Below, in pieces: positions 1 to 64,000 of a stretch of DNA of 64,000 nucleotides (position 1 is its first letter; each line of letters begins with the position of its first letter). The stretch covers positions 371,387 to 435,386 of the forward strand of contig NZ_QVFV01000002.1 of the NCBI RefSeq assembly GCF_004212215.1, given 5' to 3'. Made by a program: the position numbers and the translations under genes. This DNA comes from Leptolyngbya iicbica LK (GTDB lineage: Bacteria > Cyanobacteriota > Cyanobacteriia > Phormidesmidales > Phormidesmidaceae). The notes under the pieces are model-generated. The model worked only from the letters and a program-made list of their open reading frames with translations. It was not told the DNA's origin and made no database searches.

Positions 1-145
1 CGATAGAGTAAGCTTTCATCCCTGTCTCTTAGCAAATTCCAAAACATACTAAGTGTATCTCACGAGACTGGAAAAGGCTGTATGAAGCATAATCTTATCA
101 AACAACGAATATTACAATTATTCGTGGAGTTAGCTAAAGAGAAAC

Positions 146-188
146 GATCGCCCCATTCCTGAGACGATCGCTCCTCCAAACTCAAGCC
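146..188 (-). repeat. Upstream copy of a duplicated terminator hairpin
   Basis: This about 43-base stretch is nearly identical to 1005-1048. Read on the minus strand it starts GATCGTCTCA, has a GGAA tetraloop, closes with TGGGGCGATC, and is followed by GTTTCTCTTT. That is a 10-bp stem with two G-U pairs plus a T-rich tail, the form of a Rho-independent terminator. It lies about 60 bases before the Uma2-like gene, while its twin lies just behind that gene. Confidence 0.7.
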
Positions 189-245
189 TGATCTGGAACC
201 GCCCCAGTCGTTAAAATAGAACAACTGGTCCGACTCGCGGCAACT

Positions 246-977
246 ATGGTTTTACAGTTCGACCCCCGGCAATGCTTACCCTCCTCTGCTGAGTTACCCG
301 ACTCGGACGATACCCCAGTGGATAATGAGTTACAGAATTTGATTCCCAACTTGCTCGAAGCCATCTTGGCCATGATTTGGTCGGAGCGGGGAGATTGGTT
401 CTTCGGAGTAGATATGGGCATCTACTTCAACCCCAGCATCCCGGCAGTCGTCCCCGATGGATTTTTGAGCCTGGGCGTGGAGCGCTTTGTGGGTGAAGGG
501 GGACGGCTGAGCTACGTGCTGTGGGAAGAAGACAACATCCCCCCGATCTTGGCCCTGGAAGTCGTTTCTAAAACCTATGGTGGCGAGTACGAACGCAAGA
601 AAAAGCTGTATGAGGATCTGGGGATTGAGTATTACGTGGTGTATTTGCCCGATGGCTCCCCGCGTCGCAAGCGTCAACCATTAGAGATTTATCAACTCAT
701 TGAGGGTGAGTATCAGCAGCTAGCGGGAAATCCAGTGTGGTTGCCGAAAATTGGGCTGGGTTTGGGGCGAGAGCGAGGCACGTATTTAGGCCGAGAGCGA
801 GAGTGGCTCTACTGGTACGACGAGACCGGGCAACGGTTGACCACCCCCGAAGAGCGCATCGCCCAAGAAGCTGCACGGGCAAACCAAGCAACGGAACGGG
901 CAGAACAAGAAAAATCACGGGCAGAACGTTTGGCAGAGAAGTTGAGAGAGTTGGGGATTGATCCGGAATCGGTTTAG
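246..977 (+). CDS. Uma2 family (DUF820) restriction-endonuclease-like protein
   Basis: The 243-residue protein matches the Uma2/DUF820 family, a PD-(D/E)XK nuclease-like fold greatly expanded in cyanobacteria. The core is visible as VVPDGFLSLGV followed by LALEVVSKTYGGEYERKKK and the strand GIEYYVVY; the Asp, Glu and Lys are the usual fold residues. The last 40 residues are charged and heptad-like (ARANQATERAEQEKSRAERL), a likely coiled coil. Its cellular role is unknown; nuclease activity is inferred only from the fold. It stands alone on the plus strand, converges with adhE, and sits between two copies of a terminator hairpin, which suggests cassette-like insertion. The ATG start has only a weak ribosome site. 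Confidence 0.85.
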   Translation: MVLQFDPRQCLPSSAELPDSDDTPVDNELQNLIPNLLEAILAMIWSERGDWFFGVDMGIYFNPSIPAVVPDGFLSLGVERFVGEGGRLSYVLWEEDNIPPILALEVVSKTYGGEYERKKKLYEDLGIEYYVVYLPDGSPRRKRQPLEIYQLIEGEYQQLAGNPVWLPKIGLGLGRERGTYLGREREWLYWYDETGQRLTTPEERIAQEAARANQATERAEQEKSRAERLAEKLRELGIDPESV

Positions 978-1004
978 AGCCATTGTGTGGACAAAAGTAA
1001 AAGT

Positions 1005-1048
1005 GATCGCCCCATTTCTGAGACGATCGCTCCTCAAACTTCAGACCC
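1005..1048 (-). terminator. Probable adhE terminator, second copy of the hairpin repeat
   Basis: It begins nine bases past the adhE stop on the minus strand. The stem is GATCGTCTCA with a GAAA tetraloop and TGGGGCGATC (10 bp, two wobble pairs), followed by ACTTTTACTTTTG. It fits a Rho-independent terminator of adhE. It is a near-perfect direct repeat of 146-188. Confidence 0.75.
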
Positions 1049-1057
1049 AATTAGCAA

Positions 1058-3706
1058 TTAAGCGTTGACCGCTTCTTGAATGGCCTCTGAGTCATCCTGG
1101 TTGTACATCGCCGCATCAATGCGACAACCCCGGTGGGCCAGCAGGTAGAGTTCCTTCAGCTCCTTGATCATCGGATAGCGGGGGTTTGCGCCCGTGCATT
1201 GGTCGTCGAAGGCGTTTTCCGCCATTTCTTCCACCTCCGCGTAGAAGCGCTTGTCCACCTCCGGGATCACATCGTGGATGCTGTCGGGGATATTGAGGCG
1301 ATGCTTCAGATCCTCGATCGCCGCAATCAGCAACTCCACCTTCTCCTCCTCAGTGTCGCCACCCAGCCCCAGGTGATCCGCGATGCGGGCATAGCGGTAC
1401 TTGGCATTGGGGTACTTGTACTGCGGGAAGATCGCCTGCTTAAAGGGCGCATCCGTCGCGTTGTAGCGGATGACGTGGGAGATCAGCAGCGCATTCGCCA
1501 GACCGTGGGGCACATGGAACGTCGAACCCAGCTTGTGGGCCAGGGAGTGACAGACCCCCAGGAAAGCGTTGGCAAAGGCCATGCCCGCCATCGTCGCCGC
1601 ATAGTGCACCTTCTCCCGCGCCTTGGGATCTTTCGCGCCATTCTCATACGCGCTCGGCAGGTACTTAAAGATCAGGCGAATCGCCTCCAGGGCTTGGCCG
1701 TTGGTGAACTCCGACGCCAGCACCGAGACATACGCCTCGATCGCGTGGGTCAGGGCATCCAAGCCACCGTACGCCGTCAGCGCCTTGGGCATGTGCAGCA
1801 CCAGTTCCGGATCGATGATCGCAATATGAGGCGTCAGGGCATAGTCCGCCAGGGGATACTTCATCCCGGTGCGGTTGTCAGTCACCACGGCGAACGGCGT
1901 CACCTCCGAGCCTGTGCCCGATGTCGTGGGGATCGCTACCAGGATAGCCCGATCGCCCAGGGGCGGCAGCTCATACACCCGCTTGCGGATGTCCATAAAC
2001 CGCATCGCCAGACTCTCGAAGTCCGTCTCCGGATGCTCATACATCAGCCACATGATCTTGGCCGCATCCATCGGCGAACCGCCGCCCACGGGAATGATCA
2101 CATCCGGCTCAAACTTGTTCATCGCGTCCACGCCGCGCATCACCGTATCCAACGAGGGATCCGGCTCGACATCGTGGAACACCTCATAGCGGAGGCCCAT
2201 GTCTTCGAGGACCTGGGTAACGCGATCGCACATGCCCAGGTCAAACAGCGGCTTGTCAGTCACGATGAACGCCCGCTGCCGTCCCTGAATATCCTTCAGC
2301 GCTGTCGCCAGACAGCCAAACTTGAAGTACACCTTCGGCGGAATGCGGAACCACAGCATGTTCTCCCGCCGCTCCGTCACCGTCTTGATGTTGAGCAGGT
2401 GTTGCGGCCCGACGTTGCCGGACACCGAGTTGCCGCCCCAGGAACCACAGCCCAGCGTCAGCGAGGGGTCCAGCTTGAAGTTGTACAGATCCCCGATCGC
2501 CCCCTGGGAAGACGGCGTGTTGATCAACACCCGCGCCGTGGTCATCTGCTCCTCAAAGTGCTGAATGTGGTCGTGCTGTGCCGGATTCGTGTACAGCACG
2601 GACGTGTGACCCATGCCGCCGAAGCGGATCAGGGCTGCTGCCATCTCCACTGCATGGCCAAAGTCGGGAGCGCGATACATGGCGAGAATCGGCGACAGCT
2701 TTTCATAGGCGAACGGTTCTTCGGTGTTGATGTCCGACACTTCGCCGATGAGTACGCGGGTGCCTTCGGGAACGGTGATCCCAGCGAGTTCCGCGAGTTG
2801 GGCGGTAGACTGGCCGACGATCGCCGCATTCAGCCGCCCATTCTTGAGAATGATCTGGCGCACCTTGTCCTTCTCGTCATCGTTGAGCAGGTATGCGCCC
2901 CGCTCGATGAACTCCGCCCGCACCTCGTCGTAGACTTCGTCCACCACCACCACGGACTGTTCACTGGCGCAGATCATGCCGTTGTCAAAACTCTTGGAGA
3001 TCAAGACGGAGTTCACCGCCATTTTGATGTGAGCGGTGCTGTCGATGACTGCCGGGGTATTGCCCGCGCCCACGCCCAGAGAGGGATTCCCCGACGAGTA
3101 CGCCGCCTTCACCATGCCGGGGCCACCCGTCGCCAGGATCAGCTTAATGTCCGGATGGCTCATCAACGCCTGGGACAGCTCCACCGTGGGTTCGTCAATC
3201 CAGCCGATGATGTCTGCCGGAGCGCCCGCCGCTACTGCCGCATCCCGCACGATCTTGGCCGCTTCCTTCGTGCAGCCCTTGGCGCGAGGATGAGGCGAAA
3301 AGATGATGCCGTTGCGGGTCTTCAGCGCCAGCAACGCTTTGAACACTGCGGTGGAAGTGGGGTTCGTGGTCGGCACAATCCCCGCCAGAATGCCTACCGG
3401 TTCGGCAATTTTCTGCAAGCCGTAGCCGGGCTCATTCTCAATCAAGCCGCAGGTTTTCTCATCTTTGTACTTGTTGTAGACCATCTCCGACGCAAAGTGA
3501 TTCTTGATCACCTTGTCTTCGACGATCCCCATGCCCGTCTCTTGAACAGCCTGCTTGGCGAGGGGAATACGCTTGGTGTTCGCCGCGAGGGCCGCCTGGT
3601 GGAAGATGCGATCGACCTGTGCTTGAGTAAACGTCGCGTATTCAGCCTGGGCCGCTTTCACACGGTCCACTAAGGTTTCGAGGGTTTCGAGAGAATTAAC
3701 AGTCAT
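1058..3706 (-). CDS. adhE: Bifunctional acetaldehyde-CoA/alcohol dehydrogenase
   Basis: AdhE reduces acetyl-CoA to acetaldehyde and then to ethanol, regenerating NAD+ in fermentation. The N-terminal half is a CoA-acylating aldehyde dehydrogenase, with the catalytic Cys in FDNGMICASEQSVV. The C-terminal half is an iron-dependent alcohol dehydrogenase, with the nucleotide motif GGGSPMDAAK, GTGSEVTPFAV, and the metal-binding histidines in ALTHAIEAY and CHSLAHKLGSTFHVPHG. The length of 882 residues is normal for the family. I prefer the ATG at 3706, with GGAGACATTT just before it, over a TTG four codons upstream. It follows pflB and pflA on the same strand with a 171-base gap, so co-expression under dark anoxia is likely. 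Confidence 0.97.
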   Translation of the reverse strand: MTVNSLETLETLVDRVKAAQAEYATFTQAQVDRIFHQAALAANTKRIPLAKQAVQETGMGIVEDKVIKNHFASEMVYNKYKDEKTCGLIENEPGYGLQKIAEPVGILAGIVPTTNPTSTAVFKALLALKTRNGIIFSPHPRAKGCTKEAAKIVRDAAVAAGAPADIIGWIDEPTVELSQALMSHPDIKLILATGGPGMVKAAYSSGNPSLGVGAGNTPAVIDSTAHIKMAVNSVLISKSFDNGMICASEQSVVVVDEVYDEVRAEFIERGAYLLNDDEKDKVRQIILKNGRLNAAIVGQSTAQLAELAGITVPEGTRVLIGEVSDINTEEPFAYEKLSPILAMYRAPDFGHAVEMAAALIRFGGMGHTSVLYTNPAQHDHIQHFEEQMTTARVLINTPSSQGAIGDLYNFKLDPSLTLGCGSWGGNSVSGNVGPQHLLNIKTVTERRENMLWFRIPPKVYFKFGCLATALKDIQGRQRAFIVTDKPLFDLGMCDRVTQVLEDMGLRYEVFHDVEPDPSLDTVMRGVDAMNKFEPDVIIPVGGGSPMDAAKIMWLMYEHPETDFESLAMRFMDIRKRVYELPPLGDRAILVAIPTTSGTGSEVTPFAVVTDNRTGMKYPLADYALTPHIAIIDPELVLHMPKALTAYGGLDALTHAIEAYVSVLASEFTNGQALEAIRLIFKYLPSAYENGAKDPKAREKVHYAATMAGMAFANAFLGVCHSLAHKLGSTFHVPHGLANALLISHVIRYNATDAPFKQAIFPQYKYPNAKYRYARIADHLGLGGDTEEEKVELLIAAIEDLKHRLNIPDSIHDVIPEVDKRFYAEVEEMAENAFDDQCTGANPRYPMIKELKELYLLAHRGCRIDAAMYNQDDSEAIQEAVNA

Positions 3707-3877
3707 AAATGTCTCCAAGGGATTAGCGAGGTGAGTTTAAGGTGGGCAAGCGAGCGTTGTGATAGCAATGAACCGCACGAGGCCGGTGGGTCACGCCACT
3801 GACGGCTGGGAAAACTCAGGGCGACCGTCGCGATCGCGGCGTTAATGCGGTGAGCCAATGGGGATGGGGCGATCGGG

Positions 3878-4606
3878 TTAAGTACCAATGGCGGTCAATC
3901 CTCGCGCGGTGAATCGCGCTACTGTTGCGTCAACCAACTCGGAACTGGGGGGCAGGGTATCTTTGAGGGCGTAATCGTGGCCCATTTGCGCCCATTTATG
4001 AGCGCCCAGCTGATGAAAGGGCAGCACTTCGACCCGCTCGACATTGCCCAGGGTCGCCACAAACTGCGCTAGCCCTTCCACGTTGTCGGTGGGGTCGGTC
4101 AGCCCCGGCACCAACACAAACCGCACCCACGTTGGCTTGTGAATCGTCGCCAGGTACTGAGCAAAGCGTAACGTCGGTTCCAGCTTGACCTGGGTAACGT
4201 AATGATAAAGATCGGGATCATAGGATTTGATGTCGAGCAACACGAGATCGGTACAGTCAAGGACGGATTGAGCCGCCGCGATCGGCACATATCCCGATGT
4301 ATCCAGCGCTGTGTGTAAGCCGATCGCCTGGCATTGCTGAAAAATGTCGGCCACAAATTCCGGCTGCATCAGCGGTTCGCCCCCGGTCACCGTGACGCCC
4401 CCCTGACGCAGATAGCTGCGATAGCGCTGGATTTCCTGCATCAGCTCATCCACCGAAACTTCGCGCCCCCCATCGGGCGGATGGCAATCGGAGTTGTGGC
4501 AGTAAAGACACCGCAGCGGACAGCCCTGGGTGAAAATGACAAACCGCAGCCCCGGCCCGTCTACCGTGCCGCAGGTTTCGATGGAATGGATACGTCCAGT
4601 GGTCAT
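3878..4606 (-). CDS. pflA: Pyruvate formate-lyase activating enzyme
   Basis: This radical-SAM enzyme installs the glycyl radical on PflB. The iron-sulfur motif CxxxCxxC is seen as GCPLRCLYCHNSDC near residue 30, after the family's usual opening GRIHSIETCGTVDGPGLRFV. GGVTVTGGEPLMQPEF is the SAM-binding GGE region. I place the start at the ATG at 4606. The longer reading frame upstream only translates a G/C-rich low-complexity tract into a Pro/Thr/His run and is unlikely to be protein. The gene lies between pflB, its substrate, and adhE. Confidence 0.95.
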   Translation of the reverse strand: MTTGRIHSIETCGTVDGPGLRFVIFTQGCPLRCLYCHNSDCHPPDGGREVSVDELMQEIQRYRSYLRQGGVTVTGGEPLMQPEFVADIFQQCQAIGLHTALDTSGYVPIAAAQSVLDCTDLVLLDIKSYDPDLYHYVTQVKLEPTLRFAQYLATIHKPTWVRFVLVPGLTDPTDNVEGLAQFVATLGNVERVEVLPFHQLGAHKWAQMGHDYALKDTLPPSSELVDATVARFTARGLTAIGT

Positions 4607-4610
4607 AGAG

Positions 4611-4643
4611 GAGTGGGTGGGTGGATGGGTGGATGGGTAGGGG
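4611..4643. repeat. G-rich low-complexity tract (GTGGGTGGATGGG type)
   Basis: About 33 bases of tandem GGGTGGATGGGTGG units on the plus strand, immediately before the pflA start. It contains at least four G-runs of three or more, so it could form a G-quadruplex. Related tracts occur at 8925-8956 and inside hypF at 44338-44415. Confidence 0.75.
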
Positions 4644-4706
4644 CGAGGCATTCTGGCAGCAACATTTCGGGGCAAAAGCAACGATATTCACAGAATGCCT
4701 CGCCCC
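4640..4706. repeat. 67-bp palindromic element between pflB and pflA
   Basis: Perfect 16-bp inverted arms, GGGGCGAGGCATTCTG (4640-4655) and CAGAATGCCTCGCCCC (4691-4706), enclose a 35-base centre. It fills most of the 119-base pflB-pflA gap. It resembles the small non-coding palindromic (MITE-like) elements of cyanobacteria. No T-run follows on either strand, so it is not a standard terminator. Confidence 0.8.
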
Positions 4707-4725
4707 GACGGGGGATTGGGGGCGG

Positions 4726-6954
4726 TTAAATGTGCTCGTGGAAGGTGCGGCTAATCACGTCTTGCTGCTGCTCGCGGCTGAGCTTGATGAAGTTCACCGC
4801 GTAGCCAGAAACGCGAATCGTCAGTTGGGGATATTCCTCCGGGTGCTCCATGGCATCCAGCAGGGTTTCGCGGTTCAGCACGTTGATGTTGATGTGGTGG
4901 CCGGTGTTGTGGACGTAGCCATCCAGCAGGCTCACCAGGTTTTGGATGCGATCGCTCGGGGTTTTGCCCAGGGCGCGAGGCACGATGGAGAACGTGTAGG
5001 AAATGCCGTCCTGGGCGTGCTCGTAGGGTAGTTTCGCGACAGACTCCATCGCCGCGATCGCCCCTTTGGTATCGCGCCCGCTCATGGGATTCGCCCCTGG
5101 CGCGAATGGCTCGCCGCCCTTACGACCATCGGGGGTGCTGCCCGTCTTTTTGCCGTACACCACGTTAGAGGTGATGGTGAGAATGGACTGGGTAAGCACC
5201 GCCTGACGGTAGGTGGAATGCTGCCGCATTTTGTTCATAAAGGTTTCCACCAGTGCCGCCGCGATCGCATCCACGTCGTCATTGTTGTTGCCAAAGGCGG
5301 GATAGTCCGTTTGCCCGTCGTAGTCGACCGCCAGCCCCGCCTCGTTGCGAATCACCCGCACCTGGCCGAACTTGATCGCCGCTAGCGCGTCCGCCACCAC
5401 GGACAGTCCCGCCACGCCGCAAGCCATCGTGCGATACACATCGCGATCGTGCAGGGCCATCTCCAGCCGCTCGTAGCAATACTTGTCATGCATATAGTGG
5501 ATGACGTTCAGCGTGTTGACATACACCTGGGCCAGCCAGTCCAGCATCAGGTCATATTTCGCCATCACGTCGTCATAGTTCAGCACGTCTGTGGTCACAG
5601 GTACGTAGGCCGGGCCAATTTGTTCGCCCGACTTTTCATCTTTGCCGCCGTTGATGGCGTAAAGCAGTGCCTTCGCCAGGTTTACCCGCGCGCCAAAAAA
5701 CTGCATCTGTTTGCCAATGCGCATTCCGGAGACGCAGCAGGCGATACCGTAGTCGTCGCCGTAGTAGCCGCACATCAGGTCGTCATTTTCGTACTGAATG
5801 GAGCTGGTGTCGATGGAAACCTGGGCGCAAAACTGCTTAAAGCCCATGGGTAACCGTTCCGACCACAGCACCGTCAGGTTGGGTTCTGGCGCTGGCCCCA
5901 GGTTATACAGGGTCTGCAAGAAGCGGAAACTGTTCTTCGTGACCAGGGCGCGACCATCGGCCCCCATGCCGCCGATAGATTCCGTTACCCAGGTGGGATC
6001 GCCCGAGAACAGCTCGTTGTACTGGGGCGGGCGCAAAAAGCGCACCATCCGCAGCTTCATGATGAAGTGGTCGATGAACTCCTGAATTTCGGCCTCGGTG
6101 AAGACGCCGTTCTGCAGGTCGCGATCGCAGTACACATCCAAAAAGGTCGAGACGCGCCCCAGCGACATCGCTGCCCCGTTCTGTTCTTTGACCGCCCCCA
6201 GATAGCCAAAGTACAGCCATTGAATCGCTTCCTTCGCATTCGCGGCCGGTCGACTGATGTCAAACCCATACGCCGCCGCCATTTGCTGTAGTTCCAGCAA
6301 GGCCCGAATCTGCTCCGAGATTTCCTCCCGCAGGCGAATCACGTCTTCCGTGATGGCGGCCACTTCCAGGGATTTTTGCTGGGCTTTTTTGTCGTCTACC
6401 AGGCGATCGAGGCCATACAACGCCACCCGCCGATAATCACCAATGATGCGCCCCCGCCCGTAAGAATCGGGCAATCCCGTCACAATCCCCGAGTGCCGCG
6501 CCAGTCGCATTTCCTGGGTGTAAGCGTCAAACACGCCGTCGTTATGGGTCTTGCGATACTGGGTAAAAATCTTCTCCGTTTCCGGGTCGAGCTGATAACC
6601 ATAGGCTTCCAGCGACTTTTTCACAATGCGAATACCGCCCAAGGGCATAATGGCCCGCTTCAGCGGTTGGTCGGTTTGCAACCCGACAATTTGCTCTAGG
6701 GTCTGGTCGATATAACCGGGCGCATGGGCCGTAATGCTGGTGGGTTGAGCCGTATCCACCGCCAAAATGCCGCGATCGCGCTCCTCATTCATCAGCGCCA
6801 GCACCTGATGCCACAAGTCCTGAGTGCGCTGCGTCGCCCCCGTGAGAAAGGTCGCATCCCCGTCATAAGGGGTATAGTTGGCCTGGATGAAGTCACGCAC
6901 ATCAATCGTTTTCATCCAAGCCCCAGATTCAAACCCGATCCATTGGTCAAACAT
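4726..6954 (-). CDS. pflB: Formate C-acetyltransferase (pyruvate formate-lyase)
   Basis: PflB converts pyruvate and CoA to formate and acetyl-CoA under anoxia. The 742 residues match the full-length enzyme. The catalytic cysteine pair is in [10 protein letters not shown], and the glycyl-radical site RVSGYAVNF lies near the C-terminus. The conserved opening [15 protein letters not shown] supports the ATG at 6954, preceded by an AGGAG about 10 bases upstream. It is the first gene of pflB-pflA-adhE on the minus strand; acetyl-CoA made here can be used by AdhE. A 717-base gap upstream leaves room for control elements, but I could not assign a regulator. Confidence 0.97.
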
Positions 6955-7671
6955 TGAGTGAATGCTCCTATGAGTTGCGGTTGAGTGCTGTAAGAGCTAA
7001 CGACTAGCGGTCAGACGACAGAGAAAAACTCACCATGGTCCACAAGATTGGCGTCAATTAAGTAATCTGCCTGCGGAATGCTAGACGTAAAATCGGCATG
7101 AATATTGATAAAAAAAGGCTTTTGTGAGCAAAATCGATGCGCCATCTAGTATTCAGTACCGACCAAAAAGTGTTGCCTTAATAAAGGGTGCGGCGCGGAC
7201 AAAAGCTCCCATTCAGGAAAGATTGATCAAGACTCTGACTAGACGTTGTGAGGAATTTACAGATCGCTGATGCAGTTCACTAAACTCAGTTTCCAATCGC
7301 TGATGTCGTTAAGGAAAATGAACTGCTACGTAACCGAACTAGTGACAATACCGGGAATCGTTGGTGGCATCGCGGCAACAGACTTCATTAAGCTCTGACT
7401 GCATTAGGTCAACACTAGCGTGGGTCTTTGATAAAGCGGCTCAGGCTTTAGATAAAGATCAATTTTTCTTCGCCAAAGTTTATCGTGAACCTAATTGATG
7501 ACTATTGGGTGCTCTAGATTGCGGTTCTACTGACAATACAAGGGGTTAAAGGAAGCGCTCAGTTTGGGGTGGTTTGGGCGCTGTTGGCAAAGGGGAAACC
7601 GCCAGGGGAGATCGCTGGATGAGAACTTTGCTCGGTGCGGTATCCAGTTGCAGGCTAGCGATCGACGGCAA
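6955..7671. other. Intergenic region upstream of pflB
   Basis: I see no convincing gene in these 717 bases. The part next to pflB should carry its promoter. Short signals include TTGATCAA near 7220 and two copies of ATCGCTGATG near 7263 and 7300, but none is enough to name a regulator. The sequence is AT-richer than its neighbours and lacks HIP1 sites near pflB. Confidence 0.5.
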
Positions 7672-8904
7672 CTACACCAGAAAATAGCTGGTCGCCAGCC
7701 CCCCGACCAACCAAACATAAGAGACCATCGCGAGCCAGAACAAGATTTGTTCAACGCTGCCTTTGTCGCCGTGGTGATGGTGGTGATGCCCTTTCGCGTC
7801 GCCGGTAAATTTCAACCACGCCAAACCACCAGTAACCGCCAAAAATAGAAGATTTAGAAAGAACGTATAGTCGATCGCAAATCGATTTTCATTGCTAGCG
7901 GTGCCGCCAGTGCTCTCCGGCAAGATGCCCAATAGTGAGAAGCCATAATGCAGCACTAATGAGGTGGCAATCAAAGAGCCAAATAGCAAGCCCAAAATGT
8001 ACAGTGCCATCTTCCAGCCGTAATATTTGGCATTGATGCGAATCACGGGCAACACAACGAGGTCACTAAAAATGAAGGCCATGACGCCACCGAAGCTAAC
8101 CCCGTTGTTATAGAGAATGGCCGCCAATGGGATGTTGCCCATGGAGCCAATAAAAGTGAAGAATGCGGCGATCGGGCCAATGATCACGTTCTGTAAAACG
8201 GCGAAAAAACTGAGGGTGCTGCTATCTTGCCCCGCCCCAATAAACAGCGTTTCAAAAAAGACGGGGGGGACAAAGGCGGCGATGATTCCGGCAATGGTGA
8301 ATCCGACCGTCACATCTTTCCAGACCATGCCCCATTCCATGAAGTATTGACGGGCGACCTGTCGCCACCCGTCAAGCGTCTGGATTTTGTGTTGCCAGTC
8401 GGTCTGTTGGGCGCTGCCGTCATCCCTGCCTTCGCGATCGTTGAGGCGATGGCGAGCCTTGCGAATCATCTGTTTGGGACGGGTGAACCGATAGCCGAGC
8501 CAGGCGAACAGGATCAGCAAAATGCCACCGACATATTCCCCAACCACAAACTGCCAGCCCAAAAAGACGGCGATGATAATGCCCAGTTCGATCACCAGAT
8601 TGGTGGAAGCGAGTAAAAAGGACATCGCTGGGACAAATCCGGCCCCTTTCTTAAACAGCGATTTGGTGGTGGAGAGGGCGGCAAAGCTGCAAGAGCTGGA
8701 AATAAAGCCGAAGAACGCCCCCAACGCCACACTGCCACGTCCCGCTTCACCCATGGCTTGTTGCATGCGATCGCGGGTCACAAATACCTGAATCATGCTG
8801 CTGATGCCATAGCCCAAGATGAAGGCCCACAGCGCTTTCCAAAAGTAGCTGAGGGAGGTGAGGACGGCTTCGCTGTAGAGGGTCCAGAAGGATTGATCGG
8901 GCAT
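7672..8904 (-). CDS. DUF318 (UPF0718) family membrane permease
   Basis: A protein of about 410 residues with roughly eight to ten hydrophobic segments. It resembles the DUF318/ArsP-like permease family, seen in the segment FGFISSSCSFAALSTTKSLF and the repeated VPAMSFLLASTNLVIELG and MGNIPLAAILYNNGVSFGG motifs. The substrate is unknown. A run of six histidines (GDAKGHHHHHHGDKG) lies in a loop before the last membrane span, hinting at metal binding. I start at the ATG at 8904 (MPDQSFWTLYS), since the upstream extension translates a G-rich repeat into Pro/Thr residues. It may be co-transcribed with the DUF3611 gene upstream. Confidence 0.8.
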   Translation of the reverse strand: MPDQSFWTLYSEAVLTSLSYFWKALWAFILGYGISSMIQVFVTRDRMQQAMGEAGRGSVALGAFFGFISSSCSFAALSTTKSLFKKGAGFVPAMSFLLASTNLVIELGIIIAVFLGWQFVVGEYVGGILLILFAWLGYRFTRPKQMIRKARHRLNDREGRDDGSAQQTDWQHKIQTLDGWRQVARQYFMEWGMVWKDVTVGFTIAGIIAAFVPPVFFETLFIGAGQDSSTLSFFAVLQNVIIGPIAAFFTFIGSMGNIPLAAILYNNGVSFGGVMAFIFSDLVVLPVIRINAKYYGWKMALYILGLLFGSLIATSLVLHYGFSLLGILPESTGGTASNENRFAIDYTFFLNLLFLAVTGGLAWLKFTGDAKGHHHHHHGDKGSVEQILFWLAMVSYVWLVGGLATSYFLV

Positions 8905-8924
8905 GGTAATTACGGGGGAGAACG

Positions 8925-8956
8925 GTAGGTGAGTGGGTGGGTAGGTGAGTGGGGGC
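8925..8956. repeat. G-rich low-complexity tract
   Basis: GGTGAGTGGGTGGGTAGGTG-type repeats just upstream of the permease start, similar in composition and placement to 4611-4643. Translated on the minus strand it gives a Pro/Thr/His string like that ahead of pflA. Confidence 0.65.
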
Positions 8957-8987
8957 GTTAAGGGCACCAGAGCATCGATTCAGGATT

Positions 8988-9058
8988 GAGAGAAACCCGG
9001 TTGCTTTGTCGGTGCGCCTACGAGATTTGGCCTTGCTAAGCGTAGAAACCGGGTCTCT
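8988..9058. repeat. MITE-like inverted-repeat element
   Basis: About 70 bases bounded by related inverted ends: AGAGAAACCCGGTT on the left and AAACCGGGTCTCT on the right, sharing AGAG and ACCCGGTT in opposite orientation. It is non-coding and lies between the DUF3611 and permease genes. The arms match imperfectly, with a two-base offset. Confidence 0.5.
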
Positions 9059-9069
9059 GCGCCGACGTT

Positions 9070-9678
9070 CTAGGACGATTTGACTAACACTTTTTGCTGC
9101 AGCCAACCGTAGGCCGCGAGTCCGCAAAAGTGGGTCAACGCGAGGCCACCGTTGATGAGAATGACCATCACGTCTAGCACGCGCAGAGTGCTATCGGGGG
9201 AATACAGGGCTGCGCCCTGGGGATGAGTCAGCGTTTTGGCCAGTAGGGATACGGCACTGAGTTCGGTGCCAAAGAGGCCAATACCTAAACCAATAAAGCT
9301 GACCTGAAAAGTCAATGCCACACGCTGACTGATATCGTCGGGTCGAGGGGTTGGCTCCATGTAGGGCAGCGCTAGGCGCTTGGCACTGCGAATTAACTGA
9401 AACGCCAGCCAAATGGCCAGCAGCACTGTGATGAAGCTGGCGATCGCCGTCACCAGTGACAACCCAACCCACAGGGTGCGATCGCCATCATCAATAGAGC
9501 GGCTGATAATCGCTAACCCCAACAGCGCCACCATCACGGCAGCGGCCACTAGATGTCCCCAGAAGCTGGCCCGACCCACTCGACTGATGGCTTTGGCTAC
9601 ACGTTCGGCGGCGGGGGGCAGGTCATGAGCGCGAGTCGGTGGCAAAGAAGGTCCGGGGAGGTGGGGAGGAGAATCCAT
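9070..9678 (-). CDS. DUF3611 family membrane protein (Tic21/PIC1-like)
   Basis: About 202 residues with four likely membrane spans: SFWGHLVAAAVMVALLGLAI, VTAIASFITVLLAIWLAFQL, FQVSFIGLGIGLFGTELSAV and VMVILINGGLALTHFCGLAA. The pattern fits DUF3611 proteins of cyanobacteria and plastids, whose plant member Tic21/PIC1 is a chloroplast inner-envelope protein linked to protein import or iron. Function here is not shown. I choose the ATG at 9678 (MDSPPHLPG) rather than a TTG seven codons upstream. The N-terminus is proline-rich. Confidence 0.7.
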   Translation of the reverse strand: MDSPPHLPGPSLPPTRAHDLPPAAERVAKAISRVGRASFWGHLVAAAVMVALLGLAIISRSIDDGDRTLWVGLSLVTAIASFITVLLAIWLAFQLIRSAKRLALPYMEPTPRPDDISQRVALTFQVSFIGLGIGLFGTELSAVSLLAKTLTHPQGAALYSPDSTLRVLDVMVILINGGLALTHFCGLAAYGWLQQKVLVKSS

Positions 9679-10284
9679 AATCGTTGGCGATTTCGGCAAG
9701 TCTCTGACCAGGAATTGAATGAGGTGGCGTCAGCGATCGTGGTTGGACATCGATTCAGGCCGACAACTCAATGACTGCAACCCTCTGCAAGCCCAGTCAC
9801 AGAAATTGCCGTATTAGAACACCTCTTAGTAGTCATCAGAAAGCGCTCAACACTTCCTCGTGCCGAATTACTGGTTTGAAAAGACTTGAAGCATTTTTAT
9901 CAAGATATTTACTGCTGTCGCATCTATCAATTGGTTTATCTAAAAGAGAGAGATTTGACGTCCCCAATCATGTTTAGATTTGGCCGTATACAAATTGGCC
10001 GTATACAAGTACAACTTGTCCTGAAGCCTATGAGCAGGGATTCTTTGCGAGTCTCTATCAGATGAGGGATTAAGCATGAAATGCTTTCTTGTATTATTAA
10101 CTCAGTCAAAAATCTATTTTTGCTACTTCAGTTAAATATCTTTTTGAGTATCTTTTGGTTTAGGTTTTAGAGTGGCTTAGCGCTGGAATTACGAGTCGGA
10201 AAGAGCCCATTCCACAAAACCAGTTCAAAGAAACTGGAACATTTGATATTTGTTCCTATAAGAAAGATTTTCAATTATTGAAAT
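9679..10284. other. Intergenic region with operator-like repeats
   Basis: About 600 AT-rich bases between divergent genes, with no credible coding frame. The notable content is the repeat cluster at 9980-10019. A small AAGCAT/ATGCTT inverted repeat lies near 10075. Confidence 0.5.
9980..10019. promoter_or_regulatory. Operator-like tandem and inverted repeats
   Basis: TTGGCCGTATACAA occurs twice, at 9980-9993 and 9995-10008, with a 15-base period and a palindromic GTATAC core. It runs directly into ACAAGTACAACTTGT (10005-10019), an inverted repeat with 6-bp arms. The cluster is about 270 bases ahead of the membrane protein gene. The binding protein is unknown. Confidence 0.4.
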
Positions 10285-11727
10285 ATGGAATCAGTTGAAG
10301 AAGTCCAGTCACAAGTCATTGAAAGACCAACTGGTTTGCGCTTGGAACGTTGGGGCAGGCGCTGGTCTCAAGCGGCCACAATCGCGATCGCAGTCAATCT
10401 ATGTCTAGTATTCTTCAACCTGACTTATGTACCCTTGCGGCATGTTTATCAGGTTTACTTGCCGGGTCTAGTTAAGCTCTATGACCCGCTCAAGGGCATT
10501 GAGCCGCATCCCGTCACTCAGGACTATTTACAAGATATTTCTACCCTTAGAACGACGCTAGAAAGTGAGGGTTTGAATGATCCTGCAACTCAGACCCTGT
10601 TAGCTGATCTTCGTCAGCAGAGTACCACCCTAATCGACGAGAATCCTTACTTAGCTTCGGGTCAGATCACCACATTTGCCCGACTCAAGCGCCGGATTCA
10701 GGATTTCACCGACATCAATTCAGCCGATCGCGCCTTTCAACAGTTTTGGCAAGCGGACTACTGGCAAGACATCGGGTGGCCGACCGCAGAGCAATTTATC
10801 GACATGCAACTTGTGCCGTTGTTGCAGCGCAATTACTTTCGCCAAACCTTACCCACAGGACAATTTGTGGATGAGTTTTGGCGAATCGATGTTATTTTTG
10901 TCATCTTTTTTGCAGTCGAATTACTCATCAGAACACTCATCATTAGCCGCCGCGATCCTGATATTAGCTGGGGGGTTGCCCTGGCGCGTCGTTGGTATGA
11001 ATTGCCGCTGCTCTTGCCCTTTTGGCGCTGGCTCAGATTACTGCCCCTAGCGGTGCGGTGCCATCGTACACATCTACTCAATGTGGAAAATTTGATTGGC
11101 CAGGTGACCCACGAACCAGCGGCTTATTTGGCCGATCGCGTCTCTAAATTTGCCATGGTGCGGTTAATTAACCAAACCCAAACCACGGTGCGATCGGGGG
11201 CGCTGCTCAATCCCCGCCAGCCTGATGCTGCATACACCCGCATTGGCGACCCGGCCAAATTAGATCAAATTACGGATCGCCTGGTGCAGGTCATTGTTTT
11301 GCGGGTCATGCCCACCGTTAAACCGGATCTGGAACAGCTCTTGCGCCATAGTTTGCGGCAGGCTTTGTTAGGGGGCGACGTTTACACGGGGCTGCGACAA
11401 TTGCCCGGCTTCGACAGCCTGCCCGGCGATGCTGTTGACGGGGTGGCTGACTACTTAGCTCAAGCTAGTGTGGATGTGCTGGCCCACTCTTACACCGACG
11501 ATGAAGGGCGCGTGCTGCTCGATCAGCTTAGTCGCGAGTTTCGCCAGGCCCTCGGCCAAGAGCTCCAGACCCACGCCAATTCCGAGGAATTGCAGGCACT
11601 ACTGTCGGATCTGCTAGAGGAGCTGAAGGTCAACTACATTCAGCGGTCTGAGCAAGATGATCCGCGCACAACTCTGCGAGAAGTGGACGTTCTTGACCAA
11701 CAAACTCAGTCCCATCAATCGCGATGA
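10285..11727 (+). CDS. Uncharacterised membrane protein with voltage-sensor-like segment
   Basis: A 480-residue protein whose function I do not recognise. One hydrophobic span lies near residues 30-50. A soluble stretch with an all-helical look follows to about 190. A second membrane region, roughly 196-265, reads VIFVIFFAVELLIRTLIISR then LPLLLPFWRWLRLLPLAVR; the acidic and arginine spacing recalls S3-S4 helices of voltage-gated channels, but no pore loop is seen. The C-terminal 200 residues are soluble and helical. The ATG is preceded only by weak ribosome-site bases. No operon partner is apparent. Confidence 0.75.
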   Translation: MESVEEVQSQVIERPTGLRLERWGRRWSQAATIAIAVNLCLVFFNLTYVPLRHVYQVYLPGLVKLYDPLKGIEPHPVTQDYLQDISTLRTTLESEGLNDPATQTLLADLRQQSTTLIDENPYLASGQITTFARLKRRIQDFTDINSADRAFQQFWQADYWQDIGWPTAEQFIDMQLVPLLQRNYFRQTLPTGQFVDEFWRIDVIFVIFFAVELLIRTLIISRRDPDISWGVALARRWYELPLLLPFWRWLRLLPLAVRCHRTHLLNVENLIGQVTHEPAAYLADRVSKFAMVRLINQTQTTVRSGALLNPRQPDAAYTRIGDPAKLDQITDRLVQVIVLRVMPTVKPDLEQLLRHSLRQALLGGDVYTGLRQLPGFDSLPGDAVDGVADYLAQASVDVLAHSYTDDEGRVLLDQLSREFRQALGQELQTHANSEELQALLSDLLEELKVNYIQRSEQDDPRTTLREVDVLDQQTQSHQSR

Positions 11728-12339
11728 CGGCCCTGCTCTCGCGCATTTTGGTGACGGCACGTTGTTCTTGTATGACCACCCCTTTGTGCTGTCTGGGTTA
11801 GACAAATACCGCGCCAGACCCGATGGCGAACTCACTCATCAAGAAGTGGTCTTGAGTCAACAAAATGTGCTTGACAGCAAAGCCTCCACCCATATACCCG
11901 ATGTGAAATAGTAGGGCGATCGCATGGCGCTACTCGCATTGACCTATGAAAATGAAGCTGACAGCATTCGCCCCGCTGCCCCGTGGCCTTACTTTTCATA
12001 AATAGAATTTGAAGACTTTGTCCTCCCTCGCTAGTGCATCGCTATAAATAAGGAGTATTAGGCAGAAGCATTCCACCTATTTACCTTGATCGGGTGATTG
12101 GGCTGACATTTTTCTACCTAATCATCTAAATCGGGTAGATAGGCAGAACTTTTTCCACCTAATCGGCGAATTTGGGGTGTTATGCAGAACGGTTCACTCT
12201 AATTAATAGTTATGCGGTACAGATTTTGGTAAGGAGGCAACGATACTTTTCCTATTAGCGTTCAGGACGAGGATGATATAAAGTGCCTATGAGCTGATGA
12301 TTCAGGGCTAATGTCAAAAAGGATCGAGGGTTTTATTTG
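11728..12339. other. Intergenic region with possible gene fragment and tandem repeat
   Basis: The first part (to about 11911) keeps an open plus frame overlapping the previous gene, with plausible protein-like text such as GDGTLFLYDHPFVLSGLDKY, but no good start. It may be the remnant of a lost gene. The second part holds the palindromic tandem repeat described separately. The rest, nearest the PLP-enzyme gene, is AT-rich and should carry its promoter. Confidence 0.4.
12058..12212. repeat. Four degenerate 40-41 bp palindromic tandem repeats
   Basis: Units begin at about 12060, 12100, 12141 and 12182, each opening with a variant of AGGCAGAA followed by TTCCACCTAATC and then an AATCGGGTAGAT-like half. 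TTCTACCTA at the start of one half pairs with TAGGCAGAA at the next unit boundary, and ATCTA pairs with TAGAT inside, so each period can fold as a hairpin. The array sits about 130 bases ahead of the PLP-enzyme gene. Confidence 0.65.
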
Positions 12340-13554
12340 ATGGCCACAAATAATAGTTATGTCTCTCAAGGAATGCAAACTACGGCGATTCATGCAGGAG
12401 CTGAGCCTGATAGCGCAACTCATGCGTCCTCACCTAGTATTGTGATGGCTTCATCTTTCGTTGTGAAAGATGCTACAACTCCTTTTTCTCCCGAAAACGT
12501 AGAAGAGCAGGAAGCTTTTTTTTACACACGTGAGGGAAATCCAACAGTTCAACGCCTTGAGAAGAAATTAGCAGCCTTAGAAAATGCTGAGGCATGTGCC
12601 GCTTTTGGCAGTGGCATGGCTGCTATATCAGCTCTTATGTTTTATCTGCTTAAGCCTGATGATCACGTAATAATGAGCGACGTTGCATACGTAGGTGCAG
12701 CAGAACTAATGAAAGGTCTGGTTCCTAGCCTTGGGATCAAGGTGACAAGGGTAGATACAACAGATCTTACGGCTGTGCAAAATGCAGTGCTTCCAGAAAC
12801 AAAACTGATTCACATCGAAACACCTTGCAACCCAATTGTCAGACTAACTGACATCAAATCAATAGTGGATATTGCTTGTGCTGCTGGAGCAAAAGTATCT
12901 GTTGATTCAACATTTGCTACGCCTGTTGCAACAAGACCAATTGAATTGGGTGTTGATTTTGTTATTCACTCTCTGAGCAAATATTTGTGTGGGCACGGCG
13001 ATGCTATTGGTGGTGCTGTCATCGGTTCAAGGAATGAAATTTCAAATTTGCGTGATTTAGTGATCCACTTGGGAGGTGTCATCAGCCCGTTTAATGCTTG
13101 GCTCATCATGAGAGGCATAACTACTTTGCCTATACGAATGAAAGCTCATGAGGACAATGCACTTAAAGTTGCACGCTTCCTTGAGGAGCATCCCAAAGTT
13201 AAGCGTGTGATTTATCCCGGTTTACCATCTCATCCGCAATACGAACTAGCAAAACAGCAAATGCGTAATTTTTCTGGAATGATTGCGTTTCAGACCTCTG
13301 AGCCTCTTTCAATAGCACAAGCTTTTGCTAAGCATCTAAAGACTATTCACTATGCTGTTTCTCTAGGTCATCAGTGCAGTCTTATTTACTACGTTCCAAC
13401 AGATGAGATACTTCAAACATCCTTTGCACTCACTGAAGCTCAAGTCAATAGTTATCGTAGCTATGCTGGCGATGGTATATTCAGATTCTCAGTGGGACTG
13501 GAAGACGCTGAGGATATCTGCAAGGATTTAGATCTGTCAATAGCAAAGTCGTAA
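12340..13554 (+). CDS. Cys/Met metabolism PLP-dependent enzyme (methionine gamma-lyase-like)
   Basis: A 404-residue fold-type I PLP enzyme of the cystathionine gamma-synthase/methionine gamma-lyase family. The opening QTTAIHAGAEPD, the phosphate-binding region AAFGSGMAAISAL and the lysine motif HSLSKYLCGHGDAIGG are characteristic. Which reaction it performs (lyase, gamma-synthase or O-acetylhomoserine sulfhydrylase) cannot be decided by eye. The ATG at 12340 has AGGATCGAGGG upstream. Base composition is clearly more AT-rich than its neighbours and the gene contains no GCGATCGC, so recent horizontal acquisition is plausible. Confidence 0.88.
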   Translation: MATNNSYVSQGMQTTAIHAGAEPDSATHASSPSIVMASSFVVKDATTPFSPENVEEQEAFFYTREGNPTVQRLEKKLAALENAEACAAFGSGMAAISALMFYLLKPDDHVIMSDVAYVGAAELMKGLVPSLGIKVTRVDTTDLTAVQNAVLPETKLIHIETPCNPIVRLTDIKSIVDIACAAGAKVSVDSTFATPVATRPIELGVDFVIHSLSKYLCGHGDAIGGAVIGSRNEISNLRDLVIHLGGVISPFNAWLIMRGITTLPIRMKAHEDNALKVARFLEEHPKVKRVIYPGLPSHPQYELAKQQMRNFSGMIAFQTSEPLSIAQAFAKHLKTIHYAVSLGHQCSLIYYVPTDEILQTSFALTEAQVNSYRSYAGDGIFRFSVGLEDAEDICKDLDLSIAKS

Positions 13555-13679
13555 GTTTTGTCCCAATCCCGCACAGCATAACAAATCGCTGAAGCGGGAC
13601 GACTATTAGGATGTCTGTAAAGTAGCAAGGTTCATCTGCGTCCGCTTAGCTCAATCGTTAAAAATTAGTTGAGTTGTAG

Positions 13680-13916
13680 TCATGTTATTTGATAGCTGTA
13701 GGTGTGATGCGCATCTTTGACTTGACCATTTACATCACACAGTTCGAAACATAGTCCGAAGGGGTGAAAGCCTTTGATTTGTAGTTGGGCCTTGAGATGC
13801 TCAACCGAAATCTTGCCGGTTTGATTGTGTTTGATTTAAGCGGTACTGATTTGGCCTTCCATCAGGGTGAAATTGATGCCAGTGAGCAGCGGGTCCGTAG
13901 GGGAACGATCGCGTGA
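13680..13916 (-). pseudogene. Decayed reading frame between the PLP enzyme and znuB
   Basis: On the minus strand one frame reads TDPLLTGINFTLMEGQISTA, hits a TAA (13836-13838), and continues IKHNQTGKISVEHLKAQL and so on to HHTYSYQIT before a TGA at 13680-13682. The composition looks protein-like, there is no proper start, and an in-frame stop interrupts it. I do not recognise the parent protein. The remaining gap, 13555-13679, shows nothing. Confidence 0.4.
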
Positions 13917-14750
13917 TTAAGGCGCGATCGCCCGAGCGGTGGGAATCAACGCGGCGAGTAAAAAAATGCCCAGTTGCACCGTCACAATACTGGGGCCAGA
14001 GGGCAGGTCAAACAGGGCTGACATCAGCATGCCGATAACTGCGCTGATGGCTCCTAAACCAGCGGACATCAGAATGTAGTGGGTGAACTGACGGCTCAGG
14101 AGGCGCGCCGCACTGGCGGGAATCACCACAAAGGCGCTAATCAATAACACCCCGATCGCTTTGATCGAGATGCCCACCACCAACGCCAGCAAGACGATAA
14201 AGGCAGTGCGCTGAGCACGGACGTTGACCCCCCGCGAGATGGCCATGGGTTCGTGCAGGGTGAGGAGAATTTGCGATCGCAGGGTTAAGCCGATGAATCC
14301 GGCGCAGACCCCTAGCAAAAGGGCGCTAAAAATCAGGTCGGTCGTGCGAACCGCCAAAATATCCCCAAACAGCAGGCTGTTAATGCCCCCTTGGTACTCG
14401 TCTCGAAAGCTGAGCAGGATGATGCCCAGCGCCAGAGAGGACGAACAAATAATGTTCAATAAAGCGTCCGTCCAGAGGCGGGTGCGTTCTAAACAGTAGG
14501 CCACCGCCAGAGCAAACACCACGGCAAAGGGCAACAGCACCCAAGAAGGGTCAAGGCCCAGCAACAAGCCAATGCCAATGCCCAGCAGGGCTGACTCGCC
14601 CAACGCATCGCTAAAGAAAGAGAGTTGCCGCAGGATGGTAAAACTGCCCAGTAAGCCCCCCATGAGCCCAGTCAACACGCCGCCCATCAGGGCACGCTGC
14701 ATAAAGGGCAGTTGAAAGAGTTCAATGACGCGGGCGAATTCAGTTTGCAT
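13917..14750 (-). CDS. znuB: Zinc/manganese-type ABC transporter permease
   Basis: A 277-residue ABC-3 family inner-membrane permease with about eight to nine spans. Family features include ALMGGVLTGLMGGLLGSFTI near the start, SDALGESALLGIGIG, and the C-terminal VVIPASAARLLSRQF. It would form the membrane channel with the ATPase at 15200 and the binding protein at 16105. The gene order is A-C-B on the minus strand, but a plus-strand four-helix-bundle gene sits between C and B. Zinc is favoured over manganese because of the histidine-rich binding protein. Confidence 0.9.
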   Translation of the reverse strand: MQTEFARVIELFQLPFMQRALMGGVLTGLMGGLLGSFTILRQLSFFSDALGESALLGIGIGLLLGLDPSWVLLPFAVVFALAVAYCLERTRLWTDALLNIICSSSLALGIILLSFRDEYQGGINSLLFGDILAVRTTDLIFSALLLGVCAGFIGLTLRSQILLTLHEPMAISRGVNVRAQRTAFIVLLALVVGISIKAIGVLLISAFVVIPASAARLLSRQFTHYILMSAGLGAISAVIGMLMSALFDLPSGPSIVTVQLGIFLLAALIPTARAIAP

Positions 14751-14834
14751 GAGGGCAATGGGGATTAGGGGATAGGGAGTCCAGGATGGGAAAAATCAGG
14801 AAAAGACAAGCGGGTTTTGAGGGGAAGTGGGATA

Positions 14835-15206
14835 GTGGCGGGAAAAATTCAGTCGTATCGTGATTTAGAAGTTTGGCGGCAAGGGATGGCGTTGGCCGAA
14901 GGTTGCTATCGCCTCACAAAAACGTTTCCCAAAGAAGAAGTCTATGGCATGGTTGCACAAATTCGGAGAGCTGCGGTTTCAGTTCCGGCTAACATCGCTG
15001 AAGGCTACGGACGCGAGTATCGAAATGACTATATTAGATTTCTTCGGATTGCTCAGGGTTCTTTGAAGGAGTTAGAAACCCATCTTCTACTTGCCTTGCG
15101 GGTTGAACTGATCACAACAAAGACATCACAACCGATTCTCGCCCAGTGCGAATCTACTGGTAAGTTGCTGCGTGCCCTCCTGCGAGCTCTTCAGAAGAGT
15201 CAATAA
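14835..15206 (+). CDS. Four-helix bundle protein (23S rRNA intervening-sequence protein family)
   Basis: About 123 residues matching the S23/IVP four-helix-bundle family: SYRDLEVWRQGMALAEGCY, QIRRAAVSVPANIAEGYGR and FLRIAQGSLKELETHL are the signature stretches. The family was first seen in 23S rRNA intervening sequences and also occurs free in genomes; its function is unknown. A GTG at 14835 with GAGGGG about 10 bases before it is the best start. The gene is opposite to znuB and znuC and overlaps the last 7 bases of znuC, so it appears to have been inserted into a znuACB operon. Confidence 0.88.
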   Translation: MAGKIQSYRDLEVWRQGMALAEGCYRLTKTFPKEEVYGMVAQIRRAAVSVPANIAEGYGREYRNDYIRFLRIAQGSLKELETHLLLALRVELITTKTSQPILAQCESTGKLLRALLRALQKSQ

Positions 15207-16003
15207 TCCCATTCCCGGCTGCCCGGCTGCCCACTCCCTTGATGGTGGTGATGATAAGGCACAAAATCTGGCCCGTAGGCCAAAGACAATTGTTCGGGGG
15301 CGAGGGCATGATCTGGGGGACCTTGGCATAAGAGCCGCCGGTTGATGCAGAGCACGCGATCGCAACTGCGGCGCACCATATCCAGGTCGTGGGAAATCTG
15401 CAAAATCGCCCACCCTTGCTCCTGCTTGAGCTGATGCAGCAATTGGTAAAACTCCGACTCTCCCCGCACATCCAGGCCCGCCGGCGCTTCGTCCAAAATC
15501 AACAGCGATCGCGGTCGCACCAAGCAGTAGGCCAATAGCACCCGCTTCGTTTCTCCCCCTGACAAACCGCTGACTAATTGATCGCGCAAATGCCAGGCTT
15601 CCACCTTAGTCAGAGCCGCACGCACCGCCTGCCGCCGCGCCCGACCGCCGACCCACGGCAGTTGCAAACCGACCTGATCCCACCCCAGGCCCACCAGTTC
15701 TGACACGGTGATGGGGATGCGGCGATCGAACAATGAGTTTTGCGGCAGGTAAGCAATCTGCTGGCGCACCGCCGGAGGCAGGTAGCCCCGCTCAGAGAGC
15801 ACATGACCCATGACCAAGATCTGTCCCGACTGATGCGGCAAAATGCCCAACACCGCTTGAATCAGGGTGCTTTTGCCCGCGCCGTTGGGGCCGACGATCG
15901 CGGTATCGGTACCCGCCGATATCGTGAAGGACACCTCCTGCACGGCGGGGTGGGTCTCGCGATATACCGTTAACCCCTGCACCACTAATACCGGCTCGTT
16001 CAA
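15200..16003 (-). CDS. znuC: Zinc/manganese-type ABC transporter ATP-binding protein
   Basis: The ATPase of the metal importer. Walker A is GPNGAGKST, the signature is LSGGETKRVLLA, and Walker B is LLILDEAPAGLD. The start is a TTG with AGGAG seven bases ahead. The tail after residue 240 contains VPYHHHHQGSGQPGSREW; the histidines may bind metal, while the last dozen residues read through a CCCGGCTG-type repeat and overlap the inserted four-helix-bundle gene, so the C-terminus may be recently altered. It lies 101 bases downstream of znuA. Confidence 0.92.
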   Translation of the reverse strand: MNEPVLVVQGLTVYRETHPAVQEVSFTISAGTDTAIVGPNGAGKSTLIQAVLGILPHQSGQILVMGHVLSERGYLPPAVRQQIAYLPQNSLFDRRIPITVSELVGLGWDQVGLQLPWVGGRARRQAVRAALTKVEAWHLRDQLVSGLSGGETKRVLLAYCLVRPRSLLILDEAPAGLDVRGESEFYQLLHQLKQEQGWAILQISHDLDMVRRSCDRVLCINRRLLCQGPPDHALAPEQLSLAYGPDFVPYHHHHQGSGQPGSREWDY

Positions 16004-16104
16004 ACGCCAACTCCTGAGTCAATTAGTCAAGTTCATCTCTGGGACCTACGGCCACAGTCTTGGCAATCAATTAACTGTAGCGAAGGTTGTATTCGGGCGA
16101 TCGC

Positions 16105-17244
16105 TCAAAATCGCAACTCAACCCATTGCGGCTCCCTCACCATTGATGCGGCTGTCCACTGGGGCAGCCAGGATTGACTCGACGCCTCGAAGCTCACTAC
16201 TAGATTGTCAGCATTTTGGCGCATGGTGGTGAGGTAATGATCGGGCTGCGTGGCGGTAGCCTCTCCCGTCGCCACTGGATCAAATACGCTGACGGTAATT
16301 CCCAAGTCGCCCGCGATCGCATCGAAGGAAGTCTGGCTCGCCTGGGGTTCGGTCATGATGGTTTTCAGGCCCTGCGCCTGCACCGTCTCCATCACTCGCT
16401 TCACATCTTCTGGGGAAGGATTTTCTTCCGGAATGCCCACCAAGAATTGCGATTCCAAGCCGTAACTTTCAGCAAAGTAACTGGCGAAATCATGGAAGAC
16501 AACAAAGGTTCGCCCTGCGAAGGGGGCTAACTTTTCAGCTATATCAGCATCCAGGGCTTGTAGCTCAGCAATAAACGCCTCCGCATTGGCCGTATACTCA
16601 GCTGCCCCCTCGGGGTCAGCGGCAATCAGCCCATCGCGGATATTTTCTACCTGAGCGATCGCCCGCTTGGGGTCAAGCCAAATGTGTGGATCGAATTCAC
16701 CATGATCGTGACTGTGGGCCGTTTCTTCATCATGGTCATGCCCTTCATCATCGTGGTCGTGTCCCTCTTCGCCATGGTCGTGATCGTCTGCCTTCGCGTG
16801 ATCGTGACCATGCTCATCCAGACTCGCCAGAGTCGCGACCCCAACACTAGAATCAACGATCGCCAACTCTGCGTTAGCCGCATTCTCGATCATGTCAGCC
16901 AAAAAGGATTCCAGCTCTAACCCGTTTTTGACCAGCACATCGGCATTGGCGATCGCTTGGGCATCTCCGGGTTTGGCCTGGTAGTCGTGGGGACCGACAT
17001 TGGTCGGCAATAACTGCACCACCTCGGCGCGATCGCCTGCCACCGCGTTAGTGAACTGGGTAATCGGCAAAATGGTCGTCACGATTTGCAAGACATCTTC
17101 GGGGGCAGCGGTCACTTCCGACTCTGGCAATTCGGCTTCGTTGGTCGTTGTGGGCGCGGCGCAACTGCCCAAACCCAGGGAGATCGCGCCTACAGTAACC
17201 CAGACCGTTCGCGATAGGCGGGCTGACCATTTCCATCCAGACAT
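16105..17244 (-). CDS. znuA: Zinc ABC transporter substrate-binding lipoprotein
   Basis: A 379-residue cluster A-I metal-binding protein. A signal peptide ends in the lipobox LGSC, so it should be lipid-anchored facing the periplasm. VGPHDYQAKPGD carries the first metal-binding His. A strongly acidic, histidine-rich loop of about 45 residues (repeats of HDHDDEGHDHD type) precedes GEFDPHIWLDP, as in zinc-specific ZnuA proteins. The C-terminal metal ligand region VFDPVATGE is present. I start at the ATG at 17244 (MSGWKWSAR). A Zur/Fur-like box lies about 50 bases upstream. Confidence 0.94.
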   Translation of the reverse strand: MSGWKWSARLSRTVWVTVGAISLGLGSCAAPTTTNEAELPESEVTAAPEDVLQIVTTILPITQFTNAVAGDRAEVVQLLPTNVGPHDYQAKPGDAQAIANADVLVKNGLELESFLADMIENAANAELAIVDSSVGVATLASLDEHGHDHAKADDHDHGEEGHDHDDEGHDHDEETAHSHDHGEFDPHIWLDPKRAIAQVENIRDGLIAADPEGAAEYTANAEAFIAELQALDADIAEKLAPFAGRTFVVFHDFASYFAESYGLESQFLVGIPEENPSPEDVKRVMETVQAQGLKTIMTEPQASQTSFDAIAGDLGITVSVFDPVATGEATATQPDHYLTTMRQNADNLVVSFEASSQSWLPQWTAASMVREPQWVELRF

Positions 17245-17295
17245 GACTGATTGTCCTTGAGGCAACATCAACAGCAAGTAGAACTTGAACGAATT

Positions 17296-17312
17296 GAGAA
17301 TGATTATCGTTC
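17296..17312 (-). promoter_or_regulatory. Zur/Fur-type operator upstream of znuA
   Basis: GAGAATGATTATCGTTC is a close match to the AT-rich Fur-family palindrome (GATAATGATAATCATTATC type). Its position about 52 bases ahead of znuA suggests repression when zinc is sufficient. Zur rather than Fur is inferred from the gene it precedes. Confidence 0.7.
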
Positions 17313-17504
17313 CTGTCTAACTTACATCATATTTTGTGTTTGGTTGCCGTCGATGCTAAAGAAAATTGACAGTTTGCCCGCGCCAGGGGGTGTCCCAGCG
17401 CGATCGTCGACAGCTTTGAGAGGGCTGTCAAGCTGCTGAAGTGAGCCAGTATCGACGCAATGGCGTCATATATCCAGATGGTTGAGATGATTTGTTGTCG
17501 CGGC

Positions 17505-18023
17505 CTAGCGGGGTTTGAGCATTTGGGCCACGGCCAAGCCCTTGAGGCTGCCACCGATCAGGCCCGTCAGTGTCGCCATGGCCAACCATGCCCACGAGAC
17601 GCGGCTATTGCCATAAATTGAGGCGTTGATGATGTCGGGCATAAACCAGAACAGACTGACAGTGAGAATCCCCGCATTGATCAACGGCCACCACGGCCAC
17701 CCGCGCTGGCGATAGTAACGCAGGACTAATGTGTGAGGCACCGCAGCGATCGCCCCACACACAAACACCATGACAAACACCGGCCAGCGCGATAACAACA
17801 CCAGTCCGACCAACAGAAAAATGGCGCAGTAGCCGCCAATGATGGTCGCCAAGCCCCACCAGCGATAGTGCGGCCAATACGGACGCATGGCCCACCCCTG
17901 GGCGATCGCCAACACGATCGGCCCCCCAAACAAGCCGACGATACCGAGGGGATTGCAAAGGGCGATCGCTGCTGTGGTCGCCACAGTCCAGCGCAAACAA
18001 AACCTAAACCGTTGTTGTGCCAT
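17505..18023 (-). CDS. Uncharacterised integral membrane protein
   Basis: About 172 residues with roughly five hydrophobic spans, among them VGLFGGPIVLAIAQGWAM, GGYCAIFLLVGLVLLSRW, FVMVFVCGAIAAVPHTLVL and LAMATLTGLIGGSLKGLAVA. I do not recognise the family. The ATG at 18023 (MAQQRFRFCL) is favoured because an earlier start would run into the divergent acyltransferase gene. The 79-base gap between the two genes must hold both promoters. No evidence links it to the znu genes. Confidence 0.7.
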   Translation of the reverse strand: MAQQRFRFCLRWTVATTAAIALCNPLGIVGLFGGPIVLAIAQGWAMRPYWPHYRWWGLATIIGGYCAIFLLVGLVLLSRWPVFVMVFVCGAIAAVPHTLVLRYYRQRGWPWWPLINAGILTVSLFWFMPDIINASIYGNSRVSWAWLAMATLTGLIGGSLKGLAVAQMLKPR

Positions 18024-18102
18024 ACCTTTACTAACACTGAGAGCACTGTTTAAGATACTGTCACCATGATGGCAATGGCCAACCTCGACAGTCTTAACAA
18101 TA

Positions 18103-19269
18103 ATGACGACCCCTGCTTCTAATATCAGTGCTACTTCGCCGATATTGCCCGACCAAGATTCTGCCAAAACAATAGAACATCACATTCCTGAACTAGATGG
18201 TCTAAGGGCGATCGCTATTTTAATTGTTGTCCTCTCCCATACCGGGGTTTGGCCTTTTCCAGGGCACGGAGCTGCCGGTGTGTGGATCTTTTTTGCCCTT
18301 AGCGGTTATCTTCTCACGCGACAAGTTCTCATCAGGGGATTTTGGAGTCCACGCCTGATTTTGGCTTTCTATATCAAGCGTTTTTTCAGGATTATCCCCT
18401 CTTTCATTTTTGTAATTTTCTTCTCAATGCTCGTCTTCAAAAATGATCTAGATAGCTTCCTGATGACCATTTCCTTTCGCTATGAAGACACGGGAAACTA
18501 TCTATGGGCAGTTAGGCAAGAATTACTTTTCTATATAATCTTACCCATCCTTCTTGCCCCTCTAAGCTTAAAGAGATCTAATTTGGGTAAAGTATCGGCT
18601 ATTTTTCTGATCGCTTACCTCTTGGCCTCAAATTTAATTGTTACAGCTACGGCTGGTTTGCCAGTCTCACTACGGATAACGCACTATGTTTCTGTTTTCC
18701 TGTTTGGAGTTTTGACAGCTCTGCTTATGACGGAGAATTTCTATACGTTCAGAAGTCATAAAAGCTACAATACCTTGAATTTTATTTCAATCTCATTGCT
18801 AGTATTTTTCTGCTGTTTCAACCGAGATGTAGCCACCCTACTGTTAGGGGCAGACTCCCCTCTCGTAACAAACTATTCTTGGAAAAATGTAGATTTCTTT
18901 GGGGTGATGTCGTGTCTTATCATTGCTTTCTCTCATCATTTTGTGTTTGAAAACGAAAAGGAACTATTTTTATTGAGTATTTTGAGGAATAAGTTTCTCA
19001 GGCTAGTTGGAAAATATAGCTATGGCATTTATCTTATTCATATGCCGTTGATTCCCGTCTTTGTTAAATGGACTCAGAATACTTCTTTGCTCAATATGCC
19101 AGTAGAGGATAATGCATTCTTGAATGTGAGTAGATTTTTGACTCCTATGATCATTTTTCTACTCACATCGCTATTTTCAACTGTGCTTGCTGTATTGCTT
19201 CATGCCTTTATCGAACAACCCAGTGTGAGATTTGGAAGGTTGATGATTTTGAAGTTGGGTCTGAAATAA
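18103..19269 (+). CDS. Acyltransferase 3 family membrane protein
   Basis: A 388-residue polytopic membrane protein of the acyltransferase-3 family, which O-acylates sugars of polysaccharides, peptidoglycan or lipids. The family opening is clear: IPELDGLRAIAILIVVLSHT with the conserved Arg and His, then GAAGVWIFFALSGYLL. About ten spans follow, ending in a typical SYGIYLIHMPLIPVF region. The gene is AT-richer than its surroundings, with a HIP1 site only near its start, as is common for surface-polysaccharide genes exchanged between strains. The substrate is unknown. Confidence 0.88.
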   Translation: MTTPASNISATSPILPDQDSAKTIEHHIPELDGLRAIAILIVVLSHTGVWPFPGHGAAGVWIFFALSGYLLTRQVLIRGFWSPRLILAFYIKRFFRIIPSFIFVIFFSMLVFKNDLDSFLMTISFRYEDTGNYLWAVRQELLFYIILPILLAPLSLKRSNLGKVSAIFLIAYLLASNLIVTATAGLPVSLRITHYVSVFLFGVLTALLMTENFYTFRSHKSYNTLNFISISLLVFFCCFNRDVATLLLGADSPLVTNYSWKNVDFFGVMSCLIIAFSHHFVFENEKELFLLSILRNKFLRLVGKYSYGIYLIHMPLIPVFVKWTQNTSLLNMPVEDNAFLNVSRFLTPMIIFLLTSLFSTVLAVLLHAFIEQPSVRFGRLMILKLGLK

Positions 19270-19615
19270 GCCTCGACAAGATAGTAGAGGGGGGAAATGA
19301 ATCCCTCACAGGCTGCATTGAAGCCTTAAGGAGTTAGCCCTGCCATGAAAACTGGTGTCATGGCAGGGCTGCATCATGGCGGTAGAGCAACGACTGCGAA
19401 CCCCTACGTTATTTCTCTCCTTAGGGAGATATCCAACGAGCCTTTTTTGGGATGTATCTCACTCATCCCAAAAATCACCTACTCAGTTACCCAACGGGAA
19501 TACCCTCAACGACTCTCTGCAAGGGGAGCAGCAGTTTTGTGCTGTTCACACTGCTCAGTCTTGATGCCGTGTTTCCTGGTCAGTTACTTGAGGGCATGAC
19601 CAAAATATGGGTGCC
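19270..19615. repeat. Intergenic region rich in inverted repeats
   Basis: Between convergent genes. Two perfect hairpins stand out: AGCCCTGCCATGA (19336-19348) pairs with TCATGGCAGGGCT (19358-19370), 13 bp with a 9-base loop; TTTTTGGGATG (19444-19454) pairs with CATCCCAAAAA (19464-19474), 11 bp with a 9-base loop. A small TCTCC/GGAGA pair lies between. No T-run follows the stems in either direction. Overlapping short open frames exist but do not look like a known protein. Confidence 0.65.
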
Positions 19616-21253
19616 TTAAATGGAGCACGTTAAATCGCGGGTTTGCTGGCTGAACAAGAGGTTTTCTCGATAATCGACGGGGCAGTCGATGACGGCGGGG
19701 ACATCTTGCTCCAGGGCTTCTTTGAGGGTCGGCATCAGGTCTTCGGTCGACTCCACCCGATATCCTTTGAGGCCCATGGACTCCGCGAATTTCACAAAAT
19801 CGGGATTGGTGAAGTGGACGAAATTGGATTCGCCGTAATGATTGTGCTGTTTCCACTCAATCAGGCCGTAGCCACCATCGTTAAAGATGATCGTGACGAA
19901 AGCGGTGCCCAATCGCAGCGCCGTTTCTAGTTCCTGGCAATTCATCATAAAGCCGCCGTCGCCGGTGGCTGCCACCACCTTGCGGGCCGGATGCACAAGC
20001 TTTGCAGCGATGCCCCCCGGGATGGCGATGCCCATCGAAGCAAAGCCGTTGGAAATGAGGCAGGTGTTGGGGCGATCGCAGTGGTAGTTGCGGGCAATCC
20101 ACATTTTGTGCGCTCCCACGTCAGAGATCAGAATGTCTTCTGGCCCGAGCACCTGCCGCAAGTCGTAAATCAGCTTTTGGGGCTTGACCGGGAAGCCGTA
20201 GTCATCGGCATAGCGCTGATAGTCGGCCCGAATTTCGTCTCGCAGTTTGACATTGATGGGGTCGGGACGCCCTTCACGGTTCACCCGCTTCAAAATTTCT
20301 TCCAGGGAGTCGGCGATATCGCCCACCACCTCTGTGCGGGGAATGTAGCTGCTGTCAATTTCCGCCGGGGTGGAATTGATATGCAAAATCGGCAGGTCGC
20401 CCTCCGGGTTCCACTTTTTCGGGGAATATTCCACCAGGTCATAGCCGACAGCAATGATCAAGTCGGCCCGCTCGATGCCGCAGGAAATGAAGTCGCGCTG
20501 CTGCAGGCCAAAGGTCCACAGTGCTAAAGGATGGGTGTAGGGCAGCACCCCCTTGCCCATGAACGTATTGACCACAGGGATATTCAGCTCGGTGGCGAAC
20601 TGGATGAGGGCGTCGCTGGCCTCGGCCCGAATCGCCCCGTTGCCCACCAGAATGAGCGGGTTGGTCGCCTGGGAAATGGCCACCGAGGCCTGCTGAATAC
20701 TTTGGAATGAGGCGAAGGATTTTTCGCGCCCGTCACGCCGTAGTGGTGCCCCCTCGACGGGCATGTCGGCAATATTTTCCGGCAGGTCAATGTGGACGGC
20801 TCCGGGCTTTTCGGTCTGGGCCAGTTTGAAGGCTTTGCGGACGATTTCGGGTGTGATACTGGGGCGCACAATTTGGGCGTTCCACTTGGTCACTGGGGAA
20901 AACATCGCCACCAAATCAAGGTACTGGTGCGACTCAATGTGCATGCGATCGGTGCCGACTTGTCCCGTAATTGCCACCAGAGGGGCGCGATCGAGGTTGG
21001 CATCGGCGACGCCGGTCATTAAGTTGGTGGCTCCCGGTCCCAGGGTCGATAGACATACGCCGGCTTTGCCCGTTAGCCGCCCGTACACGTCGGCCATAAA
21101 GGCGGCCCCTTGTTCATGGCGCGTGGTGATGAACTGAATGGAGGACTTTTTCAAGGCTTGCAGAACGGCGAGATTTTCCTCACCGGGGACGCCGAAAATA
21201 TATTCGACGCCTTCATTTTCGAGGCATTGCACGAGTAGCTCGGCAGTATTCAT
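19616..21253 (-). CDS. 2-oxoglutarate decarboxylase (acetolactate-synthase-like ThDP enzyme)
   Basis: A 545-residue thiamine-diphosphate enzyme resembling IlvB/AlsS. The N-terminal catalytic Glu is in TTRHEQGAAFMADVYGRL, and the ThDP/Mg site is GDGGFMMNCQELETALRLG. By sequence alone it would be called acetolactate synthase. Directly upstream on the same strand lies a succinate-semialdehyde dehydrogenase, and this pairing matches Synechococcus PCC 7002 A2770/A2771, where the ThDP enzyme decarboxylates 2-oxoglutarate to succinic semialdehyde and closes the TCA cycle. I favour that role. No regulatory small subunit (IlvH-like) gene is adjacent. Confidence 0.8.
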   Translation of the reverse strand: MNTAELLVQCLENEGVEYIFGVPGEENLAVLQALKKSSIQFITTRHEQGAAFMADVYGRLTGKAGVCLSTLGPGATNLMTGVADANLDRAPLVAITGQVGTDRMHIESHQYLDLVAMFSPVTKWNAQIVRPSITPEIVRKAFKLAQTEKPGAVHIDLPENIADMPVEGAPLRRDGREKSFASFQSIQQASVAISQATNPLILVGNGAIRAEASDALIQFATELNIPVVNTFMGKGVLPYTHPLALWTFGLQQRDFISCGIERADLIIAVGYDLVEYSPKKWNPEGDLPILHINSTPAEIDSSYIPRTEVVGDIADSLEEILKRVNREGRPDPINVKLRDEIRADYQRYADDYGFPVKPQKLIYDLRQVLGPEDILISDVGAHKMWIARNYHCDRPNTCLISNGFASMGIAIPGGIAAKLVHPARKVVAATGDGGFMMNCQELETALRLGTAFVTIIFNDGGYGLIEWKQHNHYGESNFVHFTNPDFVKFAESMGLKGYRVESTEDLMPTLKEALEQDVPAVIDCPVDYRENLLFSQQTRDLTCSI

Positions 21254-21362
21254 TCCCTGTGACTCCTAATGCGGGTTAATCCGTTCGATGTTCTAAGTCG
21301 GTAGACCTAGTTAAGCGTCGTTCGATGTTGATGCTGGCTGCGGCCCCAAAATCGCTCTCTCC

Positions 21363-21410
21363 CTGGGTTTCTGCACACTAGCGAAGCCAGGTTCGCAGGG
21401 CTTTACCCAG
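21363..21410. repeat. Hairpin element between 2-OGDC and SSADH genes
   Basis: CTGGGT (21363-21368) pairs with ACCCAG (21405-21410), CTGC with GCAG, and an inner GCGAA/TTCGC hairpin is nested inside. The text GTAGGCTGGGTAAAGC on the minus strand is like the short non-coding repeats common between cyanobacterial genes. It lies in the transcribed gap of the pair. Confidence 0.55.
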
Positions 21411-21443
21411 CCTACGAGAGCGGTATTGTTTGAGCCGACCGAC

Positions 21444-22835
21444 TTATTTGATCCAGACGGTTTTTTGATTGACGAAGGCCAAGATGCCCTCGCGGCCCAG
21501 TTCGCGGCCATAGCCCGATCGCTTGATGCCGCCAAAGGGGAGGCGTGGGTCAGACTTCACCAGGCCATTGATAAAGACGGCTCCCGCTTCGAGTTCGTCA
21601 ACGAGGCGATCGCACTCATCGGCATCTTGCGTCCAGGCGCTAGCGCCCAAGCCCAGCGGCGTACTGTTTGCCAGGGCGATCGCTGCATTGATATCCGGTA
21701 CCCGAAAGGTCAGCGCTACTGGACCAAAGAATTCCTCTTGATCGGCAGGGGTGCCAGGGGGAATATCGGCCAAAATCGTGGGGGGATAAAAGTAGCCAGC
21801 CTGCAATGCTGGCGGCAAGGTGGCGGTCAGGGCGGCAACGTCGCCACCCACCAGGACTTTAGCTCCTTGCTCACGACAGGTATCGACCTGGGCGGCCAAT
21901 TCGTCTCGAATGCCGGGAGTCGCCAGAGGACCAACATCGGTATCAATCAGGGTCGGATCGCCCACCTTCAGCGCCTGAAATTTGGCGGTCAGTCCCTGCA
22001 AAAACTCATCGGCGATCGCCTCATGCAAAATGAATCGCTTGGCTGCAATACAGGATTGGCCGTTATTCAACATGCGCGCCGTCACCGCCGTGGCGATCGC
22101 CTCATCCAGATTTGCACTGGGCATCACCACAAAGGGGTCAGTGCCGCCCAGCTCTAATACCGTGGGTTTGATCTGTTTACCCGCCAGCGCGGCCAAGGCG
22201 GCCCCCGCCGGTTCACTGCCGGTGAGGGTCGCCGCTTTAACGCGATCGTCGGTCACGACTTCCGCCACGGCATCGGCCCCAATCAACAAGGTTTGGAAGA
22301 CATCTGCTGGCAGTCCGGCTTTACGAAAAATCTCCTCAATGAGCAAGGCACTCTGAGGCACGTTGGACGCATGTTTCAGTAACGCGACATTACCGGCCAT
22401 CAGAGTTGGTGCCGCAAACCGAAAGACCTGCCAGAACGGAAAATTCCACGGCATGACGGCGAGCACAATGCCCAGGGGCTGGTACCGCACAAAGCTCTGG
22501 CTGGCGTCGGTAATGGCCGGTACATCTTTCAAAAACTCCGCCCCCTGCTCGGCATAAAAGCGACAAACCCAAGCACATTTAGAAACCTCAGCGATCGCAC
22601 TTTTGATTGGTTTCCCCATTTCCTGGGTCATAATCGCGCCATAGGCTTGCTTATTGTTTTCTAAAATATCGGCGACAAACTGCAACCAAGTCGCCCGCTG
22701 TTGAAACGAGGTGTGACGATACTGTGCAAATGCGGTTTGAGCTCGGTCAATGCGGTCGGCGATCGCCGCCGAACTGAGGGAGTCAAACGTTTTCAGGCAT
22801 TTGCCATTGGTTGGGTTGGTAGTGGCGATCGCCAT
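21444..22835 (-). CDS. Succinate-semialdehyde dehydrogenase
   Basis: A 463-residue aldehyde dehydrogenase that oxidises succinic semialdehyde to succinate. The NAD(P) region is MPWNFPFWQVFRFAAPTLMA, the general-base Glu lies in VLELGGTDPFVV, and the catalytic Cys in NNGQSCIAAKRF. The start at 22835 (MAIATTNPTNGK) has GGGAGGTC five bases upstream. It is the first gene of a pair with the 2-oxoglutarate decarboxylase, 190 bases apart, giving the two-step 2-oxoglutarate to succinate bypass. SdhB at 50233 would take the product onward. Upstream, TTGATTGT occurs twice (22898 and 22915). Confidence 0.88.
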   Translation of the reverse strand: MAIATTNPTNGKCLKTFDSLSSAAIADRIDRAQTAFAQYRHTSFQQRATWLQFVADILENNKQAYGAIMTQEMGKPIKSAIAEVSKCAWVCRFYAEQGAEFLKDVPAITDASQSFVRYQPLGIVLAVMPWNFPFWQVFRFAAPTLMAGNVALLKHASNVPQSALLIEEIFRKAGLPADVFQTLLIGADAVAEVVTDDRVKAATLTGSEPAGAALAALAGKQIKPTVLELGGTDPFVVMPSANLDEAIATAVTARMLNNGQSCIAAKRFILHEAIADEFLQGLTAKFQALKVGDPTLIDTDVGPLATPGIRDELAAQVDTCREQGAKVLVGGDVAALTATLPPALQAGYFYPPTILADIPPGTPADQEEFFGPVALTFRVPDINAAIALANSTPLGLGASAWTQDADECDRLVDELEAGAVFINGLVKSDPRLPFGGIKRSGYGRELGREGILAFVNQKTVWIK

Positions 22836-23310
22836 AATGACCTCCCGATCTGCGGTCAACAAACTGTATATTTCTACTCTGACAAGGGAAACGAGTGTTG
22901 ATTGTCAAATCGTATTGATTGTTCATTGATAACAGTATTTTTTTTGCAAACTTAAATCTGAATCAATACTCTGCCTGGGCAAACCGAACGGTCAACATCA
23001 ATTGGTCAATCTGACTACTTTTGAGGCCGCAATATAAACATTTGCAACTCACTCTCTTACGAGTCCTTAAATTGGTCTTAAATAGTCGCAAGTTTTCAAT
23101 CCTTGCCTCTATCTTTGGAGTCAAGATACCTCCTAACTGCGTCTCCAGCCCTGTCAGATTCTGATGGGGCTGCTTTTTATGGTGCTGATGTGCGGGGATT
23201 TGAGCAGGCGTATCGGTATTTTCCCTGTAACGATACCTTTTCTGCCCATCGTTGCCCTTGGGGATGGTTCCCGCAAGTGAACCGGAGCTGTTCCGAGCTT
23301 TCTGACAGCA
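22836..23310. other. Intergenic region upstream of SSADH with an orphan terminator
   Basis: AT-rich. The part near SSADH should carry its promoter and holds a TTGATTGT direct repeat. The far part ends in a strong plus-strand terminator (23146-23178) with no annotated plus-strand gene before it. An open plus frame at 23103-23471 overlaps the Nudix gene and looks spurious. Confidence 0.5.
23146..23178 (+). terminator. Strong Rho-independent terminator without an upstream gene
   Basis: CAGCCCTGTCAG pairs with CTGATGGGGCTG (12 bp including two G-T wobble pairs) around an ATT loop, followed by CTTTTT. Orientation by the T-run is plus. The only gene nearby on the plus strand is far downstream, so a short untranslated RNA starting between about 22900 and 23100 is implied. 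Confidence 0.75.
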
Positions 23311-23760
23311 CTATTCCCCTCGTAGGGCTTGTGGATGGGTTGCCAAAAACCGCAACAGTAGCATTCGGTGCGGTTGGCCGAGGGGGCGAACCTGATTGGC
23401 CACTAGCGAAAACTTTTTCCCTCGCTGAATATCAGCCTCTGTCCACAGGCCCAAATCCCAGCCTTCGTTGAGCTGTAACTGCTCGGGCGGCACTACCAGT
23501 GGCCCGTAAAACACATGGCGCACGATATTTTGATGTTCCCATCGGGTAAATCGGTTGAGGTAAGGCGGCACGTAGTCGATTTCTTCTTTGATTTCTCGCC
23601 ACACGCCGGCTTCTGGGGTCTCGCCGGGTTCAATATGACCGCCAAAAAAGGCCCAGTGACCGGGATACACAATAGTGGGAATATTGTCTCGAAGCTGCAA
23701 GAGAAATTGCCCTTCGCGGATTAACAGCGCGATCGCGACTTCAGTCTTATCGGTTGCCAT
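23311..23760 (-). CDS. Nudix hydrolase
   Basis: A 149-residue Nudix protein. The box GGHIEPGETPEAGVWREIKE followed by EID fits the Gx5Ex7REUxEExGU pattern with only the final Gly changed to Asp. Nudix enzymes hydrolyse nucleoside diphosphates linked to another group; the substrate cannot be told. VALLIREGQFLLQLRDN is the typical first strand. The ATG at 23760, with AAGGA a few bases ahead, is preferred to a TTG four codons earlier. It stands alone, convergent with nothing close by. Confidence 0.9.
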   Translation of the reverse strand: MATDKTEVAIALLIREGQFLLQLRDNIPTIVYPGHWAFFGGHIEPGETPEAGVWREIKEEIDYVPPYLNRFTRWEHQNIVRHVFYGPLVVPPEQLQLNEGWDLGLWTEADIQRGKKFSLVANQVRPLGQPHRMLLLRFLATHPQALRGE

Positions 23761-24057
23761 AGTCCTTCTCAATCAGTACGTCCAGACTATAAACGGAAAT
23801 TTGATTCGCCGTTGCGCAATCAGCCTTACGGTTGAATTGCCCAAATTCTTAAGACTTGGGCCTGTATTTGGAAATATCACCACGTCCAGCCCTTGGCATC
23901 ACAGTTTAATTAGGCAATTGGGCATGATAAAAATCTCGAAAAGTTGAGGGCGGCGCTGCCAAACCTTACATTGCTCAGGAATCATGAATGCCCACCATGA
24001 GCAAAGTTACTCAGTCCTCTTTGGGATGGCCCCAATTACTCCAGAGCTGTCAGCCGT

Positions 24058-24915
24058 ATGAAATTTGTGCAACCTCAGATCAGTCAGTGGCTTTATCAAC
24101 GTGCAGCCTGGCAACATGTTGTCGGCAATGCGTTGGTGATGTTCACGATTTGGTTAGTTGACTACACCATTCGGATAAATTTGGGCCTCTCGATTTTCTA
24201 TACGCTGCCGATCGTGATCTTGGCTTGGTATTTCAATATCAAAGCAGGCTACTGGGCTGGGGGGGTAGCCGCCAGCTTATGGGCGATCGCCGAAGCCAGT
24301 CGCGCAACGCCCGATACGACGCTCTTGTTCTTAATCTGGAATACGGGAGTGCGCCTCGCCTTTTGGTGGCTAGTGGTGTTTCTGCTGGCGGCCCTCAAAG
24401 CCAGCTACCGTCAAGAGCAACAGCTTGCCCGCACCGACTTTTTGACGGGGCTGCTCAATCGGCGAGCGTTTACCGAGGGGCTGACTCAAGAGATTGTGCG
24501 TTCTGGCCGCTACGGTTTACCTTTTACGCTGGTGTATTTAGATGTGGATAATTTCAAGGCGGTCAACGATCGCTGTGGCCATGCGGCGGGGGATGAGCTG
24601 TTGCAAGCGATCGCCACAGTCCTGGCACAAACCCTGCGCAGTAGCGATTACGCTTCACGATTAGGGGGGGATGAGTTTGCCTGTTTCCTACCGCAAACCA
24701 ATCAGGCACAGGCCAGTCACCTGCTGTCACGACTGTTTGCGGCGCTGACAAATCTTGCGCATACTCAAACCGTGTCAATCGGTTTCAGCATCGGAGCCAT
24801 TACCTTTTTGCAGGCACCAGAGTCTGCTGATGCGGCCCTAGCCGCCGCTGACAAACTCATGTACGACGTTAAAAGCCACGGTAAAAACCAACTCGTGCAA
24901 TCCGTCTATCTTTAG
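24058..24915 (+). CDS. Membrane-bound diguanylate cyclase (GGDEF)
   Basis: A 285-residue protein with an N-terminal membrane module (three to four spans in residues 20-113) and a C-terminal GGDEF domain. RTDFLTGLLNRRAF starts the domain, RLGGDEF (GGDEF at 203-207) is the active site, and RSSD at 194-197 is the inhibitory I-site, five residues before it. It should make cyclic di-GMP and be product-inhibited. The membrane part resembles small MASE-type sensors, but the signal is unknown. No partner gene is adjacent. Confidence 0.93.
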   Translation: MKFVQPQISQWLYQRAAWQHVVGNALVMFTIWLVDYTIRINLGLSIFYTLPIVILAWYFNIKAGYWAGGVAASLWAIAEASRATPDTTLLFLIWNTGVRLAFWWLVVFLLAALKASYRQEQQLARTDFLTGLLNRRAFTEGLTQEIVRSGRYGLPFTLVYLDVDNFKAVNDRCGHAAGDELLQAIATVLAQTLRSSDYASRLGGDEFACFLPQTNQAQASHLLSRLFAALTNLAHTQTVSIGFSIGAITFLQAPESADAALAAADKLMYDVKSHGKNQLVQSVYL

Positions 24916-25079
24916 CTCACTCGGCCCAGTGACCGACTCAAGTCCACCGGAATCCCGCCTATCTCTGTCGATATTGAATTGGTGATGTTGAATTGGGGCG
25001 TCAACGGATCGTTTATCTGGCCCGGCCCGGTTATTGACCGATCGGATCTAGCCAGGCTCTTTTGAGTCAATAACGACTA

Positions 25080-25128
25080 ATAAAATATCCACCCGGCAAT
25101 CCCTTCTCAGGAATTTGTCGGGTGGATA
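25080..25128 (-). terminator. Rho-independent terminator of the PEP-CTERM gene
   Basis: TATCCACCCGGCAA (25086-25099) pairs with TTGTCGGGTGGATA (25115-25128), 14 bp with one wobble pair. On the minus strand the stem is followed by TTTTATT. It lies 74 bases past the stop of the gene at 25202. Confidence 0.85.
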
Positions 25129-25201
25129 AGTGAAAGTTAATGCGTAGAACACGGCTAGCAGCAGCTAACCGCCCCCTTTCTTAACTATTCTGCTCAGCAG
25201 G

Positions 25202-26062
25202 CTAGCTGTAGCGCTTATACGTCACAACTCCGGCCAAAGTCAGCAGCCCCAGCAACATACCTGGTTCCGGCACCGACTCAGTTTCCCAGTCAAAGCCTTT
25301 ATTCCCTGCGATATAGGAGAAGTTATCAACTTCGAAACCACCACCAGTCGTCTGCTCGATAACAAGGGAGTCAAACAGCCCAGTCGCATCGTCAGCATAA
25401 AAGTGCAGATAGGCATTACCTTCGCCCTTACCACCATTTAAGTGACCGTTCTGGTGCTTAGCAAAAATCGGAGCGACTGGATTGATATCCGAATACTCAA
25501 AGCGACTCACTTCTTGACCATCTTTCTTAAGGATGAACCGGTTACCATTGCTCAGGGCTCCCCAGTTAATCCCAAAATAATTCATCGTCTGCCCCAGGCT
25601 CACCTCAACACTATTGCCTTTAAATACTGCAAGATAGTTAGTTTTATTTTTCTGCAAGTTGGAGTTGGATGGATCATAGTCAAAGGGATTAGCAGGTGCC
25701 CAATTATCAGCCTTGATATTGGTGCCCGAACTACCAAATCCGCCCTTTGCAGTTGCGCTAAAGGTCAAACCGTTGGAGTAATATTTACCGCTATCAAATG
25801 AAATATTAGCGTCAAAGTTAATTTCAACTAGGTCAACTAAATGGGAGAAATCAGAAAAAGCTCCGCCGGTTGAACCCTCTTTTCCCTCGGCCAAGCCAGT
25901 CGTGATTCTGGCAGAGATGCCACCTTTCGTGACCACACTACTATTCGTAAACTCGCTATAGTCGGGGGCTGAGGTGTTAGCGTGAGCACCCGTAGCAACA
26001 GTCAGGGTGCCAGCTGTCGCTACCATTGCGGCTAAACCGATTGCAGGAACTCGTAAGACCAT
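25202..26062 (-). CDS. Secreted PEP-CTERM sorting-domain protein
   Basis: A 286-residue exported protein. A signal peptide (VPAIGLAAMVATAGTLTVAT, cleavage near AHA) is followed by a beta-rich domain with Gly, Asn and Ser and few cysteines. The C-terminus has the exosortase-type tail: SVPEPGMLLGLLTLAGVV then YKRYS, that is PEP, a hydrophobic span and a basic end. It is probably handled by an exosortase and displayed or released at the surface; no exosortase gene is in the window. Its role is unknown, though adhesion or matrix is common for such proteins. GAGGAG precedes the ATG. It has its own terminator and is monocistronic. Confidence 0.88.
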   Translation of the reverse strand: MVLRVPAIGLAAMVATAGTLTVATGAHANTSAPDYSEFTNSSVVTKGGISARITTGLAEGKEGSTGGAFSDFSHLVDLVEINFDANISFDSGKYYSNGLTFSATAKGGFGSSGTNIKADNWAPANPFDYDPSNSNLQKNKTNYLAVFKGNSVEVSLGQTMNYFGINWGALSNGNRFILKKDGQEVSRFEYSDINPVAPIFAKHQNGHLNGGKGEGNAYLHFYADDATGLFDSLVIEQTTGGGFEVDNFSYIAGNKGFDWETESVPEPGMLLGLLTLAGVVTYKRYS

Positions 26063-26619
26063 GATTTTGTTGCTCCTCGAATTGAATAAGTTGATTTCAT
26101 TTACTTGAATTCAGTTTCGCAATCTCATTGCCTTAGTCACAGGAGAAAACTTACGGATATCTGTCTGATGCTTTGACCAAGAAACATCACACATTCATGT
26201 AAATCCACGGATAATGCGATAAGCATTTCTCAAAAGATAAATGAGAGCCAATTCTTCGTCTCTTTTTGCAAGCGCAACTTCAGGATTTAAGTGATTATGC
26301 AGGCTTTACCATGGGCTTTTGAGTAATTATTTGCTTGCTGTCGGTACGTTTGCTGAGCGAGTTCTCTGGGAGCTCCGTGATTTCTGTGACGATCTGTGGA
26401 ACGACATGTGTAGAAAATCCGCTAAATGCTTCAGTGAAAAGAGAACTGGTGTTGAGATGGAGTAATCGGCACCTTTGAAACAGGCCGAAGATGCTGCTGT
26501 GACTAGGACGGGGCTGAAGAAAGCGCAGTGAAGGTCTACCTTGTTCTGCGTGCATTAACGGACAGCTTGGGTAAACTCTTGGTTGGCAAGCAACTAAATT
26601 CATACATTGGGAAACTTTT
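26063..26619. other. Divergent promoter region, PEP-CTERM gene and phosphoglucomutase
   Basis: 557 bases with no convincing gene. It must contain promoters for both divergent genes. An open minus frame across 26295-26714 overlaps the start of the phosphoglucomutase gene and has no protein-like composition. Confidence 0.5.
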
Positions 26620-28086
26620 ATGGCGATCGCACTCTCTCCAACTACATTTATTGATAAGCCGATTAAATTTGGGACAGACGGCTGGCGGGGCATGATCGCT
26701 GCTGACTTCACCATGGGGCGAGTGGTTCATGTCGCTCAAGTTGCGGCCCAAGTTTTGCAGCAATGTTATGGCGCCCAAACCGGCAGTAATACGGTGATTG
26801 TGGGTCACGATCGCCGCTTTCTGTCGCCGCAGTTTGCCCAAGCCGCCGCCGAAGCCATTACTCAAGTTGGCTTTGATGTGCTGCTGTCAGAAGATTTTGC
26901 CCCCACGCCCGCTTTTAGTTGGGCCGCGAAAGATCAAGGAGCTCTGGGGGCGATCGTCATCACTGCGAGTCACAATCCCGCCGCTTACAACGGGTTGAAA
27001 ATTAAAAGTGCCTTTGGCGGTTCGGTGCCTCCCGAAGTGACCCAGAAAGTCGAGGCGCAACTCGACACCCCAGTGTCCCCTGCGGCACAACCGGGCAAGC
27101 TAGAGCGGTTTGATCCTTGGCCGAGCTACTGCCAGGAGCTCCAGTCCAAGGTGGACTTGGCTGGCATTCAGTCGGCGATCGCCAACGGCAAGCTCACCGT
27201 ATTTGCCGACGTGATGCATGGTTCTGCCGCGACCGGACTAGAGCGACTTTTGGGCAGCCCGATTCATGAATTGAATAGTGAGCCCGACCCACTCTTTGAA
27301 GGGGGCGCACCGGAACCGTTGCCGAAATATTTGCAGCGGATGTTGAAAACTGTGGCCGATTATCAACCGACGGTTGCCGGAGGCTTGATCACAGGACTGG
27401 TGTTTGATGGCGATAGCGATCGCATTGGCGCCGTGGACGGTCAAGGCAACTTTCTCAGCTCCCAAATTTTGATCCCGATTTTGATTGATCACTTGACTGA
27501 AGTCCACGGTTACGATGGCGAAGTGATCAAAACCATCAGTGGCTCTAACCTGATTCCGAAAGTGGCCAAACTGCATGAACGAGACGTTTATGAGACGCCA
27601 GTGGGCTACAAATACATCGCCGATCGCATGTTGGAATCCAACGCGCTGATTGGGGGCGAAGAGTCCGGCGGTGTCGGTTATGGTCATCATATTCCCGAGC
27701 GGGATGCACTGCTGTCGGCGCTGTATGTGCTGGAAGCGGTGGTGAAGTCGGGGATGGATTTGAGCGATCGCTACCGCAGCCTGCAAGACCAAACGGGCTA
27801 CTACTCTGAATACGATCGCATCGACCTGCCCTTGGCCAGCATGGAGGTGCGCGACAAACTCCTCCAGGTCCTCCAGACAGACTGCCCCAAAACCGTGGCG
27901 GGCAAAGCCGTGACCCACTGTCTGGATATTGATGGTTACAAGCTGACGCTGGAAGATGAAAGTTGGTTACTGATCCGCTTTAGCGGTACGGAACCCGTTT
28001 TGCGTCTTTACAGCGAGGCTAAAGACCTGGAAGAAGTTCATAAGCATCTCAGTTGGGCCAAAGACTGGGCCACTGCCATCGGCTAA
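26620..28086 (+). CDS. Phosphoglucomutase/phosphomannomutase family protein
   Basis: A 488-residue alpha-D-phosphohexomutase that interconverts hexose 1- and 6-phosphates, feeding glycogen and cell-envelope sugars. The phosphoserine loop TASHNPAAYNGLK, the Mg-binding DGDSDR, the sugar-specificity loop GGEESGGVGYG and the C-terminal phosphate-binding RFSGTEPVLRLY are all present in order. GlmM-type function cannot be excluded, but the length and specificity loop fit the PGM/PMM type. A hairpin lies 73 bases past the stop. Confidence 0.92.
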   Translation: MAIALSPTTFIDKPIKFGTDGWRGMIAADFTMGRVVHVAQVAAQVLQQCYGAQTGSNTVIVGHDRRFLSPQFAQAAAEAITQVGFDVLLSEDFAPTPAFSWAAKDQGALGAIVITASHNPAAYNGLKIKSAFGGSVPPEVTQKVEAQLDTPVSPAAQPGKLERFDPWPSYCQELQSKVDLAGIQSAIANGKLTVFADVMHGSAATGLERLLGSPIHELNSEPDPLFEGGAPEPLPKYLQRMLKTVADYQPTVAGGLITGLVFDGDSDRIGAVDGQGNFLSSQILIPILIDHLTEVHGYDGEVIKTISGSNLIPKVAKLHERDVYETPVGYKYIADRMLESNALIGGEESGGVGYGHHIPERDALLSALYVLEAVVKSGMDLSDRYRSLQDQTGYYSEYDRIDLPLASMEVRDKLLQVLQTDCPKTVAGKAVTHCLDIDGYKLTLEDESWLLIRFSGTEPVLRLYSEAKDLEEVHKHLSWAKDWATAIG

Positions 28087-28159
28087 GCAACTTCCGCTCC
28101 CATCTACTCGCTGAGTCGGCAAGTCTAGGGGCACGTTCTAGCTGGATGGGCTATCCTAG

Positions 28160-28203
28160 CCAAAACAGACGACTGCACTCCTTGGTCCAGTCATCTGTTT
28201 TGG
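28160..28203. terminator. Hairpin between convergent genes, probable terminator
   Basis: CCAAAACAGACGACTG (28160-28175) pairs with CAGTCATCTGTTTTGG (28188-28203), 16 bp with one wobble pair. The T-run is inside the 3-prime arm rather than after it. It lies between the phosphoglucomutase gene and the convergent kinase-like/thioredoxin gene and could end either transcript. Confidence 0.55.
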
Positions 28204-28340
28204 GGTCGACGGGTGAGAGCGGCAGACTGGCAGCCAACGCTCGGTATTCGGGACTTTAACCGAGCGAATCGCAGCGCTATCCTCAATGATGATCAGGGTT
28301 ACTGAAGAGGAGATAAACCTGATTCCTCCGGCCTGGAAAT

Positions 28341-29231
28341 TTACTGCAACAGTCTCGCGATCGCGTTGTTGTATTCGGCGTAAGATTTCACACCGGTCAG
28401 TGTCGTCTGTAGCTGCCCGTTTTTGAAATAGAGGACGGCAGGGATGCCCTGAAGACCGAACCGCTTGGAGATTTGGCGATTCGCGTCGAAGTTGATTTTC
28501 ATCACGTTCACGCGATCGCGATATTCCTCAGCCAGTTGGTCGATAAAGGGCGACACCTGCTTGCATGACCCACACCACGGCGCCATGCAATCTACTACCA
28601 GACGCGACTCGCCATAAATGAGCGTATCGAGTTCTGCCTCGTCTTCAATCAGGGGGGCTGCACTAGACTGAGGCTGGCCAATGGCTGCCAGGTCTCTCGC
28701 CACTTCTGCAAATGACAGATTGGCATTGAGTGTGGTCAACTGCGCTTGCTGCTGGTAGTACTCAACCAATGGCGCAACTTCAGCCTGATACTGTTCTAAG
28801 CAACGTTTGAGAGCAGGTGTCGTTGCCGTTTGACCTGGCTCAGCGGCGAGACGATTCATCAAGATCCCGGCCATCGCTTTTAAATAAACCACGGTCGGCA
28901 ATGGCCGTCCCATCGTTGTCCACCAAGTGTTTAAGCCCTGAGCTTGCCCCACGCTACGAGGAAAGCCTTCAATCACCCAGCCGTGCAACACGGTGTCGGG
29001 CTGCTCTAGCCGGCGTTTGATCAGTTTGAGGGCAAGTTCATCAGGCAACGGCTCGCCTGCCGCAAGATAGGGGCGCAATTCTGTCGCGATCGCGCTGCCG
29101 TCAGCGATCGCCTGCTGCAAGAGCTCTGACATTGATACCTGGGGCACCGCCCATTGCTGGGCTAGGGCCGCTGCATGTTCTGCACCCCGCGCACCTGGGG
29201 GCGCTAACAGAATCAACTGCGTGGTTTCCAT
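28341..29231 (-). CDS. Adenylate-kinase-like/thioredoxin fusion protein
   Basis: A 296-residue fusion. Residues 1-185 follow the adenylate kinase fold: EGFPRSVGQAQ (88-98) is the conserved GFPR motif, and CLEQYQAEVAPLVEYYQQQ matches the family's C-terminal helix. But the P-loop reads APPGARGAEHA (10-20), so the Walker A Lys and the following Thr are lost and kinase activity is doubtful. Residues 195-296 are a thioredoxin: active site WCGSC (219-223) in place of WCGPC, with the cis-proline GIPAVLYF. The redox site is intact, so the product may be a thioredoxin with a nucleotide- or partner-sensing head. It stands alone. Confidence 0.88.
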   Translation of the reverse strand: METTQLILLAPPGARGAEHAAALAQQWAVPQVSMSELLQQAIADGSAIATELRPYLAAGEPLPDELALKLIKRRLEQPDTVLHGWVIEGFPRSVGQAQGLNTWWTTMGRPLPTVVYLKAMAGILMNRLAAEPGQTATTPALKRCLEQYQAEVAPLVEYYQQQAQLTTLNANLSFAEVARDLAAIGQPQSSAAPLIEDEAELDTLIYGESRLVVDCMAPWCGSCKQVSPFIDQLAEEYRDRVNVMKINFDANRQISKRFGLQGIPAVLYFKNGQLQTTLTGVKSYAEYNNAIARLLQ

Positions 29232-29386
29232 GAAGCGAATACACCTCGGTCTGCATCGGAATATCCCTGAATACGAGGATACTTCCCACGCTTTTAATCA
29301 AGGCATAAGGAAACCTAAAAATCTCTTTCGCTAGCGAAACCAAGCGCGTCAGCATACGTGGGGGGCGCTGGGTTTGGCAAAACGAG

Positions 29387-30445
29387 CTAACGAGAGAGCT
29401 GCTTAACGCGCCAGCCAGTGTAGGTCAAAAGTCCGGTAGCTCCCGCCGCACAGAGAAAACCAGTGGGAATACCCGCAAAGGCGACGGCTAAGCTGCCAGC
29501 CCACAAAGTCAACGCATAAATAAACAACACTGCCCAACGGTGAGATAAGCCCGCTTTTAGCAATCTGTGATGCAAGTGACGCTTGTCAGCAACAAAAGGA
29601 GAATCGCCGGAGCGAATACGATCCAAAATGACTGCTGACATGTCGAGAATGGGAACGGCCAAGATGATGTAAGGCAGCAATACGGCCACCGTGGTAACGC
29701 TCTTAATCAGGCCAATGACGCCAACGCCTGCCAGGGTAAAGCCAATGAAGTAGGAGCCGCCGTCGCCCATGAAAATCTTGGCCGGATTGAAGTTGTAGCG
29801 CAAGAAGCTGAGACAGCCGCCCGCCAGGGCTGCGGCAATTAAGGCGGCGGCAGGTTGAGCCATAAATAGGCTCACGATCAGCATGATCAGAGCGGCGATA
29901 CCGCAGACGCCTGCGGCTAAGCCATCTAAACCGTCAATCCAGTTGATGGCATTGGTCATGCCCACCAGCCAGACAATCGTGATGGGGAGGCTAATCCACA
30001 CGGGCAAAGAAACCAAACCCACAAAGGGAATGGTCAGGAAGTCAATGCTGACGCCGACATGCCAAGCGATCGCGGCGATCGCTGCCTGCATCAACAACCG
30101 ACTCGACGCCGACAACCCAAACAAATCGTCCAGCAGCCCGATCAAAAAGAAGGCAAACCCGCCGAGGGTCACGCCCCAAATTTCATACTCATCGGTAGGG
30201 CTCAAATGGGTTCCTGAGGCGTCAATAAACCCACCACTCCACCAAACAAAGAGTAGGGAAATCAACGTACCAAGAAAGATCGAAATGCCCCCCAGACGTA
30301 CCATGGGCTGGGTGTGGACTTTGCGTCCGCCGGGGACATCAACCCGACCACATTGCAAGCCAATACGCCGCACGATCGGGGTCGATACCAAGACGACCGC
30401 GCCCGAAATCACAAAGGCCAAGAGGTGGTAAAGCTGAAAAGGCAT
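29387..30445 (-). CDS. WecA/TagO-like undecaprenyl-phosphate sugar-1-phosphate transferase
   Basis: A polytopic membrane enzyme of about 352 residues in the MraY/WecA family, which loads a sugar phosphate onto undecaprenyl phosphate to start a surface polysaccharide. Motifs include LIGLLDDLFGL, NAINWIDGLDGLAAG, FMGDGGSYFIGF and the cytoplasmic HxH loop DKRHLHHRLLKAG. The HxH loop fits the WecA/TagO branch rather than MraY. The likely start is the ATG at 30445 (MPFQLYHLLAF) instead of a TTG 11 codons earlier. It lies downstream of glyA on the same strand, separated by a terminator. Confidence 0.9.
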   Translation of the reverse strand: MPFQLYHLLAFVISGAVVLVSTPIVRRIGLQCGRVDVPGGRKVHTQPMVRLGGISIFLGTLISLLFVWWSGGFIDASGTHLSPTDEYEIWGVTLGGFAFFLIGLLDDLFGLSASSRLLMQAAIAAIAWHVGVSIDFLTIPFVGLVSLPVWISLPITIVWLVGMTNAINWIDGLDGLAAGVCGIAALIMLIVSLFMAQPAAALIAAALAGGCLSFLRYNFNPAKIFMGDGGSYFIGFTLAGVGVIGLIKSVTTVAVLLPYIILAVPILDMSAVILDRIRSGDSPFVADKRHLHHRLLKAGLSHRWAVLFIYALTLWAGSLAVAFAGIPTGFLCAAGATGLLTYTGWRVKQLSR

Positions 30446-30737
30446 AAAAATCGCTTCAACAAAGTCGAAGGGTGGCAATCAGCAAAAAAGTAGGAGATTC
30501 GCGACCAATACTAAGGCCTTTGGCGAGAGTTGAGCTTTGTTAAGAGCAGATTATTGAGTCTCTTAACATTTTGTAGAATCTTGCCACTACTATAAAGCTC
30601 CATGAAGAATATGACAGATCAAAACGATTGTCTACTGTCATACACTCCATAGAGCTGAGTTATTTGAGTCGCCTGATGTCTGAACTCTTCCCTAGGGCTG
30701 TGCGCTAACTCAATCTTTCCAGACCAACTAAAGAATA

Positions 30738-30759
30738 GGGGTTGGGCATTGCCAACCCC
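30738..30759 (-). terminator. Probable glyA terminator
   Basis: GGGGTTGG pairs with CCAACCCC across a GCATTG loop, 18 bases past the glyA stop. On the minus strand it is followed by TATTCTTT, a modest T-rich tail. Confidence 0.65.
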
Positions 30760-30777
30760 CACTTTCAAGCAACTCCC

Positions 30778-32061
30778 TTAGACGAGTGCTGGCTGAGCTT
30801 GCCCCAGGTAGGGATATAGAGGGAAGCGATCGCATAGTGCGGCCACCCGGCGGCGGCAATTTTCGCGCACCACTTCATCATCAGGATTTGACAAGCGATC
30901 AGCAATGATGTCGGCAATCTCTTCAAATTCTTCCGTGCCCATCCCGCGAGTCGTCATGGCCGGCGAGCCCAGACGCAAGCCGCTGGTAACGAAGGGGGAT
31001 TCGGGGTCAAAGGGCACCGTATTTTTGTTGGCAGTGATGTTGACTTCGCTCACCAGTTTGTCGGCTTGCTTGCCCGTCAGCCCAACGGAACGCAGATCGA
31101 CCAGAATCAAGTGATTATCAGTGCCGCCAGACACCAGCTTTAATCCGCGAGCCTGCAAGCGATCGCCCATGGCCTGAGCATTCGCAATCACCTGCTGAGA
31201 GTAAGTCTTAAACTCTGGTTGCAGCGCTTCACCAAAGGCCACCGCTTTCGCTGCAATGACGTGTTCCAGAGGGCCGCCTTGAGTGCCCGGAAAAACCGCT
31301 TTGTCAAACTTTTTGCCCAGCTCCGGATCGCGGGTCAAAATCAGGCCGCCCCGAGGACCGCGCAGGGTTTTGTGGGTGGTGGTGGTGACCACATCACAAT
31401 GAGGCACCGGATTAGGATGCACACCAGCGGCAACCAGTCCGGCAATGTGGGCGATATCAGCCAGCAGGTAAGCGCCGACTTCGTCCGCGATCGCCCGAAA
31501 CTTCTCAAACGGAATCGTGCGGGGATACGCCGAGTAACCGCAAATAATCATTTTGGGCTTGTGCTCTAGCGCCAGTTGACGAATCTGATCAAAGTCCAGC
31601 GTCTCAGTCTCTGGGTTCACGCCGTACTGCACCACGTTGAACCACTTACCCGACACATTCACGGGCGAACCGTGGGTCAAGTGCCCGCCATGGGACAAAT
31701 CCATCCCCATAATCGTGTCACCGGGCTTTAACAAGGCCAAAAAGACGGCAAAGTTCGCCTGAGCACCAGAGTGGGGTTGCACGTTAGCATGGGCTGCACC
31801 AAACAGTTCTTTGATACGCGCGATCGCCAGACTCTCGACTTGATCGACAAATTCACAGCCGCCGTAGTAACGCTTGCCGGGCAGTCCTTCGGCATACTTA
31901 TTTGTCAACACTGAGCCCTGCGCCGCCATAACTGCTGGCGAGGCGAAATTTTCACTCGCAATGAGTTCCAAATGTTCGCGCTGGCGCTGCAATTCACTCG
32001 CCACTATGCCCGCCACTTGCGGATCACTGTCTTGAAGAATGTCCAAAATTGATTGCGTCAC
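30778..32061 (-). CDS. glyA: Serine hydroxymethyltransferase
   Basis: GlyA interconverts serine and glycine while charging tetrahydrofolate with one carbon; in cyanobacteria it also handles photorespiratory glycine. The protein has the family core [29 protein letters not shown] and the PLP lysine in [14 protein letters not shown]. The GTG at 32061 gives 427 residues, the normal length, and starts [14 protein letters not shown] 15 codons upstream is less likely. It is transcribed divergently from phytoene desaturase. Confidence 0.96.
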
Positions 32062-32313
32062 AGCTTTCAACCCCAAATAACCGATTCGTTGCGTTGCGTA
32101 TCCCAACTTTCGCGTAGTCGCCCAGTAGTCTCAGTTGCTAGCGAGGCAATCAGTCGGGCACTCAGCCTTTCCTTGCCAATGAAAACTCTGGATTCATTAT
32201 TCTAAGAGGTTTATTCCAGAGAAACTACCCTTACCGAACAATCAGATCGCGCAAATTGACGAGATCGCCCATGAGATTCTGAGAGTTTTCTGGGTTTGTT
32301 ACGAAATGAAACA

Positions 32314-32319
32314 TATAAT
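32314..32319 (+). promoter_or_regulatory. Candidate -10 element for phytoene desaturase
   Basis: A perfect TATAAT lies 52 bases ahead of the pds start in an AT-rich stretch. I find no good -35 box at 17 bases, so the element may rely on an activator or be coincidental. Confidence 0.35.
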
Positions 32320-32365
32320 GATAAAGAGAAGATAAAGTAAGCCAAACGGTTTGCAAGGGGAATAG

Positions 32366-33796
<1,431 letters not shown>

Positions 33797-33923
33797 CCAA
33801 ATCCCACGATTACCAGTCAAATCGGGCTGAATTTCCCGTATTCTGTGAAAGGAAGTCAGTCCGTAATCAGCGGATTTAAGCGCTGTAGTCTGAAAAGTTC
33901 CGAGTTTCCAGCTAACAAGATTA

Positions 33924-34853
33924 ATGCTGCAATTGTCTCACTCGCTGCGGTCTAAAGATTTGGTTCCTAAGGAGGATGCCTACGAGGTTTGCCGTCAGAT
34001 TACAGCGGAATATTCCAAAACCTTTTATCTAGGCACACTATTGATGACTCCCGCCAAACGGCGGGCCATCTGGGCCATTTATGTCTGGTGTCGTCGCACT
34101 GACGAATTAGTCGACGGTCCTCAAGCCGCGCTCACGACCAAAGAGACGCTTGATCGCTGGGAAAAACAACTCCACTCGATCTTTCAAGGGCATCCGGTAG
34201 AAGATACTGATGTCGCGCTGGTGGATACGCTTAAACATTTCCCCTTGGATATTCAGCCCTTTATCGACATGATTGATGGGCAGCGGATGGATCTCGACAA
34301 GGATCGTTATCGCACTTTTGAGGAGTTAGAGCTGTACTGCTATCGCGTGGCGGGCACAGTCGGGCTCATGTCTACGACGGTGATGGGGGTTGACCCGAGT
34401 CAGGCGACGGCTCCTTGGCGGCGTTATGCGGCCCAACCTAACCCAACTCAAGAAGCCGTGGCTCTGGGGATTGCCAATCAGCTCACCAATATTTTGCGCG
34501 ATGTGGGCGAGGATGCTCGCCGCGGCCGCATTTATTTGCCCTTGGATGATCTCGCCCTGTTTGATTACACCGAAGCGGATTTAATGAATGGGGTGATTGA
34601 TGATCGCTGGCGCGCGCTCATGCAGTTTGAAATTCAACGCGCCCGTAAGTTTTATCAACAAGCAGAAGCGGGAATTAGCCAACTGAGCGCTGATGCTCGC
34701 TGGCCGGTGTGGGCAGCTCAAGTGCTCTACAGCAAGATTTTGGACGTAATTGAGCAAAACGATTACGACGTGTTCAACCGTCGCGCTTTTGTGCCGACGC
34801 TGAAGAAACTGACTTGCCTGCCGGGCACTCTGGTGCGATCGCGCATCTTGTAA
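33924..34853 (+). CDS. crtB: Phytoene synthase
   Basis: CrtB condenses two geranylgeranyl diphosphates to phytoene, the first committed carotenoid step. Both Asp-rich motifs are present: the first in CRRTDELVDG, the second in NQLTNILRDVGEDARRGRIY. The 309-residue length is normal. It forms the conserved cyanobacterial pair with the upstream phytoene desaturase. A VanX-like gene begins 42 bases after its stop and may be co-transcribed. Confidence 0.97.
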   Translation: MLQLSHSLRSKDLVPKEDAYEVCRQITAEYSKTFYLGTLLMTPAKRRAIWAIYVWCRRTDELVDGPQAALTTKETLDRWEKQLHSIFQGHPVEDTDVALVDTLKHFPLDIQPFIDMIDGQRMDLDKDRYRTFEELELYCYRVAGTVGLMSTTVMGVDPSQATAPWRRYAAQPNPTQEAVALGIANQLTNILRDVGEDARRGRIYLPLDDLALFDYTEADLMNGVIDDRWRALMQFEIQRARKFYQQAEAGISQLSADARWPVWAAQVLYSKILDVIEQNDYDVFNRRAFVPTLKKLTCLPGTLVRSRIL

Positions 34854-34895
34854 ATACACTTAGCCACTGTTCTCCATCGTGTCTGCTGGGATGTG

Positions 34896-35609
34896 ATGAA
34901 ACCATATCAGCATGTTCTGATTGAAGAATGCGATGAGCCGTTGGTGCCGTTGCCATTAGGCGAATTTGCTGTAGTGACGCCACATCCTTATGTGGCCTTG
35001 GGGGCACCCTATGGCGATCTCTCTCCTTACTGGGTGCGTCAGTCCGTCGCGATCGCCCTGCACCAAGCGCAGCAAACCCTGCAAACCCAGCATCCTGGCT
35101 GGCAGCTTCAGATTTTTGACGCTTATCGTCCGTTAGCGGTACAGCAGTTTATGGTGGACTACACCGCTCAAGAACTGGCCCAGCAGCAGGGGCTCAACTT
35201 AGCACAGATCTCGGATGCGGAACGGCAAGCGCTGATGGCGCAGGTGTATCAATTTTGGGCGCTGCCGAGTCCCAATCCGAAAACGCCGCCGCCCCACAGC
35301 ACGGGCGCAGCGATCGACCTTAGCCTCGTAGATGAAACGGGACAGCCCATCGATATGGGCTCACCGATTGATGAAGTGTCGGCGCGATCGCACCCCGACC
35401 ACTTTCAACATCAGATGGATGCTTATAGTCAGCAAGTCCATCGGCATCGCGTTTTACTGCGACAGGCCATGAAGGCGGCGGGCTTTGAGCAACACCCTAA
35501 CGAATGGTGGCATTTCTCCTTGGGGGACCAAATGTGGGGATGGCTCAAAGCAAAATCGACCGGGCAAGCCGCGATCGCTCGCTACGGCAGCATGGTTCCA
35601 GAAGACTGA
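34896..35609 (+). CDS. D-alanyl-D-alanine dipeptidase, VanX-like (M15D)
   Basis: A 238-residue zinc metallopeptidase of family M15D that cleaves D-Ala-D-Ala. Motifs are FDAYRPLAVQQF (catalytic Arg), PPHSTGAAIDLSLVD (zinc His and Asp, SxHxxGxAxD) and NEWWHF (catalytic Glu and zinc His). No signal peptide is evident, so it may act in the cytoplasm on recycled dipeptide. A role in glycopeptide resistance is unlikely without VanA/VanH partners. The start is ATG at 34896 or the adjacent GTG at 34893. Confidence 0.9.
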   Translation: MKPYQHVLIEECDEPLVPLPLGEFAVVTPHPYVALGAPYGDLSPYWVRQSVAIALHQAQQTLQTQHPGWQLQIFDAYRPLAVQQFMVDYTAQELAQQQGLNLAQISDAERQALMAQVYQFWALPSPNPKTPPPHSTGAAIDLSLVDETGQPIDMGSPIDEVSARSHPDHFQHQMDAYSQQVHRHRVLLRQAMKAAGFEQHPNEWWHFSLGDQMWGWLKAKSTGQAAIARYGSMVPED

Positions 35610-35624
35610 TGGAGGCGTTGGACG

Positions 35625-36086
35625 CTAAGGCGTACGCGGTAAGGACAGAGACGGTGACCGTTGATCTACCGGCAGATGGGCCTCTAGTCGCAAACAGTTG
35701 CCCTGTCCTTGCACCTTGACCTGATACTCCACCTTATCCATCAACCGATTGAGAATCATCCAGCCATAACCGCCCTCCTGACGCAGATCGGGAGTGGGGA
35801 GCAAATACGTGCTCAAATCGAAGCCCTGGCCCTGGTCCCACACTTCGATATGGAGTCGCTCAGGAGTGAGTTCTAGTCGCAGACACACGGGGGTTTGAGG
35901 TCGATCTTGGTGGGCGTGACGCACCACATTGGAATAGGCTTCTACGATGACCAGGCGCAACCGACTTTCCCACTTCGGCCATTCTCCCCAGTCCCCCAGT
36001 TCTAGCCGCAGGGCTCCGAGTAGCCAGTCTTCAATTACCGCTAAGAATTTCAGGTCGCTGGGAATTCGAAGTTCTGTCCGCATCAT
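35625..36086 (-). CDS. RsbW-like anti-sigma-factor/histidine kinase-like ATPase
   Basis: A 153-residue HATPase_c protein of the RsbW/SpoIIAB type, which binds and phosphorylates anti-sigma antagonists or sequesters sigma factors. N-box: LVIVEAYSNVVRHAHQ. G1 region: EVWDQGQGFDLS, then GGYGWMILNRLMDKVEY. It overlaps the end of the upstream response-regulator/PP2C gene by 4 bases (ATGA), so translation is likely coupled and the pair acts in one switch. Its sigma-factor or antagonist partner is not in the window. Confidence 0.88.
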   Translation of the reverse strand: MMRTELRIPSDLKFLAVIEDWLLGALRLELGDWGEWPKWESRLRLVIVEAYSNVVRHAHQDRPQTPVCLRLELTPERLHIEVWDQGQGFDLSTYLLPTPDLRQEGGYGWMILNRLMDKVEYQVKVQGQGNCLRLEAHLPVDQRSPSLSLPRTP

Positions 36087-37747
36087 GCCTTTACCTCCAG
36101 CAATAATGCGGTTTGATCGTCTTCCTGTTCTGCACTACCCGCCTGAATGCTACTGAGGAGCTTATCTAAATCGAGCGATCGCGGATGTTGTTGCAGCAGC
36201 GCCCATAATCCCGTCTGGCGTAGCATCGCCGCACCGCCGGTTTGGGTGCCATCGGCGATCGTTGCTTCGGTCAAGCCATCGCTGGTGAGCAACAAGGTTT
36301 GGCCTGGCAACAGCGCCATCTCACCCGCATCGGCCTTCCACTCTGGCAAGATGCCCAACGGCACGCCACGGGTTTTGAGGTAGATCGGCTCGCCATCTGG
36401 CGCATTAATTTGGGTCTCTGACCACACCATCGGGTAAATATGGCCAGCATTGGCGTAGCTGAGTTGGTGAGTCGCCGGGTTATAGCAAATCAGCGCCAGG
36501 GTAATAAAACAGTTGCTATTGACCAAATCGTCCCACAGGCTGCGGTTGAGGTTTTGCATGACCTTATCAGGGGCGGGCGATCGGTCTTGCGACAGTTCTC
36601 GCCGGAGCACCGAAATCGCACTCGCCATGAATAGCGCGGCAGGCACCCCTTTGCCTGACACATCCCCCACGGCGAGCCAAATGTCTCCTTGGGGATGAGG
36701 AAAGATTTCGTAAAAATCGCCGCCCACTTCCCGCGCGGGCAGGCAACGCGCTTGAATGCGCACACTCTCAATCACGGGTACGCTTTGCCGCAGCAGATTG
36801 GTCTGAATCTGTCGCGCCACTTCGAGCTCTGAGCGCATCTGCTGGGTCTGCCGTTGGATGCGCTGGTAGAGCTTGGCCTGGGAAATGGCTAACGCGATTT
36901 GTTCTGCAACGCTATTCAGCAATTGAGCGGTGTCTTCGGCCCAGGTGGGGTCATCGCCGTGATACAGGGTGACGATCGCGAGGGTGGCTTGCTGATACCG
37001 CAGCGGGACTGTCAGCGACACCTGTTTTGACGATAGCTCTAAGGCATCGATTTTGACCTCGCCCGTGTGCAGCACGTGCTCGCTCACTTGGCGGCTATGA
37101 CTTTCTAGATCAGGCAGAGGCTCAGACGTCGCCTCTGGCGAGTTGAAGCTGAGAACTTGATCCAGTTCCGTCCGTTGCTCGTGAACTTCGACCGCATAGA
37201 GCACCGCATGGGCCGCGTTAAACGTTTTGCCCAAGGTGGTCACAATCGTCTGGAGCATACTGTGGTAGTCCAGTGATTCGCGAATGACGCTCATCACGTC
37301 GTTGAAAAACGACTCTCGGGCCAGGGCTTGGGTCAGGGCTTGGGTGCGCTGCTTGACCACGCGAAAGGTCTCCGCTGCCTGCATCACTACTGATTTGAGT
37401 TCTTGGGGATTCCAGGGCTTGGTGATGTATTTGAACACCTTGCCGGAGTTGATTGCTTCGACTAGATCTTGCACGTCGGTGTAGCCGGTCAGCACGATGC
37501 GAATCGTGTCGGGAAACTGCTCAACCGTGCGGCTCAAAAATTCGGTGCCATTCATGCGGGGCATGCGTTGGTCAGAAATAATGACCGCCATCTCGCCTGC
37601 GGTGTTTAGCAATTCCAGCGCTTTGAAGCCATCTTCGGCCCGGTACACTTCAAAGTCACGGCGAAAGGCACGGTACAACAAGTCCAGGTTGTCTGGCTCG
37701 TCGTCCACCACCATGAGTTTGAGACGGTCATCGTCTTCCCATGTCAT
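36083..37747 (-). CDS. Response regulator with GAF and PP2C (SpoIIE/RsbU-type) phosphatase domains
   Basis: A 554-residue three-part protein. Residues 1-125 form a receiver (LMVVDDEPDN, phospho-Asp near 59 in ISDQRMPRMNG, Lys near 110 in KYITKPW, like RpfG-type receivers). Residues about 155-305 form a GAF domain with a coiled link to about 340. Residues 345-553 form a PP2C/SpoIIE phosphatase (REVGGDFYEIF, WLAVGDVSGKGVPAALFMA, LLLTSDGLTEA, DDQTALLLE). It should dephosphorylate a partner protein when the receiver is phosphorylated, opposing the RsbW-like kinase it overlaps by 4 bases. The input kinase is elsewhere. Confidence 0.93.
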   Translation of the reverse strand: MTWEDDDRLKLMVVDDEPDNLDLLYRAFRRDFEVYRAEDGFKALELLNTAGEMAVIISDQRMPRMNGTEFLSRTVEQFPDTIRIVLTGYTDVQDLVEAINSGKVFKYITKPWNPQELKSVVMQAAETFRVVKQRTQALTQALARESFFNDVMSVIRESLDYHSMLQTIVTTLGKTFNAAHAVLYAVEVHEQRTELDQVLSFNSPEATSEPLPDLESHSRQVSEHVLHTGEVKIDALELSSKQVSLTVPLRYQQATLAIVTLYHGDDPTWAEDTAQLLNSVAEQIALAISQAKLYQRIQRQTQQMRSELEVARQIQTNLLRQSVPVIESVRIQARCLPAREVGGDFYEIFPHPQGDIWLAVGDVSGKGVPAALFMASAISVLRRELSQDRSPAPDKVMQNLNRSLWDDLVNSNCFITLALICYNPATHQLSYANAGHIYPMVWSETQINAPDGEPIYLKTRGVPLGILPEWKADAGEMALLPGQTLLLTSDGLTEATIADGTQTGGAAMLRQTGLWALLQQHPRSLDLDKLLSSIQAGSAEQEDDQTALLLEVKA

Positions 37748-38125
37748 CGGGAAAGTCCAAATAAAAGAGCAAGGGGGATGATAGAACGCCCATGGCGCTG
37801 AGAGCTAACGCGGCCACAGTTGATAAGGCAGGCGATCGCGAGTCGCTGTGAAGACAATCAAGTCTCGCTTTTCGACTCTCTGTTCATCATGCCTAAGGCC
37901 TAAAACTCAGCGATCGCTGTTAGCAGCGTTAGGCCCACTAACGTAATCAAGTTTGCCCATTTTTAGGACAAAGCCATCGCTATGGGTACTTTACAGCCGA
38001 TGGGGTCGATTGGTCAGGGGTGAGCACGTTAGCCTCGCCATCAAGTACCCCTCTGCGTCAGGGTTGATAAATCCGGAAAGTTCGGTCGCTAAGGATTTAG
38101 ATGAGGGTCGATGGTTATATCGTTA
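37748..38125. other. Intergenic region
   Basis: 378 bases between two minus-strand genes. It holds several GCGATCGC sites but no gene, terminator or clear repeat that I can support. Confidence 0.5.
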
Positions 38126-39046
38126 CTAAGCATTGGCAAGGTCTACCTTTTCAGCGACGCGGAGTTTGGCCGATCGCGCGCGAGGATTGGCTTGCAATTC
38201 GGCATCGGTGGCGACCAGGGGCTTTTTCGTAATGATTTTGAGGCGATCGTCCTGGCGAAAGGCGTGCTTAACGATGCGGTCTTCCAAACTATGAAAGCTG
38301 ATGATCACTAAGCGACCGCCGGGCACTAACCAGTCAGGAGCATTGGTGAGAAAGGTTTTGAGCACATCAAGTTCAGCGTTCACGGCGATGCGCAGGGCTT
38401 GAAAAGTGCGTGTAGCGGGATGGATACGGCCATAGCGATATTTTTTGGGTACGCATTGAGCGATCGCTTCTGCGAGTTCCGTCGTGGTTTGAAAGGGGCG
38501 TTGTTCCAAGATCTTGCGGGCAATCCGCCGCGACAGCCGCTCTTCGCCGTACTCATAAATCAGGTTGGCGAGATCCGTCTCATCCCAGTGGTTCACAATG
38601 TCGGCGGCACTGAGTTCCTGCTGCTGATTCATCCGCATGTCGAGGGGGGCCGTTTGGCGAAAGCTAAAGCCCCGCTCGGGCATATCCAACTGTGCCGAGC
38701 TAACACCAATATCGGCCAAAATGCCTGCAAATCGTTGTTCACCAGGCTTGAATTCGCCAAAGTTGGTGTGATGAAACGTGACGCGATCGCCAAATTCTGC
38801 CAATCGGGCCTGCGCGGCCTGGAGGGCGATCGCATCTTGATCCAGCGCCACCAGTTGACTCTGGGCATCTCGCTGCAAAATCAGCGCACTATGGCCGCCA
38901 CCGCCCACCGTCGCATCCAAAAACCGTCGCCCCGGTGATGTTTCATCAACCTGCAGCCCGGTCAACACCGCCTCTGGCATCACTGGCACATGCTGAAACC
39001 CTTCAGCGCGATCGCTCATCCCGGCATCATTCACCGCTACCCTCAT
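38126..39046 (-). CDS. rsmH: 16S rRNA (cytosine(1402)-N(4))-methyltransferase
   Basis: RsmH methylates N4 of C1402 of 16S rRNA at the ribosomal P site. Motifs: GFQHVPVMPEAVLTGL, the SAM-binding FLDATVGGGGHSALIL, GILADIGVSSAQLDMPERGF and the C-terminal VIISFHSLEDRIVKHAF. The ATG at 39046 gives 306 residues. An ATG nine codons further in is also possible, and a TTG three codons upstream is unlikely. No mra cluster surrounds it. It is transcribed divergently from ndhH. Confidence 0.95.
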   Translation of the reverse strand: MRVAVNDAGMSDRAEGFQHVPVMPEAVLTGLQVDETSPGRRFLDATVGGGGHSALILQRDAQSQLVALDQDAIALQAAQARLAEFGDRVTFHHTNFGEFKPGEQRFAGILADIGVSSAQLDMPERGFSFRQTAPLDMRMNQQQELSAADIVNHWDETDLANLIYEYGEERLSRRIARKILEQRPFQTTTELAEAIAQCVPKKYRYGRIHPATRTFQALRIAVNAELDVLKTFLTNAPDWLVPGGRLVIISFHSLEDRIVKHAFRQDDRLKIITKKPLVATDAELQANPRARSAKLRVAEKVDLANA

Positions 39047-39379
39047 TTCACTCAATTTTGCTTTTTCTGCCTTCTTGATATCCCGTACGGGTGAGGCATG
39101 GTCGGAATCATATTGCTGTTTTCACCAACTCAGTTTCTGGCGACCATGCCTTACCCCTACCTAGCTATCCTCACACCCTCACACCCCTTATAGGTAATGC
39201 CAATCCCATCTCAAAGCTTATGGTATGGAAATGCGTAGAAAATCTGGGGTCAGACCTTTTATATTAAGTAGAGGCAACATTTTTCCAAACTGAGGCGAAT
39301 TTGCGGAAGTGGAATGATGGTTGCCATCGTGCCCAACCGGGCGATCGCCCTCATTGTTGATACCCTTCCAGGCGGATTC
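39047..39379. other. Divergent promoter region, rsmH and ndhH
   Basis: About 330 bases that should hold both promoters. I see no small gene and no recognisable operator. Confidence 0.5.
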
Positions 39380-40564
39380 ATGACACGCATTGAAACCAAA
39401 ACCGAACCCATGGTGATTAACATGGGGCCGCATCATCCCTCTATGCATGGGGTGTTGCGCCTCATTGTGACGCTGGATGGCGAAGATGTCGTCGATTGTG
39501 AGCCGGTGATTGGCTACCTGCATCGCGGCATGGAAAAAATTGCGGAGAGTCGCACCAACGTGCAGTTTGTGCCCTATGTGAGCCGCTGGGACTACGCTGC
39601 CGGCATGTTCAACGAGGCGATTACCGTTAATGCGCCTGAAAAATTGGCCGACATTGACGTACCGAAGCGGGCCAGCTACATTCGCGTCATCATGCTGGAG
39701 CTCAACCGTATTGCGAACCACTTGCTATGGTTGGGACCGTTTTTGGCCGACGTGGGTGCCCAGACCCCCTTCTTCTACATCTTCCGCGAACGGGAATTGA
39801 TTTATGACCTGTGGGAAGCCGCTACGGGTCAGCGCATGGTCAACAACAACTACTTCCGCATTGGGGGCGTGGCAGCTGATTTGCCCTACGGCTGGATTGA
39901 TAAGTGTCTCGATTTTTGCGATTACTTTGTCCCCAAGGTTGACGAGTACGAAAAGCTGATCACTAACAACCCCATCTTCCGGCGACGGATTGAGGGAATT
40001 GGCGTCATTTCGCGGGAGGATGCGATCTCTTGGGGGCTATCTGGCCCCATGCTACGCGGCTCTGGGGTGAAGTGGGATCTGCGCAAAGTAGATCACTACG
40101 AGTGCTACGACGAACTGGATTGGGAAGTGCAGTACGCCACCGAAGGGGACTGCATGGCCCGCTACGTTGTGCGCATGGCGGAAATGCGCGAGTCTGTAAA
40201 AATCATTCAACAGGCTTGTAAGCAGTTGCCGGGTGGCCCTTACGAAAACCTGGAAGCCAAGCGCATGTCTGAAGGGCCGAAGTCGGAGTGGAACGACTTT
40301 GACTATCAGTTTGCGGGCAAGAAAATCCCCCCCACGTTCAAAATTCCTGAGGGTGAACATTATGTGCGCCTGGAAAGTGGCAAGGGTGAGCTGGGCGTCT
40401 TCATCATGGGTGATGACAACGTGTTCCCCTGGCGTTTTAAGATTCGCGCGGCGGACTTCAACAATCTGCAAATCTTGCCGCACTTGCTGCGGGGCATGAA
40501 GGTCGCTGACATTATGGCGATTCTCGGCAGTATCGACATCATCATGGGGTCGGTCGATCGCTAA
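39380..40564 (+). CDS. ndhH: NAD(P)H-quinone oxidoreductase (NDH-1) subunit H
   Basis: NdhH is the 49-kDa-type hydrophilic subunit of the thylakoid NDH-1 complex, used in respiration, cyclic electron flow and CO2 uptake; it lines the quinone site. The start [20 protein letters not shown] at 39380 gives 394 residues, the standard cyanobacterial and plastid length, so the 22 codons upstream are not part of the gene. [15 protein letters not shown] and the ending DIIMGSVDR are diagnostic. A terminator follows closely. Confidence 0.97.
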
Positions 40565-40593
40565 TCAGGCCGCCATGACAGGGTAATTTGAGG

Positions 40594-40625
40594 GGGACGT
40601 GAGCGATCGCGTCCCTTTTGTTTTG
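40594..40625 (+). terminator. Rho-independent terminator of ndhH
   Basis: GGGACG (40594-40599) pairs with CGTCCC (40610-40615), with a HIP1 octamer in the loop, followed by TTTTGTTTTG. It lies 30 bases past the ndhH stop. Confidence 0.8.
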
Positions 40626-40663
40626 AATGTCCCCAAGTCACAATAAAGTCAGCAGTGACAACC

Positions 40664-41137
40664 ATGACAGCGGTTTGCCAAATTCGACCCGGTGATTTTG
40701 CCAGTGAGGAGGCGCAAGCCCTGGTGAGCGAACTGGATCAGCATCTCGCCGAACTTTATGCTGATTACATCCCCGACCTCTACGGCATGAAGCAGGCCGA
40801 TGTGGCGCAGCCGCGCAGTGGCTTTTGGCTGGCCTGTGTGGTGGATCAGGTAGCGGGCTGTGTCGCAGTGCGACCTTTTACTCACACGAAAGCGGAGTTG
40901 AAGCGGATGTATGTGCGGCCTGCTTTTCGCAATCGGGGTATTGGTAAACAGTTACTGGCGACTGCCGAGACCGCTGCGATCGCTTGGGGCTACACCCACC
41001 TCTGCCTCGAAACCGGGGAAGCCCAACCCGCCTCACTACACCTCTACACCCAAGCCGGATTCCAGACGATTTCCTGCTTTGGCCATTACGACGACCCCGA
41101 GAGCCGCTGCTACGAAAAGGTACTGACCCGACGATAG
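40664..41137 (+). CDS. GNAT family N-acetyltransferase
   Basis: A 157-residue acetyltransferase. The acetyl-CoA loop is seen as RMYVRPAFRNRGIGKQLLAT, and the C-terminal LCLETGEAQPASLHLYTQAGF is typical of small-molecule GNATs. The substrate is unknown. The ATG at 40664 (MTAVCQIRPGDF) is preferred to a GTG three codons earlier. It is convergent with hypD, 25 bases apart. Confidence 0.9.
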   Translation: MTAVCQIRPGDFASEEAQALVSELDQHLAELYADYIPDLYGMKQADVAQPRSGFWLACVVDQVAGCVAVRPFTHTKAELKRMYVRPAFRNRGIGKQLLATAETAAIAWGYTHLCLETGEAQPASLHLYTQAGFQTISCFGHYDDPESRCYEKVLTRR

Positions 41138-41162
41138 GGGATGCTATTTGCCAGCAATTCCC

Positions 41163-42311
41163 TTAACGCGATTTTGCCAACGCTTCAGACGGCTGAGGAG
41201 CTTGAGCTGCACCATATTTGTAATAGGCGGCGCAGGCTCCTTCTGAAGACACCATGCAAGCGCCGATGGGGTGTTCGGGGGTGCAGGCGGTGCCAAAAAC
41301 CTTGCATTCCCAGGGCTTTTTGACGCCTTGCAGGATTTCGCCACAGGCACAGGCTTTATGGTCGGCAACGCGCTGGTGGGGCAGCGTGAACTTGGCCTCG
41401 GCGTCGAACTGCGAATAGTTGGGGTGCATCTTGAAACCGGAGGCGGGAATGTCGCCCAATCCGCGCCACTCAAACTGTTCTCGCACGGTGAAGACTTTGG
41501 CTAATGCATCTAGCGCCACCGCATTGCCGTCGTGGTTCACCAGGCGGGTGTATTGGTTCTCCACTTCGCAGCGGCCCTCGGCTAGTTGGCGCAGCACCAT
41601 CCACAGCGATTGCAGAATATCCAGCGGCTCGAAGCCCGCGATCGCGACGGGCTTGCCATAGCGTTCGGCAATCACCTGATAGGGCCGTGCCCCGATGACC
41701 ATGCTGACGTGCCCCGGCCCGATGAAGCCGTCAAGCTGTAAATCCGGATTGCTGAGCAGCGCTTCTAACGCCGGGACGACAAGGACGTGGTTGCAGAACA
41801 GGCTGAAGTTGGTGATGCCTTCGCGCTGGGCTTGCAGCACCGTGAGGGCGGTGCTGGGGGCGGTGGTTTCAAAGCCGATCGCAAAAAATGCCACTTCCCG
41901 ATCCGGGTTTTCCCGCGCCAATTTCAGCGCATCCAGTGGGGAGTAGACCATGCGAATGTCGGCTCCCTCGGCTTTGGCTTGCAGCAAACTTTGCTGGGAG
42001 CCGGGCACCCGCATCACGTCGCCAAAGGTGGTGAGGATGACGTGGGGCTGCTGAGCGATCGCGATCGCGTCATCCAATCGGCCCTTGGGCATGATGCACA
42101 CCGGACAGCCGGGGCCATGCACTAACTCAATGCTGGAGGGCAGCAGCGATTCCAGCCCGTATTTAAAGATGGAGTGGGTGTGGCCGCCACAGACTTCCAT
42201 GATTTTGATGGGGCCGGGGTGGTCTTGAGTGAGTTGTTCACCCAACCCTTTAATTTCATGAAGCAGCCCTTGAGCTTTTTGAGGATCGCGAAATTCTTGA
42301 ACGTATTTCAT
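41163..42311 (-). CDS. hypD: [NiFe]-hydrogenase maturation protein HypD
   Basis: HypD, with HypC, is the iron-sulfur scaffold on which the Fe(CN)2CO group of [NiFe] hydrogenase is built. The 382-residue length is normal. Conserved Cys motifs are EVCGGHTHSIFKYG and VHGPGCPVCIMP, and further Cys residues cluster near the C-terminus (KACACGEILQG, CKVFGTACTPEHPIGACMVS), as expected for the 4Fe-4S cluster. It is last in the order hypF, hypC, hypD on the minus strand, 68 bases after hypC. No hydrogenase subunits are in the window. Confidence 0.97.
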   Translation of the reverse strand: MKYVQEFRDPQKAQGLLHEIKGLGEQLTQDHPGPIKIMEVCGGHTHSIFKYGLESLLPSSIELVHGPGCPVCIMPKGRLDDAIAIAQQPHVILTTFGDVMRVPGSQQSLLQAKAEGADIRMVYSPLDALKLARENPDREVAFFAIGFETTAPSTALTVLQAQREGITNFSLFCNHVLVVPALEALLSNPDLQLDGFIGPGHVSMVIGARPYQVIAERYGKPVAIAGFEPLDILQSLWMVLRQLAEGRCEVENQYTRLVNHDGNAVALDALAKVFTVREQFEWRGLGDIPASGFKMHPNYSQFDAEAKFTLPHQRVADHKACACGEILQGVKKPWECKVFGTACTPEHPIGACMVSSEGACAAYYKYGAAQAPQPSEALAKSR

Positions 42312-42379
42312 GGCGATTGGGTCGTGGGGATTTCAGTGTGGGGGATGGGCGTTGAGGCCAGGCGGAATGGTCGATCTGG

Positions 42380-42673
42380 TCAGGGGCGGGCGGTTGCGGC
42401 CAAGTTGGCGTCTGTGCTTGCGATCGTGGCGTGGACTGCGGCCATTTCTTCGAGCAGGTCGAGAGTCTGTTGGGCTTCATCGGGGTCAATGCGGTTCATG
42501 GCAAAGCCGACGTGGACGAGTACCCACTCGCCGATGCAGTCTTGGAGGGGATGGTCGTCATCGACGATGCAGGCAATATTGACGGGCCGCCGCACGCCGC
42601 CGATATCGACGATCGCCAACTGTTGCTCGCGATCGCTGATGTCAAGAATTTGTCCGGGGATGCCTAAACACAT
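42380..42673 (-). CDS. hypC: [NiFe]-hydrogenase maturation chaperone HypC
   Basis: A 97-residue HypC/HybG/HupF chaperone. It begins with the invariant MCLGIPG, whose Cys2 binds the iron centre after removal of Met, and continues with a small beta barrel (VDIGGVRRPVNIACIVDD, GEWVLVHVGFAMNRID). It carries the iron group with HypD to the hydrogenase large subunit. The last 20 residues, rich in Ala and Thr, extend beyond the usual core. It lies between hypF and hypD. Confidence 0.96.
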   Translation of the reverse strand: MCLGIPGQILDISDREQQLAIVDIGGVRRPVNIACIVDDDHPLQDCIGEWVLVHVGFAMNRIDPDEAQQTLDLLEEMAAVHATIASTDANLAATARP

Positions 42674-42728
42674 GATGTCATTTGTCCGTTTGCGAAAGGG
42701 GTTGGAGATTGTAGAGGGGGGAAAGAAA

Positions 42729-42828
42729 CCTCACCGCCTGCGGCACCTCTCCTTCGTAAGGAGAGGTTGAGGGAAATTTCGGTTCGGCAGTCCGGTTCCT
42801 CTCCTTAGCAAGGAGAGGCTAGGTGAGG
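42729..42828. repeat. Nested double-hairpin element between hypF and hypC
   Basis: Outer arms CCTCACC (42729-42735) and GGTGAGG (42822-42828) enclose two hairpins with the same 9-bp arms, CCTCTCCTT/AAGGAGAGG, at 42746-42766 and 42798-42818. It is a non-coding, likely mobile or REP-type element. A related hairpin is at 61784-61809. Confidence 0.7.
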
Positions 42829-42869
42829 TCGGACACATTGGGGCTTTGGTCAGAAGCATTTGATCAAAA

Positions 42870-45416
42870 TCACTTTGACGAAAAAGATAGGTGGCGGGCG
42901 ATCACGATCGCGCCCTGCCCCAGGGCAAGGCCGCCGTCGTTGGCGGGTACCTCATGGGGGATGAGGACGGTCAGACCCTGCTGCTGCAGCTGTTCTTGTA
43001 CTGCAATCAGCAACACCTGGTTTTGAAAGACGCCGCCGGAGAGAACGACTTGGGTCAAGTGTTGATGGTGGGCAAGTTCGGTGGCGAGTTGGGCGATCGC
43101 GGCGGCGAGGCCCAAATGGAATCGCGCTGCAATGGTGGCAACAGGCACTCCTACTTGCAGATCTCGCAACAGCTCTGACCACATCGGCACTGCTGAGAGG
43201 ATGGGGCGATCGCCCTCGCGCTTGATCGCAAAGGGATAAGGCGCGGCCTGCAAATCATCAGGGGTAATGAGCGCTTCGAGTTCGATCGCGCCCTGACCTT
43301 CATAACTGGTAGAGTCGCGGCAAATGCCCACCGCAGCAGCAACGGCGTCGAATAAACGTCCGGCTGAGGAGGCGAGGGGCGATCGCGTGCCGGTAGTCAA
43401 CATGTGGTCGAGAATGCCGCGCGGCTGATTGGCCAAAAACTGCACCAGTTCCAGGTCACCGAACTGCTGCGTCAGCGCTTCCCAGCCGAGGGCATTCATC
43501 AACTGGGCGTAGGTGTTGCGCCAGGGTTGTCGGGTGGCCTGAGCCCCGCCGAGCATGGCAATGGGTTCAAAGTGAGCGACGCGCTGACAAGTCTGATAAT
43601 CCGCAATCAGGAATTCGCCGCCCCACAGAGTATCGTCGTCGCCGTAACCCAGGCCATCTAAGGCAAGGCCGAGGACGGGAGCCGTGTCGATGGGCAAGCC
43701 GTGCTCGACCATTGCTGCGGCGATGTGGGCGTGGTGATGCTGAATGCCGTAAAGGGGCAAGTTGCGGTCAGTTGCGAGGGTGTGGCCCAGTTTGGTGGAA
43801 AGGTAATCGGGGTGGAGGTCGGCAGCGATCACAGCGGGTTGGTGCTCAAATAAATCCTGATATAACCGGAGCGTGTCTTGATACGCCTCGAACGCGATCG
43901 CATTTTCCAAATCGCCCAAATGCTGCGACAAAATTGCCTCCCCCTCTCGCATCAGGCAAAAAGTGCTTTTGAGTTCGCCGCCCATGGCGAGAATGGGGGG
44001 CGCTTGCTCAAAACCGGGGGGCAGCGGCAGCGGCGCGGGGGCGTATCCTCGTGCCCGGCGCAGCGTTTGGCGTTGGCCCCGCACCACCCGCACCACAGAG
44101 TCATCGACCCGATTCACAATGTCGCGATCGTGCAGGAGGAAATAGGTGGCGATGTCGCCTAGCTTTTCCCGCGCGTTGTCGTTGTCAATGCACTGAGGTT
44201 CATCGGAGCGATTGCCGCTGGTGAGCACGATGGGCCGATCCAGCCGCTGGAGGATCAGGTGATGCAGCGGGGTGTAGGGCAGCATTACGCCGAGGGTGGG
44301 CAGGTGCGGGGCGAGAGACGTCGCAAGGGGGCGAACAGTGCTGGGGAGAGTGTGAGGGTGGTTGGGTGGCTGGGTGGTTGGGTGAGTCGATGAGTGGGGG
44401 AGTGGGGCAGGGAGGGTAGTTGAGGAAACACTGCCGTCTAAGGTACGCACGCGGTCACCCTCATACCCTGCTACCCTGCTACCGAATAAATCGGCTTTCT
44501 GTTTCAGCAGGACAATGGGCGCTGCCGGACTCTCCAACAGGCTCCGCTCGGCGTCGCTAATCTCGCAGTAGGGTTTGATGACGTTGAGGTCGCGCACCAT
44601 GAGGGCAAAGGGTTTGTGATCGCGGTGTTTGCGATCGCGCAATCGCTGCACGACGGCTTCGTTCGTGGCGTCGCAAGCGAGGTGAATGCCCCCGAGCCCT
44701 TTGATGGCGACAATTTCGCCCCGGTGGAGCAGAGCGGTCACAGCGTCTACCACCTGCAGCGAGGCCAACTCAAAGGTGAGGGGTTGGCCGTCAGCGCGTT
44801 CGAGCCAGGCTTGGGGGCCGCAGCGATCGCAGGCCACGGGCTGCGCATGAAAGCGACGGTTTAGCGGGTCGGTATACTCGGCCTGACAGACTGGACACAG
44901 GGCAAAGGTCGCCATGCTGGTGTGGGCGCGATCGTAGGGAATGCGGCGAATGATGCTGAGGCGGGGGCCGCAGTGGGTACAGTTCGTGAAGGGATAACGG
45001 TAAAAGCGACTGGCGGGATCGAGGGTTTCGGACAAGCAGTGGGGACAAGTGGCTGCATCGGGCGAAATTTGGGTGCGACGATGGCCGCTACGGCTGGGGG
45101 TGATTTCAAAACTGGTTTGGACAATGGTGGCGCAGTCAATGTCGCGCCGCTGAATGGTCGTAATGCGTGACAGGGGCGGGGCCTCCGCGAGCAGGCGAGC
45201 GACTAACCGATCAATCTGGGGGAGGGGGCCAGCTACGCGAATCATGACTCCGGCAGCATCGTTATACACTTCGCCTCGCAACTGACAGACTCGCGCTAAG
45301 CGATACACCGTAGGGCGAAAGCCGACGCCTTGTACGGTGCCTTTGACGCGAATTTCGGCGGCGGTTTCTACCCTCACCGCAGAAGCTTGAGTCGGTCTTA
45401 CAAGATTTGCAACCAT
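42870..45416 (-). CDS. hypF: Carbamoyltransferase HypF
   Basis: HypF makes the carbamoyl group that becomes the cyanide ligands of [NiFe] hydrogenase. In order: acylphosphatase domain (VKGTVQGVGFRPTVYRLA), two zinc fingers (CPHC with CTHCGPRLS; CPVC with CDRCGP), a YrdC-like domain (IVAIKGLGGIHLACDA), and the Kae1-like carbamoyltransferase domain with the metal motif HHHAH. Between APIVLLKQK and LPTLGVMLPYTPLHH about 50 extra residues are present, largely Pro/Thr/His, coinciding with a low-complexity repeat tract (44338-44415). The frame is kept. ATG at 45416 is my start; a TTG 11 codons earlier is the alternative. Confidence 0.95.
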   Translation of the reverse strand: MVANLVRPTQASAVRVETAAEIRVKGTVQGVGFRPTVYRLARVCQLRGEVYNDAAGVMIRVAGPLPQIDRLVARLLAEAPPLSRITTIQRRDIDCATIVQTSFEITPSRSGHRRTQISPDAATCPHCLSETLDPASRFYRYPFTNCTHCGPRLSIIRRIPYDRAHTSMATFALCPVCQAEYTDPLNRRFHAQPVACDRCGPQAWLERADGQPLTFELASLQVVDAVTALLHRGEIVAIKGLGGIHLACDATNEAVVQRLRDRKHRDHKPFALMVRDLNVIKPYCEISDAERSLLESPAAPIVLLKQKADLFGSRVAGYEGDRVRTLDGSVSSTTLPAPLPHSSTHPTTQPPNHPHTLPSTVRPLATSLAPHLPTLGVMLPYTPLHHLILQRLDRPIVLTSGNRSDEPQCIDNDNAREKLGDIATYFLLHDRDIVNRVDDSVVRVVRGQRQTLRRARGYAPAPLPLPPGFEQAPPILAMGGELKSTFCLMREGEAILSQHLGDLENAIAFEAYQDTLRLYQDLFEHQPAVIAADLHPDYLSTKLGHTLATDRNLPLYGIQHHHAHIAAAMVEHGLPIDTAPVLGLALDGLGYGDDDTLWGGEFLIADYQTCQRVAHFEPIAMLGGAQATRQPWRNTYAQLMNALGWEALTQQFGDLELVQFLANQPRGILDHMLTTGTRSPLASSAGRLFDAVAAAVGICRDSTSYEGQGAIELEALITPDDLQAAPYPFAIKREGDRPILSAVPMWSELLRDLQVGVPVATIAARFHLGLAAAIAQLATELAHHQHLTQVVLSGGVFQNQVLLIAVQEQLQQQGLTVLIPHEVPANDGGLALGQGAIVIARHLSFSSK
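44338..44415. repeat. Low-complexity G-rich tract inserted in hypF
   Basis: GGTTGGGTGGCTGGGTGGTTG and similar repeats on the plus strand, which hypF reads as Pro/Thr/His/Asn. A second small tandem, TACCCTGC repeated, lies nearby at about 44472-44490. It resembles the intergenic tracts near pflA and the permease gene, but here sits inside an otherwise conserved coding region. Confidence 0.7.
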
Positions 45417-45611
45417 GGGCGCGAACGATGAGTCCTCCAATTGCCACAATTAGGATGCGGTGTTGCTAGTGCCCGCGATCGCCCTCATGCTGCCACAGGT
45501 TTTCTGTCCCCCGCGCCAACCAAATGTTCCTATAAGAATTCGGTTTCAGTTTGTTGCAGTCGGTGGTGGCCAGCAGTTCTCGCTGGTTGATACGCCGCCC
45601 ACACACTCATT

Positions 45612-45645
45612 AAAAAACAGCGCCCCAAAAATGCGGGACGCTGTT
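45612..45645 (-). terminator. Rho-independent terminator of psbK
   Basis: On the minus strand ACAGCG with flanking TCCC pairs with GGGG and CGCTGT, enclosing GCATTTTT, and is followed by TTTTT. It lies about 50 bases past the psbK stop. Confidence 0.85.
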
Positions 45646-45694
45646 GTGCATAGTGAATGAAATGGGGTCTTTCTCTGAAGAGAATTGCTAGACC

Positions 45695-45832
45695 TTAGCG
45701 AAAACCCACGGCTGCCTGCCAGACAAACGCCAGCAATAAAAAGAACACAGGGATTACGGGCAACACATCTACCAAAGGATCGAACAAAGAATAAGCTTCA
45801 GGCAGTTTGGCTAACAGCAGAGCAGCTTCCAT
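45695..45832 (-). CDS. psbK: Photosystem II reaction centre protein K
   Basis: PsbK is a single-span subunit at the periphery of photosystem II, near CP43. The 45-residue precursor starts [19 protein letters not shown]; the first eight residues are normally removed to leave a mature protein starting with Lys. [20 protein letters not shown] is the membrane span, ending in VGFR, which is nearly invariant. The ATG at 45832 is set by family length; an in-frame upstream extension is not conserved. It is monocistronic with its own terminator. Confidence 0.97.
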
Positions 45833-46201
45833 TGGCGCAATAACCTCTTCAACACAGTTCTCATAATTGCTACAGATTTTAACATGCAACCTCCCCCTTC
45901 ACGCAGAAATATCTGGATGTCTGTATTGCCTGTGGGGTAACCGTTACAGCTCTTTTTGGTGAATCTGGACGGCAGGATTCAGCGGTCGTTTGGCGGCGCG
46001 GCGATGGTGCCGAATGAAAATTTTTAGGGATGAAGCGCGATCGCCCTATCCCCCCTGCTCCCCTTGCCCCCTCGTCCCCCAGGCAAAGTGCGCCCTGACT
46101 TCCGCCACTTGCGCCAACTTTGAACCTGTGTTGCAAGGGGTTGCAGCTTTTAAATTCGTGCCTATAACTATGAGTGACCTAAATCATGGAATCGAGCATT
46201 A
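45833..46201. other. Divergent promoter region of psbK
   Basis: 369 bases without a gene. On the psbK strand TTGCAT and TATGAG with 18-base spacing form a possible promoter ahead of the psbK start; this is weak. A C-rich run (46048-46082, CCCCCTGCTCCCCTTGCCCC type) is the complement of the G-rich tracts seen elsewhere. Confidence 0.4.
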
Positions 46202-47737
46202 ATGTCTACTTGGTCTTCTGGCTACAACACCGATCTTGGCTACACCTTTGGTTACTATCGCGAAATCAGTCCAGAATGGCTCGACTTTGTGGCATTGAGC
46301 AAGTTAGTGACGCCCCCCGCTGGGGACTGGCGCTACCTGGAATTGGGCTGTGGTCAAGGCTATGGGCTGCTCTTATTGGCGGCGCTCAATCCGGAGCATG
46401 ACTTTTTCGGGATTGATTTCAACCCGGTACACATTAGCCACGCGCGGAATTTAGCGACGGCGGCGGGGCTGACCAACGTGCGGTTTGAAGAGGCTGATTT
46501 CACTGCTTTGGCAACGGACTGGCCCGCCGACTGGGGACAGTTTGACTACATTACCGCTCACGGCATTTATTCCTGGCTGCAGCCAGAGGTGTGCGCCGCG
46601 ATCGTGCAATTGATGAACCATGCATCGCGGGCCGGAGCGCTGGTGTATCTCAGCTATAACGCTCTGCCCGCCTGGTTTTCGTCGCATCCGATTCAGCATT
46701 TGATGCGGCTTTGGCAAACGACTGAAAGCTTGGAGTCGGTGAAGGCGATCGAAACGGGCATTCGGCGCTTAGAAAAACTCACCGAGGCCCAAACGGGGAT
46801 GACGCGGATGTTGCCCGGCATGAAAGCCATGCTGGACAAGGTGGCTAAACACGATCGCGCCTATCTGGTGCAGGAATATTTGCACGACAACTGGCATCCC
46901 CGCTGGTTTGACCAGGTGGTGGAAGAAGTGAAGCCCGCTAAACTCACCTACGTGGGCACGGCCAGCATGGGCGATCTCTTTTTGCGCAGCTTTATGCCGC
47001 AAAAGTTCAAAGACATTGTGCAGGACTACACCGACCCCATCGTGCAAGAGGTGATGATCGATACCCTGGTTAACCAAAGCTTTCGGCGCGATGTCTTTAG
47101 TCGCGGGGCGACGCCGATGTGGACGGCCCAGCGGCAGCAGGCGATGTTGCAGCAGTCCTTTGTGTTGCTTAATCGCCCCCCTGCCGATGACGAACTCAAA
47201 TTCAAAACTTCTATTGGCGAGCTGAAGGGCAAAGCCGAAATTTACAATTTGTTCTACGACCAACTCGCGACTGGCCCCAAAACGGCTCAGGAGCTGATGC
47301 AGGTGCCCGCCAGTCAGCCCTTGGGATTGGGGGATATGATGCAGGCGTTGTCGTTCATGCTGAATGAAGGACACATTGGTTTCTACCGGCCGCCCAGCGA
47401 TCGCGGTCCCGCTCTGGCGCTGAATCGAGCGATCGCGATCGCCACCGCTAATGGAGCGCCCTATCGGTTTGCGATCGCCAGCAAACTCGGTCATGTCGTC
47501 ACCGTCAGCGATGTCGATTTAATGCTGCTCACCGCCACCTTTGACCAGCCACAAGGTTCTGCAACGGAACTGGGAACCGCTCTGGTTGAACGGCTACTGG
47601 CTTTGGGCAAAGGACTCAGCCAACAGGGCAAACCCCTCACCAAGCGCGAAGATCTCTTGCCCTACGCCACCCAGCTGGCCGAAACCTTTTTGCAAAAAAC
47701 GTTGCCTCAATGGCGTGAATACGGCGTTTGTGAATAA
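46202..47737 (+). CDS. Class I SAM-dependent methyltransferase with regulatory domain
   Basis: A 511-residue protein. The N-terminal third is a class I methyltransferase: motif I WRYLELGCGQGYGLLLLAA, acidic residue in FFGIDFNPVHISHA, and FDYITAHGIYSWL. The middle, residues about 200-320, resembles the methyltransferase regulatory domain found with such proteins. The C-terminal part is helical and lower in similarity to anything I know. The substrate is unknown; members of the family sit near cell-surface or secondary-metabolite genes, but no such neighbours are here. Confidence 0.85.
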   Translation: MSTWSSGYNTDLGYTFGYYREISPEWLDFVALSKLVTPPAGDWRYLELGCGQGYGLLLLAALNPEHDFFGIDFNPVHISHARNLATAAGLTNVRFEEADFTALATDWPADWGQFDYITAHGIYSWLQPEVCAAIVQLMNHASRAGALVYLSYNALPAWFSSHPIQHLMRLWQTTESLESVKAIETGIRRLEKLTEAQTGMTRMLPGMKAMLDKVAKHDRAYLVQEYLHDNWHPRWFDQVVEEVKPAKLTYVGTASMGDLFLRSFMPQKFKDIVQDYTDPIVQEVMIDTLVNQSFRRDVFSRGATPMWTAQRQQAMLQQSFVLLNRPPADDELKFKTSIGELKGKAEIYNLFYDQLATGPKTAQELMQVPASQPLGLGDMMQALSFMLNEGHIGFYRPPSDRGPALALNRAIAIATANGAPYRFAIASKLGHVVTVSDVDLMLLTATFDQPQGSATELGTALVERLLALGKGLSQQGKPLTKREDLLPYATQLAETFLQKTLPQWREYGVCE

Positions 47738-47864
47738 TGCTTTAGAAGGCAAAGACAGCGGCGCACGGTTTCCCGACAGCGATCGGCCCTGCGGTTCCAG
47801 GTCATCGACTCGTAGCGCATTGGAGCAGAGCTAGAGCCTCATGACCGGCATCAATGCGGCTGGA

Positions 47865-48467
47865 TTAGTTGACCGATGGCTTAACCGTAGAATCCACAGC
47901 GGTGGTTGTCGCCCGCGAGCGGCGAAACTGCTCACCCGATTGGTCAAAAAAGTGGACGAAATGCCGAACAATGAGCGGATCGGACCATTTCAGCCGGGCC
48001 CGCTGTTCGAGAATAACGCGGGCCTCACGTTCGGTCATGGGGTGTCGCCAACCGCGTTCTTGTTGACAAGCCACCCAGGTATTTAAGACTTGAAAAATCC
48101 GCGCCAGTTGGTCTTGGGGCACCTTGCGCTGGTGATACTGCTCCAAAATAGTGGCGACTTCATCTAAATCGGCTTCTCGGGCAATCCGCACACTTTCCAC
48201 AAACCACGGGCTGAGCGCCTCCATCATGTGACGATGATCGCGAAACTCGTGCTCTAACAAATAGTCATTGATGTAAAGAGCCCCCAGGTTTTTGCAATAG
48301 GCAGCCATCAATAACACCTTACGGTTTTCGTGGCTTAGGGCGAGCTGTTTGCCGTAAAGCTGACAGAGTCGCGCGAGGTCTTGCGATTCTTCTTGCAGCC
48401 ACACGCCTTTATGCCTTAACAGGCTGCTGATCAGTTTGAGATAACTGCTAAAGCTGGGCTGACTCAT
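47865..48467 (-). CDS. Degenerate HD-GYP-like protein
   Basis: A 200-residue helical protein that resembles the HD-GYP domain in layout, with the catalytic residues changed. AAYCKNLGALYINDYLLEHE stands where the family has its HDIGK motif. LEQYHQRKVPQDQLARIFQVLNTWVA stands where the HHE-and-GYP segment and the DxF segment would lie. Metal ligands appear lost, so cyclic di-GMP hydrolysis is unlikely; it may bind a partner or a nucleotide. This is inference from pattern only. It is convergent with the methyltransferase gene. Confidence 0.5.
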   Translation of the reverse strand: MSQPSFSSYLKLISSLLRHKGVWLQEESQDLARLCQLYGKQLALSHENRKVLLMAAYCKNLGALYINDYLLEHEFRDHRHMMEALSPWFVESVRIAREADLDEVATILEQYHQRKVPQDQLARIFQVLNTWVACQQERGWRHPMTEREARVILEQRARLKWSDPLIVRHFVHFFDQSGEQFRRSRATTTAVDSTVKPSVN

Positions 48468-48701
48468 AGCGTGGGTGCCCTATTGGCGGATGCGATTAAA
48501 TACAGAAAGGCTCATTGAGTCGAAACGGATGGGTCAATCATACGCAATCCCACCTGGTTCTGGGGTGAACGTGTGCTTTATGCAAGACAATGGATGGCAA
48601 CTGGCTACAGCGTCCTGAGGCGCCGTTAAAGTCGTCCTCTCACGGTAGGTTGTAGGGTTGAGGCTTGGGCCGCAATCGCGTCTGGAGAGTCAGCGCGGCA
48701 A

Positions 48702-49589
48702 CTATTGCCAGGGGTCATCCGGCGAATTGGCCGCAGCAGATGCGTCTGGAGCTACTGAGATGTCTGCCTTTGGGGACGTTGCTGGGGTGATTTCGTCCCG
48801 ATTAAGGGGAATCGACGCCGCCAATTCTGGGGGCACGTCCTGAGCTGGCACGGTCAGCGTATCGGCAGTCGGAATGGTCACGGGAGACTGCTGCAGTTGC
48901 TCTCGCATCCAGTTTTGAAAGAGTTCTTCCAGTAAGCGCTGTTCAGTTTGTTCATCCAGTTGGGCGGGGAAGAACTTTTCCAGACGAATCACCACGTACC
49001 ATTCGCCAATGCGTTTGGGTGGCCAGATTTGCCCTGGCTTGCTTACGGAGAGCAGCCCCGCCAGGGCGGGGTTCGGCACGCTCAGTTCGACCGGGCCGAT
49101 TAACCCGCCCGTTTTCGATTCCTGGCCTTCGGAATATTCTTTGGCCAGGTCGGCAAAGGGCTGACCATCGTCATGAATGCGGTAGTAAAGCTCTTGGGCG
49201 AGGCCCAGTTGACTGGTGCGAATCAGGGAATACAGGACGCGATCGAGGCGACTTTTGCGCTGGAGAAAGTAAGATTCCAGATCTTTGCCAAATTGCTGCT
49301 GTTTGAATTTGGCCAACTGCCGATCGCGAATCGCCGTGGTGCGAATCAGGTCAGACGTGCCGTACTGCTGCTTGGCCCAGGCATTGGCCTCTTCGGGATT
49401 GCTGATCTGGTTGCGCTGACAAAACTCGGCCTCGGCCGCCTGGATTTCGTCTTCGGTGAGTTCGACATCCGCGATCGCATCATCAATAATCACTTCTTGA
49501 ATGACCCGCGACAGCAGATTGGTTTTGCTGAGTAGCGGCACCAGTTCCTCTGACTGCAACACGCGATCGCCAACCTTAAGCAAATCCAT
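48702..49589 (-). CDS. Parvulin-type peptidyl-prolyl isomerase (PpiC family)
   Basis: A 295-residue protein with a central parvulin domain: QELYYRIHDDGQPFADLAKE, YSEGQESKTGGLIGPVELSV and GQIWPPKRIGEWYVVIRLEK. A helical N-terminal chaperone-like part (residues 1-110) precedes it. The last 60 residues are Pro/Ala/Asp/Thr-rich and disordered. No signal peptide is visible, unlike periplasmic SurA. In cyanobacteria such isomerases often accompany type I secretion ABC transporters, and one lies about 7.5 kb downstream, but no direct operon link exists here. Confidence 0.85.
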   Translation of the reverse strand: MDLLKVGDRVLQSEELVPLLSKTNLLSRVIQEVIIDDAIADVELTEDEIQAAEAEFCQRNQISNPEEANAWAKQQYGTSDLIRTTAIRDRQLAKFKQQQFGKDLESYFLQRKSRLDRVLYSLIRTSQLGLAQELYYRIHDDGQPFADLAKEYSEGQESKTGGLIGPVELSVPNPALAGLLSVSKPGQIWPPKRIGEWYVVIRLEKFFPAQLDEQTEQRLLEELFQNWMREQLQQSPVTIPTADTLTVPAQDVPPELAASIPLNRDEITPATSPKADISVAPDASAAANSPDDPWQ

Positions 49590-49801
49590 ATAGAGTCACC
49601 CGACCAAAATACACTCCAAGCTTGCCCACAACCCTAACTCAACTTGCTGCTCTGGTCGCGCGATCGCTGTCCTGGTTGCCAAAATTTACGATTTAGGGGG
49701 ATCAGTCGCAACTTGACGCTAAACACATACTTCACAAGCGACTGAGAGCAGTGCGGTCTGCAAAGCGCTGACCTGGCTGATCGCGTCTGCTCACATCTGA
49801 C

Positions 49802-50143
49802 TTAACGGTTGACGAGGGTGCAAAGTTGATCGCCGATATCTGCTGAGGTGAACTTTTGGGGTTGACCTTTGTGCGCCCCTTTGAGCGGGGTGCGGGTGCG
49901 ATCGCGGCAATCGTAGCGGGTGAGGGGTTGCGGCTGCCCGTCAACCGTCGCTTGCACCCGGTAGCGCCAATGGTATTTAGCGCTCCGCTGCACCCGCTCT
50001 AGACAAATGGTGTGAGCCTCCCGGTCGTAGCAGTTACGGGCCTGAACTGGCAAAGCAAAACTGGTCACGGCAAAGGCGATCGCGCCGACAATCGCTAAGC
50101 CATAGCGCAGCCATCGATATCGACGGGGATGGGAATCACTCAT
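49802..50143 (-). CDS. Small exported protein of unknown function
   Basis: A 113-residue protein with an N-terminal signal or membrane anchor (LRYGLAIVGAIAFAVTSFAL, then PVQARNCYD) and a short basic domain holding four cysteines (NCYDREAHTICLERVQRS, RYDCRDRTR, DQLCTLVNR). These could form two disulfide bonds in the periplasm. I do not recognise the family; its look is of a cyanobacterial conserved hypothetical. ATG at 50143 (MSDSHPRRY). It is divergent from sdhB, 89 bases apart. Confidence 0.7.
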   Translation of the reverse strand: MSDSHPRRYRWLRYGLAIVGAIAFAVTSFALPVQARNCYDREAHTICLERVQRSAKYHWRYRVQATVDGQPQPLTRYDCRDRTRTPLKGAHKGQPQKFTSADIGDQLCTLVNR

Positions 50144-50232
50144 GCCAAACACAACGTTTTGCCCCCAAGGCTGGGTAAATTGCTGACTCCTTTCTACACT
50201 AAAAGGAAAGCAGCGTTCCGTTGGCCGATTCC

Positions 50233-50970
50233 ATGAAACTCACCCTCAAAGTTTGGCGTCAGTCGAGCCCTGAAGACACGGGCCGTTTTGCTCAATACGC
50301 CGTTGACGACGCTCATCCCGACATGTCTTTTTTAGAACTGCTGGATGTGCTGAACGAGCAACTCATCGCCCAGGGCGAGTCTCCGGTTGAGTTTGATCAT
50401 GACTGTCGCGAGGGCATCTGTGGTTCCTGCGGCATGATGATCAACGGTCAGGCCCACGGCTCACAAGCCCAAACGGCAACTTGTCAGCTATATTTGCGCC
50501 ACTTTCAAGACGGTGACACGATCACGATTGAACCCTGGCGCGCCCGAGCGTTTCCTGTGATCAAAGATTTAGTCGTCGATCGCTCTGCCTTAGACCGCAT
50601 CATCACGGCAGGCGGCTATGTTTCCGTCAAAACGGGATCGGCGCCTGAGGCTAACAGCCTCCCCATTGCCAAAGCCAACGCCGATTTAGCCTTTGACTAT
50701 GCCACTTGCATTGGCTGTGGGGCTTGCGTGGCAGCCTGCCCCAATGCGTCGGCTTCATTGTTCACAGCGGCTAAAATTGCGCACCTCTCCCTCTTACCCC
50801 AGGGCCAAGTCGAGCGCCAGCAGCGGGTACAGGCGATGACTCAACAGATGGCCGCCGAAGACTTTGGCGATTGCTCGAACCATGGGGAATGCGAAGCCGT
50901 CTGTCCCAAAGGCATTTCAATTGATGCGATCGCGCGAATGCGGCGAGAATACGTCCAGTCGTGGTTCTAA
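50233..50970 (+). CDS. sdhB: Succinate dehydrogenase/fumarate reductase iron-sulfur subunit
   Basis: A 245-residue iron-sulfur subunit. The 2Fe-2S motif is seen in [20 protein letters not shown] with a later Cys in TATCQLYL. The 4Fe-4S and 3Fe-4S motifs are [16 protein letters not shown] and [16 protein letters not shown]. Succinate dehydrogenase is favoured over fumarate reductase because cyanobacteria run it in the thylakoid respiratory chain. No flavoprotein gene is adjacent, which is usual in cyanobacteria. ATG at 50233, after a TTG four codons earlier. A perfect ATCAAGCGCTTGAT palindrome abuts the stop codon. Confidence 0.9.
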
Positions 50971-51322
50971 TCAAGCGCTTGATGTACCCGTTGTCAGGCT
51001 GATCGCAGGCATTTCACCAACCGCTTTAAATATGTGCCATTTTTCTGAAGGAATGACACAATCTATAGAAAGAAGGGTGCATTATCAGCTCAGTTTGTTG
51101 CGTATTTTCACAGCTTACTGTGACTTGTCGGTCTAAACCGATACGCTCAATGAGGAGCACTTGACTATTTTGATCGGCTTCTTTACGGAATATCCCTGAT
51201 CTTTCATCGTTAGTTGTGAAAAGTTCCAATAGGCAGTCAGGGTTGCCCATCCGTAAATCTGCTGGTTGACGCCATTGGGGACACCGCACTGCTGATCTGC
51301 ACATTGGAACACAACCTACACC
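50971..51322. other. Intergenic region upstream of hybrid histidine kinase
   Basis: 352 bases. Besides the 14-base palindrome at 50970-50983 I see no gene or terminator. The second half is AT-richer and should hold the kinase promoter. Confidence 0.45.
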
Positions 51323-53308
51323 ATGACCAGCGCTAAAACGCCCAGGGTTTCCTCTGACCAGAAAGCTAAAACTTTGAATTCTGAGTCAGATAGTCTTTTT
51401 CGCACCTATGTAGAAGCTGCTTCCGACATTGTTTACACCCTCGATCTGACGGGCAAATTTACTTTCGTCAACTCTTACGGGCTCAAGCTTATCGGCGCGC
51501 AGGATTATGACGAAGTCGTTGGTCATTCTTATCTGGAAATTGTGGCCCCAGAGTATCGGGGCAAGACATTTGAAGTCTTCGCGCAACTGCTGAAATCAGG
51601 CGAACTGCGCGACTATGAGTTTGCCGTGCTCACCAAAAGCGGCGATCGCGTTTTTATCGAAGTGAATGGTCGGTTGCTGTATCGCTCGGGGCGACTGGTG
51701 GGCGCTTTGGGCATTGGTCGCGATATTACCGAGCGCAAGCGCTTTGAAGCTCAACTCAAGATGTTTTCCAAAGCGCTGGATTCGGCTCACGACAGCGCCA
51801 TCATTTCAGACTTAAAGGGCAACATTCAATACGCGAACCTGGCCACTCAGCGGCTATTTAACTGGCCCGTTTCGCGCCTCACGGGGACGAATATCGCCAA
51901 TTTTTTCCCAAAATCTGATCAAGTTGACTGGATCTTGGATCAAGCTAACGGCCCCGGCTGGAGTGGGCAGATTGTCTGTCAGCGCTACGATGGGACTCCC
52001 TTCAGTGCGTTTATCTCCATTAGTCCGGTGTACGGCGAGGATAACCAAACGCTCACATCGGTCAGCATTATTTTGCGCGACATTACTCAGCAAGAGCGGA
52101 TTGAAGCCGAGCTGGCGGCAAAAAATCTGGAGCTGGCTCGGGCTAATCGGTTGAAATCTGAATTTTTAGCCAACATGTCCCACGAGTTGCGGACGCCGAT
52201 GACCTCGATTTTGGGCTTTTCGAAGCTGCTGAGTCAATTGGTGTATGGCGATCTCAATGAACGTCAGCAGCTTTATGTGGATCAGATTCATCAAAGTGGT
52301 GAGCATTTGCTGAGTTTGATCAACGAAGTGCTCGATCTCTCCAAGGTCGAAGCGGGACAGATGGATCTCAATATTTCTGAGATTCACCTGGGCAGCCTGT
52401 GCCATGACGTGGTCAAAATGGTCGAAACTCAGGCCGGTATGAAGGCGCTCAAGATTGAGTGTGAGGTGCCCGCTGATCTGCCCATGCTGGTGGCAGACGA
52501 GATTCGAGTGCGGCAAATGCTGCTGAATTTGCTCTCGAATGCCATCAAATTTACCCCTAAGGGCCGGGCGATCGGCATTCGGGTGAGCCAAGCAGCAGAG
52601 CAAATGCACCTCACCGTGTGGGATGAAGGTATCGGCATTTCTGAAGAGCAGTTATCGTCTCTCTTTCAGCCTTTCCAACAGCTCGAAAATCCGTTGTCGA
52701 AGCACTATGAGGGTACCGGACTGGGCCTTGCGCTCACCCAAAAACTGACGCGCCTGCATGGCGGTGATGTGACGGTTAAGTCGCGCCCTAATCAGGGCAG
52801 TGAGTTTACGCTAAACCTGCCGATTAACTGCCGCAACGCGACCTTGCGGGATGGACACCACGCTGTGCAAGAGGCAACTTTATCAGAGCAGGAGTTGTTG
52901 CAGCCGCCCATGCCGTCGACAGCACAACCGATTCTTGTAGTGGAAGATAATCCTAATAATGCGCTGCTGTTGCAGCACATGCTGACCCATTGGGGCTACC
53001 AGGTTTATCACTGTGCCAATGGTCAGGAGGCCCTCACCTGGCTCGAGGGGCATGACCCGGCTTTGGTCCTGATGGATGTGCAACTGCCGGGGCTCAGCGG
53101 CCTAGACCTGACGCAACAAATTCGTCAACAGCCCCAGTGGCAGGGGATTCCGATTGTGGCGACGACGGCGTTAGCGCAGCCCCAAGACCGCGATCGCTGT
53201 CTGGCAGCAGGGATGCAAGACTATCTGAGTAAGCCAATCAACCACGCTGAGTTGGTTTCGGTGTTGGCTAAATACACCTGCGGGCACGGAGAACAAAGGC
53301 TAAGGTAG
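51323..53308 (+). CDS. Hybrid sensor histidine kinase (PAS-PAS-HisKA-HATPase-receiver)
   Basis: A 661-residue soluble hybrid kinase. PAS1 (residues about 25-140) has IVYTLDLTGKFTFVNSYGLK and the tail IGRDITERKRFEAQL; PAS2 (about 145-265) ends with IILRDITQQERIEAEL. The phosphorylated His is in EFLANMSHELRTPMTSILGF near residue 286. The ATPase has NLLSNAIKF, DEGIGISEEQ and GTGLGLALTQ. The C-terminal receiver (residue 535 on) has VVEDNPNN, phospho-Asp in LVLMDVQLPG near 583 and Lys in DYLSKP. No haem or chromophore site is evident, so the signal is unknown. The Aat-like gene follows 31 bases later. Confidence 0.95.
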   Translation: MTSAKTPRVSSDQKAKTLNSESDSLFRTYVEAASDIVYTLDLTGKFTFVNSYGLKLIGAQDYDEVVGHSYLEIVAPEYRGKTFEVFAQLLKSGELRDYEFAVLTKSGDRVFIEVNGRLLYRSGRLVGALGIGRDITERKRFEAQLKMFSKALDSAHDSAIISDLKGNIQYANLATQRLFNWPVSRLTGTNIANFFPKSDQVDWILDQANGPGWSGQIVCQRYDGTPFSAFISISPVYGEDNQTLTSVSIILRDITQQERIEAELAAKNLELARANRLKSEFLANMSHELRTPMTSILGFSKLLSQLVYGDLNERQQLYVDQIHQSGEHLLSLINEVLDLSKVEAGQMDLNISEIHLGSLCHDVVKMVETQAGMKALKIECEVPADLPMLVADEIRVRQMLLNLLSNAIKFTPKGRAIGIRVSQAAEQMHLTVWDEGIGISEEQLSSLFQPFQQLENPLSKHYEGTGLGLALTQKLTRLHGGDVTVKSRPNQGSEFTLNLPINCRNATLRDGHHAVQEATLSEQELLQPPMPSTAQPILVVEDNPNNALLLQHMLTHWGYQVYHCANGQEALTWLEGHDPALVLMDVQLPGLSGLDLTQQIRQQPQWQGIPIVATTALAQPQDRDRCLAAGMQDYLSKPINHAELVSVLAKYTCGHGEQRLR

Positions 53309-53339
53309 TTGGGCCGGGGGCATCGCAGCGTTATTTTCT

Positions 53340-54098
53340 ATGCACGACAATCGCAAGCGCGCCATTTTGCAATGGCTGATGGCTCACTATCCATTCATTG
53401 GCGATCGCTCTCAACTCGCTCAAGTGCCGCAGTTGCTGACCTCCGAAGGGGAATTTTGTCTGGCGACTGATTTTACGCCCACTTTTATCGCCGCCGCTTG
53501 CTATCACGGCTATTTGCCCATGGGCGAAGCGGTCGCTGAGTTACCCGTGCTCCTCATCAAGTCTCACCAAGAGCGCTGCGTACTCGACTTTGCGAATCTC
53601 CATCTTTCGCGCAAGCTCAAGCGGTATGCTCGGGAGCTGACGTTCAGCATCAACCAAAATTTCACGACTTGTTTGGCCGCGATCGCTCACCATCACACCC
53701 CAACCTGGTTGATTGAGCCTTTGTGTGCGGCGTTCATTCAGCTGCACCAGCATCCGGAACACAACGTGGCCCTACATTCCATCGAAGTTTACAACGGTGA
53801 GAAGTTGGTCGCTGGCGAGGTCGGTTACAGCACGGGGGCCATCTATACCAGTCTGGCCGGGTTCCATCGCCAAAACGGTACGGGCTCAGTGCAGCTGGCA
53901 CTGCTCGGACAGCTGTTAGCCCAGAGTGGATTTGCCTTTTGGGATCTGGGCATGGACCTGCCCTATAAGCGCCATCTCGGGGCTGAGCTCATCACCCGTC
54001 AGCCTTTTTTAGCGCGCTGGCAACAAGAGCGCGATCGCCAAACGCCAGCTTGGTCTGCTAGCCGACTAGAAACTCCGGCAATATTGCAGTATTTATGA
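53340..54098 (+). CDS. Leucyl/phenylalanyl-tRNA-protein transferase family protein (Aat-like)
   Basis: A 252-residue protein of the Aat family, which transfers Leu or Phe from tRNA to N-terminal Arg or Lys for the N-degron pathway. Family features: FTTCLAAIAHHHTPTWLIEP, ALHSIEVYNGEKLVAGEVGY, and the end FWDLGMDLPYKRHLGAELIT. The usual FxGESMF motif is replaced by SLAGFHRQ, and the N-terminal part is unusual. The protein could therefore use another substrate. It follows the hybrid kinase after 31 bases on the same strand and may be co-transcribed with it. Confidence 0.75.
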   Translation: MHDNRKRAILQWLMAHYPFIGDRSQLAQVPQLLTSEGEFCLATDFTPTFIAAACYHGYLPMGEAVAELPVLLIKSHQERCVLDFANLHLSRKLKRYARELTFSINQNFTTCLAAIAHHHTPTWLIEPLCAAFIQLHQHPEHNVALHSIEVYNGEKLVAGEVGYSTGAIYTSLAGFHRQNGTGSVQLALLGQLLAQSGFAFWDLGMDLPYKRHLGAELITRQPFLARWQQERDRQTPAWSASRLETPAILQYL

Positions 54099-54145
54099 AC
54101 CTGCCTAGTCAACAACAGATCGAGCGTTAACTGACAATAAGGGAA

Positions 54146-54218
<73 letters not shown>

Positions 54219-54530
54219 CTCTGCACGGTTAATAAATATAGCAGACGATGGGGGCAAGACGGCTGAACTTTTGGCCAATTAGGGGAATGATTTTTTGTTT
54301 GGGATAATGGTTTGACGAGACCCAGGCGAAGCATCAATTAGCGCTCTTGAGTTGGCCAGGGAATCAGGAGTTACCATCCAAGTCTTGGCAGGCAGGCAGT
54401 TGACCTGCTCTTGAACAGCCGAGACGGCTGTCCACACTTACACTAAATTCCATTCCTGGGCAATTATTTTGGAGCTTTTGACGAACTTGCAGAGGCTGGC
54501 TGACCCAGACAGTGAAGCAGGTTCATCAGC
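54219..54530. other. Intergenic region
   Basis: 312 bases between tRNA-Val and the first GUN4-domain gene. I see no gene or strong hairpin. Confidence 0.45.
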
Positions 54531-55052
54531 CTAAATGGATTGGCATCGTTCTAACCGCAGCATGAGCGCGTCGAATAAGCTCGGATCGCCAAAGCCACCG
54601 CCGCGCCCGGTGCCAAAGCCCCCAATCAGCCAAGAGCGATACCAGGGCATTTCCCAAAACCAGAGGGCTGGTAAATGGCCCTGCGGGGCGTCTAGGGAAA
54701 AATTTAACCAGTGGTAAAAGTTGAAAAAGCCGATGGGTTGCCACAGATTCATCACCCACCCGGCCTGACGGCTAAATTCAAAGCTGGAGCGCTCAGCGGC
54801 TTCGCGATAAATGTGGAGTTGAGTGCTGAAACCAAAGCGACCGCTGCTGTAAAACAGCCAACGCTGGTCGAGTTGATGCAGAGTGGCGCAGGGAAAGTTG
54901 GCGATCGCGCTTTGATCGAGCCAGCCTGCATCGCGGCGATCGCTCACCGCCAGCATGATTTGGAAGGTTACCTCATCGGCGAGTTGCCAGTCAGCGTGGC
55001 TCAACAAGCTATCCAGCTCTTGCAAACCGTCTTGGATGTCGGTGGTCATCAT
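54531..55052 (-). CDS. Stand-alone GUN4-domain-like protein
   Basis: A 173-residue protein close in size to a single GUN4 domain. GUN4 features are LHQLDQRWLFYSSGRFGFST, followed by an IYREA helix, the loop GFFNFYHWLNFSL, then DAPQGHLPALWFW. Canonical Gun4 binds Mg-protoporphyrin and activates Mg-chelatase. Whether this paralogue binds tetrapyrrole is unknown; the C-terminus is unusually Gly-rich (FGTGRGGGFGD). It overlaps the longer GUN4 gene before it by 4 bases (ATGA), so the two are translationally coupled. Confidence 0.8.
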   Translation of the reverse strand: MMTTDIQDGLQELDSLLSHADWQLADEVTFQIMLAVSDRRDAGWLDQSAIANFPCATLHQLDQRWLFYSSGRFGFSTQLHIYREAAERSSFEFSRQAGWVMNLWQPIGFFNFYHWLNFSLDAPQGHLPALWFWEMPWYRSWLIGGFGTGRGGGFGDPSLFDALMLRLERCQSI

Positions 55053-56668
55053 GATGGCTCGTCACCTTCTTCCGCTGGGGGGGAGCTACTGCCAGATTTT
55101 TTGAGGTGGGGCAGGCAGTGTTCGATCACGTCATTGAAGATTTGGGGAATGATGTCTTCGCTGACAACGTAGTCACCTTCAAGACTGTTGGCGGCCCAGC
55201 GCCAGGTGGGCAAATGTCCCGGAGGGGCCTGGAGGTGAAACTGCAGATGGCGATAGGCTTTGCGGCGGACGAGGAGACTGACATTGCCGATACCGACACT
55301 TTCGATCCATTCGACGGCGGTCAAAAATTCGCCAGGTTGGCGATCGTGATCGGCATAGATGCGATGCTGCGCGGCAAAGCCAAACTTGTTTTGACTGTAG
55401 CGCGCCCATAGCTGATCAATTGTGTTCACATCGACGCAGTATTGACTCAAGCTCAGTAAGGTCTCAGCCGAGAGGGGACGCATGTCATGGCTCAGGGCTG
55501 ACAACAGCAGGCGTTCGGTTTCTTGATCCGCTGCTTCCCAATGGTTGAGCCACAGGAGTTGCCGCAGCCGGGTGTAATCCAGGCCCAGGGCAGAATCGAT
55601 GGGGCCATAGCGTTCATCGGTGGCCTCACGTTCGATCGCCCGCACCCGTTCACGATCGAGCTGCCAATTGCGGCGGGCTTGCTCTAAGCGGCCTCGGTCA
55701 AACTCGCTGGGGTAAGGGGAGCGGGCGATCGCCCCGGCAAATTCTCGTCGATACTCTTCTTCCCGCTGTTGTTGGAGGGCGAGCAGCTGTTGCGGCGACG
55801 GAGTTTCTGGCTGCTTAGGAGCGGTCTCTGGCGACTCCGCCGATTCATCGGCGGGGGGAGTAGGGTCTTCAGCCGGTTGGCGCTTCGCGATTTCTTCGAT
55901 GCTGATGGTGGCAATTTCATCGTCGTTGGCAGACAGGCCCATCGCTTCACAAAAGCGGGCCAGTTCAGTTTGCGTATGGGCGCTCAAAGGCATCTGGCGA
56001 TCGAGCTCGTAGCAGAGAAGTTCGCGATAGCGATCGAGCTTGGTTTGTCGATCGCGGTAGGGGCCGAGGGCATCGAGTTTGATCTGTTCGGCAGTTGCGG
56101 GATCGAGCTGCAATTGCTGCCGCAGCAGTTCCAGATTTTCCTCTTCAATCGGGGAGAATTCGCCGTCATGCCGGGCATAAAGAGCGGCTCGGGCCTGGAA
56201 CAGTTGCCGATCTGGCAACAGCATATTGACGGCGGGCAAGAGACTCAAGACGACTTCACTAGAGGCGGTTTCAACTTGAGTGGTGACGTGCTCGATGGTG
56301 CAAGTCAGGCGAATGGTGACGTGGTCGACCGGCAGCAAGTCACTCACGCCTAAGTCTTCTAGACAAGTGCTGATGCATTCCAGCCAGGTGGCGACGCGCT
56401 CGGGCTCAGGCAGACGAATGTCGAGACCGTACAGGGTGTCCCCGTCTTGGGAAATTCGCAAGGCTTTAATGCGCTCGCCGGGGCTCATGTCATATTGCGG
56501 CAAGGCACGCCAAAATTCCTGCACGGCCCGATCGCGCTCCACCATATTCAGCGAGCTGTCAATGACTCGTAAAAGTATGCGAGCTGGTCGGACGCTCTCC
56601 ACCTGGGGGTCACTCCTCTCTGTGTGATCACGCTTGGACTGCACTAAGGATAATGCTTGCGATCGCAT
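55049..56668 (-). CDS. Large GUN4-domain protein with helical N-terminal region
   Basis: A 539-residue protein whose C-terminal 160 residues (about 364-525) are a GUN4 domain: DYTRLRQLLWLNHWEAADQE, VNTIDQLWARYSQNKFGFAA, QHRIYADHD and APPGHLPTWRWAANSL. The N-terminal 200 residues begin with a compact domain (ILLRVIDSSLNMVERDRAV, then VTIRLTCTIEHVTTQVETAS) that I do not recognise. An acidic, Pro/Glu/Ser-rich linker (about 250-290) and a charged helical segment follow. Such long GUN4 fusions in cyanobacteria may be sensors rather than chlorophyll-synthesis factors; this is inference. It is transcribed before, and overlaps, the small GUN4 gene. Confidence 0.85.
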   Translation of the reverse strand: MRSQALSLVQSKRDHTERSDPQVESVRPARILLRVIDSSLNMVERDRAVQEFWRALPQYDMSPGERIKALRISQDGDTLYGLDIRLPEPERVATWLECISTCLEDLGVSDLLPVDHVTIRLTCTIEHVTTQVETASSEVVLSLLPAVNMLLPDRQLFQARAALYARHDGEFSPIEEENLELLRQQLQLDPATAEQIKLDALGPYRDRQTKLDRYRELLCYELDRQMPLSAHTQTELARFCEAMGLSANDDEIATISIEEIAKRQPAEDPTPPADESAESPETAPKQPETPSPQQLLALQQQREEEYRREFAGAIARSPYPSEFDRGRLEQARRNWQLDRERVRAIEREATDERYGPIDSALGLDYTRLRQLLWLNHWEAADQETERLLLSALSHDMRPLSAETLLSLSQYCVDVNTIDQLWARYSQNKFGFAAQHRIYADHDRQPGEFLTAVEWIESVGIGNVSLLVRRKAYRHLQFHLQAPPGHLPTWRWAANSLEGDYVVSEDIIPQIFNDVIEHCLPHLKKSGSSSPPAEEGDEPS

Positions 56669-57104
56669 CTAGACCGCGAATTCTCAAAGTCACATGGGCG
56701 ATCGGGGTAATCGCGCCCAGAGAAGTCCGATGGAGAAGGCCAGAATCGCCAACTACCAACGGTTTGGGCGGTCAGACCTGCTCGTTTAGTGACCCTGGCC
56801 GTGGTGGTGGCTCGGATGCCGGAGTAAAAGTTTACGTTTGCAAAAAATCCCTAGCACAAGCGAAGAAATTAAAAAGCTTGCACTAGACTGAGACAAATTT
56901 TGCATAAACTGAGCGGCATGAGGCGATCTGGGGCTCAGGGTTAGGGCTCGGCGGGTCAGCCCTCGGCGGGTGAGTGAAATGCCCGGTGACCTCTCGAAAG
57001 CGCATTATGTATTTTCTTGAGGGTCGGGATGAATTGACTGTGGTCTGGGTAATCTGGACTGCGACGGCTTTTTATTCGACAGCAAACTTATTGATAGCAA
57101 GGGT
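56669..57104. other. Divergent promoter region, GUN4 pair and secretion transporter
   Basis: 436 bases. It contains a duplicated CTCGGCGGGT near 56950-56970 and an AAGC/GCTT inverted pair around 56860-56880. No gene is evident. Confidence 0.45.
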
Positions 57105-60077
57105 ATGACGGTAACTTCTCAGTCCCTGCAACGAATTCTCTCGGGGGTGGCGCCCTTTGACCAATTGCCGGGGGCAGCGATCGCGAACTTGGCCCAGAGC
57201 GGCCAACTCTTGCGGTATCGCATTGGCCAACCGATTGTGCGACCCGAGGCGTTGCCGCAGCTAGTGCTGATCACCGATGGGCAAGCACGACTCCTGGGCG
57301 AAGATCCCCGCACTGACAAGCCCGCGACATTGCAGCTCCTGGGGCGGGGCTCCCTGTTGGGCATTGTGGGACTGTTACGGGGCCAGCCCTGTGAGACGGC
57401 GATCGCCTCTTCAGAGGTAGTGGGCTGTCAGTTTTCTATGGCGGTCTTTCAGCAAACGCTGGATCAATATCCCGAGTTTGCCACGGCCATTCGCGAGCAG
57501 CTGTATTTAGCTGAAGTCTTTGACCTCTTGGCGCGCCAGATCAACGATCAAGCTGAGGACGTGGGCGACTTGGCCCAGTTGTCCAAGCAGGCTCAGCAGG
57601 CGGGCGTGGTGCACTATTTGCCCTATGGCAAGCGACCGCTAAACCTGCCTCAACAGGAAAATTACACCTGGTTTGTCAGCAGCGGCACCATCATCAACCA
57701 ACCGATGGGCAGCCAGCTCAATTTAGAGTGGGCGGGCAATGAGTTAGACGTGATCAGTCCTCAGGGGGCGCGACTGGTCGGACTCCCCGATATCCCCGTG
57801 TTGTCGCCAGCGGCTCTGCCGCCAGGGACTGAGGCGGCGGGCGGCGTGAGTGCAGCTGAGCCCGCGGCGATTCCCTACGCGCCGGAGCATTTGCCGGAGC
57901 CGGAACCAGAGACCTCCGACGCGGCGGCAGAATATCCCTTTGTGCGGGGCCGGGGCGAAATCGAAGGCATGTTGGCCTGCATGGAGATGGTGAGCCAGTA
58001 CTTTGGCATGCCCTTTCGCCGGGACATCATTCGTCGGATTTTGACCAATCAGCGCGATCGCTTGGGTCAACTCTCCCTGCCCCTGGCGGGCAAAGTAGCG
58101 GAATTTATGGGCCTCCGCACCCAGATGACCCAGGTGCCGGTCAGCGCCATCAGCCGCCTGCCCACCCCCGCGCTGATTAGCTGGGAAGAGGGCTACGCCA
58201 TTCTGTATGAAACCAATGCCAAGGCCCGCGTGCTGGCGGTACCCGACTTGGGGATCATTCAGCGATCGCCCATCGAGTTTGCCGAAACCTGGGGCGACGA
58301 AGGCGAAGTCGTCCTCTTAGAAAAAACCCGCGAAACGCCCCAAGAGCGCTTTGGCCTGAACTGGTTTATCCCCTCGTTGAAAAAGTATCGCTGGGTACTG
58401 GTGGAGGTGCTCATTGCCTCCTTCTTTGTGCAGCTCTTCGGCCTGGCGAATCCGTTGATGGTGCAGGTCATTATCGACAAGGTAATCGTGCAAAACAGCA
58501 CCGATACCCTGCAAGTGCTCGGCGTCTTTTTGCTGGTGATTGCCGTCTTTGAGGCGGTGCTCACGGCCCTGCGAACGTATCTGTTTGTGGATACGACCAA
58601 CCGCATTGACATGGCGCTGGGCTCCGAAATCATTGATCACCTGCTGCGACTGCCCCTGCGTTACTTTGACAAACGCCCCGTCGGGGAATTGTCCAGTCGG
58701 GTCAACGAGCTGGAGAATATCCGCAAGTTTTTGACGGGCACGGCGCTGACAGTGGTGCTGGATGCCGTGTTCTCGGTGCTGTACATCGTCGTTATGTTCA
58801 TCTACAGCTGGCTGCTGACTCTGGTGGCGCTGGCGACAATTCCCCTGTTTGTCTTTTTGACGGTGTTGGTCGCCCCCATTGTGCGCAAGCAATTGCGGGT
58901 GAAGGCCGAGCGCAATGCCTCGACCCAGTCCTTTTTGGTGGAAGCGCTGTCAGGCATTCAAACCGTGAAGGCGCAAAATATCGAGTTGCGCACCCGTTGG
59001 CAATGGCAAGAGCGCTACGCCAGCTACGTCAGCGCCGGTTTCAACACGGTGCTGACCTCGACCACTGCCGGAGCCGCCAGCAACTTCTTGAACAAGTTGT
59101 CGGCGCTGCTGGTGCTCTGGGTCGGGGCATATCTGGTGCTGCAAGGGGAACTGAGCCTGGGTCAGCTGATCGCCTTCCGGATTATTTCGGGCTATGTGAC
59201 TGCGCCGATTTTGCGCCTGGCTCAGCTCTGGCAAAACTTCCAAGAGACGGCCCTGTCCTTGGAACGCTTGAGCGACATTTTGGATCATCCCTGCGAGGCC
59301 GAAGACCAGGGTCGCAACCAGATTCAGATGCCGGATATTCAGGGGCAGGTCACCTACGAAAATGTGGCATTTCGGTTTGCGCCGTCTGGCCCCTTGCAGT
59401 TGGTCAACATTAATTTGGAGTTTCCGGCAGGGCAGTTTGTCGGCATTGTGGGCCAAAGCGGTTCCGGCAAAAGTACCTTGATGAAGCTGCTGCCGCGCCT
59501 GTATGAAGTCGAATCGGGTCGCATTCTGATCGACAAGTACGATATCGGCAAGGTGGAGTTGTATTCCCTGCGGCAACAGGTGGGCATCGTGCCCCAAGAC
59601 AGCCTCTTGTTTGAGGGCAGCATTCAAGAAAATATCTCGCTCACCCGCCCCGAGGCGGACGACGAGGCCATCATCATGGCGGCCCGGATTGCGGGAGCCC
59701 ACGACTTTATTATGGATTTGCCGTTGGGCTACAACACCCGCGTGGGTGAACGGGGCGCGTCGTTGTCGGGGGGGCAGCGCCAGCGCATTGCGATCGCCCG
59801 CACGATTCTCCACAATCCCCGGCTGTTGATTTTGGACGAAGCCACCAGCGCCCTCGACTACGACACTGAAAAGCAGGTGTGTAACAACCTGAAAACTTGG
59901 GCTGAGGACCGCACGGTGTTTTTCATTACCCACCGTTTAAGCACCATTCAGGACTCTGACACGATTTTGGTGATGGATCGCGGTGCGGCGGTCGAGCAGG
60001 GTACCCACGAAGAACTGATGGCGCTGCGGGGACGTTATTACACCTTGTATCAACAACAGATTCACACCCCTGAATAG
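57105..60077 (+). CDS. Type I secretion ABC transporter with cyclic-nucleotide-binding-like and C39-like domains
   Basis: A 990-residue ABC exporter of the HlyB/peptidase-containing group. In order: a cyclic-nucleotide-binding-like domain (residues about 20-130), a linker, a C39-like domain (about 282-415), a six-helix membrane domain (about 425-720) and an ATPase. Walker A GQSGSGKST is near 783, LSGGQRQR near 887, Walker B LLILDEATSALD near 907. In the C39-like domain the catalytic Cys position reads EIEGMLACMEM, so the DCG motif is lost; it is probably a substrate-docking rather than a cleaving domain, as in HlyB. The HlyD-type adaptor follows 76 bases later. Its secreted cargo is not in the window. 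Confidence 0.92.
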   Translation: MTVTSQSLQRILSGVAPFDQLPGAAIANLAQSGQLLRYRIGQPIVRPEALPQLVLITDGQARLLGEDPRTDKPATLQLLGRGSLLGIVGLLRGQPCETAIASSEVVGCQFSMAVFQQTLDQYPEFATAIREQLYLAEVFDLLARQINDQAEDVGDLAQLSKQAQQAGVVHYLPYGKRPLNLPQQENYTWFVSSGTIINQPMGSQLNLEWAGNELDVISPQGARLVGLPDIPVLSPAALPPGTEAAGGVSAAEPAAIPYAPEHLPEPEPETSDAAAEYPFVRGRGEIEGMLACMEMVSQYFGMPFRRDIIRRILTNQRDRLGQLSLPLAGKVAEFMGLRTQMTQVPVSAISRLPTPALISWEEGYAILYETNAKARVLAVPDLGIIQRSPIEFAETWGDEGEVVLLEKTRETPQERFGLNWFIPSLKKYRWVLVEVLIASFFVQLFGLANPLMVQVIIDKVIVQNSTDTLQVLGVFLLVIAVFEAVLTALRTYLFVDTTNRIDMALGSEIIDHLLRLPLRYFDKRPVGELSSRVNELENIRKFLTGTALTVVLDAVFSVLYIVVMFIYSWLLTLVALATIPLFVFLTVLVAPIVRKQLRVKAERNASTQSFLVEALSGIQTVKAQNIELRTRWQWQERYASYVSAGFNTVLTSTTAGAASNFLNKLSALLVLWVGAYLVLQGELSLGQLIAFRIISGYVTAPILRLAQLWQNFQETALSLERLSDILDHPCEAEDQGRNQIQMPDIQGQVTYENVAFRFAPSGPLQLVNINLEFPAGQFVGIVGQSGSGKSTLMKLLPRLYEVESGRILIDKYDIGKVELYSLRQQVGIVPQDSLLFEGSIQENISLTRPEADDEAIIMAARIAGAHDFIMDLPLGYNTRVGERGASLSGGQRQRIAIARTILHNPRLLILDEATSALDYDTEKQVCNNLKTWAEDRTVFFITHRLSTIQDSDTILVMDRGAAVEQGTHEELMALRGRYYTLYQQQIHTPE

Positions 60078-60153
60078 GCCTTTAAAACGCTAGCCTGATT
60101 AGCGGCACCTGCTGCCGCGCTTGTTTTCGCTCAGATTCCTAAGAGGCTGAACC

Positions 60154-61719
60154 ATGACTTCCGGATCGCACGTGACACCCAACGGCACTCTCCAGAATGG
60201 GCACAATGGCAACGGTAACGGCAATGGACATATGCCGCCGACTCCGCCTTCGGCTCCCCCCACTCCGCCGACTTCGGGGTTTGAGCGATCGGTCATCTTG
60301 CGACAGTCGCCTCGCTGGGCGCGCTATGTCGTGTGGGGCATTGTAGCGGTGAGCGTGAGTACCGTGGCCTGGGCCTGTCTGGCCAAAATTGAGGAGGCGA
60401 TTCCGGCCCAGGGCAAGCTAGAGCCGGAAGGGGTCGTGCAACCCGTGCAGGCTCCTGTCGGTGGAGTGGTGGCCGAGATTCACGTCAATGAAGGGGAGTC
60501 AGTAGAGCAGGGTACGGTATTGGTCACCCTCGACCCCAAGGCGACCCGCGCCCAGCTGGAAGCCTTGCAGGATATTCGATCGCGTCTCCGCGAAGAAAAT
60601 CAGTATTACCGTTCTCAGCTCAGCGCCGCACCGGAGCTAGAGGGCGCGCCGGTCACCGTTTCCCCCGAGATCGCCCGCCTGACCAGTAACCGCGTGGCCC
60701 TAGTGGAAGAGAACGAACTGTATCGCGCCATTTTGCGGGGCGACTTGAATGCGGCCAACCTATCTCCCCGGCAGCGGGAACGAGTGGCAACGACCCTGGG
60801 GGGGCTGGATTCGCAAATTGCCATTAATCAGCTTGAAGTTGAGCAGCTGAATAAACAGCTTGACCAGGTTTCTACGCAATTGGCGAATGCCGTGCAGTCG
60901 CTCTCAGTGGAACAGGAAATTTATGACCGTATTGAACCCTTGGTGGCTCAAGGGGGCATTTCGGAACTGCAAGGATTGCGACAGCAGCAAGAGGTGAATA
61001 ATCGCGAAACTGAGGTGAATAGTCTGCGCGAAGAACAGCAGCGACTAATGTTAGCGATCGACCAGGCCCAAGAAGAGCTGCTGCGCACCCAAGTCGTGTC
61101 GAATGAAGACCTGCTGGAACGCATTGCGGCCAACGATAACCAAATCGCCAACATCGACAGCCAACTCACTAAAGTGGTGGTGGATAACGAAAAGCAGCTC
61201 GAGGAAATTGGCGGACAAATTAGCCAGCTCGAGTTTGCCCTAGAGAATCAGGAACTGCGGGCACCTCTGGACGGGCAGGTCTTTAACCTGAGGGCAAACC
61301 AACCGGGTTATGTAGCCAATGCCACCGAGCCAATTCTGGAAATTGTGCCCAATGACACACTGGTGGCGCGGGTCTTCATCACGAATCGCGACATTGGCTT
61401 TGTGACTCAGCGATTTCAGGATTCCGAAGAGCCGCTGATGGTGGATGTGCGCATCGATTCGTTCCCCTTTAGCGAGTTTGGCGATGTCGAAGGCGAAATT
61501 GTCCACATTGGCTCTGATGCGTTGCCCCCCGACGATGTGAATCCCTACTATCGATTCCCGGCGGAGATCGAGCTGCAAGATCAACTGTTGGGCGAAGCGC
61601 TGCCGCTGCAATCGGGCATGTCGGTGACGGCGAATATCAAGCTGCGCAAACGCCGCGTGATTACGATCCTCAGCGATCTCTTTGTACGGAAAATCGACAG
61701 CCTGCGTTCAGGCGGATAG
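60154..61719 (+). CDS. HlyD family periplasmic adaptor protein
   Basis: A 521-residue membrane-fusion protein of type I secretion. A cytoplasmic Asn/Gly/Pro-rich N-terminus is followed by one membrane span (about 57-77), the lipoyl half-motif PVQAPVGGVVAEIHVNEGES, a long coiled-coil hairpin (about 130-360), the second lipoyl half (ELRAPLDGQVFNL) and a beta barrel. It links the transporter at 57105 to an outer-membrane TolC protein, which is not encoded nearby. The low-complexity start PPTPPSAPPTPPTSG is notable. The two genes form an operon. Confidence 0.95.
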   Translation: MTSGSHVTPNGTLQNGHNGNGNGNGHMPPTPPSAPPTPPTSGFERSVILRQSPRWARYVVWGIVAVSVSTVAWACLAKIEEAIPAQGKLEPEGVVQPVQAPVGGVVAEIHVNEGESVEQGTVLVTLDPKATRAQLEALQDIRSRLREENQYYRSQLSAAPELEGAPVTVSPEIARLTSNRVALVEENELYRAILRGDLNAANLSPRQRERVATTLGGLDSQIAINQLEVEQLNKQLDQVSTQLANAVQSLSVEQEIYDRIEPLVAQGGISELQGLRQQQEVNNRETEVNSLREEQQRLMLAIDQAQEELLRTQVVSNEDLLERIAANDNQIANIDSQLTKVVVDNEKQLEEIGGQISQLEFALENQELRAPLDGQVFNLRANQPGYVANATEPILEIVPNDTLVARVFITNRDIGFVTQRFQDSEEPLMVDVRIDSFPFSEFGDVEGEIVHIGSDALPPDDVNPYYRFPAEIELQDQLLGEALPLQSGMSVTANIKLRKRRVITILSDLFVRKIDSLRSGG

Positions 61720-61783
61720 GGGCTATTAATCCACATATCTCGGCCCTCACCCCCAAGCCCTCTGGGCAGGCTGCGCCAACAGT

Positions 61784-61809
61784 CCTGCTCTCCCAAATAG
61801 GAGAGCAGG
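61784..61809. repeat. Hairpin of the CTCTCC family
   Basis: CCTGCTCTCC and GGAGAGCAGG pair over a CAAATA loop (10 bp), preceded by CCTCACCCCC. It resembles the elements between hypF and hypC. There is no T-run after it, but it may still limit hlyD transcription. Confidence 0.6.
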
Positions 61810-61870
61810 GTGGTTTCACACCCACGAAGAAAAATGAGGATGGCCTGATTCGTATCAATCACATCAGCCC

Positions 61871-62035
61871 CTGTCTCTCATAGAGCAATTAAAACAAATC
61901 CCTGATGAGCGCCACTGGCGGGGACGCCGACATCCCTTGTGGATGGTGTTGTGCCTCAGTCTACTCAGCTTTCTCTGCGGTTATCGCGGCTATCGCCCGC
62001 TGACGGACTTTGAACAACAAGTAATTTGCAAGTGA
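61871..62035 (+). pseudogene. ISAs1-type transposase N-terminal remnant
   Basis: A 54-codon fragment reads LSLIEQLKQIPDERHWRGRR, then HPLWMVLCLSLLSFLCGYRG, then YRPLTDFEQQ, and stops. This is the DDE_Tnp_1-associated N-terminus of ISAs1/H-repeat transposases. It has no start codon and no catalytic domain, so it is a dead remnant. It lies between the secretion operon and the TonB-like gene. Confidence 0.75.
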
Positions 62036-62049
62036 TTGGGATCAACCCA

Positions 62050-63951
62050 CTATTGCGCCTGGGGATCAGCAGACCAAAAAACAACCAGGACACTGGCCTC
62101 TTCGTTACTTAAGGGAATCACGGAGGCAAAGAGTTGCGGTGCACCGCTGCGTGACATTTGAATGAGCGGCGCACCACAGTAGTCTCCGGCATCAGCCGCT
62201 TCCGTTTCATATAACCGTGACAGCGTGGCCGGGGCTTGGCTGGCATCTTCAGACAAGATGAGCGCATCGGCGGCGGTTTCAACCGGCTGAAATGACTCAG
62301 CCGTGATATCTGCAAGAAAGCAACTTTGCTCAATATCTGCAGGCCATCCGCTGGCTAGCGAGGCGGCGGCTAGCGCCAATTGCTGATTCAATGTCCCGAC
62401 CGGCGAAGCTTCTACCTGCTGTCGGCCATTTTCCAAGAGATCGGTTTGTAGTGCCGGGTCAAAGGCGATCGCGGCATTGGTGTCTGGTTCACTAGGCGGT
62501 CTTGCCACAGGGGTTCGTTGGTCACGGGTATCGGCTGACGGTAGCTCAAAGGTCTCTGACTCCAGTGGTTGGCAGTCGTCAGCGTTATAGGCAACGGGCA
62601 CCTCGACCACCAAGATCTGTGGCGTGTCTGAAGGGGTAAACGCGACAGTTTTGACTAGATCGCGGGCGCGATCGTCAAAGTATTGATAGCCAGTCGAGCG
62701 GAGTGTTACGGGCTCAGCGCTCAAGGTGCCGTCAGGTAGCACTAAGACGCCCACCTCGACTTGATCTTTTGGGTCTACGGGCAAACAAATGTCGAGCGGA
62801 TATGACACATCGGGGATAAATCCTTCCCATTTCGGGAGATCCAGATCGTCCCCCTCAGGCAAGTCGATCGCGCCTGACTCACGCAGGGTTTGCAGCCAGG
62901 CTGCTTTCGTCTCGTCAGCTCCTCGGGACGTGGTGAGGGCTGGCCCGACATAGCTTTCCAGCACGGTGAAATAGTCGTCGGGTAGGCGGTCAACCGCTGG
63001 CGGCCAGTCACAGTCGGTCTCATCGTAATTGACGTCAACTTCGACTCGATAGGCTCGCGGTTCGTCGACATCAGGAAAGTCATATTGCCGCACTCGGTCT
63101 TCGGCGGCATTATCAAAGGCGCGATATTTCGTCCGCTGTACAAAGGGCTGATACATCTCAGGGGTACCCTCAGCATCGATGAAGACCAGGATGCGGGCGG
63201 CGTCTGGAGGACTGGGCAAACAAATATTGGCGGCGTAAGGCAGAGGCTCGAAGATTTTGAGCGGTCGAATCGTCAGGTCGGCCAGGTTGGGGGCGCGATC
63301 GCTCAATACTTGCAGCCAATTTGCTTGTGCCTCATTGGCATCGGTCTCAGATAGCTGCACCCCAGTATAGGTTTTGAAAATCTCGATGTAGTTGTCAAAG
63401 GGGGGCGGCTCGGCAGCCGTGACCTCGTCAGTGCGATCGGGGGGCCGACGACCGATGTCACTCGTGGCCCGCCCCTCAGCGGATGGCGATTGAGGATTCG
63501 GATCAGTCGTCTGATCGGCATTGTCTAGCTCAGGAATAGGGGCGACTAAGCCAGCATTATCAGCACTGTTTGGATTGGGAGACGGGCGATCGCTCGGGCG
63601 GCGATTCACCCTGGGAGGATTTCGCGGGGCCGGAGCAGCGGAGCGTGCCGTTGACCTAGCAGGGGGTGGAGAAGCAGTGCTGGGTCGAGCGGTTTTAACT
63701 GTTCCAGGGTTGGCGCTAGTCGCAGTGGGGCTTGCCGAAGGGGGATCAATTTTAATCACGGCCACCCCATCTTCCTCAGGATCGGGAGGCGGCAACAACT
63801 CCTCTTCCGCTGGCCCGGTAGGAATAAACAAGATCAGACCATGCAAGCCTAGAGAGACCAGCAACATTGGGGCAATGAGCCAACGCCAGAGGGGGTTCTG
63901 AGGCAGGGGCGGAGTCAGCTTTGGGGGAGTCGGGGTGCGGTCTTGCGCCAT
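62050..63951 (-). CDS. TonB-like proline-rich membrane-anchored protein with duplicated domain
   Basis: A 633-residue protein. A short cytoplasmic start is followed by one membrane span (about 22-45) and a long periplasmic Pro/Ser/Ala-rich linker (about 47-183), the TonB layout. Two related domains follow, near 184-318 and 322-455: both have a NWLQVL or AAWLQTL helix, an ICLP motif, a beta strand with VDVNY or VPVAY, and a closing NYDETDCDWPP or NADDCQPL. They look like TonB-C-like modules arisen by duplication. The last 150 residues form a further domain I do not recognise. A role in energy coupling or secretion is inferred only from layout. Confidence 0.7.
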   Translation of the reverse strand: MAQDRTPTPPKLTPPLPQNPLWRWLIAPMLLVSLGLHGLILFIPTGPAEEELLPPPDPEEDGVAVIKIDPPSASPTATSANPGTVKTARPSTASPPPARSTARSAAPAPRNPPRVNRRPSDRPSPNPNSADNAGLVAPIPELDNADQTTDPNPQSPSAEGRATSDIGRRPPDRTDEVTAAEPPPFDNYIEIFKTYTGVQLSETDANEAQANWLQVLSDRAPNLADLTIRPLKIFEPLPYAANICLPSPPDAARILVFIDAEGTPEMYQPFVQRTKYRAFDNAAEDRVRQYDFPDVDEPRAYRVEVDVNYDETDCDWPPAVDRLPDDYFTVLESYVGPALTTSRGADETKAAWLQTLRESGAIDLPEGDDLDLPKWEGFIPDVSYPLDICLPVDPKDQVEVGVLVLPDGTLSAEPVTLRSTGYQYFDDRARDLVKTVAFTPSDTPQILVVEVPVAYNADDCQPLESETFELPSADTRDQRTPVARPPSEPDTNAAIAFDPALQTDLLENGRQQVEASPVGTLNQQLALAAASLASGWPADIEQSCFLADITAESFQPVETAADALILSEDASQAPATLSRLYETEAADAGDYCGAPLIQMSRSGAPQLFASVIPLSNEEASVLVVFWSADPQAQ

Positions 63952-64000
63952 GATCTAAATCTAAATGGAAAAACGAAACTAATAACAGGGAACCGGGACA

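Follow-up and report, generated by a model that had tools for sequence, protein, structure and literature searches.

Published accounts of cyanobacterial conflict systems count GUN4 among their domains (PMC7159879), and the sections devoted to it describe fusions to kinases, caspases, trypsin and TIR domains, proposing GUN4 as a tetrapyrrole sensor in such systems (PMC7159879, PMC8195603); the corresponding part of a further paper places it in 29 orthocaspases (PMC8283722). Cyanobacterial GUN4 paralogs are also predicted to report the photosynthetic state to conflict systems (section concerned of PMC7159879), a prediction of which we found no test in the literature searched. The other closely related system is the pairing of an adaptor of the EACC1 (Effector Associated Constant Component 1) type with a caspase, for which the section on these pairs names actinobacteria and proteobacteria (PMC7159879). 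In full-text searches covering the main texts of mostly open-access papers, we recognized no account of the gene pair described below or of a cyanobacterial EACC1-like gene beside caspases.

The window, by which we mean the whole 64,000-nucleotide stretch of Leptolyngbya iicbica LK DNA that was analysed, contains two overlapping genes, A and B, whose products both carry a GUN4 domain and most likely act as a sensor-adaptor within a network for cell death or defence. Their features are as follows:

55049..56668, minus strand: gene A, 539 aa, with EACC1-like domain, helical module and GUN4
56219..56587, minus strand: EACC1-like alpha/beta domain of A, residues ~28-150 (~125 residues), predicted b-a-b-b-a-b-b from the AF2 model and a profile match
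55880..56218, minus strand: helical module of A, residues ~151-263, recurring behind caspase and Ser/Thr-kinase domains
55607..55795, minus strand: third helical unit of A, residues ~292-354, after a low-confidence linker
55202..55591, minus strand: GUN4 domain of A, residues 360-489, Pfam PF05419 at 81.7 bits
55196..55207, minus strand: TWRW behind GHLP in A, replacing the bilin motif LxNxLR; W489, R490 and W491 in 28/28
55049..55052, minus strand: ATGA overlap of the A stop and the B start, from the ORF coordinates
54531..55052, minus strand: gene B, 173 aa, a stand-alone GUN4 paralog
54648-55025, minus strand: GUN4 domain of B, residues 10-135, Pfam 94.1 bits
54654..54668, minus strand: ALWFW behind GHLP in B, with Trp at the Asn211 position in 32/32

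These open reading frames, with their lengths and minus-strand coordinates, confirm what the first-pass annotation had described: a 539-residue protein with a C-terminal GUN4 domain overlapping a 173-residue GUN4 protein by 4 bases. The start of A is ambiguous, lying either at the ATG at 56668 (539 aa) or at the GTG of codon 23 at 56602 (517 aa), the position at which the nearest relative's ORF starts. Both proteins pass the Pfam GUN4 model comfortably (81.7 bits for A and 94.1 for B against a cut-off of 29.2), and the predicted model of B (mean pLDDT 73) superposes on the GUN4 structure 1z3x with Z 16.9 and 2.3 Å over 141 residues, the solved GUN4 structures giving Z 15.4-16.9 across 8 entries. 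The genes are real and under strong purifying selection: in a comparison of the window with Halomicronema sp. CCY15110, the closest named relative among the matches (A 86-87%, B 98%), A has a dN/dS of 0.077/0.80 and B one of 0.016/0.53.

In a homology search scored by the best E-value per genome, 42 of the family's 63 genomes have both A and B and the remaining 21 have neither gene, with presence set by a clear gap in E-values for A (1.5e-50 or better, then 1.6e-18) as for B (1e-29 or better, then 2.4e-21). Among 34 named loci, two of them cut by contig ends, the genes are adjacent and on the same strand in all 32 where both are complete, at a spacing of -79 to +52 nt across named loci (measured from longest-ORF starts). 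This co-inheritance argues strongly that A and B are functional partners. Close spacing is a conserved feature of the pair; the translational coupling read from the ATGA overlap is not, the exact 4-base overlap being present in 5 of 33 loci, the window counted. The genes flanking the pair vary between genera, and over 35 loci we found no effector gene conserved beside it and no caspase among the conserved neighbours; what lies directly 3' of A is B, not a caspase gene. Conserved neighbours were dropped as a functional clue, since the ABC transporter and HlyD-type genes upstream of the pair recur in only 5 of 35 loci, the window among them. In the window, the divergent ABC transporter gene and the HlyD-type gene occupy 57105-61719 (names assigned by eye), and a hybrid sensor kinase of PAS-PAS-HisKA-HATPase-receiver architecture is encoded near the pair at 51323-53308. 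A third gene, C (353-398 aa), which is A-like but lacks GUN4 (e.g., L037:113-1171, L036:124-1197), lies upstream of A in Nodosilinea and its kin, at 15 of the 34 named loci; its N-terminus is assigned via A and not directly, because stand-alone EACC1-like proteins (see below) match C proteins at a probability of only 2.6. Among the matches listed from 388 class genomes searched, the whole first-330-residue region of A is confined to this family.

The host genome (5.7 Mb, 16 contigs) encodes ten GUN4 domains, each above the Pfam cut-off. One belongs to a canonical gun4 located elsewhere (locus L001; GUN4_N + GUN4, 208.6 bits, LxNxLR present), a point that the first-pass annotation had asked to have checked, so that A and B are paralogs and not the chelatase factor; Pfam and a motif scan find neither GUN4_N nor LxNxLR in either of them. 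Of the seven others, two occur with TIR and two with a caspase, one of the latter carrying FGE-sulfatase as well; a fifth is accompanied by an FGE-sulfatase piece, and the last two have no other Pfam domain above cut-off. In a tree with 17 rows each, the GUN4 domains of A and those of B each fall into a clade of their own (support 100/99 and 99/99), and a recent tandem duplication was therefore rejected. Elsewhere, L009:892-2085 encodes a GUN4 protein that starts with an apparent signal peptide (by eye), which would place GUN4 outside the cytoplasm. In a genome of another family, tandem GUN4 genes (L226:243-863 and 925-1704) lie near an EACC1-like-CHAT gene, an independent case of paired GUN4 genes close to one for an EACC1-like protein. 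PADLOC also reports PD-T4-6, a defence kinase; the match is limited to model positions 286-448 of 450, the GUN4-like end, with the front part absent, and we rejected it as evidence of defence. The last ~140 positions of this model match GUN4 in 5 of 5 GUN4 proteins scanned, and automatic PD-T4-6 calls in cyanobacteria may be wrong.

The first 350 residues of A receive no name from Pfam, NCBIfam or PADLOC, and no enzyme domain was found in the N-terminus: Peptidase C14 is not among the Pfam families listed for 28 A proteins, and a caspase profile gave no match to the same proteins better than E 1.3. An AF2 model (mean pLDDT 84.4, pTM 0.49) predicts a b-a-b-b-a-b-b arrangement followed by helical hairpins. 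Foldseek with this model returned no significant solved structure and nothing under E 0.048, and a second structural comparison, with Z up to 9.5, was set aside, its hits being scattered over ferredoxin-like and unrelated folds near background. A search with the alpha/beta domain alone gives matches in 101 of 376 class genomes; beyond the family, most of these are frames of ~125-170 aa. A profile of 48 such stand-alone proteins recovers the A proteins, the best of them at E 1e-9 against 5.5 for the best shuffled decoy, and hhalign aligns the A domain to them at probability 98.2 and E 3e-14 over 119 columns; judged by these non-circular profile tests, the domain is homologous to the stand-alone proteins. 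The commonest Pfam match of the latter is EACC1 (PF19953), found in 20 of the 48 at a lax E of 10 (best 1.5e-5), any other Pfam family matching at most 2 of 48; when ten were scanned singly at E 0.1, three matched EACC1 and one passed (25.4 versus 23.6 bits), its match spanning positions 3-105 of 107. The Pfam families listed for A and 27 relatives do not include EACC1, and a direct EACC1 search of 19 relatives gave none above cut-off. On these profile matches the N-terminal domain of A appears to be related to EACC1 via the stand-alone proteins. We call it EACC1-like because the lone membrane-spanning helix, bearing a patch of small residues, that is described for EACC1 has no counterpart in A: the 19-residue hydropathy maximum in 18 A domains is 1.41, with none at or above 1.6, a value reached by 1 of 48 stand-alone proteins. 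In the A model, the counterpart of the Gly-rich hydrophobic part of the stand-alone relatives forms one strand and one helix within a soluble fold, an arrangement suggesting that not every domain of this kind has a membrane helix. In eight proteins outside the family, the helical module stands behind C14 in five, a kinase in two and neither in one. The idea that this N-terminal region might be an output domain is accordingly not borne out; the profile searches and the census that follows make of it an EACC1-like adaptor domain with a helical module. In one caspase protein (L151:1698-3152) the module weakly matches Pfam Tic110, a chloroplast envelope protein, at E 0.021, below cut-off.

Across 60 family genomes we found 49 stand-alone EACC1-like matches (frames <200 aa). 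In 36 of these places a caspase ORF on the same strand starts no more than 200 nt 3' of the adaptor gene (a count perhaps low by one, as Pfam finds a caspase at L285, one of the six places with none). Thirty of these 36 caspases carry the helical module and nine carry GUN4 in the same ORF, the host genome included. For the other 13 genes, the caspase lies further downstream in five and was not found within the stretch examined in six, one sits at a contig end and one adaptor ORF was not re-found. A wider set, selected for carrying the domain, has a caspase partner at 61 of 70 loci, which is not a rate, the loci having been hand-picked, many for a helical-module or GUN4 match on the same contig; of its nine loci with no caspase in reach, three have one 0.4-1.2 kb downstream, one is at a contig end, one is a CHAT fusion and in four none was found. 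The caspase and helical profiles were built partly from proteins of the same loci, and Pfam confirms C14 in 11 of 11 caspase partners scanned. C14 caspases as such occur in 59 of the 60 family genomes searched. The host genome has one of these loci (L233), a 129-aa adaptor followed by a caspase-helical-GUN4-FGE gene; Pfam gives the adaptor no name, and it matches the stand-alone profile at E 3e-23. In other genomes EACC1-like domains are fused to TIR (L235-L238; Pfam confirms 2 of 2 scanned, L237 and L238 being assigned by eye) and to CHAT (L234 and L239; 2 of 2 scanned confirmed by Pfam). EACC1-type adaptor genes of ~125 aa directly 5' of caspase-helical-variable genes (L193-L232, L250-L288 and others) are a common two-gene arrangement in cyanobacteria.

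Against this background, we posit with moderate confidence that A is a caspase-free, fused derivative of the cyanobacterial two-gene caspase system, with B as its partner in a sensor-adaptor. In that two-gene system, the first gene encodes a small EACC1-like adaptor and the second a caspase joined to the helical module, its C-terminus being variable and sometimes GUN4; A has the adaptor, the helical module and GUN4 and would have lost the protease, and B is a second, long-separate GUN4 lineage that would work with A. The two GUN4 domains are predicted to form a ligand-responsive sensor, perhaps for an altered tetrapyrrole, whose binding would lead the EACC1-like and helical parts of A to dock on caspases, TIR and CHAT proteins with the same modules, thereby promoting or restraining a cell-death or defence response. 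The adaptor-helical-GUN4 order of A is that of the two-gene caspase-GUN4 system minus the caspase, and the simplest reading is a protease-free sensor-adaptor of the same signalling network. We favour descent from the two-gene system; less probably, A was fused from separate parts without a caspase ancestor.

The GUN4 pockets bear on what the pair might sense. LxNxLR, with Asn211 of Synechocystis, marks the bilin-binding GUN4 orthologs and is lost in paralogs, and a change of the motif Asn in Chlamydomonas GUN4 abolishes the binding of bilin but not of porphyrin, according to the parts of PMC10156173 that treat the motif; AtF191 and AtR211, the counterparts of SynPhe196 and SynArg214, are described as important for porphyrin binding in the section concerned of PMC8967248. 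When residues are mapped to Synechocystis Gun4 by anchoring on the shared GHLP, the motif is found in none of 28 A and none of 32 B proteins, the Asn211 position being occupied by Arg in 28/28 A and Trp in 32/32 B. The Phe196 position is Leu in 28/28 A and 30/32 B on an ungapped count, and invariant in a gapped alignment of B; at Arg214, A has Ala, Ser or Cys and B has Arg in 8, Lys in 5 and another residue in 19 of 32. By alignment, then, the known bilin-binding residues are swapped in A and B for other, family-specific invariant residues. The invariance of these replacements suggests pockets for a different or altered ligand and not pockets in decay. That the pair is a heteromeric tetrapyrrole sensor, as the first-pass annotation had suggested, tuning pigment metabolism, with the front part of A merely oligomerizing, would agree with the co-inheritance of the two GUN4 domains, the GUN4 fold retained in the predicted model of B and the sparing of porphyrin binding on loss of the motif Asn (Chlamydomonas GUN4; passage in PMC10156173). 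We regard it as unlikely, given that the bilin motif is missing throughout, that the Phe196 position is so consistently replaced, that Arg214 is absent in A and kept in only 8 of 32 B, and that the front part of A keeps the company of caspases, TIR and CHAT. Judged by its modules, the pair would more plausibly couple a pigment-type sensor to signalling in cell death or defence than to the making of chlorophyll.

Within the sensor-adaptor reading, we offer as a tentative and rather speculative extension that A-B is a protease-free switch, comparable to animal FLIP and adaptors, in which the re-tooled GUN4 pocket would gate the firing of caspase, TIR or CHAT executioners of the same cyanobacterium by another pigment or a stress metabolite; if true, the state of photosynthesis would bear on programmed cell death or on defence against phages. 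A FLIP-like decoy, in which A vies with the stand-alone EACC1-like adaptor over binding the caspase gene product and so keeps the caspase in check, would suit a protein with adaptor and helical module but no protease in a genome that has an EACC1-like gene beside a caspase-helical-GUN4-FGE gene (L233); it is quite improbable, as a stand-alone EACC1-like gene was not detected in 18 of 40 A-bearing genomes examined, some of them assemblies of 6 to 10 contigs, and for the same reason A-B appears independent of the stand-alone system. That one or both proteins are vestigial paralogs with no definite role fits the varying A-B spacing and the restriction of full-length A, among the matches listed, to one family, and is made highly implausible by strong purifying selection, 42/42 co-occurrence and invariant pocket residues.

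The pair offers a small, soluble test system: two proteins in which no enzyme was detected, an adaptor domain assigned here for the first time, pocket residues whose invariance makes them targets for mutation, and named candidate partners. Of the described systems, the EACC1-caspase two-gene conflict system (Kaur et al. 2020, System 4) resembles A in its EACC1-related adaptor, encoded 5' of a caspase gene with a variable C-terminus as in the stand-alone relatives of A; unlike it, A has no caspase and no transmembrane helix, is fused in cis and has B as partner, and its host is a cyanobacterium, whereas the relevant section of that paper names actinobacteria and, sporadically, proteobacteria. 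The cyanobacterial caspase-GUN4 and TIR-GUN4 proteins share with A-B a GUN4 domain devoid of the bilin motif, the caspase-GUN4 proteins also sharing the helical module with A; A differs from both in that no enzymatic domain was found in it and in that every locus examined has a GUN4 partner gene next to it. Canonical Gun4 (Synechocystis sll0558) has the GUN4 fold in common with A and B, which lack its GUN4_N and LxNxLR. The GUN4 paralogs of the sll1380 type (Rockwell and Lagarias 2023) are likewise without Asn211, and A-B stands apart from them as a two-gene unit with an EACC1-like fusion.
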